Part shown: positions 1 to 33,001 of the stretch, in pieces
Layout: each line of letters starts with the position of its first letter
Position numbering within the stretch: the stretch's first letter is position 1
Origin: Bacteroidota bacterium
GTDB taxonomy: Bacteria > Bacteroidota > JABWAT01
NCBI GenBank assembly: GCA_017303995.1
Contig: JAFLBE010000048.1
Location: forward strand, 1-33,001
DNA length: 33,001 nucleotides
Direction of reading: 5' to 3'
Translations under genes and position numbers: made by a program
The notes under the pieces: generated by a model
The model's input: only the letters and a program-made list of their open reading frames with translations
Database searches by the model: none
What the model was told of the DNA's origin: nothing

Positions 1-114
1 GGTCGTATCCGGTCCATGATCTTCGGCCTCTTTCGGTTCGCTGGGGGAGTTGCAGGAAAGTCCGGTAAAAAACAGAATGGGAAGGAATACAGTAAGAATA
101 AATTTATTTTTCAT
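1..114 (-). CDS. Lipoprotein N-terminus (partial, runs off left edge)
   Basis: The minus strand opens an ATG at 114 and stays open for 38 codons to the window edge. The translation begins MKNKFILTVFLPILFFTG and continues LSC NSPSEPKEAEDHGP. This is a type II signal peptide: a Lys-containing n-region, a hydrophobic stretch at residues 5-17, and a lipobox ending in Cys21. A polar, acidic linker follows, typical of a surface or periplasmic lipoprotein. The mature domain lies outside the window, so function cannot be assigned. No strong Shine-Dalgarno is visible. A Bacteroidetes-type promoter lies upstream at 155-185. The lipoprotein call is well supported; everything beyond that is unknown. Confidence 0.6.
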   Translation of the reverse strand, partial: MKNKFILTVFLPILFFTGLSCNSPSEPKEAEDHGPDTT

Positions 115-154
115 GGGTTTTTCGGGATTGGGTTTTGTCTTAATTTTTGCTTAA

Positions 155-185
155 CAAAACTATCGGAATATTTCACAATTTGCAA
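155..185 (-). promoter_or_regulatory. Bacteroidetes-type promoter for the edge lipoprotein
   Basis: Read on the minus strand, TTG (185-183) is followed after 20 nt by TAGTTTTG (162-155). This matches the Bacteroidetes sigma-A consensus TTG-N19-21-TAnnTTTG. The predicted transcription start lies near 148, about 35 nt upstream of the ATG at 114. The assignment rests on pattern match and position only. Confidence 0.45.
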
Positions 186-465
186 TATTGGCACCCCCCC
201 CGTTACATATTTTAACACTTATCAACACGATTGACCTGAATCTGTGATATTTTCCACTGGGTCCGTTGTACGGGGTACGCTGTACGTTTTACGGGGGAAC
301 GAACGCCAGTTTTCTGCATAACCATCTAACAGTTTTCTATCTCCTTTGTGTAAGGTAGGTTCGTTGTAGGTTCGTGGTGGACGAGAGGTGGAGAAAAGAA
401 GGAGGACGACTTTTTCCAGAGAGGATTTTGGGTTAAAACCCAAATCAAGTTTCAAATCCAAATAT

Positions 466-560
466 CCGTCAGCTAAAGCAGACGGCAATCGGGTACAAAA
501 GGAAATTTTGGCATTAGTACTATTTGCTGGAATTTTATTGCCGTCTGCTTTAGCTGACGG
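466..560. repeat. REP-like inverted pair (perfect 24-bp arms)
   Basis: The arm at 466-489 begins CCGTCAGCTAAAGCAGACGG and recurs as its exact reverse complement at 537-560, with 47 bp between. Each arm is itself an imperfect hairpin, CCGTCAGC-TAAA-GCAGACGG, with one A-A mismatch. A pair of small palindromes in opposite orientation is the arrangement of bacterial BIME/REP elements, which are often mobilised by RAYT (TnpA-REP) transposases. No such transposase is in this window. The repeat is seen directly; the REP/BIME identity is inferred. Confidence 0.75.
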
Positions 561-680
561 AATCCGAATACAATAGTAGCCTATGTCGTCCGGGCACAAA
601 TTCAATTGTTGCGTTGAACTTTTTTCGGACGAAACGGCGAAAATTCAAATCGGAGGTATTCCGCCGGGGGTATAGGGTGT

Positions 681-700
681 GGGCGAAAGATGTTTCGCCC
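681..700. repeat. Short hairpin GGGCGAAA/TTTCGCCC
   Basis: A perfect 8-bp inverted repeat (681-688 and 693-700) with loop GATG. It sits inside the repeat-rich spacer, away from any gene end and without a following T-run. It therefore looks like part of a dispersed intergenic repeat and not a terminator. Confidence 0.5.
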
Positions 701-715
701 TTACGGTTCGGTCAC

Positions 716-762
716 TGTCCTTCGACTCCGCTCAGGAACCAAGTCGAAGTGCCAAAAGGACA
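716..762. repeat. Nested inverted repeat (TGTCCTTCGACT type)
   Basis: TGTCCTT (716-722) pairs with AAGGACA (756-762), and TTCGACT (721-727) pairs with AGTCGAA (742-748), giving overlapping inverted repeats. The core CCTTCGACTCCGCTCAGGA resembles a dispersed intergenic motif common in environmental Bacteroidota and related genomes, from general knowledge. No coding potential. Confidence 0.5.
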
Positions 763-790
763 ATGGGGCCGGTCGGGGTTACAGAAGACC

Positions 791-831
791 AAACCACCCC
801 GCCTACGGCACCCCTCCTTGAGAAGGAGGGG
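791..831. repeat. Half copy of a dispersed CCCCTCCTT/AAGGAGGGG element
   Basis: AAACCACCCC (791-800) is followed by a small GCCTACGGC palindrome (801-809) and a perfect 9-bp hairpin, CCCCTCCTT-GAG-AAGGAGGGG (811-831). The same modules in the same order form the right half of the element at 24267-24384, where the middle palindrome differs. This is a dispersed, probably mobile, non-coding repeat. Confidence 0.7.
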
Positions 832-937
832 AATCTAAATCATTGCATTTTCAAAAATCATTAACCATTTACCATTAATAATTAACCATTCTGTGTTCAT
901 CTGCAAAAACCCTGAATGAACGGTAAATTTCTGCCTT

Positions 938-3900
938 TTACCCTTCCTTTTTCACTTCCATGAAGAACCGGGCAATACTTTCAAGTTCATGGCTGGTTTT
1001 AGAGATCGAATGAATGGCCTGAACCATGTGATTTGAGGTATCTGCAATTTCTCTGAGGCTGGTCACCATCTGACCATTGGCAATGGTTTGCTGAGCCGTC
1101 GATTTTGATATTCCGGTTGAAGCAGTTGTCACTTCATTTTGTGCCTGATTCAATTCGGTGATGGATTGTGCCATTTCACGGTTCATGGTCACACTTTCCT
1201 TTACATTGGAATGTGCATCTTTTCCAAAACGAACTACGGCATCCATATCATCAATCATATCATTTATCGTTCCCTTAATTTCCCGGGTCGACTGATTGAT
1301 TTCATGGGATAGATTTCTGATTTCATCTGCAATGACGCTGAATCGTCTTCCGATCTCACCGGCCAGAGTCGCTTCAATTGCTGCATTGAAGGCGATTAAC
1401 TGGGTCTGATCATTCACATTTTCAATGAACAGAGATATTTTTTTAATATTTTCAGCACGTTCTGCAAGACTTTGGATTTTCTCAACCTGCATTTCAGTGA
1501 CTGATCTGATTTTATCCATCTGATCAATATTTTGTTTGGCCAGATGATTCACATTCTCAAGAACCCGTTGGGTATTTATAGCCAGACGGCTCACCCTCAG
1601 CGAAGATTCCTCAATAAATTTATTGCTCTGAGCCAATTCTTCCATGGTCGCCGTTGTTTCTGCAATTGAGCTCGATTGCTGAACAGTTCCAGCCGTCATT
1701 GACGCAATATTTTCATTCACCTTCAGCGATTCTTCGTAAATCCGTTTTCCTTTTTCATCCATTTCAGCAAGAAGTCCCGCCAGGTCTGCATCTTTTTTCA
1801 GGATCGCTTCGGTACGTTCCTGAATTGTTCTTTCAAGTTCAAGGTTTTTTTCAGTCAGGGCTTTATTCCGCCAAAGGATGAATGCATAAACCCCACCGCC
1901 AATTACAATTAAGTAAATCAGGATCATCCACCAGGTGATGTACCAGTGAGTTTCAACAAGAAATGGAACCGAAAGGGCTGGCCCCCAGTTGCCGATTTCC
2001 TTCGATGCTCTGACCTGAAATTCATAATTTCCGCTTCCGGTGATACTGATAGGAAAAATACGGTTGGTTGTGGGCTCAGACCAGTCTTCACTGATTCCGA
2101 TAATCCGGGTTTCGTAGTACAGGTCTGTTGCCGGATAGTCGATTCCGTAATATTCAAACAAAATAGACGAGGTGGAAGCATCAACCGACTGGAAACTGGC
2201 ATTTCTGAAAACCTGATCATTGGTTCTCCAGGATTGCAGTCTGACTTCAGGCGTCTGGTAGGTAATATCTCCGCCGGTTGTGTAACTGACGCCAATGTTG
2301 GTTCCCATCCAGATCCGGTTTTTATTGTCAAGGAAGGAAGAACGATTTGAAAAACTGGTTGATTCAAGACCGTTTCTCTTTTTGAAAACCCGTGTTCCGG
2401 TGATTTTGCCCTGTGGGTCAAGTGAAGTCAGGAACAGAAACCGGTTTGACCCAATCCAGGCATCTGATTTTCCGAGTGTGATAAACCGGATGTTATCCAT
2501 TGGAGAAGACGGATCACCACTCACTTTTTCAACTGACTTGCCCGGATCAAGAATAAAAAGCCCTGTAGTTGCCCCAATCCAAACTCTGCCAAAAGAGTCA
2601 GTCATGAGCTCATCAAGTCTGGCAAGACTATCCGGTTGTAAAGAATAACCCGACCAGTCAAGTTCCTTCAAACGACCAGAATCTTTTTGATATAAGAATA
2701 ATTTTCTGTTTTCTCCGCCAATATAAATCTGACCGTCATTTCCTTCAGCTACAGAAAAAACGGGTGAAGAAAGTCCCTGACCAGCACCTAAAACCCGAAC
2801 AGAATTGGTAACCGGATCAATAACCGCAAGCTCACCCAGAGATGGAAGCCAGATTTTATTGTCTGACGAAAGGTAAATACTTTCAGGTTGATTTTTGAAA
2901 GGAAATCTGAGCTTCATCGTCAGTTTCAAATCTGACAAAGTGAGCGTGTACAATTCAGTTCCGGTAATCACATAGATTAAACCTGACTTTTCATCATAGG
3001 TCATGGTTCTGATAAACAAATCGCCCTGATTCAGTTTCCTAACCTTATCACCTTCTTTTTCCTGAATAAAAACACCTTCGTAGGTTGAAAAGAAAGCTCT
3101 GCCGCGATTGTCGATAATAATCTTTGAAATATACCGGTTCGGAAGCCCCTGACGGGTGTTAATGTTTCTGAAAATCGTGTGTGGTTTCAGATATATTCCG
3201 TCATCGCAGGCGATCCAGATATTTTTTTGGCGATCCAGTCTGACGTCTTTAATATAAGGTGACTTCAAAACTTCAGGCTGACGGGAAGTATTTGATTTTA
3301 AATCGTAAAGCAGGTAGCCGAATCCGTCTGTGGCAACAAAATATGAGCTTTCTTCAAACGGACTGATCCGGTTGGCCATTTTGACACCGGCATTTAAAAG
3401 TCTGACTTTCGAGTCAACAGGTTTCGATGTATTGACCGTCAATTCGTACAAGCCATTATTTCCGCCTACAAGAAAACGGTCACCGTCTGCCCGGATTATG
3501 GTTCTGATATTATTTTCTAAAGAAGGAACCGGCAATTTAAAAAGGGTTTTCAGGTCTGCAGACAAATACCATATCCCCGACCCAAGGGTAGTGATCCAGA
3601 TTCCGCCAGCCTGATCTTCGGCAAATTCAAAAGACCGTACAAAATCCATTGTGAACGTTGTTCCTTGCGGAAACCCGATTTTTTGAACCTGACCTTTTTC
3701 AATCACATAGAAGAAGTCATCGCTTGAAGCCCACAGCCGTTGTTTTGAATCTTCGAATAAGGCAAGAATTCTAAAATCACCCCGTGACGGATCAAGCGGG
3801 AAAACCTTAAAACCATCGGCAAGATCATCACTGACTGCAAAACACAACCCGGCATTGGTTCCAATCCATAATTTACTTTTCGTATCGACGTAAAGTGCTT

Positions 3901-4138
3901 TAATATAAGGACTTGGCAGACCGTTTGCCTGTGAAAACGTTTGAAAGGAATACCCGTTAAACAGGGAGAGTCCGTTATCAGTTGCCATGAGCATTTCACC
4001 AGAGGGGAGCTGGAGCACCTGTTTGGCATAACTGGAAGGAAGCCCATCATCCAGACTATATTGGTAAAGAAGGTCTGATTGAGCGTTTACCGAAAATGAA
4101 AAAGCGGTAAAAAAAAGGAGAAAAAGGTTCTGTTTCAT
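938..4138 (-). CDS. Periplasmic propeller receptor fused to chemoreceptor (MCP) signalling domain
   Basis: 1066 aa. Signal peptide 1-20 (cleavage after NAQ) is followed by a long series of two-component-regulator propeller repeats, such as DDGLPSSY near residue 30 and LWIGTNAGL near 90, up to about residue 650. A Y_Y_Y-type beta domain (about 655-730), one transmembrane helix (about 735-757) and a coiled coil follow. Such ectodomains usually feed a histidine kinase. Here the cytoplasmic part is an MCP-type helical hairpin with its tip near 905-940 (NDQTQLIAFNAAIEA, then GRRFSVIADEIRNLS). No HAMP domain, histidine-kinase core or C-terminal CheR-binding pentapeptide is visible; the chain ends MEVKKEG. 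By family knowledge the ectodomain may sense carbohydrate or polymer ligands and the MCP part would engage CheW/CheA. It follows the salvage operon after a hairpin at 4240-4260, so is probably transcribed separately. Confidence 0.85.
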   Translation of the reverse strand: MKQNLFLLFFTAFSFSVNAQSDLLYQYSLDDGLPSSYAKQVLQLPSGEMLMATDNGLSLFNGYSFQTFSQANGLPSPYIKALYVDTKSKLWIGTNAGLCFAVSDDLADGFKVFPLDPSRGDFRILALFEDSKQRLWASSDDFFYVIEKGQVQKIGFPQGTTFTMDFVRSFEFAEDQAGGIWITTLGSGIWYLSADLKTLFKLPVPSLENNIRTIIRADGDRFLVGGNNGLYELTVNTSKPVDSKVRLLNAGVKMANRISPFEESSYFVATDGFGYLLYDLKSNTSRQPEVLKSPYIKDVRLDRQKNIWIACDDGIYLKPHTIFRNINTRQGLPNRYISKIIIDNRGRAFFSTYEGVFIQEKEGDKVRKLNQGDLFIRTMTYDEKSGLIYVITGTELYTLTLSDLKLTMKLRFPFKNQPESIYLSSDNKIWLPSLGELAVIDPVTNSVRVLGAGQGLSSPVFSVAEGNDGQIYIGGENRKLFLYQKDSGRLKELDWSGYSLQPDSLARLDELMTDSFGRVWIGATTGLFILDPGKSVEKVSGDPSSPMDNIRFITLGKSDAWIGSNRFLFLTSLDPQGKITGTRVFKKRNGLESTSFSNRSSFLDNKNRIWMGTNIGVSYTTGGDITYQTPEVRLQSWRTNDQVFRNASFQSVDASTSSILFEYYGIDYPATDLYYETRIIGISEDWSEPTTNRIFPISITGSGNYEFQVRASKEIGNWGPALSVPFLVETHWYITWWMILIYLIVIGGGVYAFILWRNKALTEKNLELERTIQERTEAILKKDADLAGLLAEMDEKGKRIYEESLKVNENIASMTAGTVQQSSSIAETTATMEELAQSNKFIEESSLRVSRLAINTQRVLENVNHLAKQNIDQMDKIRSVTEMQVEKIQSLAERAENIKKISLFIENVNDQTQLIAFNAAIEATLAGEIGRRFSVIADEIRNLSHEINQSTREIKGTINDMIDDMDAVVRFGKDAHSNVKESVTMNREMAQSITELNQAQNEVTTASTGISKSTAQQTIANGQMVTSLREIADTSNHMVQAIHSISKTSHELESIARFFMEVKKEG

Positions 4139-4239
4139 AGCACCCCCTTAGAGTTGGAGATAAATTTAACATTTTCCGGAGGTTACATGCAATGACTTCC
4201 GGAAAAAGGGGAGAATATTTTAATGATTGCGACTAAAAT

Positions 4240-4260
4240 CCCGGTAAAAACCTTACCGGG
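4240..4260 (-). terminator. Hairpin at end of the salvage operon
   Basis: Perfect 8-bp inverted repeat CCCGGTAA (4240-4247) and TTACCGGG (4253-4260). It lies 33 bp past the stop of the esterase-like lipoprotein gene. On the minus strand it is followed by ATTTTAG, a short T-rich tail. It probably acts as an intrinsic or attenuating terminator between the salvage operon and the propeller receptor gene. Confidence 0.55.
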
Positions 4261-4292
4261 AGAAAAACACTGGTCAAAAGCCGGCCAGATTC

Positions 4293-5933
4293 TCAGGGTT
4301 TAGCAGATAAATGTCTGCCAAAAGCTTCCCTGATAATTAAATCCATATTTTCCTGCCAGATATTATCAAAAACGGTTGATTTAACTCTGGCTTTTTTTGA
4401 TTCGAGTAATTCTTTTGTGGAAGTAAAATCTTTCATTTGCTGCCCGCCGTTTTGCTGAAGCAGGGTAAAATTCAACTTTTCAAGAATATAATCCGGCATT
4501 TGGTTAAGGAAAAAAGCCGGATATTTATCATTCCAGTAATCCGGATTTTTACCATCAACCAGTTTTGATAGCAACGATTGGGTCAACCGGCCGTTAACGG
4601 TTGCAATTGAAGAAAACATCACAGGGTATTTAAGTCCGTAGTACATAGCCGCAAGGCCACCCTGGCCGAAACCAGTAAGAAAACGATGTTCACGATCAGG
4701 GATTGTTCTGAGAACGAGATCATAATTCGGACCCACATCTTCCATAAAGAACCGCTCGAAGTCATATCCCTTTTCTTTATCAACCCCGGTCATGTACGCT
4801 GAGGGGCCGCCATCCATAAAAATAACAATTGCAGGTTTTACCTGGCCGCTTCTGATGGCAGCATCCATATAATCATTAAAACGATAAGCGCCCCAGTCAA
4901 CCGGTTTATCAGTTATATCATTAAACACATAAATGACAGGGTATCTTGAACTTGGTTTTGAAAAATAGTCCGGTGGCAGATAAATATAAAACTCACGGTC
5001 AAACCTCATTATTTTTGCAGCCAGAACTGATGGATAAAACCGCTTCTGATTCCCGGTTTCTTTCCAGATATTCCCGGTCAGTCTGAAATAACGGGCTTCA
5101 CTTCCTGCATCGACCAGTGTGTCTCCCTTCCAGAGATTGTACTGATACATCATTTTAATCCGGCCATCTTTCAGATCATCAAAAAGAAAGTTTCCATAAT
5201 CGAAATGCATGCCTTTCATCCGGTTGGCAATGAACTTATAGAAATTCAATTTGTCTGCTTTGGAAATTCCGTCTTCAAAAAAATCGCCCGACATATATCG
5301 GGTAAACTCTTTGATGTCATTATTAATCAGAAGTGAATCCATCCGCTGCATGGTTTTAATCATCCGGGCATATCGTTCATCTTCAATTAGTTTTTCAGGA
5401 TTTCCTGACTTGAACGGCATCATTCTTTGATCAAGCCGCTGGCTTTCTCCTTTTTTTGAAGGATTTCTGATGGCAAGAAACTTCAGATCAGGATTTGCTT
5501 TTAAAAAGGCTCTGATGGCAAAAAATAGCTGTGATTTTGCCGGATTCCATACCAGATAAGGCGACAGGTTTGCATTTACACTTCCGGTAAAAAAGGAAAC
5601 TGCAGAAGAATCATGGGTTTCAATTGCCAGCTCATCAAAGGTTAGAATCTGTGCAAGTGAATCAGCCGTTACTGACCAGGAAAGACGTTGCCAGGGAACC
5701 TGAGGAATTGAAGTTGCTATAACCAAAGAGTCTGCACGGCCGGTAAAGAAGACATCCCAATTCTGATCAGAAAATAAAGGATCTGAATAGGTTGATGAAT
5801 CCTGATAAGAAAACCGCCAACTCAGGGAATCGCCGGCAGGAGCTGTAGGTGAAAATTCAGCCTTTGGAGATTCACTGCAGCCTGAGAAAACAAAAAGAAA
5901 AAATAAGGAACTGTATAAAAACGATTTCAGCAC
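4293..5933 (-). CDS. Lipoprotein with esterase-like fold lacking the nucleophile
   Basis: 546 aa. The N-terminus MLKSFLYSSLFFLFVFSGC is a lipoprotein signal (Cys19). A beta-rich region is followed at about 190-310 by a segment resembling an NTF2/SnoaL-like domain. The C-terminal ~200 residues resemble the putative esterase family (PF00756, enterochelin-esterase/antigen 85 type): RYPVIYVFND, an IVIFMDGG strand, and the nucleophile elbow. At the elbow the expected G-x-S-x-G reads TGFGQGGLAAM, so the catalytic Ser is Gly423 (codon GGC at 4665-4667, one transition from AGC). No H-x-W-type catalytic His is obvious near the C-terminus. It is probably a non-hydrolytic binding protein. The start overlaps the end of pnp by 7 nt, indicating translational coupling to nucleoside salvage. 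Substrate unknown. Confidence 0.75.
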   Translation of the reverse strand: MLKSFLYSSLFFLFVFSGCSESPKAEFSPTAPAGDSLSWRFSYQDSSTYSDPLFSDQNWDVFFTGRADSLVIATSIPQVPWQRLSWSVTADSLAQILTFDELAIETHDSSAVSFFTGSVNANLSPYLVWNPAKSQLFFAIRAFLKANPDLKFLAIRNPSKKGESQRLDQRMMPFKSGNPEKLIEDERYARMIKTMQRMDSLLINNDIKEFTRYMSGDFFEDGISKADKLNFYKFIANRMKGMHFDYGNFLFDDLKDGRIKMMYQYNLWKGDTLVDAGSEARYFRLTGNIWKETGNQKRFYPSVLAAKIMRFDREFYIYLPPDYFSKPSSRYPVIYVFNDITDKPVDWGAYRFNDYMDAAIRSGQVKPAIVIFMDGGPSAYMTGVDKEKGYDFERFFMEDVGPNYDLVLRTIPDREHRFLTGFGQGGLAAMYYGLKYPVMFSSIATVNGRLTQSLLSKLVDGKNPDYWNDKYPAFFLNQMPDYILEKLNFTLLQQNGGQQMKDFTSTKELLESKKARVKSTVFDNIWQENMDLIIREAFGRHLSAKP

Positions 5934-6748
5934 TTTTGTAATATTCCTTTGATTAAACGGGTAAATTTTTTCTGAACAAGTTTGCCGGTTTCGGTGACTT
6001 CATCATGAGAAAGTTTTTCACCGGTTATTCCTGCAGCCATATTGGTGATGCAGGAAATCCCCAGAACTTCAATGCCGAGCCAAACAGCCTGAATCACTTC
6101 AGGTACAGTTGACATACCGACGGCATCAGCACCAAGACGTCTGAACATTTCTATTTCGGCGGGAGTTTCATAGCTCGGACCGGTAAGACCCAGATAAATA
6201 CCCGTCTGAACTTTAATTTTTTGATCCAGAGCGACTTCATTTGCAATGCCCTGAAGTCTTTTGGCATAAGCATCACTCATATCAGGAAAACGTGGGCCGA
6301 AACCTTCGGGGTTTTTACCGATAAGCGGATTCCGGAACATGAAATTCAAATGATCTGAAATAATCATCAGATCACCAACTTTAAACTGCCTGTTGAGTCC
6401 ACCCGCAGCATTCGTCAGAATCACCGTTTCAACACCGAGGTGTTTCATGATCCAGACAGGAAGGGTGGTGAGTTTAATGTCGTGACCTTCATAAAAATGA
6501 ATCCGACCCTGAAAAGCAAGAACAGGCTTTCCGTCACTTTTGCCGAAAATAACACGGCCCGAATGGCCAACAACTGAGGTAGCAGGATATCCGTCAAGTT
6601 CTGAAGTTGGAATAATCACCGTTTCTTCGAGACTGTCTGCAAAATCACCAAGCCCTGAACCGAGAATTATTGCTGATTTAACCGGAAATGGCTGACGTTT
6701 TTTAATTTGATCAGCGAGCGATTTTGAAAGTTCAGGTAATTCCATCAA
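5927..6748 (-). CDS. punA: Purine nucleoside phosphorylase (trimeric type)
   Basis: 273 aa, normal for the trimeric PNP family. It cleaves purine (deoxy)nucleosides with phosphate to the free base and (deoxy)ribose-1-phosphate in the cytoplasm. Phosphate-site motifs are present: GSGLG at 30-34 and GHSG at 61-64. So are the QGRIHFYEG segment (80-88) and TNAAGG (112-117). The purine-site GPSYE (Glu194) and TNMAAG (Asn236) correspond to the Glu and Asn that give the mammalian-type enzyme its 6-oxopurine (inosine/guanosine) preference. ATG at 6748 overlaps the nupC stop by 4 nt (ATGA); a second ATG follows at 6745. Imported nucleosides are thus handed directly to phosphorolysis. Symbol by family; naming (deoD/punA/pnp) varies. 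Confidence 0.93.
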   Translation of the reverse strand: MMELPELSKSLADQIKKRQPFPVKSAIILGSGLGDFADSLEETVIIPTSELDGYPATSVVGHSGRVIFGKSDGKPVLAFQGRIHFYEGHDIKLTTLPVWIMKHLGVETVILTNAAGGLNRQFKVGDLMIISDHLNFMFRNPLIGKNPEGFGPRFPDMSDAYAKRLQGIANEVALDQKIKVQTGIYLGLTGPSYETPAEIEMFRRLGADAVGMSTVPEVIQAVWLGIEVLGISCITNMAAGITGEKLSHDEVTETGKLVQKKFTRLIKGILQKC

Positions 6749-8094
6749 CCTAATACTCCTGCAATGGTTGCGGTCATGAGAGTGGCGAGCATCCCGCCAA
6801 AAACGGCTCTGACGCCAAGTTTAGCCAGATCACCCTGTCGTTCAGGTGCCAATGGCCCGATTCCGCCAATCTGAATGGCAATAGAAGAAATATTTGCGAA
6901 TCCGCACAGGGCAAAAGTGGCCATCCGGATGGTTTTTTCAGAAATGGCACCGGCCTGAACCAAATCAGCCAGATTGAGATAAGCCACAAATTCATTTAAA
7001 ACGAGTTTGGTACCTATAAGTGATCCGAAATTCAAGGCATCACTCCAGGGAACACCAATTCCGAAACCAACAAACTGAAGAACAAGACCCAGAAGAAGTT
7101 CCAGCTTCAGAGGTGAATTAAATTGGGCAATCAAAAACGGATTCAAGCCGGTTACATCGCCAACCCAACCAAAAAGTGCATTAATAAGAGCAATCAGTGC
7201 AATAAAAGCAAGCAACATAGCGCCTACATTAAGCGCAAGCTTTAAACCTTCTCCGGCACCCGATGCTGCAGCTTCAATGACGTTGGTTGCTGTTTTTTCA
7301 ACATGGATTTTAACCTGGCCCCTTGTCTCCGGATTTCCGGTTTCAGGGATGAGAATCTTGGCTATAAGCAGCGCAGCCGGTGCAGCCATAATTGAAGCAC
7401 CCAGCAACTGACTTGCAAACAAAATCTGGGCATCGGTAATCGGGATTCCCTTGGCCTGAGCAAAAGAAAACCCCAGCATTTGCACATAAGCAGCCATTAC
7501 ACCGCCGGCAATGGTTGCCATTCCACCGATCATAACGGCCAGAAGTTCTGACTCCGTCATTTTTTTGATAAACGGTTTGATGACAAGCGGGGCTTCGGTC
7601 TGGCCAACAAAAATATTCGCCGAAACTGACAGGGTTTCTGCACCCGAGGTTTTCAATGATTTTGAAATCACCCAGGCAACAACCTGAACCACTTTTTGCA
7701 TCACGCCAAGATGGTATAAAACACTCATGATGGAAGCAAAAAAGATAATCGTTGGCAAAACCTGAAAAGCAAAGAAAAACCCAAGTGAATCAGAAAAACC
7801 GGGGCTTACCGCCAGATTTCCAAAAACAAATTTTGCACCCTCTGTTGTATAACTGAGTAATTTTACAAAAAGTCCTGAAAGCATTTCAAACGCTAATTTT
7901 GGCCACTCGAGCGGACCAAACCAGGTGCCTAGCTCAGTACCTTTAATTATAAAGATGCCGAAAATGATCTGCATCCCGATTCCAATACCAACCAACCGCC
8001 AGTTTACTTCTTTTTTGGCATTTGAAAACGTCCAGGCAAGTCCAACAATAAGTGCAAGTCCAATAATCCCCTGAATAATGCTGATAAAATCCAT
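6745..8094 (-). CDS. nupC: Concentrative nucleoside transporter (CNT/NupC family)
   Basis: 449 aa polytopic membrane protein of the CNT family, which symports nucleosides with H+ or Na+. Hallmarks are the GQTEAPL nucleoside-binding motif inside NIFVGQTEAPLVIKPF (middle of the chain), the LNEFVAY motif, and CGFANISSIAIQIGGIG near the C-terminus. A gate-like N-terminal domain with several hydrophobic helices precedes these. AGGAAAG lies just upstream of the ATG. It sits between tdk (18 bp gap) and pnp (4-nt overlap), which fits uptake feeding salvage. Ion specificity cannot be read with confidence. Confidence 0.93.
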   Translation of the reverse strand: MDFISIIQGIIGLALIVGLAWTFSNAKKEVNWRLVGIGIGMQIIFGIFIIKGTELGTWFGPLEWPKLAFEMLSGLFVKLLSYTTEGAKFVFGNLAVSPGFSDSLGFFFAFQVLPTIIFFASIMSVLYHLGVMQKVVQVVAWVISKSLKTSGAETLSVSANIFVGQTEAPLVIKPFIKKMTESELLAVMIGGMATIAGGVMAAYVQMLGFSFAQAKGIPITDAQILFASQLLGASIMAAPAALLIAKILIPETGNPETRGQVKIHVEKTATNVIEAAASGAGEGLKLALNVGAMLLAFIALIALINALFGWVGDVTGLNPFLIAQFNSPLKLELLLGLVLQFVGFGIGVPWSDALNFGSLIGTKLVLNEFVAYLNLADLVQAGAISEKTIRMATFALCGFANISSIAIQIGGIGPLAPERQGDLAKLGVRAVFGGMLATLMTATIAGVLG

Positions 8095-8113
8095 ACTATT
8101 AGGTCTTTCCTGA

Positions 8114-8695
8114 TTACTTGGTTAAATCTTTGGGTGGAATAAAACAATGTCTGCATCTGGGTTCATACGAATCTTTCGCCCCGAGCTGAATTCTTGACTC
8201 TGAAGATGATAGCCGTTGTGACCTTAGTGCCGGTGCACCACAAACCATACAGATGGCCTGTGCCTTGGTTATGTATTCTGCAATGGCGAGAAGCTGAGGA
8301 ACCGGTTCAAACGGAACGCCACGAAAATCCTGATCTAAACCGGCACAAATAACCCGTTTCCCAGAATTGGCAAGCTCTTCGACAACAGCAAGAACTTCCA
8401 TTCCCAGAAACTGAACTTCATCTATTCCTACAACTTCAGCGTCCTGCGCAAGAAGAATTATTTCCTGGGCACTTTCAACAATAGTAGACGGGATGGCAAG
8501 GTCAGAATGGGAAACAATGTGGGTTGAAGAGAAGCGGGTATCGATACGGGGTTTGAAAATCTCGACTTTTTGTTTGGCGATTTGGGCACGTCTCAAACGG
8601 CGGATCAGTTCTTCGGTTTTCCCGCTGAACATGCTTCCGCAGATCACTTCAATCCAACCGGAGCGGGTATGATATCTGAACTGACCTTCCATCAT
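8114..8695 (-). CDS. tdk: Thymidine kinase (type II)
   Basis: 193 aa, typical for the TK1-like family; phosphorylates thymidine (and deoxyuridine) with ATP in the cytoplasm. The P-loop is GSMFSGKT (20-27). The catalytic/Mg region is GIDEVQF with Asp92 and Glu93. The lasso domain carries a structural zinc site with Cys149, Cys152, Cys181 and Cys184. GLDQDFRGVPFEP is the usual substrate-loop signature. The start ATGATGG overlaps the cdd stop by 4 nt, so the two are translationally coupled. All key residues are present; no oddities. Confidence 0.96.
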   Translation of the reverse strand: MMEGQFRYHTRSGWIEVICGSMFSGKTEELIRRLRRAQIAKQKVEIFKPRIDTRFSSTHIVSHSDLAIPSTIVESAQEIILLAQDAEVVGIDEVQFLGMEVLAVVEELANSGKRVICAGLDQDFRGVPFEPVPQLLAIAEYITKAQAICMVCGAPALRSQRLSSSESRIQLGAKDSYEPRCRHCFIPPKDLTK

Positions 8696-9093
8696 TTTTT
8701 CTTCAGGTGAGAGGCGTTAAAGCTGTAAGGAAGAAGGTCACTGCATTTCAGGGTTTTGACGGTATTATTCTGATGAATAAGGTGAACATTCAGATTTTCA
8801 CCGCCAAGATCGAGTAAAACCTGCCGGCAGGCACCACAAGGGTTTGTAAATTCTTCAGCATCGCCACAAATATAAATATCTGAAAAATCATGATCACCAT
8901 CCGAAATTGCTTTAAAAATTGCAACCCGTTCAGCGCAGCAAGTGAGACTGTACGAACTATTTTCCACATTGCAACCCAGGTAAGTTTTCCCGGATTTTGA
9001 TATCAGAACTGCACCAACCCGAAAATTGGAATAAGGTGCAAAAGCACGGGTTTGTGCTTCTCTTGCCAGTTTAACGAATTCGGCCGTTTTCAT
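8692..9093 (-). CDS. cdd: Cytidine deaminase
   Basis: 133 aa from the ATG at 9093, the size of homotetrameric CDAs; deaminates (deoxy)cytidine to (deoxy)uridine. The zinc site has Cys53-Cys54-Ala-Glu55 style CCAERVA (ligand Cys53, proton-shuttle Glu55) and NPCGACRQ (Cys86 and Cys89). The substrate motif NVENSSY is at 42-48. A longer frame begins at 9138, but the 9093 start is preferred. It begins MKTAEFVKLAREAQ at the usual family position and has AAGGA 7 nt upstream. First gene of the five-gene operon cdd-tdk-nupC-pnp-lipoprotein. Confidence 0.93.
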   Translation of the reverse strand: MKTAEFVKLAREAQTRAFAPYSNFRVGAVLISKSGKTYLGCNVENSSYSLTCCAERVAIFKAISDGDHDFSDIYICGDAEEFTNPCGACRQVLLDLGGENLNVHLIHQNNTVKTLKCSDLLPYSFNASHLKKK

Positions 9094-9389
9094 GGTTTTC
9101 CTTGTAAAAAAGGGCATGAAAGATACCACCATTGCCACGGAAATGCAAACAAGTCATGAACTGGAAACCAGTATTCATTTCCTTCAGGAAGATAGTCTGC
9201 CAGATTATTTCTGAACAAAAAATAAAACGAATTGGAATTTTCCTTTTCAAACACCCCATTACACTAAAAAGTGAACCGAAAAAGTAAGCAAAACAACCAA
9301 ATAAGGGACTTTTTCTCATTAAAATCCGGACAAATTATTCTGTTTTTTGCACTCTGGCTACAATAACCCCTTTTAAACTCTTAATCCTA
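9094..9389. other. Divergent intergenic region (no gene seen)
   Basis: About 300 bp between the divergently transcribed cdd operon and the WD40 gene. Frames in it are antisense or upstream extensions of cdd without family features. It should contain the cdd operon promoter. On the minus strand TTTG is followed by a T-rich TATTTTTTG-like box within about 9217-9255, but the match is one base out of register and I do not call it. Confidence 0.4.
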
Positions 9390-9421
9390 TTGAAAATACA
9401 ACCTTTAAATCCCTATCTTTA
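9390..9421 (+). promoter_or_regulatory. Candidate promoter for the WD40 gene
   Basis: TTG (9390-9392), then 21 nt, then TATCTTTA (9414-9421), a 7-of-8 match to TAnnTTTG at the expected spacing. The transcription start would fall near 9428, about 80 nt before the chosen ATG. Confidence 0.35.
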
Positions 9422-9506
9422 TAATTTAATGAGTTTATAATAAGAGCTGTCACCGAATCCCGTTCTCTCAGTGGGAAAACCAGTCAGTTCAACGATGGAG
9501 TTTGAT

Positions 9507-11294
9507 ATGATCAGTCAGGAAACGCTTAATTCACTGTTTGAAGCCTCTTCAAAAGTCAGAATCGGCAGCGGAAGTCAGAAATCACTTGCACTCCATCCGA
9601 ACGGACGTGAAATCATTGCCGGAACAACCATTGGGCTTGAAATCTGGGATATTGCCTCCGGAAAATTAAATCATGCAATCGACTGTCATCTCGATTTTGT
9701 TACTGCACTTGCAATTTCCCGGGTAAACAATCAACTGGCTTCAGCAAGTGACGATCAGACCGTTATCATCTGGAACCTGAGTGATTTCACCCAAATCAGA
9801 ACGATTCATATTGGCCAGGGTGCAATCAATGCAATCGCCTTTAATTTGCTTGGAACTCAACTTGCTGTAGCAAATAAATCTGGCAATATCACTGTTTACG
9901 AAACCCGATCAGGCTATATTCTTCACACCCTTTCAGGTCACCGTGACTCAGTTTACTCGCTTGCTTACAGCGGAAACGGAAAGTTTTTGATCTCAGGATC
10001 ACGTGACAGCACTGTCAGAATCTGGGATTCGTACGGCGGGCAGTGCCTCAGAATCTGTGAAGGACATAACGGCTCTGTTTATGCAGTCAACGCCAACAGT
10101 GACGGGTCAGTTGCTGTCAGTGGAAGCTGGGATAATACCCTTAAATGGTGGAATACCAAAACCGGTGAATGCATCAGAAGTGTGGAAGGAAATAAATCTT
10201 CAATCGAGACGGTTCTTGTCTCCCCGAATGATGAGTTTGTAATCGCCGGCGGACTTGATAAAACCATTACCGTCTGGGATTTTCACGAAGGTGTTTTACT
10301 TCACACCCTCGAAGCCCATGAGTTTGGCGTTTACGGAACGGCCATTTCTCACGACGGAAAAATGCTTATCAGCTCTTCGGATGACAGAACAATGTGCATC
10401 TGGAATCTGGAGTCCGGCAAACTGATCAGAAAAATTCCCGGCTACAAAGGTGCCATCGAATCGTTAAACTTTGTTCTCGATGAAACCATACTGGTTACCG
10501 CCGGTAAGGGAAAACAAATTGTATTCTGGGATATCGCAACCCAAACCATTTCACGCACGATTAACCATCCCTCTCACGTCAAATCAATTGCCGTTGATCA
10601 TAAACGGAATCGGATTATTGTTGCCGGACTCGAAAAAATTATCCGGGTTTATGATGTGGTAACCGGTGAAGAAGTGCTGGCCTTTGAAGCTCATGATTAT
10701 TATGTAAATGGCGTTTCGCTTTCTTCGGATGGAGAATTTTTCGTTAGCTCCGGCTGGGATTCACTGGTTAAACTCTGGCGAACTGAAGACTGCTCGCCAA
10801 TTAGAACCTTTTCAGGACATAAAGAATCTGTTTACCACTCTGTCATCACTCCTGATAATGAATGGATCGTAAGTTGTGATGAAAAAGGAGTTCTCTGTGT
10901 CTGGAATACTGTTGACGGCTTGATGGTAAAAGAAATCCACGGTCATAGCGGACCTGTAACCGGCATGGTGATGTCCCCTGAAGAAAATGTACTTTACAGC
11001 ACTGGTAAAGACGGACATTTAACCGAGTGGCAGCTTCCTGAAATGGAAAAACGCCATGATATGATTCCTCACGAAAGCGGTTCTTTATGTTTGGCACTTT
11101 CAGGAAAAGGAAATTTCCTGATTACCGGCGGAGCTGACAAAACCATTTCAGTGATTCAAAGAAAATCCAGACTTAAAGTTGCATCACTGAAAGGTCACAA
11201 AGGCCGCGTAATCTCGATGTTAAGTGACGAAAGTGAGCACCTCATCGTCAGCGGGAACGTAGATGGTACCATTTATCTCTGGAAAATGATGTAA
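9507..11294 (+). CDS. WD40 repeat protein (about 14 blades)
   Basis: 595 aa from the ATG at 9507, made almost entirely of WD40 repeats. Examples are SGSRDSTVRIWDSYGG, SGSWDNTLKWWNTKTGE, AGGLDKTITVWDFHEG and SSSDDRTMCIWNLESGK. At about 42 residues each, the length fits roughly 14 blades, i.e. two seven-bladed propellers in tandem. There is no signal peptide, transmembrane helix, kinase, caspase or NACHT domain, so it should be a cytoplasmic scaffold. Alternative starts are GTG 9471 and ATG 9495. The 9507 ATG is preferred because GGAG lies 6 nt before it. It is monocistronic and partner proteins are unknown. WD40 proteins without an effector domain are less common in bacteria than multidomain ones. 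Confidence 0.88.
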   Translation: MISQETLNSLFEASSKVRIGSGSQKSLALHPNGREIIAGTTIGLEIWDIASGKLNHAIDCHLDFVTALAISRVNNQLASASDDQTVIIWNLSDFTQIRTIHIGQGAINAIAFNLLGTQLAVANKSGNITVYETRSGYILHTLSGHRDSVYSLAYSGNGKFLISGSRDSTVRIWDSYGGQCLRICEGHNGSVYAVNANSDGSVAVSGSWDNTLKWWNTKTGECIRSVEGNKSSIETVLVSPNDEFVIAGGLDKTITVWDFHEGVLLHTLEAHEFGVYGTAISHDGKMLISSSDDRTMCIWNLESGKLIRKIPGYKGAIESLNFVLDETILVTAGKGKQIVFWDIATQTISRTINHPSHVKSIAVDHKRNRIIVAGLEKIIRVYDVVTGEEVLAFEAHDYYVNGVSLSSDGEFFVSSGWDSLVKLWRTEDCSPIRTFSGHKESVYHSVITPDNEWIVSCDEKGVLCVWNTVDGLMVKEIHGHSGPVTGMVMSPEENVLYSTGKDGHLTEWQLPEMEKRHDMIPHESGSLCLALSGKGNFLITGGADKTISVIQRKSRLKVASLKGHKGRVISMLSDESEHLIVSGNVDGTIYLWKMM

Positions 11295-11320
11295 AAACGG
11301 CTTTTTTCGAACAGCACATA

Positions 11321-11351
11321 TTGACAACAGGACGAAGTTGCCGTAACTTTG
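11321..11351 (+). promoter_or_regulatory. Bacteroidetes-type promoter of tRNA-Val
   Basis: TTG (11321-11323), exactly 20 nt, then TAACTTTG (11344-11351). This is a full match to TTG-N20-TAnnTTTG, about 20 nt before the tRNA 5' end. It is the best promoter in the window and supports an FCB-group host. Confidence 0.6.
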
Positions 11352-11370
11352 CAGTCCCAAGTTCATACAA

Positions 11371-11445
11371 GGGCGTTTAGCTCAGTTGGTCTAGAGCATC
11401 TGCCTTACAAGCAGAGGGTCCGGGGTTCGAGCCCCTGAACGCCCA
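11371..11445 (+). tRNA. tRNA-Val (anticodon UAC)
   Basis: Complete cloverleaf. Acceptor GGGCGTT (11371-11377) pairs with AACGCCC (11438-11444), discriminator A at 11445. The D arm includes TAGCTCAGTTGGT. The anticodon stem TCTGC/GCAGA encloses loop CTTACAA, giving anticodon TAC (valine, GUA/GUG codons). The T arm contains GGTTCGAGCCC. The 3' CCA is not encoded; the genome reads ACTA after the acceptor, so CCA must be added enzymatically. It has its own promoter and terminator. Confidence 0.96.
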
Positions 11446-11450
11446 CTAAA

Positions 11451-11480
11451 AAGTCAGCCGCAAGCTGACTTTTTTCGTTT
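11451..11480 (+). terminator. Intrinsic terminator after tRNA-Val
   Basis: Perfect 8-bp stem AAGTCAGC (11451-11458) and GCTGACTT (11464-11471) with a 5-nt loop, followed directly by a T-run (TTTTTCGTTT). It lies six bases past the tRNA end. Confidence 0.85.
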
Positions 11481-11822
11481 TATCCCGGTCGAGATTTTTT
11501 CTGATTTATCGCTTTCTACAAAGTGGTCACCCCCATGGGGTTACAAAATACTTTTTGGTTTTATTTCCCGCTAACAATTTACTGTTCTTTATTCATACCC
11601 TGCATCCTGCTAATCCTTGTTGAAAAAGTGAATATTTCTTTTCGCCCAGAATTAGGGTCAAAACTCCTGAATTTTGTATTCATTTAACCCCGAGCACTTA
11701 ATAGTTAAACTTTTCACTTTCCTCCCCCTTTTCCTCACCAGAATCTAATCCCTGAAAACTGAACCTTATATTCAGAATTTCTATTTTTATATAAACGAGT
11801 CTTTTACACTTAATAACTCAAC
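11481..11822. other. Intergenic region with a dispersed repeat
   Basis: About 340 bp without a gene between the tRNA terminator and the small Cys protein. Its left half holds a copy of the CTTTCTACAAA...TTACAAAA repeat (11512-11550) and a T/C-rich tail like the one following the copy at 20181. The right half is AT-rich and presumably carries the promoter of the next gene; no clear box was found. Confidence 0.5.
11512..11550 (+). repeat. Dispersed intergenic repeat, copy 1
   Basis: CTTTCTACAAA, GGTCA, a CCCCATGGGG palindrome and TTACAAAA occur in this order, matching 20181-20218 (CTTTCTACAAA, GGGTCA, CCCTATGGG, TTACAAAA). Both copies are followed by similar sequence ending in a CCCTG...TGTT segment. 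No coding function; it appears to be a family of non-coding palindromic elements. Confidence 0.6.
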
Positions 11823-12239
11823 ATGATAATTCCCTACTGCTCAAGATGTGCCCATGTTTTTCATTCCGGTTCAACCGAAAACTGGTCATGTCCTGCATTT
11901 CAACAAATCCCTGATGACATCCTCCAAAACAAAAGTGACCATTCACGAATCCGCCCAGATCAAGACGGAAACTGGTTTTTTACTCCTGCTGTATTCTGGC
12001 CAGAAAATATTTTCAGTTACGGTATCACTGAAAATGAATCTATGGAAATTTTTGGTCACCCGGTTTCATTTGTTCAATACTGGTGGGATCCTGACAAAGA
12101 AGCCGCTGCTCTTGCCGATTTGTTTCTATTGTTCACACATCGGGGCCATACTTTGGAAGCCAGCCGAATTAAGAAATTGGGTGAAGCCGTAAACCCTGAG
12201 CAGTTTCACAGACAAATCAGATGGTTTTTGAAACCGTAA
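11823..12239 (+). CDS. Small Cys-containing protein of unknown function
   Basis: 138 aa, acidic and soluble, no signal peptide. The N-terminus has Cys6-x-x-Cys9 and Cys23 (CSRCAHVF, then WSCPAF). An IPDDIL segment, a DHSRIRPDQDG segment and FFTP follow. This order (CxxC, CxAF, IPxxIL, DH, D-G-x-x-F) resembles small uncharacterised bacterial proteins with a CxxC...C-AFP-GIP-IL...DH...GD-G-F pattern, suggesting a small metal-binding or structural Cys site. The C-terminal half is helical with several Trp. It stands alone between tRNA-Val and the CZB-hemerythrin gene. An overlapping frame at 11848-12192 shows no such pattern and is a shadow. Function unknown. Confidence 0.6.
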   Translation: MIIPYCSRCAHVFHSGSTENWSCPAFQQIPDDILQNKSDHSRIRPDQDGNWFFTPAVFWPENIFSYGITENESMEIFGHPVSFVQYWWDPDKEAAALADLFLLFTHRGHTLEASRIKKLGEAVNPEQFHRQIRWFLKP

Positions 12240-12436
12240 TCTTTGGTTTCCTTACCAAAGTTTCTAGCGTTTTACCAAATGTAATCCGGAATTTATCGTC
12301 TTTTTATCGGATTAACCCGCTAAACGCAACCACTTTCCCACCCATTCAAATCCAGACGCGACTTTCCAGTTTTCATTGTCAATAATTTACATTTTGGCAC
12401 CCGTTTTGTTTCACCCAGCGTTTTGTATTTTAAACT

Positions 12437-13282
12437 ATGGGGATTTTGATGGCGGCTATACTCGATTGGGAACAACTAAAAATGGCTCACCTGGTCTGGA
12501 GAATTAACTTCAGATCGCTACTTAATGGTGGATCGGGGAAACTTGAAGACTCAAAAATTAAAGATCACACCCAATGTGACATGGGCAAATGGCTTCACGG
12601 TGAAGGTCGTGAAAAATTTGGGACTAACCCGATGTACCATGATCTCGTCGAATACCACAAAATTTTCCATGAAATGGCCACGAATGCCTATCAGGAATAT
12701 TCAGCCGGCAACAAAGACCGTGCTGCCGTCATTCTTGAAAAAATTACCGATCACTCCAATGCCCTCATGGCTTTAATTGATCAGTTTAAAACGGTTGCCA
12801 AATCGGCTCCGGTTGAAGAAACCAAAATTGCCGGATTTGAACCGTATGTCTGGACACCTGCTTTTGAAATTGGGATATCGCAAATTGACGGTCAGCATAA
12901 ATCATTGGTTAACCTCACCAATGAGCTTGGGCAAGCAGTTCACCTCCGCCGGGCCAATCACATGATTTCAGAAGTGATTTACAAACTCGAAGATTACACC
13001 AAAACTCACTTTTCTGCGGAGGAAATGCTTCTTGAATCCATAAATTACAAAGGTATCTCAGAGCATAAGCAAAAACATTCTGATTTTATTGACTACCTCA
13101 GTTCCTACCGGCTGCAAGTTATGAACGGACAAAAAAACGGGATGGATCTGCACGACTTTCTTGGGAAATGGCTGATCAACCACATTCAGGTTTCAGATCG
13201 TGATTACGTGAATGAGATCAATGCCCGTCAGCAACCCGTTGAAGCAGGCTTATTTTCAAGGCTTTTCAGGGTCTTTTCCTGA
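12437..13282 (+). CDS. CZB-hemerythrin fusion protein
   Basis: 281 aa, two domains, no membrane segment. Residues about 15-120 form a chemoreceptor zinc-binding (CZB) domain: HLVWRINFRSLL (His18), the CDMGKWLHGEG core (Cys47), and YHKIFH (His74, His78), giving the 3His/1Cys zinc set. Residues about 138-262 are a bacteriohemerythrin with all seven di-iron ligands visible: His154 (GQHKS), His191 and Glu195 (HFSAEE), His210 and His214 (HKQKH), His249 and Asp254 (HIQVSDRDY). The family binds O2 reversibly; CZB domains sense zinc or HOCl and redox state. There is no output domain, so it may modulate a partner or buffer O2. ATG 12449, with GGGG upstream, is an alternative start. Monocistronic. Confidence 0.9.
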   Translation: MGILMAAILDWEQLKMAHLVWRINFRSLLNGGSGKLEDSKIKDHTQCDMGKWLHGEGREKFGTNPMYHDLVEYHKIFHEMATNAYQEYSAGNKDRAAVILEKITDHSNALMALIDQFKTVAKSAPVEETKIAGFEPYVWTPAFEIGISQIDGQHKSLVNLTNELGQAVHLRRANHMISEVIYKLEDYTKTHFSAEEMLLESINYKGISEHKQKHSDFIDYLSSYRLQVMNGQKNGMDLHDFLGKWLINHIQVSDRDYVNEINARQQPVEAGLFSRLFRVFS

Positions 13283-13379
13283 TTGGCCGAGGCCGGAGAT
13301 TCAGGCGTCCCCATGCCTGGTTCTCCGGTTTTCCTTTTCTGAATTTGTTTTTTATCCTTTCCCGAATCCTTCCTGTAAA

Positions 13380-13410
13380 TTGAGTCCGTTCTCCCGAAAC
13401 CTTACCTTGC
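13380..13410 (+). promoter_or_regulatory. Candidate promoter for the PPC-rarD pair
   Basis: TTG (13380-13382), 20 nt, then TACCTTGC (13403-13410), a 6-of-8 match to TAnnTTTG at ideal spacing. The start site would lie only a few bases before the ATG at 13427, so the leader would be very short. Low-confidence pattern call. Confidence 0.3.
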
Positions 13411-13426
13411 CACTTTTGGCAACCAA

Positions 13427-13903
13427 ATGAAAACCCTATCCACCCGGTTCATTCTTCTTTTTCTTTTATTTTCAGGTAACGTCATGTCCCAGCCTTTTAC
13501 CTCACCAGGATTGTTTCATGTCATTCGGTTGACACCGGGTTCAGATTTGAAGAAATCACTGATGGATTACGCAAAAACCAATCAGCTTTCCGCCGTTGGA
13601 GTTGTCTCCTGTACAGGAAGCCTGAAACAGGGCAATCTTCGTTTTGCTGATGCAAAGGAAGGATCGGTCTTTGACGGAAAGTGGGAAATTGTTTCTCTTA
13701 CCGGAACGTTTAATTCTGAATCGGGTCACTTTCACCTTTCCATTTCTGATTCAACTGGAAAAACCATCGGCGGACATTTACTTGATGGATGCCTGATCTA
13801 CACAACGGCTGAGCTTATTCTGGTGGAATTGCCCCAACTGGATTTTAAAAGAACTCAGGATTCCCAAACCGGATACAAGGAACTGGATCCCGTACAAAAA
13901 TGA
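13427..13903 (+). CDS. Exported PPC (DUF296) domain protein
   Basis: 158 aa. Residues 1-22 form a Sec signal peptide (hydrophobic core ILLFLLF, cleavage near MSQ-PF). The rest is a PPC/DUF296 domain: FHVIRLTPGSDLKKSL, VVSCTGSL, the conserved SGHFHLSISD histidine pair, IGGHLLDG, and a terminal AELILVELP strand. PPC domains trimerise and are usually cytoplasmic or fused to AT-hooks in plants; a periplasmic copy is less usual. The His-rich pocket may bind a metal. The stop overlaps the rarD start (ATGATG, 4 nt), so the two are translationally coupled. Biochemical role unknown. Confidence 0.82.
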   Translation: MKTLSTRFILLFLLFSGNVMSQPFTSPGLFHVIRLTPGSDLKKSLMDYAKTNQLSAVGVVSCTGSLKQGNLRFADAKEGSVFDGKWEIVSLTGTFNSESGHFHLSISDSTGKTIGGHLLDGCLIYTTAELILVELPQLDFKRTQDSQTGYKELDPVQK

Positions 13904-14787
13904 TGAATCAAACTCCCCCTGATAAAAAAGGGATTCTGTTTGCCCTGCTGGCCTTTATTTCATGGGGATTTTTACCGGTTTACTGGAAATTATTGCAAAC
14001 CGTTCCTGCACCAGAAATTTTAGCTCACCGGATTGTCTGGTCGTTTCTTTTTGTTTTTATTCTTATCAGGATTCAAAGGAAAAAACTCAGCTTTTCTTCT
14101 TTCCGGAATCTGAAAGCAACTTTGGCTCTTGCCGGCGCAGGTTTTTTTATCGCGCTTAACTGGGGAATTTACATTTTTGCTGTCAATGCCGGCCATATAG
14201 TTGAAACCAGTATGGGGTATTACATCAACCCGCTGGTTAGCATTGCCTTCGGACTCATTTTTCTTCACGAAAAACTCAGACCAGTGCAATGGATTTCTTT
14301 AACCCTGGCCGCTGCTGGCGTTCTTTATCTTGCACTTGATTACGGAAAAATACCCTGGATTGCATTGGCTCTTGCTGGCTCTTTTGCCATTTATGGCTTG
14401 CTAAAAAAACTAACTCCGCACGAAGCCCTGCAGGGGCTCGCACTCGAAACACTGATCTTACTTCCTTTAGTTCTCGCATTTTTGATCTTGCCAATCGGAG
14501 GATCATCAGGCGCAATTAGTCATTCCGATTTAAGAACTACACTTTTACTGATTCTATCGGGAGTCGTTACCGCACTTCCTTTATACTGGTTTGCCCTGGG
14601 TGTAAAAAGAATTCCACTCTCACTTGTGGGTTTTTTCCAGTACATCGGTCCATCAATTGCGCTTCTGATTGCCGTATTTATTTATAACGAACCGTTCACT
14701 CATTCCCACCTGATCAGCTTTTCTTTGATCTGGTCAGGACTTGTAATCTACACTTTATCCATCACCGGCATTTTGAAACGGTTTTAG
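13900..14787 (+). CDS. rarD: RarD-type EamA/DMT transporter
   Basis: 295 aa, ten predicted transmembrane helices in two EamA repeats, the size of RarD proteins. The N-terminus KKGILFALLAFISWGFLPVYWKLL and the segment ALNWGIYIFAVNAGHIVETS are strongly RarD-like, as are GYYINPLVS and FFQYIGPS in the second half. RarD belongs to the drug/metabolite transporter superfamily; its natural substrate is not settled and may be an amino acid or small metabolite. ATG 13900 overlaps the preceding PPC gene by 4 nt; ATG 13903 is equally possible. Family call firm, substrate unknown. Confidence 0.9.
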   Translation: MMNQTPPDKKGILFALLAFISWGFLPVYWKLLQTVPAPEILAHRIVWSFLFVFILIRIQRKKLSFSSFRNLKATLALAGAGFFIALNWGIYIFAVNAGHIVETSMGYYINPLVSIAFGLIFLHEKLRPVQWISLTLAAAGVLYLALDYGKIPWIALALAGSFAIYGLLKKLTPHEALQGLALETLILLPLVLAFLILPIGGSSGAISHSDLRTTLLLILSGVVTALPLYWFALGVKRIPLSLVGFFQYIGPSIALLIAVFIYNEPFTHSHLISFSLIWSGLVIYTLSITGILKRF

Positions 14788-15088
14788 CTGAATTGGGGAA
14801 TTTTTCCATGTTTTCATCCCTTTATTACGATAATTTAAATAAATCCCTTCATTTTTACCCTTGAAAATGTCAATCCGGTTGGATTTGCGGACAGAAACTC
14901 CCATATTGTTCCCGTTCTGAACCTCCCGCAGACCTAACGGTCGCCGGAACCAGGACATCTGGCCAGGAAATTGCGACGCAGACCAGAGCTTGAGACACGA
15001 TTAGAATTACTGATCCCGTTTAGGCTTAAATCTCCCTGCAACCCCCAGATCAATGAAACCAAGTTAGAGTTAGAAAGGTTCGATTGAA
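14788..15088 (+). other. 300-bp leader/promoter region of the RRM gene
   Basis: No ORF of interest on the plus strand. A TTG at about 14861 and TGGATTTG at about 14880 form a weak promoter-like pair. If used, it would leave an untranslated leader of nearly 200 nt before the RRM ATG. Long structured leaders are common for cold-induced or autoregulated RNA-binding genes. I see no strong single hairpin. Confidence 0.35.
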
Positions 15089-15397
15089 ATGAAGTTATAT
15101 GTAGGGAATCTCCCATACCAATTCAGCAACGATGATTTAGCTGAAGCATTCAACGCCTATGGCGAAGTTGTTTCTGCAACTATCATTAAAGATAAAGTGA
15201 CTGGCCGTTCCAAAGGATTCGGATTCGTCGAAATGAAGGATGCCTCCTCTGGTACCCAGGCTATTACCGGTTTGAATGGTAAGGAACTTGCCGGACGGAC
15301 AATCAACGTCAGCGAAGCTCGTCCTCGCGAAAACAGCGGCGGCGGCGGCGGTGGCTTCCAACGTGGCGGTGGCGGCGGCGGCGGATATCGTCGTTAG
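15089..15397 (+). CDS. Gly-rich RRM RNA-binding protein
   Basis: 102 aa. One RNA-recognition motif covers residues 1-80, with RNP2 KLYVGNLPY (2-10) and RNP1 KGFGFVEM, including the aromatic residues that stack on RNA. A short RPRENS linker and a Gly/Arg-rich tail (residues about 86-102, ending GYRR) follow. This is the architecture of the small bacterial RRM proteins (Rbp type, cyanobacteria and Bacteroidota), which resemble plant glycine-rich proteins and are often cold-induced. It probably binds single-stranded RNA in the cytoplasm. Monocistronic, ending at a hairpin shared with the convergent glycosyltransferase gene. Confidence 0.95.
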   Translation: MKLYVGNLPYQFSNDDLAEAFNAYGEVVSATIIKDKVTGRSKGFGFVEMKDASSGTQAITGLNGKELAGRTINVSEARPRENSGGGGGGFQRGGGGGGGYRR

Positions 15398-15410
15398 TAT
15401 TTCTTCTGGC

Positions 15411-15434
15411 CTGCTGAACCTACCGGTTCAGCAG
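15411..15434. terminator. Hairpin between convergent genes
   Basis: Perfect 10-bp inverted repeat, CTGCTGAACC (15411-15420) and GGTTCAGCAG (15425-15434), with loop TACC. It overlaps the last codons of the minus-strand glycosyltransferase and follows the RRM stop by 13 bp. Neither side has a good T-run, so it may stop transcription imperfectly or protect 3' ends. Confidence 0.55.
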
Positions 15435-16487
15435 CCGGAGATATAAATCCCCGTAAGCATTCCCGTTAATTTCTCTTCTCAGCTTCTTCTCTTCACTTCT
15501 CCCGTTTTCAATTCTTTTCTTCAACGCTTCAACCCAGTCTTCCTTTTTTTGTTCAACCAATTCTGCATATCCTGAAAACTGTTCCATGAAAACCGGAATA
15601 TTGGATGCAAGCACAGGTGTACCCATCCAGAGTGATTCCTGAACTTGAAGTCCGAACCCTTCATACCGTGCTGGCGCCAAAAGTGCAAGTGCACCCGACA
15701 TCCAGCGCCAGGTTTCTTCATCCGACCGGTAACCCAGAATTTTTATTTTTTCTGACTTTACTGTTTTTCTGATTGCGTCACTTTGATTTCCTGCATCGCC
15801 GATCAGAATCAGGTCAACCTCATTTTGATAAGACTCAGGAAGTGACAACCAGGCCTCAATTGCAAGAAGCGGATTTTTACGTTCATTCTGATTTCCGACA
15901 ATCAGAAAATAGGGTTTTTCCTGTAATCTGATATTCTTATGAATTTCCATTGATTCTGCAAACCGGCGAAAATCTGATCCGGGATGTGGAGAAATGACAG
16001 TCGACTGATCTTCCTTTTCAGGATGCAAATCAAGAAAATCCTGCCGGGTGGTTTCACTTACACAAACAAAGTGATCAGCCTGTTTTAAAGCTCTTTCAAT
16101 TTTCCAGCGAACTGATTTTTTTTCAGGAATCCAGTTGTGATCGGGGTGAACAAGAGCAAGATCGTGCAAAGTCAGAACTTTGATCCCCAAACGGGTTTCA
16201 GGCATCAGAAACGGAACCATTGCATTCGTAAAATGGGTGATGGCAATCTGGTCTGGCACCATGGGCAGCCACCAATACGCCCACCGGCGGTGAAGCGAAA
16301 CCTGATACGCATCGTGAACCGGAACCACACAATCAGTTGTTGAAGTAAACCAGGATTGAAACCTGATCCGGTCATCCTGAAGTAAATCTTCCTGCATCAT
16401 CTGAACCACTTTCCCGACTCCTGAAAGCCGGTGATTCAGCGGATTGACATCAAGAAGAACAAATGGGGTTGATTCTGGTGTTTTCAC
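15420..16487 (-). CDS. Glycosyltransferase family 4-like (GT-B)
   Basis: 355 aa, no signal or membrane segment. The N-terminal half opens with LLDVNPLNHRLSGVGKVVQ, the glycine-rich acceptor-side loop of GT-B enzymes. The C-terminal donor domain shows FLIVGNQNERKNPLLAIEAW, IKILGYRSDEETWRWMSGA, and the E-x7-E motif region ARYEGFGLQVQE followed by MGTPVLASNIPVF. This is the retaining GT4 pattern for NDP-sugar transfer, for instance in cell-surface polysaccharide assembly. Only this one sugar gene is present locally and it is monocistronic, so donor and acceptor remain unknown. Confidence 0.88.
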   Translation of the reverse strand: MKTPESTPFVLLDVNPLNHRLSGVGKVVQMMQEDLLQDDRIRFQSWFTSTTDCVVPVHDAYQVSLHRRWAYWWLPMVPDQIAITHFTNAMVPFLMPETRLGIKVLTLHDLALVHPDHNWIPEKKSVRWKIERALKQADHFVCVSETTRQDFLDLHPEKEDQSTVISPHPGSDFRRFAESMEIHKNIRLQEKPYFLIVGNQNERKNPLLAIEAWLSLPESYQNEVDLILIGDAGNQSDAIRKTVKSEKIKILGYRSDEETWRWMSGALALLAPARYEGFGLQVQESLWMGTPVLASNIPVFMEQFSGYAELVEQKKEDWVEALKKRIENGRSEEKKLRREINGNAYGDLYLRLLNR

Positions 16488-16549
16488 AGAACAAAAATAG
16501 AAAATGTTAGCCAGTTTGGGTATTTTTATTCTCTATTAAAAGAAAGCTG

Positions 16550-17332
16550 ATGCGGATGAAGGTGATTTCTCTTGCTACCGACCTGACCGAAATTCTCGGT
16601 GAACTGGATTTATTGTCGTCACTGGCAGGAATTTCATCAACATGCACCCTTCCCGTTCCTTCTGAAACAATTTCTGTCGTTTCAAACGGTGATCACCTTT
16701 TTCTTGACCAAATCCTTTCCCTGAAACCGGAATTAATCCTAATTTCAGGTAACCGGAACAACCCATGGACACAACTCTGTCTTGAAGCAGGACTTCCGGT
16801 TCTTCATCTTCAGCCAAAATCCATATTATCAGTTCCTGAACATCTCATTCATATCGGAAGGTTAATGGGCGTTGAAGCGCTTGCCGTTGAAAAAGCCAAA
16901 TCCTGGATCAACGAATTTAAGGCACTCCAGTATCAGGGTGCCAGAGATGTCAACCGGGTGACAGGATATATCGAGTTCGGCAGTGAATCTTATCAGCAAC
17001 CACCTGTCTGGGCTCATCAGCTTCTCGATGCAGCAGGAATCACTCCGTTATTTCCTTCTGAAAATGAGGAGGATTTTTTCAGCCGGATTCACTTTGATGC
17101 GGCTATTTTCGTTTCAGAAAACCCGTCAACTTCTGCTTCTGAATTAAAAACCATTGCCGACCGGAGAAATAAGGAAACCGGCGGATATAAATGGCACGAA
17201 GAATCCTGCTATGCACTTCCTGAAAATCAAATCACAGTTTGCGGTCCGCATCTTTTAGACGGACTCAGAGCTTTAATCAGAATCCGTGCCGGCATTGAAG
17301 CCCGTGGTCCGGTTATCAACCAACTGGATTAA
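16550..17332 (+). CDS. BtuF-like substrate-binding fold without signal peptide
   Basis: 260 aa, resembling the PF01497 periplasmic-binding fold of BtuF/FepB type: KVISLATDLTEILGELDLL, DQILSLKPELILI, a long connecting helix near VEKAKSWINEF, and a C-terminal HLLDGLRALIRIRAG. It begins directly with the first beta-strand and has no Sec or lipoprotein signal. It is therefore either cytoplasmic or exported unusually. Stand-alone cytoplasmic copies are often annotated as cobalamin-binding proteins; the ligand here is unproven. ATG 16556 is an alternative start. No btuC/btuD permease or ATPase follows. It heads a tight plus-strand cassette and lies 1 bp from the next gene. The B12-dependent nrdJ is about 4 kb downstream, a suggestive but distant link. 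Confidence 0.75.
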   Translation: MRMKVISLATDLTEILGELDLLSSLAGISSTCTLPVPSETISVVSNGDHLFLDQILSLKPELILISGNRNNPWTQLCLEAGLPVLHLQPKSILSVPEHLIHIGRLMGVEALAVEKAKSWINEFKALQYQGARDVNRVTGYIEFGSESYQQPPVWAHQLLDAAGITPLFPSENEEDFFSRIHFDAAIFVSENPSTSASELKTIADRRNKETGGYKWHEESCYALPENQITVCGPHLLDGLRALIRIRAGIEARGPVINQLD

Positions 17333-17333
17333 T

Positions 17334-17876
17334 ATGGAATTCACCACCTGGATTTTCGTTGGATTTGCATTTTTACTGGTATTAGGGCTTATTTTTAAAG
17401 CCTGGGGATCATTTCTTCCTGAGACCTTCCGTATTGAAAATTCGATTGATACGGTTACCTTTTTATCGGAAGTAACCCCTTTGTTTTTTACAGCTCAAGG
17501 TTGGATGCGGTGGTTTCCTGAGAATGCTTTACCTGGTGAAACCCTGAAGTCAATTTCTTTTTCATCTGATAATTCCCAGTTGGAATTTGAAACCCAAAAC
17601 AGGACGGTTTTTTATGATATCGTTTCTTTGGAGGCGGGTAAATATCTTTCCTTAGTCCTTTCATCCGGCGACCCCCTCAGGTCAAAGGGAATGGAAACTG
17701 GTTTTACCTTCACTATTTTTACATCCGACAAAAAAACCCGTATCCGGATTGAAGAATTCTGGACGGTAAAAGACGCCGGATATCGTCTCGGATTTCACTT
17801 TTCCCTTAAAACAGAAATTATCCGGAGACATGAAACCCTGATTTCAAACATCAAATCGGTTTTAGGAAACCGTTAA
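17334..17876 (+). CDS. Membrane-anchored protein of unknown function
   Basis: 180 aa from ATG 17334, one base past the stop of the BtuF-like gene. An upstream in-frame extension overlaps that gene and is not preferred. Residues about 5-25 (TWIFVGFAFLLVLGLIF) form one N-terminal transmembrane helix. The remaining ~150 residues are a soluble alpha/beta domain with WMRWFPENALPG near the start, alternating strands (TVFYDIVSLEAG, GFTFTIFTS, TRIRIEEFWTV) and a long C-terminal helix. The strand order and final helix recall SRPBCC/START-like ligand pockets, but this is a visual inference without a signature motif. Confidence 0.7.
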   Translation: MEFTTWIFVGFAFLLVLGLIFKAWGSFLPETFRIENSIDTVTFLSEVTPLFFTAQGWMRWFPENALPGETLKSISFSSDNSQLEFETQNRTVFYDIVSLEAGKYLSLVLSSGDPLRSKGMETGFTFTIFTSDKKTRIRIEEFWTVKDAGYRLGFHFSLKTEIIRRHETLISNIKSVLGNR

Positions 17877-17903
17877 ACCTGAATTTGCAAACTTGACTTC
17901 ATA

Positions 17904-18872
17904 ATGAAAACCTTTCCCCAACGCCTTTTTCGCTGGTTTCTCTTTTCCCTTGGCGGACTTTTACTTCTCACCGGATTTAAGTGTGAACCCTACTCTTACA
18001 CCGAAAAAATCCACGTTTATTTCAATCAGGATAATACCATCCGGGTTCTGGCAACGATTGAAACCAACGGGTATCAGCCGGAGTGGAGCGATGCAGCCAA
18101 GCGATATATTTCAGGCTATCAGGTATACCAGGATTCTCTGATGAAAGCCAACTATGCCCTCGAAACCCGGATTATGGAAGGTCAGTGGGACGATAAAATC
18201 AAAATCTATGCAGTAGAAGGCATTTTCAGGGATGATTATGACTTCATGCGGTACATGGCTCCGGATAATAAATTGTGGGATTGTTATATCGGCCGGAATG
18301 ATTCCATCTGGCGGATGACTTTCAATCTGACTGAATACCGAAAGCAAATTGCAAAATATGGCTGGGCCTACCAGATTGCCGCCAAAGCCATTATCAAATC
18401 AGGGAAAATCGGGTTTACGGCTGCCGGAATCGACTCCTTTTATTTTGCCAAAGTTTTTCCTCAAATTAAAAAAGAACGGTCAGAACTTCAGCAGATCGCC
18501 CGTGAGGTGACGTGGGGAATTTTATCTGAATCAGAAAGAATTGTCATTCCGTTTAACCAAACCCTTTTCAGCCTGCAGAAATACCGGTTTCACGTTGGCG
18601 GAATGGCCTATGAACTTTCCTCTCCATTTTTAAAACAGGATGTCGACGGTAGTCTTGTTTACTTTCCGTATCCTGAAACTACCCGGAATATGCTTTCCTA
18701 CGCGGTCTATTCTCCATTCAGGCCAAACTATAAACTCAGTCAGATTTCTGATGCAGTCGATGCTGAAGTTCCTGACTTCATTTCCTTCAAATGGAAACGG
18801 CTTCCGGTTCGGGTTGGCGAAGGTAATGCCGACCGTATTTACATCATTCCGGTAACTGAAGTGAAAAGGTAA
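17904..18872 (+). CDS. Exported protein of unknown function
   Basis: 322 aa. The N-terminus (RLFRWFLFSLGGLLLLTGF) is a signal sequence; Cys at residue 28 follows in GFKCEP, but Lys before the Cys makes a classical lipobox unlikely. The mature part starts with a beta-strand TEKIHVYFNQDNTIRV, has a long helical middle with many Tyr/Trp, and ends in strands such as RIYIIPVTEV. No known domain recognised. The stop TAATG overlaps the next ATG by one base, coupling it to the degenerate activator. It is probably periplasmic or outer-membrane associated. Confidence 0.7.
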   Translation: MKTFPQRLFRWFLFSLGGLLLLTGFKCEPYSYTEKIHVYFNQDNTIRVLATIETNGYQPEWSDAAKRYISGYQVYQDSLMKANYALETRIMEGQWDDKIKIYAVEGIFRDDYDFMRYMAPDNKLWDCYIGRNDSIWRMTFNLTEYRKQIAKYGWAYQIAAKAIIKSGKIGFTAAGIDSFYFAKVFPQIKKERSELQQIAREVTWGILSESERIVIPFNQTLFSLQKYRFHVGGMAYELSSPFLKQDVDGSLVYFPYPETTRNMLSYAVYSPFRPNYKLSQISDAVDAEVPDFISFKWKRLPVRVGEGNADRIYIIPVTEVKR

Positions 18873-19834
18873 TGCCCTATTTTCCGCAGCTGATCACTCT
18901 TGATGACCTCACTTTCCACTCTGCGGAACTCAGAGAAATACGCCAGCTTGCAGACCGGGTTTCAGAATCTACCCTTTCGGTTTTTATCCACGCCGAAAAA
19001 GGTGCCGGGGCGTTTCAGATTGCCAATTACATTCACACAAAATCTGACCGGCAGAATCATCCTTTTATTTACTTCAACCCCGAAAAACTCAGTCGTGAAA
19101 GTCAGCAGCGTGAACTGTTTGGCGACTACATCAGGGGCTTTTACTACCCGGGGAAACTTGAACTCGCCAATGGCGGAACGTTACTGATTGATCCTGTTGA
19201 AGCGATTGATGCCGGACTCCAGTACAAATTATTCAGAGCCCTGAACACCCGTGAATTTGAAGTTGGTGATTCCGGCCGGATTGAAAAAACGGACTTCAGG
19301 ATCATTTCTGCCAGCCGGTATTCAACCAGTGAACTTTCTGAGTCATTACTTTTCAGACAGGATTTATTATTCCGGATTGAAGGTGTTCCCTTTTCTGTTT
19401 CCCCCCTTCGACAACGTGGTGCTGATATTTTAAACATTGCTCAAAGAATGGTTGAGAAAATCTGTACATTCCGGAAAATCCCGGTAAAAAAATTCGGACA
19501 TACGGCCATTCAGGCAATACTGGCTTATGCCTGGCCCGGAAATCTGGAAGAGCTGTTTACCGTTCTCGATAAAGCCCTGCTGATACCCGATACCACCGAA
19601 CTCAGCGGACTTGATTTGGTTTCACCCGTATCCAACCAACCGATTTACCGGCCTGCCGTGAAAAGCACCGACGTTTTTTCAATGGATAATAACCGGATCA
19701 TCACTTTGGATGAAGCCCGGGAATTCCTGTTTAAAAAAGCACTGAAACTTTCCGGTGGAAATGTAGATAAAGCCGCCGAACTGATCGGCATCAGCCGTGC
19801 AACGGCTTTCAGAATGCTGCAGAAAAAAGAATAA
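18872..19834 (+). CDS. Degenerate sigma-54 activator-like protein with Fis-type HTH
   Basis: 320 aa. Without a receiver or GAF domain it starts directly in an AAA+ domain of bacterial enhancer-binding-protein type: ELFGDYIRG (81-89), KLELANGGTLLID (95-107), FRQDLLFRIEGVPFSV (161-176) and PLRQRGADI. The working parts are lost. Walker A reads AEKGAGAF (41-48), with Ala47 in place of Lys. Walker B ends D107-P108, not Asp-Glu. The L1 loop is about five residues shorter than usual and has no GAFTGA. The C-terminus keeps a clean Fis-type helix-turn-helix, GGNVDKAAELIGISRATAFRML. It should bind DNA but not hydrolyse ATP or remodel sigma-54 holoenzyme, perhaps acting as a repressor or oligomeric DNA binder. 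Last gene of the cassette. Confidence 0.88.
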   Translation: MPYFPQLITLDDLTFHSAELREIRQLADRVSESTLSVFIHAEKGAGAFQIANYIHTKSDRQNHPFIYFNPEKLSRESQQRELFGDYIRGFYYPGKLELANGGTLLIDPVEAIDAGLQYKLFRALNTREFEVGDSGRIEKTDFRIISASRYSTSELSESLLFRQDLLFRIEGVPFSVSPLRQRGADILNIAQRMVEKICTFRKIPVKKFGHTAIQAILAYAWPGNLEELFTVLDKALLIPDTTELSGLDLVSPVSNQPIYRPAVKSTDVFSMDNNRIITLDEAREFLFKKALKLSGGNVDKAAELIGISRATAFRMLQKKE

Positions 19835-19906
19835 CCCGGGCAACCGCAAAGTCCCAAAGGCGCAAAGAAATACAAATTTTTAGTTTAAGGACATGATGAA
19901 ATTCCC

Positions 19907-19921
19907 AACCCCAAAGGGGTT
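19907..19921. repeat. Hairpin AACCCC/GGGGTT
   Basis: AACCCC-AAA-GGGGTT, a perfect 6-bp palindrome about 75 bp past the degenerate activator gene. It is a variant of the AACCCC-ATTC-GGGGTT hairpin that starts each direct repeat at 19946 and 20292, so it is probably a truncated copy of that element. Confidence 0.5.
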
Positions 19922-19945
19922 AAACTCATATTGTTTCTAACCTTT

Positions 19946-20036
19946 CAACCCCATTCGGGGTTGTGATTTGCGTTGTGCATTTTGTAACCACCGGGTTATG
20001 ACCCGGGGCTATTCACCTTAAATCCTTTCAGGATTA
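19946..20036 (+). repeat. Direct repeat copy A of a ~90-bp palindromic element
   Basis: Three hairpins in order: AACCCC-ATTC-GGGGTT, CCGGGTTATGACCCGG and AATCC-TTTC-AGGATT, separated by conserved spacers (GGGGCTATTCACCTTAA just before the third). The same order recurs at 20292-20380 with near-identity outside one variable ~25-bp spacer. Confidence 0.75.
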
Positions 20037-20180
20037 ATTATTCCATTTACCATTCAACCTTTGCATTCATCCTCTCAATCCTGAATAGCCCTGTTTAATA
20101 AATGTATTCGCATTCCGCCCCAAAGAAAAGTTGTGTTTTCAATGAGGGCAGTGGCCGGGCGGGTTGGGTGGTGTTTAATA

Positions 20181-20218
20181 CTTTCTACAAACGGGTCAGC
20201 CCTATGGGCTTACAAAAC
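20181..20218 (+). repeat. Dispersed intergenic repeat, copy 2
   Basis: CTTTCTACAAA, GGGTCA, an AGCCC-TAT-GGGCT palindrome and TTACAAAA: the same module order as 11512-11550 after tRNA-Val, about 8.7 kb away. Confidence 0.6.
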
Positions 20219-20291
20219 CTATTTCCATTTACCATTATGTTCCCATCCCTTGCACCCTGAATATCCCTGTTAAAAATGTATTTTGGTTTTT

Positions 20292-20380
20292 CAACCCCAT
20301 TCGGGGTTGGGATTCGTATCGGCCATTTGGAACCACCGGGTCATGACCCGGGGCTATTCACCTTAAATCCTTTCAGGATT
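20292..20380 (+). repeat. Direct repeat copy B of the ~90-bp palindromic element
   Basis: Same three hairpins as copy A: AACCCC-ATTC-GGGGTT, CCGGGTCATGACCCGG (a perfect palindrome in this copy) and AATCC-TTTC-AGGATT. The two copies differ mainly in the spacer between hairpins one and two. The direct orientation allows recombination between them. Confidence 0.75.
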
Positions 20381-20470
20381 TTCTATTTTGAAAGTAAGTC
20401 TCTAACTTATAAATCCAAACTAAGGACATCCTTCTATCTTCTACCTTCTCACTTCTAACTTCTAATTCCC

Positions 20471-21073
20471 ATGACCCTTTGGATCGCTACCGGCAACGAA
20501 AAAAAGAAAAAAGAAATCCTCGCTTTGCTGGATGGATTTCCGGTTGAACTGAAAACCCTTGCAGATCTTGGAAAACCCTTCGAGGTCGTTGAGGACAAAC
20601 CCGATTTTACCGGAAATGCAATTAAAAAAGCGACAGAGCTTTATCAGCTAACCGGAGACTGGTGTCTGGCAGATGATTCCGGTTTAGAAGTTGATTATCT
20701 GAACGGAGAACCCGGAGTTTTTTCTGCCCGATATGCCGGTGAACCTTCAGACGATTCCCGGAATAATCAAAAACTTCTGAATGCCATCCGGTCAATTGAA
20801 AAACCAAAAGCACAATTTCATTGCAGTATTGCTTTGGCTGGTCCCGGCGGAATCTTTACTTCGGAAGGAATTATCCGTGGATATTTGATCCATCACCTGC
20901 AGGGAACAACCGGATTTGGTTACGATCCGCTTTTTGTTCCGGATGGATTTTCAGAAACATTTGCACAACTGGGTGCAGAGATTAAAAATAAAATCAGTCA
21001 CCGGGCTCAGGCTCTGAATCAGATAAAGCCAATCCTGCTTAACAAATTAAACCCAAAAAGGTCTGATAATTAA
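20471..21073 (+). CDS. rdgB: dITP/XTP pyrophosphatase (RdgB/HAM1)
   Basis: 200 aa, the normal size of the homodimeric cytoplasmic enzyme that hydrolyses dITP, ITP and XTP to the monophosphate and pyrophosphate, keeping deaminated purines out of DNA. The signature elements are complete: WIATGNEKKKKEI at the N-terminus, ADDSGLEVDYLNGEPGVFSA with the acidic metal ligands, ARYAGE, the FGYDPLFVP substrate loop, and KISHRAQAL near the C-terminus. It precedes nrdJ by 340 bp with its own probable terminator. The two are not obviously co-transcribed but share a theme of dNTP pool quality. Confidence 0.96.
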   Translation: MTLWIATGNEKKKKEILALLDGFPVELKTLADLGKPFEVVEDKPDFTGNAIKKATELYQLTGDWCLADDSGLEVDYLNGEPGVFSARYAGEPSDDSRNNQKLLNAIRSIEKPKAQFHCSIALAGPGGIFTSEGIIRGYLIHHLQGTTGFGYDPLFVPDGFSETFAQLGAEIKNKISHRAQALNQIKPILLNKLNPKRSDN

Positions 21074-21141
21074 ATTTTACTACTTTTCATTAATTATCAC
21101 ATCTCACTGTCTATCAATCAGATAACAAACATTAATTTTCA

Positions 21142-21158
21142 AGTCTCATTTTGAGACT
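21142..21158 (+). terminator. Hairpin after rdgB
   Basis: Perfect 7-bp stem AGTCTCA (21142-21148), loop TTT, and TGAGACT (21152-21158), followed by GTTTCG. The T-run is weak. It lies about 70 bp past the rdgB stop and before the candidate nrdJ promoter, so it may separate the two transcripts. Confidence 0.5.
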
Positions 21159-21187
21159 GTTTCGTGGATAACTAATCAGCAATTAAC

Positions 21188-21219
21188 TTGAACGCTTCGG
21201 CTACTTAGACTTACCTTCG
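21188..21219 (+). promoter_or_regulatory. Candidate promoter of nrdJ
   Basis: TTG (21188-21190), 21 nt, then TACCTTCG (21212-21219), a 7-of-8 match to TAnnTTTG. The predicted start near 21226 would give nrdJ a leader of almost 190 nt. Confidence 0.4.
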
Positions 21220-21413
21220 TAAACGCTTCCACAGCCCCAGGATAGATTTGTGTCTCCAAGGCACCACATCCAACACTTACTGGAAGTTACCCTTTTTATC
21301 AGTCTGAACCCGGTGGTATACGAAATCCGGTGTTGATTTGCAGTGTCTTACCGTTGGGTCCGGACTTAAAGGGTCAAAATCACAGAAAAACGCAATCCAA
21401 CCAGGAGTTTTCA
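21220..21413 (+). other. Long untranslated leader of nrdJ
   Basis: Nearly 190 nt between the candidate promoter and the nrdJ ATG. It includes a GAACCCGGTGG...AAATCCGGTG stretch (about 21305-21333) and ends in AGGAG at 21403-21407, six bases before ATG 21414. B12-dependent reductases are sometimes under cobalamin riboswitches, but the conserved B12-box (GCCACTG) and its partners are not seen in the right order. It could hold an atypical regulatory RNA or be unstructured. An in-frame ATG at 21330 would extend nrdJ by 28 residues but lacks a ribosome site. Confidence 0.35.
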
Positions 21414-24230
21414 ATGTCCGATTTGTCCGGTCAGGACCCTTTATTATTTGCTGATAGCCTGAATGGGCATCATGCTGAGTCTGATTTATTAATTGAAGAA
21501 ACAGAATCCGTTCAGGCACAGGGACTTCAGGTTCCCCGTATGTTCACCCGTCCGGGAATTCATCCTTTCGATGAAATTCAGTGGGAACTTCGTTCTGCAA
21601 TTATCGCAAATGACAAAGGTGAAGCTCTTTTCGAACAAAAAAATGTTGAAGTGCCTGCTTTCTGGTCCCAAACTGCGGTTAACGTGGTCATCCAGAAATA
21701 TTTTCATGGGGCAATCGGTACGCCAGAAAGGGAAACTTCTGTAAAAGATATGATCAACCGGGTTACTGAAACCATGACCCGCTGGGGAGTTGAAGCCGGT
21801 TATTTCGCTTCCGCTGAAGATGCAGATTCCTTTTACAATGAATTAACCTACATGGTTCTTCACCAGATGGCTACCTTTAACTCACCCGTCTGGTTTAACG
21901 TTGGCATCGAAGACAAACCCCAATGTTCTGCCTGTTTCATCATGAGTGTTGATGACACCATGGATTCGATCCTGACCAATTCAGTCAACGAAGGACGTCT
22001 TTTCAAATGGGGATCAGGAACAGGTTCAAACCGGTCTAAGATCCGTTCAAGCAAAGAAGGCATTTCCGGTGGTGGAAAAGCATCCGGTCCGCTTTCCTTC
22101 ATGAAGATTTATGATGCTGTTGCCGGATCAATCAAGTCAGGCGGGAAAACCCGTCGTGCAGCCAAAATGGAAATTCTGGATGTGGTTCACCCGGATATCA
22201 TGGATTTTATCACGGCTAAAACCACCGAAGAGAAAAAAGCCTGGGCGCTGATCGAACAAGGTTATGATGGCGGATTTAACGGTGAAGCTTACGCCAGTGT
22301 GTTTTTCCAGAACTCCAATTTTTCAGTCCGTGCTTCAGATGAATTTATGCAGGCAGTCATCGATGACAAACCCTGGATTACCCGTGAAGTTGCTTCCGAC
22401 CGTCCATCGGTGGTTTATCAGGCTCGTGATCTGATGAAAGCAATTGCAGAAGGAACCTACATCTGCGGTGATCCCGGCATGCAGTTCGATTCCATCATCA
22501 ACAAATGGCATACCTGTAAAACCAGTGACCGCATTTATGCTTCCAACCCTTGTTCAGAATACATGTTTCTCGATAATTCTGCCTGTAATCTGGCTTCCAT
22601 CAACCTGATGAAATTCCGTCAGCCCGATGGTAGTTTTGACGTGGATGCATTCAAGCATGTAGTTGATGTCTTTATCCTCGCTCAGGAAATCGTGATCGAT
22701 CCGGCCAGCTATCCAACACCGGAAATCACCAAAAACTCGATCGATTACCGTCCGCTCGGACTTGGTTTTGCCAATCTGGGTGCGCTGCTGATGTCAGTCG
22801 GACTTCCCTACGATTCTGATAATGGCCGTGCACTCGCCGGTGCCATTACCGCCATCATGTGCGGTGAAGCCTATGCACAATCTGCAAGAATCGCCCGTGA
22901 AATCGGTGCCTTCCGTCAGTATCCTAAAAATGCAGAAGCCTTCCTCGATGTGATGCACATGCACAGAAATGCAGTTCATTCCATCCAGAAAGATGCCGTT
23001 GATAAAAAACTTACCGAAGCTGCCATTGCAAGCTGGGATGATGCCATCAGAATCGGATCAAAGTCTGGCTTTAGAAATGCTCAGGTGACCGTTCTTGCCC
23101 CAACCGGTACAATTGCTTTCATGATGGATTGTGATACAACCGGTGTTGAGCCGGATATCGCACTTGTTAAATATAAAAAACTTTCGGGTGGCGGACTTCT
23201 CAAACTTGTGAACGGAACCGTTCCGATGGCCCTTGGCGTTCTGGGTTACTCAGAAGCTGAAACCAAAGCCATTACCGATTACATCGATCAGCGGGATACG
23301 ATTGAAGGTGCTCCATTCCTGAATGATGAACATCTCCCGATTTTCGATTGTGCATTTAAACCGGCAAACGGGACCCGTTCTATTCATTATTTTGGTCACA
23401 TCAAGATGATGGGTGCTGCTCAGCCATTTCTTTCTGGTGCCATTTCCAAAACGGTAAACATGCCAACCGAATGTACCGCTGAAGAAATCATGAACACCTA
23501 CATCGAAGGCTGGAAACTCGGACTCAAAGCCGTTGCCATTTACCGTGACGGTTCCAAACGCAGTCAGCCTCTCAATGTTAAAATGGATGCAGAAAAAGTT
23601 GCTCTTCCGTTGCCAGAACTCGATCCGTCCATGCTGGCTGCCGGGAAACCCCGTCGCCGCCGTCTTCCTGATGAACGTCATTCGGTCACCCACAAATTCT
23701 CAGTTGGCGGACATGAAGGCTACATCACCGTTGGCTTGTACGAAGACAATGCCCCGGGTGAAGTGTTCATCACCATGTCGAAGGAAGGTTCAACCATTTC
23801 GGGCTTCATGGATGCTTTTGCCACTTCCATTTCGATGGCTTTGCAATACGGCGTGCCGTTAACAGTTCTTACCAGCAAATTCAGTCACATGAGATTTGAA
23901 CCATCCGGATTTACTGGCAACCGTCAGATCCCAATGGCAAAATCGATCATTGACTACATTTTCAGATGGATGGCGATCAAGTTTCTTCCTGCTGAAGAAT
24001 CTGGCTCATCTGCCTACCTTGCTGAAGGAAAAGCTGCTGACTATCCGCTTCTTGAAAAAGAAGAAGTTGCCCATGTCAAAGAAGTACACAGTCACCTCGA
24101 GCAGGAAGAAAAGAAAATCTTCAAAGCTCAGGCTGATGCACCTCCATGTACCGAATGCGGAAGCATAATGGTCCGTTCAGGATCCTGCTACCGGTGTCTG
24201 AACTGCGGTTCAACCAGTGGCTGCAGCTAA
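21414..24230 (+). CDS. nrdJ: Class II (B12-dependent) ribonucleoside reductase
   Basis: 938 aa. Reduces ribonucleotides to deoxyribonucleotides using adenosylcobalamin to make the thiyl radical; it needs neither O2 nor a second subunit. The barrel motifs are FNSPVWFNVG, the redox-cysteine strand SACFIM (Cys174), the finger-loop NPCSE (Asn378, Cys380, Glu382), SACNLASINL (Cys391) and PTGTIAFMMDCDTTGVEP. The C-terminal ~29 residues carry CTEC (912-915) and CYRCLNC (925-931), a zinc-ribbon-like tail with redox cysteines typical of the long NrdJ group. Start chosen at 21414 because AGGAG lies 6 nt upstream. It is followed by a repeat element and then the class I operon, which gives dNTP synthesis with or without oxygen. 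Confidence 0.96.
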   Translation: MSDLSGQDPLLFADSLNGHHAESDLLIEETESVQAQGLQVPRMFTRPGIHPFDEIQWELRSAIIANDKGEALFEQKNVEVPAFWSQTAVNVVIQKYFHGAIGTPERETSVKDMINRVTETMTRWGVEAGYFASAEDADSFYNELTYMVLHQMATFNSPVWFNVGIEDKPQCSACFIMSVDDTMDSILTNSVNEGRLFKWGSGTGSNRSKIRSSKEGISGGGKASGPLSFMKIYDAVAGSIKSGGKTRRAAKMEILDVVHPDIMDFITAKTTEEKKAWALIEQGYDGGFNGEAYASVFFQNSNFSVRASDEFMQAVIDDKPWITREVASDRPSVVYQARDLMKAIAEGTYICGDPGMQFDSIINKWHTCKTSDRIYASNPCSEYMFLDNSACNLASINLMKFRQPDGSFDVDAFKHVVDVFILAQEIVIDPASYPTPEITKNSIDYRPLGLGFANLGALLMSVGLPYDSDNGRALAGAITAIMCGEAYAQSARIAREIGAFRQYPKNAEAFLDVMHMHRNAVHSIQKDAVDKKLTEAAIASWDDAIRIGSKSGFRNAQVTVLAPTGTIAFMMDCDTTGVEPDIALVKYKKLSGGGLLKLVNGTVPMALGVLGYSEAETKAITDYIDQRDTIEGAPFLNDEHLPIFDCAFKPANGTRSIHYFGHIKMMGAAQPFLSGAISKTVNMPTECTAEEIMNTYIEGWKLGLKAVAIYRDGSKRSQPLNVKMDAEKVALPLPELDPSMLAAGKPRRRRLPDERHSVTHKFSVGGHEGYITVGLYEDNAPGEVFITMSKEGSTISGFMDAFATSISMALQYGVPLTVLTSKFSHMRFEPSGFTGNRQIPMAKSIIDYIFRWMAIKFLPAEESGSSAYLAEGKAADYPLLEKEEVAHVKEVHSHLEQEEKKIFKAQADAPPCTECGSIMVRSGSCYRCLNCGSTSGCS

Positions 24231-24266
24231 GGGCAGGCGTAAGGCATAAGGTTTAAGAGTAAAATT

Positions 24267-24384
24267 CCCCTCCTTTTCTAAAGGAGGGGTGGCGAAGCCG
24301 GGGTGGTTTGGCTGTTCTCCTAAAAACCAGGAGAAACCACCCCATCAGTCTTGCGACTGATTTCCCCTCCTTGAAAAGGAGGGG
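24267..24384. repeat. Composite palindromic element between nrdJ and nrdB
   Basis: Left hairpin CCCCTCCTTT-TCT-AAAGGAGGGG (24267-24289). Then GGGGTGGTTT (24300-24309) pairs with AAACCACCCC (24334-24343) around a CTCCT/AGGAG inner stem. Then ATCAGTC-TTGC-GACTGAT (24344-24361), and a right hairpin CCCCTCCTT-GAA-AAGGAGGGG (24364-24384). The right half matches 791-831. It fills most of the 206-bp gap, so it may attenuate transcription from nrdJ into nrdBA. Confidence 0.8.
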
Positions 24385-24436
24385 AGTTTTAAGGGCAGAA
24401 TAAAAATTCAAACACGTTTTTAAACTGAAAGAAGTA

Positions 24437-25399
24437 ATGGAACCGATTTTAACCCCGAATAAGAAACGATTTGTCTTATTCCCGATCAAATATTCTTCCG
24501 TTTGGGAGATGTACAAAAAAGCCGAGGCCAGTTTCTGGACGGCTGAGGAAATTGATCTTTCCCAGGATGTTCACGACTGGAAAAAACTTTCCGGCGATGA
24601 ACGTCATTTCGTCAGTCACGTTCTGGCGTTTTTTGCTGCCAGCGATGGAATCGTCAATGAAAATCTTTGCGGACGGTTCAGTACAGAAGTGCAAATACCT
24701 GAAGCACGGTGCTTTTACGGATTCCAGATCGCCATTGAAAATATCCATTCAGAAACCTACAGTCTCCTGATTGATACGTACATTTCCGATCCGGCAGAAA
24801 AAGATAAGCTGTTCAATGCCATCGATACCGTTCCTGCAGTGACGAAAAAAGCTGACTGGGCTTTGAAATGGATTGATTCTCAGGATTCCTTCGCCAAACG
24901 GCTTGTGGCTTTTGCTGCTGTTGAAGGTATTTTCTTCTCGGGTTCTTTCTGTGCTATTTTCTGGCTGAAAAAACGCGGACTTATGCCAGGACTTACCTTT
25001 TCAAACGAATTGATCAGCCGTGATGAAGGTCTTCACCGTGATTTTGCGGTTCTTCTGTATTCCCTGCTTGAGAACCGTCCGGATCCCGCCGAAATTACTG
25101 CTATTATCACAGAAGCAGTAACCATTGAAAAAGAATTTATCTGTGATGCGCTCCCCGTTTCCCTGATAGGTATGAATGCTTCCCTGATGGGTCAGTACAT
25201 CGAATTCGTGGCTGACCATCTTTTAGTTTCCCTTGGCCTCCCCAAAGTGTACAACACGGCGAATCCTTTCGATTGGATGGAACTCATTTCCATGCAGGGT
25301 AAAACCAATTTCTTTGAAAAAAGAGTCGGTGAATACCAAAAGGCCGGCGTGATGTCCGAAAAAAATGATATGTTATTCAGTTTAGATGAGGATTTCTGA
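24437..25399 (+). CDS. nrdB: Class I ribonucleotide reductase beta subunit
   Basis: 320 aa, eukaryote-like R2. The di-iron/tyrosyl site is complete: Asp70 (AASDG), Glu101 and His104 (IENIH), Glu163 (VEGIFF), Glu197 and His200 (RDEGLH). Tyr108 (HSETYSLL) sits at the radical position, so this is a Tyr-radical enzyme, unlike the class Ic Phe variants. The N-terminus [20 protein letters not shown] and C-terminus LFSLDEDF (the R1-docking tail) closely resemble vertebrate R2. It makes the radical with O2 and passes it to NrdA. The ribosome site (GAAAGAAG) is weak. The stop overlaps the nrdA ATG by one base, so the two are coupled. B precedes A, the reverse of the enterobacterial order. Confidence 0.96.
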
Positions 25400-27771
25400 T
25401 GTTTGTAGTGAAGCGTGATGGACGGAAGGAAGAAGTCCACTTTGATAAAATTACGGCCCGTGTTAAAAAATTGTGCTACGGCCTGGATTCCAACTATGTA
25501 GATCCGATCAAGATTTCAATGAAAGTCATTGAAGGTCTTTTTGATGGAGTTACGACGGCTCAGCTGGATAATCTTGCTGCCGAAACCTGTGCCTCGATGA
25601 CCACCCGTCACCCGGATTATGCGATTCTCGCTGCCCGGATTGCGGTTTCAAATCTGCATAAAAACACATCCAAATTATTTACAGATACGATTGAAAAATT
25701 GTATCGTTACACCGATGAACGTACCGGCGACAATGCGTCTATCATTGCTGAAGATGTGTATCAGATTGTAAAGCAACATGCCGATGAACTGAATTCAGCG
25801 ATTGTTTACGACCGTGATTTCGCCTACGATTATTTCGGATTTAAAACCCTTGAAAAATCTTACCTGCTCAAAGTTGAAGGTAAGGTTGTTGAACGTCCGC
25901 AGCACATGCTCATGCGGGTTGCTGTCGGTATTCACAAGGATGATATTACTTCAGCCATTGAAACCTACAATTTGCTCTCTGAAAAGTGGTTTACCCACGC
26001 CACCCCGACATTGTTCAATGCCGGAACACCAAAACCACAGATGTCAAGCTGTTTTCTGCTGACGATGAAGGATGACAGCATCGAAGGCATTTACGAAACC
26101 CTGAAACAGACTGCGCTTATTTCACAGTCTGCAGGCGGAATCGGTCTGGCTATTCATAACGTTCGTGCAACCGGCAGTTACATCAAAGGCACCAACGGAA
26201 CGTCAAACGGTATCATTCCGATGCTTCGTGTTTTCAATAACACGGCCCGTTATGTAGATCAGGGTGGCGGAAAGAGAAAAGGGGCTTTTGCCGTTTATCT
26301 GGAACCGTGGCATGCTGATATTTTCGAGTTTCTTGATCTGAAGAAAAACCACGGAAAAGAAGAAAGCCGTGCCCGTGACTTGTTCTATGCACTCTGGATT
26401 CCTGATTTGTTCATGAAACGGGTTGAAGCTGATGAACATTGGTCGCTGTTTTGTCCGAATGAAGCAAAAGGACTTGCCGATAACTGGGGTGAAAAATTCG
26501 AGGCTCTTTATCTCGGATATGAAGCGTCTGGCAAAGCAAACCGGGTTGTAAAAGCCCGTGACCTGTGGCTTCAGATTATGGAATCCCAGATTGAAACCGG
26601 AACGCCGTATCTGCTCTATAAAGATTCAGCCAACCGAAAATCCAACCAGCAAAATCTCGGAACGATCCGGTCTTCAAATCTGTGTACTGAAATTATAGAG
26701 TACACGAGTCCGGATGAAGTTGCCGTTTGTAATCTGGCATCCATTGCCCTTCCAAGATTTATCGAAAATGGTGTTTTTGATCACCAGCGGTTGTATGAAG
26801 TCACCAAGGTGATCACAAAGAATCTCAATAAAATCATTGATCTGAATTATTACCCGGTTCCGGAAGCTAAGAAATCCAATCTTCGTCATCGCCCGATCGG
26901 TATCGGGATTCAGGGACTTGCTGATGCCTTCATTATGCTGAGAATGCCGTTCGACAGTGCGGAAGCGAAGCAACTGAATAAAGAAATATTCGAAACCATT
27001 TACTTTGCTGCCTGCGAATCTTCTGTTGAGCTTGCCCAGCGTGACGGACATTATGAAACCTTCCAGGGTTCACCTGCCAGCAAGGGAATTCTTCAGTATG
27101 ACATGTGGGATGTGATTCCAACCAATCGCTGGGACTGGACGGCACTCAAAGCCTCGATTATGAAACATGGCATGAGAAACAGTTTGCTGCTTGCCCCGAT
27201 GCCAACAGCTTCAACCAGTCAGATTCTTGGCAATAACGAGTGTTTCGAACCGTACACCTCAAACATTTATGCCCGCCGTGTGCTTTCCGGTGAATTCACC
27301 GTTGTGAACAAACACCTGATGAAAGATCTGGTTGAACTCGGAATATGGAATGAAAGCCTGAAGAATAAAATTATTGCCGGAAACGGATCTATTCAGGCTA
27401 TTCGTGAAATACCTGATGAGCTGAAAGCCTTGTATAAAACAGTTTGGGAAATTAAGCAGAAAGACTTGATTGATATGGCCGCCGATCGGGGTGCCTTTAT
27501 CTGCCAGAGCCAGAGTCTGAATCTGTTCATTGAAAACGCCAATTTTGCCAAACTGACCTCCATGCACTTTTATGCCTGGAAAGCCGGACTCAAAACCGGA
27601 ATGTATTATCTCAGAACAAAAGCTGCTGCCGATGCGGTTAAATTCACGGTTGACCGTGATCAGCTTGACGTTCCTGAAAATGAAGAAGCAAAGGAATTAA
27701 CCGAAGAACAAATTGCCGCCTTGGCCTGTTCGCTCGATAATCCGGATGCCTGTGAAGCCTGTTCTAGCTGA
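25399..27771 (+). CDS. nrdA: Class I ribonucleotide reductase alpha subunit
   Basis: 790 aa. Catalytic subunit with an N-terminal ATP-cone (residues 1-90, [20 protein letters not shown]) for allosteric activity control. Active-site residues fall at positions I recall for vertebrate R1: redox Cys218 (SSCFLL), Asn427, thiyl Cys429 and Glu431 (NLCTEI), and redox Cys444 (VAVCNLASI). Signatures [21 protein letters not shown] and the C-terminal Cys785/Cys788 pair (DACEACSS) are present. Eukaryote-like NrdA/NrdB pairs occur widely in bacteria, so this does not imply transfer from eukaryotes. The gene ends before the strong hairpin at 27811. Alpha and beta are both intact, so the class I enzyme should be functional. 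Confidence 0.97.
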
Positions 27772-27810
27772 CCGGAGTGGTGTCTCTCCTTTTTAACACC
27801 GGTCAGAACA

Positions 27811-27837
27811 AAAAAACCAGCCAAAAGCTGGTTTTTT
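27811..27837. terminator. Bidirectional terminator after nrdA
   Basis: Perfect 11-bp stem AAAAAACCAGC (27811-27821) and GCTGGTTTTTT (27827-27837) with loop CAAAA, A-run before and T-run after. Lies between the convergent nrdA and DHOD-like genes and can stop transcription from both sides. Confidence 0.88.
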
Positions 27838-27851
27838 TGTTTGATTTGGTT

Positions 27852-27930
27852 TTCACCCGTGACCTGTAATCCGTAACCCGTGATTATTTATAATTCCCAC
27901 CGGTAACCCGTTATCCGTGACCCGTAATTT
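27852..27930. repeat. Degenerate CCCGTRAYCCGTAAY direct repeats
   Basis: The words CCCGTGACC, GTAATCCGTAACCCGTGA, CCGGTAACCCG and TTATCCGTGACCCGTAAT recur over about 80 bp in a loose tandem arrangement between the bidirectional terminator and the end of the DHOD-like gene. No coding frame. Origin unknown; it is too irregular for CRISPR. Confidence 0.45.
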
Positions 27931-27944
27931 CCCCTTGTCCCCGG

Positions 27945-28940
27945 CTATTTGATCGATTGCAGGGTTTTCATGTAATTCGCACGGGTAAAGGCAGCGGGGT
28001 CTTTCACGTTTTTGTAACTCATACTTCCACGCATCTGATCCAGCGACTCATATTCGTGCTCTTCCATCCAGCGTTTCATTTCCATCTCAATTTCTGTGAG
28101 GCGGCCAATCCCGTTTTTCATCAGGGTTGAAGCGAGCATGGTTACATCAGCACCAGCCATGATCAGTTTCAGAACATCATAGGAAGAATGAACTCCGGTC
28201 GTTGCGGCCAAACTGCATTTATTCATGTGTCCGTACAAAATGGCCAGCCAGCGTAATGGAAGTCTCATTTCTGTTGATGTTGAAAACTGAAGATTCGGCA
28301 TCACTTCAAGGGCTTCCAGATCAATATCCGGCTGATAAAACCGGTTGAATAGAACAAGTCCGTCTGCACCGGCTTCATTCAGTCTTTTAGCCATGTTGGC
28401 AAAGGAACTGAAATAAGGTCCGACTTTTATCGAAACCGGAACCGTTACGGCATACTTCACACTTTTAAGATCTTCGATGTAAATATTTTCTACATCTAAT
28501 GCCGACATTCCGAAATCAGTTGCAATGTGATACACATTCAATTCGATGGCATCAGCACCGGCATCCTGCATTTTCCGGGCATATTTCGTCCAGCCGCCGG
28601 GAGTCACACCATTCAAACTTGCAATTAACGGAATATCAACAGCTTTTTTCAGCCGGTGAATCTGTTCCAGATAATCTTCAGCTTCTTTGTTGTAATATTC
28701 ATCCGGTGTCGGGAAATAGTCCAATGCTTCAGCAAAGGAATCTGTTCCCTGCTCAAGAAATGTTTCCATGGCCTGATTGTCATGTTCAATCTGCTCTTCA
28801 AAAAGAGAATACATCACCACTGCCGATGCACCCGCATCCTCCAGCTGACGTACTTTTGAAACATCATTTGAAAGGGGTGAGGCCGAAGCCACAAGCGGAC
28901 TTTTCAGTTTCATTCCGAGATATTTGGTCTGCAGATTCAT
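27945..28940 (-). CDS. Dihydroorotate-dehydrogenase-like flavoprotein coupled to PFOR
   Basis: 331 aa TIM-barrel of DHOD/FMN type: LGMKLKSPLVASASPLS at the N-terminus, IASLNGVTPGGW (104-116), SIKVGPYFSS (Lys172, FMN contact) and the phosphate-binding ATTGVHSSYDVLK...AGADVTMLAS. The catalytic-loop motif of true class 1 DHODs, N-x-S-C-P-N, reads N135-V-Y-H138-I-A, so the Cys (or Ser) base is His and the second Asn is Ala. The conserved orotate/FMN Lys (K43 of the Lactococcus enzyme) is Tyr44. It is therefore unlikely to make orotate. AAGGAGG lies inside the PFOR 3' end, and the ATG is 1 bp after the PFOR stop. DHOD-like genes next to nifJ are a recurrent arrangement. Electron partner and substrate unknown. 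Confidence 0.87.
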   Translation of the reverse strand: MNLQTKYLGMKLKSPLVASASPLSNDVSKVRQLEDAGASAVVMYSLFEEQIEHDNQAMETFLEQGTDSFAEALDYFPTPDEYYNKEAEDYLEQIHRLKKAVDIPLIASLNGVTPGGWTKYARKMQDAGADAIELNVYHIATDFGMSALDVENIYIEDLKSVKYAVTVPVSIKVGPYFSSFANMAKRLNEAGADGLVLFNRFYQPDIDLEALEVMPNLQFSTSTEMRLPLRWLAILYGHMNKCSLAATTGVHSSYDVLKLIMAGADVTMLASTLMKNGIGRLTEIEMEMKRWMEEHEYESLDQMRGSMSYKNVKDPAAFTRANYMKTLQSIK

Positions 28941-28941
28941 T

Positions 28942-31900
28942 TCAGGCCTCCTTTCTTACAGGATTAATTCCATTACCGTTTGTTGCAAAATCTTCACCGG
29001 CCAGCGTTTCATAATGTTTCCATCTGGCTTTGATGTCCTTCTGGCTTCTGTCCAGTAATTCTCTGGCAACCGTTGGATTCATTTTGGTGAGCATCTTGTA
29101 ACGGGTTTCGTTATAAATGTACTCTTCAAGACGGATTTTAGGCGCCTTTGAATCAAGCTGGAACGGATTCTTTTGCTCGAGTGCAAGATCCGGATTGTAT
29201 CTGAACAACTGCCAGTGTCCGGAATCAACCGCAAGTTTTTGCTGCTGCATACCGTATTTCAGATTGTATCCGTGGGCGATACAATGGCTGTAGGCAAGAA
29301 TCAAAGACGGACCGTCATATTTTTCTGCTTCCTGAATCGCCTTGATGGTTTGTACATCGCTGGCACCCATGGCAATTTTAGCGACATAGACATTTCCGTA
29401 ACTCATGGCAATCAGACCCAAATCTTTTTTGCCATTCCGTTTTCCGCCTGCCGCAAATTTCGCAACAGCACCCATTGGCGTCGATTTCGACATTTGTCCG
29501 CCAGTGTTGGAATACACTTCAGTATCCAGAACGATAATGTTCACATTTTTCCCGGAGGCAAGAACGTGATCCAATCCGCCATATCCGATGTCATACGCCC
29601 AGCCGTCGCCACCAACAATCCAGACTGATTTCTTAACCAGATAATCGGCCAGAGTTTCAAGCATTCTTGCCGCTGAACTGTCAATTGTTTTCAGGGCAGC
29701 TTTCAGGGTAACAACTCTTTCACGCTGAGCAAAAACACCGGGTTCCTCTTTTTGATCTGCGTTCAGCAAGCCTTCAACCAATGCAGGATCCAGTTTATCT
29801 TTCAGAGCAACGACATATTCAGTTGCCATTTCAAAATGTTTGTCGATCGAAAGCCGGTAACCCAGACCGAATTCAGCATTATCCTCAAAAAGAGAATTTG
29901 ACCATGCTGGTCCGCGCCCATCTGCATTTTGTGACCATGGCGTTGTTGGTAAATTTCCACCGTAAATCGATGAACATCCGGTTGCATTCGCTACGACCAT
30001 CCGGTCACCAAACAACTGTGAAATCAGTTTCAGATAAGGTGTTTCACCACAACCTGAACAAGCACCTGAAAATTCAAACAACGGCTGAAGCAGTTGAGAT
30101 CCTTTAACGGTTGAGGCATTGACCTTTGACCGGTCATATTCAGGGATGGAAAGGAAGTGTTCCCAGTTTTTCTTTTCCGTTTCACGGATCGGAAGCTGTG
30201 GTGCCATGTTGATGGCCTTCAGCGAGGTATTTTGTTTGTTTTTAGCCGGACAGATTTCCACACAAAGTTCGCAACCTGTACAATCTTCAGGGGCAACCTG
30301 GATGGTGTATTTGGTGTTCGGATCAAATTCACGTCCTTTTGCATCAGTCGATTTAAAAGTGGCTGGTGCATGGTTCAAAAATGAACTGTCATAAGCCTTG
30401 ATCCGGATAACGGCATGCGGACAAACCATCGCACATTTTCCGCATTGAATACAGGTGTCTGTATCCCAAACCGGAATGTCCGTAGCAATATTCCGTTTTT
30501 CCCATTGGGTTGTACCCGTTGGGTAGGTACCATCTGCCGGCATCATGGATGTGGTGATAAAATCACCTTTCCCGGCCATCATCATGGCGGTAATATTTTT
30601 AACAAAATCAGGGGCGTTGTCAGAAACGACGGCAACTTCTTCCATCGATCCGGTTATGATTGACTGAACAGGTACTTCAAACAGATTTTCAAGGGTCTGA
30701 TCAATGGCTTCAAAGTTTTTCTTTACAACTTCCTCGCCTTTTTTCCCGTATGTTTTCTTTACGGCTTCCTTGATTTTGCCAATAGCTTCTTCTCTTGGAA
30801 GCACACCTGAAATGGCAAAGAAACAGGTTTGCATGATGGTATTGATGCGGCCTCCCATCCCTGTGTTTTTTGCAACTTCAAGACCATCAATCACATAAAA
30901 CTTGATTTTCTTTTCGATAATCTGTTTCTGCATTCTTCCCGGGAGGAATTTCCAGACTTCATCTTTTGAGTGCGGACTGTTGAGAAGGAAAACTGCCCCA
31001 TTTTCAGCAGTGGCGAGCATATCAAATTTTTCGACAAAACTGAAGTTGTGACAGGCCACAAAAGTTGGTCGTGAAATCAGGTAGGTTGAACGGATTTGTT
31101 TTTTTCCGAAACGAAGGTGGGAAATGGTCATTGAACCCGATTTTTTCGAGTCGTAAACGAAATATCCCTGCGCGAAATTTTCAGTTTCTTCACCAATGAT
31201 CTTGATTGAATTCTTATTGGCTCCAACCGTACCATCTGCTCCCAATCCATAAAACATACCTCTGAAAACATCAGGGGTTTCTGTTGAAAATTCAGGATCG
31301 TAGTCCAGGTGGGAATTGGTTAAGTCGTCAATTATCCCAATGGTGAAATGATTTTTGGGTTTTGTTTTACTGAGTTCATCGTAAATTCCCTTGATCATGG
31401 CAGGAGTAAATTCTTTGGAGGATAATCCGTACCGTCCGCCGATAAATTTAGGGAAGGTTGGTGTGGGAAGTGTCCCCTCCTGCATGGCTTCAGTCAATAC
31501 AGTCAGCACATCATGATAAAGAGGTTCTCCGTTTGAGCCAGGTTCTTTTGTCCGGTCAAGTACAGCAATTGATTTTGTTGTTTTCGGAATCGCCTGAAGC
31601 AAATGCTCACCACTGAAAGGACGATAGAGCCGGACTTTAATCAGTCCGATTTTTTCTCCTTTTGATGCCAGATAGTCAACGGTTTCAGCAACAGCTTCTG
31701 CTCCTGAACCCATCATGATAATCACCCGTTCAGCATCCGGTGCCCCATAGTAATCAAATAATTTGTACTTTCTGCCAACCAGTTTACCAAATTCATCCAT
31801 CACATTCTGAATGATTCCGGGGGTTTTTGTATAATAAGGGTTCACAGTCTCACGGCCCTGGAAGTAAACGTCAGGGTTTTGGGCAGTTCCTCTCATTACC

Positions 31901-32538
31901 GGTGCATCGGGAGTCAGACCTTTTTTGCGATGGGTAATGACCAGGTGATCAGGCATCATTGCTTTTAAATCATCAATTGAAAGCTGTTCAATTTTAGAGA
32001 CTTCGTGAGAGGTTCTGAAACCGTCAAAAAAATGAATAAACGGAAGGTGTGCTTCAAGAGTTGCTCTGTGGGATATAAGTGCCATATCCATTGCTTCCTG
32101 CGGATTGTTGGAAGCCAGCATGACCCAACCGGTTTGGCGCGCTGCCATCACATCTGAATGGTCACCAAAAATTGAAAGTCCCTGTGCCGCCAAAGAACGG
32201 GCTGTTACATGGAATACCGTTGAGGTTAATTCCCCTGCAATTTTATACATATTCGGGATCATCAGGAGTAAACCCTGCGATGCCGTAAAAGTGGTGGTTA
32301 AAGCACCGGTCTGAAGTGCTCCGTGAACAGCACCTGCAGCGCCGCCTTCACTTTGCATTTCAGTTACACTGGGAACAGATCCCCAGATATTTTTTTGTCC
32401 TTTGGCTGAATATTCATCTGAAAGTTCACCCATTGTAGACGACGGAGTAATCGGGTAGATTGCAATAACTTCATTGACCTTGTGGGCCACATAAGCAGCT
32501 GCTTCATTCCCGTCGATTGTCACCATTTTCCGTTTCAT
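28942..32538 (-). CDS. nifJ: Pyruvate:ferredoxin (flavodoxin) oxidoreductase, single-chain
   Basis: 1198 aa homodimer-type PFOR. Oxidises pyruvate with CoA to acetyl-CoA, CO2 and reduced ferredoxin or flavodoxin, reversibly. The order is complete: N-terminal domain with YPITPSSTMGELSDEY (about 29-44), transketolase-C-like and gamma domains, and two [4Fe-4S] motifs, CIQCGKCAMVCP (about 690-705) and CTGCELCVEICP (about 745-760). The TPP part follows, with CSGCGETPYL near 825, ATGCSSIYGG, and GGDGWAYDIGYGG near 975 then DTEVYSNTGGQMS. A C-terminal extension with a third-cluster Cys is typical. GAGGA precedes the ATG by 7 nt. Forms an operon with the DHOD-like gene. PFOR is oxygen-labile in most organisms, so it suggests anaerobic or microaerobic growth. 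Confidence 0.98.
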   Translation of the reverse strand: MKRKMVTIDGNEAAAYVAHKVNEVIAIYPITPSSTMGELSDEYSAKGQKNIWGSVPSVTEMQSEGGAAGAVHGALQTGALTTTFTASQGLLLMIPNMYKIAGELTSTVFHVTARSLAAQGLSIFGDHSDVMAARQTGWVMLASNNPQEAMDMALISHRATLEAHLPFIHFFDGFRTSHEVSKIEQLSIDDLKAMMPDHLVITHRKKGLTPDAPVMRGTAQNPDVYFQGRETVNPYYTKTPGIIQNVMDEFGKLVGRKYKLFDYYGAPDAERVIIMMGSGAEAVAETVDYLASKGEKIGLIKVRLYRPFSGEHLLQAIPKTTKSIAVLDRTKEPGSNGEPLYHDVLTVLTEAMQEGTLPTPTFPKFIGGRYGLSSKEFTPAMIKGIYDELSKTKPKNHFTIGIIDDLTNSHLDYDPEFSTETPDVFRGMFYGLGADGTVGANKNSIKIIGEETENFAQGYFVYDSKKSGSMTISHLRFGKKQIRSTYLISRPTFVACHNFSFVEKFDMLATAENGAVFLLNSPHSKDEVWKFLPGRMQKQIIEKKIKFYVIDGLEVAKNTGMGGRINTIMQTCFFAISGVLPREEAIGKIKEAVKKTYGKKGEEVVKKNFEAIDQTLENLFEVPVQSIITGSMEEVAVVSDNAPDFVKNITAMMMAGKGDFITTSMMPADGTYPTGTTQWEKRNIATDIPVWDTDTCIQCGKCAMVCPHAVIRIKAYDSSFLNHAPATFKSTDAKGREFDPNTKYTIQVAPEDCTGCELCVEICPAKNKQNTSLKAINMAPQLPIRETEKKNWEHFLSIPEYDRSKVNASTVKGSQLLQPLFEFSGACSGCGETPYLKLISQLFGDRMVVANATGCSSIYGGNLPTTPWSQNADGRGPAWSNSLFEDNAEFGLGYRLSIDKHFEMATEYVVALKDKLDPALVEGLLNADQKEEPGVFAQRERVVTLKAALKTIDSSAARMLETLADYLVKKSVWIVGGDGWAYDIGYGGLDHVLASGKNVNIIVLDTEVYSNTGGQMSKSTPMGAVAKFAAGGKRNGKKDLGLIAMSYGNVYVAKIAMGASDVQTIKAIQEAEKYDGPSLILAYSHCIAHGYNLKYGMQQQKLAVDSGHWQLFRYNPDLALEQKNPFQLDSKAPKIRLEEYIYNETRYKMLTKMNPTVARELLDRSQKDIKARWKHYETLAGEDFATNGNGINPVRKEA

Positions 32539-32579
32539 TCTAGATCCTCAATTAGTCCTGTTGAATTCCGAATATTAGA

Positions 32580-32605
32580 CAAAGATATCTGTTATTCGTG
32601 TCAAA
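32580..32605 (-). promoter_or_regulatory. Candidate promoter of the PFOR operon
   Basis: On the minus strand TTTGACA (32605-32599) is followed by TATCTTTG (32587-32580), a full match to TAnnTTTG. The spacing from TTTG is 14 nt, shorter than the usual 19-21, so the upstream element may be wrong. The predicted leader is about 35 nt. Confidence 0.3.
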
Positions 32606-32842
32606 TTAACACAATTATGAAGGTAGAACGGAAATCATTAATATTAAACTCCATGAAAGGTCAGACTATGGCTTTCCGGTTAGAAGTTCATTAAATAAAG
32701 AGAATTTGGGGGAATTCTTTAACTGTGATAGTCAAATTCAATAATAATAAGAGATTAGGATGTCTCTAATCGGATTCAAATCAAGGAAATAAATGAGAAA
32801 AACAGGTGGGTGTAGAGATTGGATTTGGGCTTTGCAATAAAC
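32606..32842. other. Intergenic region upstream of PFOR
   Basis: AT-rich stretch of about 240 bp between the PFOR promoter region and the rRNA operon terminator. No gene or RNA was recognised on either strand. An A/T-rich segment near 32735-32760 might add upstream activation. Nothing else seen. Confidence 0.4.
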
Positions 32843-32871
32843 AAAACAGCCACCCTGAGGGTGGCTGTTTT
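32843..32871 (-). terminator. rRNA operon terminator
   Basis: Perfect 13-bp stem AAAACAGCCACCC (32843-32855) and GGGTGGCTGTTTT (32859-32871) with a 3-nt loop, starting about 10 bp past the 5S rRNA 3' end on the minus strand. A T-rich GTTTATTG tail follows. Confidence 0.85.
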
Positions 32872-32881
32872 CAGTAAAAAA

Positions 32882-32996
<115 letters not shown>

Positions 32997-33001
32997 AACT
33001 T

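Follow-up and report, generated by a model that had tools for sequence, protein, structure and literature searches.

What can a sigma-54 activator still do once the residues that power it have been lost, and would a bacterium keep it? The question is raised by a gene in the window analysed here, a stretch of 33,001 nucleotides from a Bacteroidota bacterium of the class JABWAT01, whose product (hereafter the regulator) combines an NtrC/PspF-type AAA+ domain with a Fis-type helix-turn-helix (HTH) and has no receiver or sensor domain. In sigma-54 activators the GAFTGA motif touches sigma-54 and the -12/-11 region (PMC7175178), ATP binding needs the Walker A lysine, and hydrolysis needs the Walker B aspartate (PMC10274813). 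In this work we compared the regulator with its orthologs and with the canonical activators of the same class, and analyzed its gene neighbourhood. From these analyses we conclude that it is probably a class-specific, sigma-54-independent transcription regulator, in which a dead AAA+ domain would serve as an oligomerisation scaffold, and which would act at housekeeping-type promoters, probably those of its own neighbourhood.

Results

Domain layout and gene neighbourhood

The regulator gene is an unbroken frame with an ATG start (Table 1). Its product passes the curated Pfam cut-offs for Sigma54_activat (PF00158; 98.7 bits, cut-off 20.2), AAA_lid_14 (41.8 bits, cut-off 27) and HTH_8 (25.0 bits, cut-off 22), and the order of these domains is the usual activator architecture. 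Against the named equivalog families it remains under every cut-off, i.e. TyrR (103 vs 576 bits), DhaR (148 vs 551 bits) and NtrC (123 vs 559 bits). The AlphaFold model of the regulator has low confidence (pLDDT 64) and is too poor for mechanistic use; a Foldseek search with this model confirmed an NtrX/ZraR-type fold and nothing more.

The class was sampled as four genomes belonging to two genera, and the gene order is the same in all of them: a single-TM protein, an exported partner, the regulator, rdgB, nrdJ, and other ribonucleotide reductase genes. Among 394 phylum genomes searched, the partner is confined to the same four genomes of the class; it is better conserved between genera than the regulator, and it has no match in Pfam or NCBIfam. 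The structure model of the partner (pLDDT 55) is likewise too weak to support conclusions on mechanism. At 19943-20387, in the interval from the regulator gene to rdgB, a composite repeat (40 + 62 nt) occurs twice, with the copies about 345 nt apart. In G002 this interval is shorter, and in G001 and G003 it almost disappears, so that the repeat units seem to be recent insertions.

Table 1 Features of the regulator locus, with positions numbered from the first letter of the window
Feature	Position	Strand	Basis or remark
Single-TM protein, first gene of the conserved cluster	17334..17876	+	Synteny
Exported or membrane-anchored partner, class-specific	17904..18872	+	1-base overlap with the regulator gene; 68-92% identity
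Regulator, predicted pseudo-ATPase AAA+ plus Fis-type HTH, degenerate sigma-54-activator-like	18872..19834	+	320 aa
AAA+ core, residues 16-178	18917..19405	+	Pfam Sigma54_activat, alignment
Degenerate Walker A AEKGAGAF, Ala47 at the Lys position	18992..19015	+	Alignment; Ala/Ala/Phe/Ser in four orthologs
Shortened L1 loop, 5-residue deletion, GAFTGA absent	19124..19150	+	Alignment
Degenerate Walker B TLLIDP (D107-P108)	19178..19195	+	Alignment; DP/DP/DP/EP in orthologs
Arginine-finger positions R162 and R168, conserved	19355..19375	+	Invariant in 37/37 aligned proteins
Sensor II position, Glu226 replacing Arg	19547..19549	+	Glu in 4/4 orthologs, Arg in 33/33 canonical proteins
Fis-type HTH, residues 284-317	19721..19822	+	Pfam HTH_8; identity to G003
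rdgB/Ham1-type nucleotide pyrophosphatase	20471..21073	+	Downstream in 4/4 genomes; overlaps the regulator gene in G003
Conserved palindrome GTCTCATTTTGAGAC, candidate operator	21143..21157	.	Comparison of four genomes
Promoter-like element TTG-N20-TACCTTCG before the ribonucleotide reductase gene (nrdJ)	21188..21218	+	Conserved in four genomes

Loss of the ATP-site and sigma-54-contact motifs

We aligned 37 proteins, i.e. the regulator, its orthologs and 33 canonical activators taken from three of the class genomes. All 33 canonical proteins keep the Walker A lysine, an acidic residue following the aspartate of Walker B, and a G[AS][FY]T motif in L1. The preliminary description of this locus had reported a Walker A motif with alanine for the catalytic lysine, a Walker B motif ending in Asp-Pro, and a shortened L1 loop without GAFTGA, in an intact frame with a clean Fis-type HTH; the alignment, the 320-aa frame and the HTH_8 match agree with all of this. 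The Walker A motif, GESGTGKE-like in the canonical activators, reads AEKGAGAF in the regulator, with the P-loop glycines G44 and G46 retained. Walker B reads LLIDPV against the LFLDEI-like canonical form, in which the motif is LDE or LDD, and a gap of five residues in L1 separates FGDYIRGFY-----YPGK from the FGYEKGAFTGANARKPGK-like canonical sequence. To these losses the comparison adds the replacement of the first P-loop glycine by Ala41, of the sensor II arginine by Glu226, and a changed sensor I, which is ASR, with R149 at the asparagine position, versus the ATN/ATH/ATK motif.

Nearly invariant columns across the canonical proteins number 38, and 21 of them are kept in all four orthologs, including R162 and R168; the main nucleotide and sigma-54 contacts are among those lost. 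Compared with a sigma-54-dependent enhancer-binding protein, the regulator has the arginine fingers but lacks GAFTGA, the Walker A lysine, the Walker B Asp-Glu pair and the sensor II arginine. It does have the features of the TyrR/VpsR/Rhodobacter NtrC-type regulators, i.e. an activator AAA+ domain with a disrupted L1 and an intact Fis HTH. Given that GAFTGA and the Walker A and B motifs are lost, activation of the sigma-54 polymerase in the usual manner is not expected.

The sigma-54 gene rpoN is present in the four genomes of the class, which rules out a genome-wide loss of sigma-54 as the cause. Each genome also encodes about 12 activators with strong domain scores; where their motifs were read, in three of the genomes, these are normal. 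Since sigma-54 and intact activators remain, the loss belongs to the regulator and not to the sigma-54 system of the lineage. A search for a strong sigma-54 promoter near the gene cluster found none.

A single lineage under purifying selection

Each of the four genomes has one ortholog at a conserved syntenic position; those from the three other genomes are 96, 78 and 47% identical to the regulator. GAFTGA is deleted in every ortholog, and the other losses are common to them as well (Table 1). The variation at the lysine position is as expected of an old loss, and because one loss pattern recurs in four genomes whose orthologs are 47-96% identical, neither chance nor sequencing error can account for it. 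In the phylogenetic tree the four orthologs form one clade with a support of 100/100, whose stem is long (2.26 changes per site). No ortholog from outside the class was found among the 394 phylum genomes, where the next best match scored 190 bits versus 583-655 bits for the orthologs; a scan of genome contigs gave matches solely in two relatives of the same genus.

For the whole gene, the dN/dS ratio (NG86) against the closest relative, G002, is 0.030 (0.0375 for the AAA+ core, 0.033 for the HTH), and the value for the regulator falls inside the range of the adjoining nrd and rdgB genes (0.014-0.058); on older branches dN/dS is unreliable because dS is near 1 or saturated even among near relatives. 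Against G003, which belongs to the other genus, the AAA+ core is 45% identical, compared with 66-83% for orthologs of canonical activators, and the HTH is 70% identical (canonical orthologs, 56-91%), from which it follows that the motor or catalytic constraint has been relaxed, the DNA-binding constraint has not, and the gene is maintained.

No intact ortholog occupies the same locus within the four genomes of the class, therefore the loss is not recent; a recent loss or a pseudogene is also ruled out by the sharing of the losses together with the dN/dS of 0.03. The idea put forward in the preliminary description, that these losses denote a stable repurposed family and not decay, is thus sustained: the orthologs share the missing lysine, the Walker B proline and the absence of GAFTGA at a low dN/dS, and the close intact homolog that would have spoken against it was not found in the class. 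As judged from these comparisons, the regulator is a lineage of single origin, with purifying selection on both domains, a fixed genomic place and an intact HTH.

Compared with the sister genome G002, the region 15500-19850 has a DNA identity of 69-88% per 500 nt, whereas its flanks are mostly at 92-98%. This higher divergence suggests either that recombination replaced the region with DNA of a more distant relative or that it has changed faster.

A conserved palindrome upstream of nrdJ

Between rdgB and nrdJ, the four genomes carry the palindrome GTMTCANNNTGAKAC, always exactly 30 nt upstream of a TTG-N20-TACCTTCG element that resembles the Bacteroidota -33/-7 promoter. In G003 both arms of the palindrome change together (GTCTCA..TGAGAC to GTATCA..TGATAC). 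In each genome it is the sole exact match outside coding sequence, the remaining exact matches being inside unrelated genes. Elsewhere in the phylum there are matches with 2-3 mismatches, and none of those examined is near a ribonucleotide reductase or rdgB gene; in the 5' portion of the cluster, no palindrome proved to be conserved across genomes. A DnaA-box-like sequence, GTGGATAAC, is located directly after the palindrome, within 21143-21218.

The usual regulator of ribonucleotide reductase genes is NrdR. It was not found in the four genomes of the class, and was therefore discarded as the protein that binds the palindrome. The palindrome module and the regulator have the same phylogenetic range, which is weak evidence for a link because a single clade is involved; the half-site of G003 is one base off while the recognition helix RATAFRM is identical, and this is a mild mark against the regulator as the binder. 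We tentatively consider the palindrome the best candidate target of the regulator, the link itself being a guess. A broader proposal, which we hold as doubtful, is that, NrdR being absent, the regulator takes its place across the class in the local control of nrdJ and the nucleotide-pool genes, acting through this single candidate operator and using the dead AAA+ ring only as a scaffold or nucleotide sensor.

The nrdJ leader has a hairpin at 21301-21366 (AGUCUGAACCCGGUGG...CCGUUGGGUCCGGACU) in the four genomes, with a shuffle z-score of -2.25 and several pairs kept through changes. It matched no Rfam family, and is possibly a regulatory leader RNA.

Discussion

The regulator most likely works as a motor-less DNA-binding protein. 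Its ancestor would have been an activator of the NtrC/PspF kind, from which the present receiver-less form would have lost productive ATP binding and hydrolysis as well as the contact with sigma-54. The AAA+ domain may have persisted as a scaffold for oligomerisation, keeping several HTHs together, and the protein, bound to operator DNA, would repress or activate transcription from housekeeping-type promoters, probably near its own genes. The conservation of the HTH and the retained arginines of the hexamer interface fit a DNA-binding oligomer; given that the fold, these arginines and the HTH are all kept, an oligomeric DNA-binding regulator at housekeeping promoters is the most economical reading. 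The preliminary description had suggested that the protein may act as a repressor, bend DNA or co-assemble with an active activator.

The invariance of both arginine-finger positions next to the loss of the ATP-side residues could also point to a subunit that mixes into the rings of an intact activator in the same cell, giving arginine fingers and a DNA-binding domain, with no ATP site of its own, and tuning or blocking sigma-54 activation; every genome of the class has sigma-54 and intact activators with which this could occur. However, none of the four genomes has an activator gene beside the regulator, the canonical paralog closest to it shares only ~31% identity, and the arginines may be kept just for structure, so that we regard a mixed ring as unlikely. 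FleQ and VpsR, which bind c-di-GMP, provide a model for a different possibility, i.e. that the AAA+ pocket was reshaped to sense another ligand, for instance a nucleotide or second messenger, and thereby controls DNA binding. The purifying selection that still acts on the AAA+ core, the glycines left in the P-loop, and the conserved neighbours rdgB and the ribonucleotide reductases, which are nucleotide-pool genes, would agree with such a sensor, but the orthologs have Ala, Phe or Ser in place of the lysine, which means that this pocket wall is not constant, and sensors I and II are lost; this possibility seems improbable to us. Finally, the absence of several catalytic motifs might be taken to denote a decaying pseudogene or a sequencing artefact, and this is extremely improbable for a frame that is intact in four genomes down to 47% identity, has a dN/dS of 0.03 and conserves its start overlap with the upstream gene.

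An oligomeric regulator without a motor has several known relatives. PspF shares the receiver-less layout of AAA+ plus HTH, but it is an active sigma-54 ATPase and has the motifs missing from the regulator. TyrR, PhhR, DhaR and HupR have N-terminal sensor or receiver domains and, like the regulator, an activator-type AAA+ domain and a Fis-type HTH without a working GAFTGA; these proteins are reported mainly as GAFTGA variants, whereas the regulator has no sensor domain and has also lost Walker A and B and sensors I and II. VpsR from Vibrio cholerae, which the regulator sequence matched in the PDB (7v2b), is likewise without GAFTGA, but it carries a receiver domain at its N-terminus and is a c-di-GMP-driven protein, whereas the regulator has no receiver. 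TyrR, PhhR, DhaR and HupR act at sigma-70 promoters (PMC3162934), and VpsR regulates sigma-70 promoters, reportedly without an ATP requirement (PMC10274813). In the NtrC proteins of Rhodobacter capsulatus and Caulobacter the GAFTGA loop of L1 is deleted, as in the regulator, and they regulate sigma-70 promoters; nonetheless, Rhodobacter NtrC still needs ATP binding, and Caulobacter NtrC needs intact Walker A and B residues (PMC10274813). These ATP-site residues are gone in the regulator, whose ATP site is more degraded than in these two NtrC proteins.

The Pfam name "sigma-54 interaction domain" does not guarantee a contact with sigma-54, a warning for annotation. Sigma-54-independent descendants of these activators are already known, i.e. 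NtrC of R. capsulatus and Caulobacter, TyrR, DhaR, HupR and VpsR (PMC10274813, PMC3162934); here the ATP site and the sigma-54 contact are lost together in a conserved family. The best-studied NtrC proteins without GAFTGA still require either ATP binding or Walker residues, and a conserved family with neither an ATP site nor a sigma-54 contact, whose AAA+ core is under selection, offers a clean test of the role of the ring other than hydrolysis.
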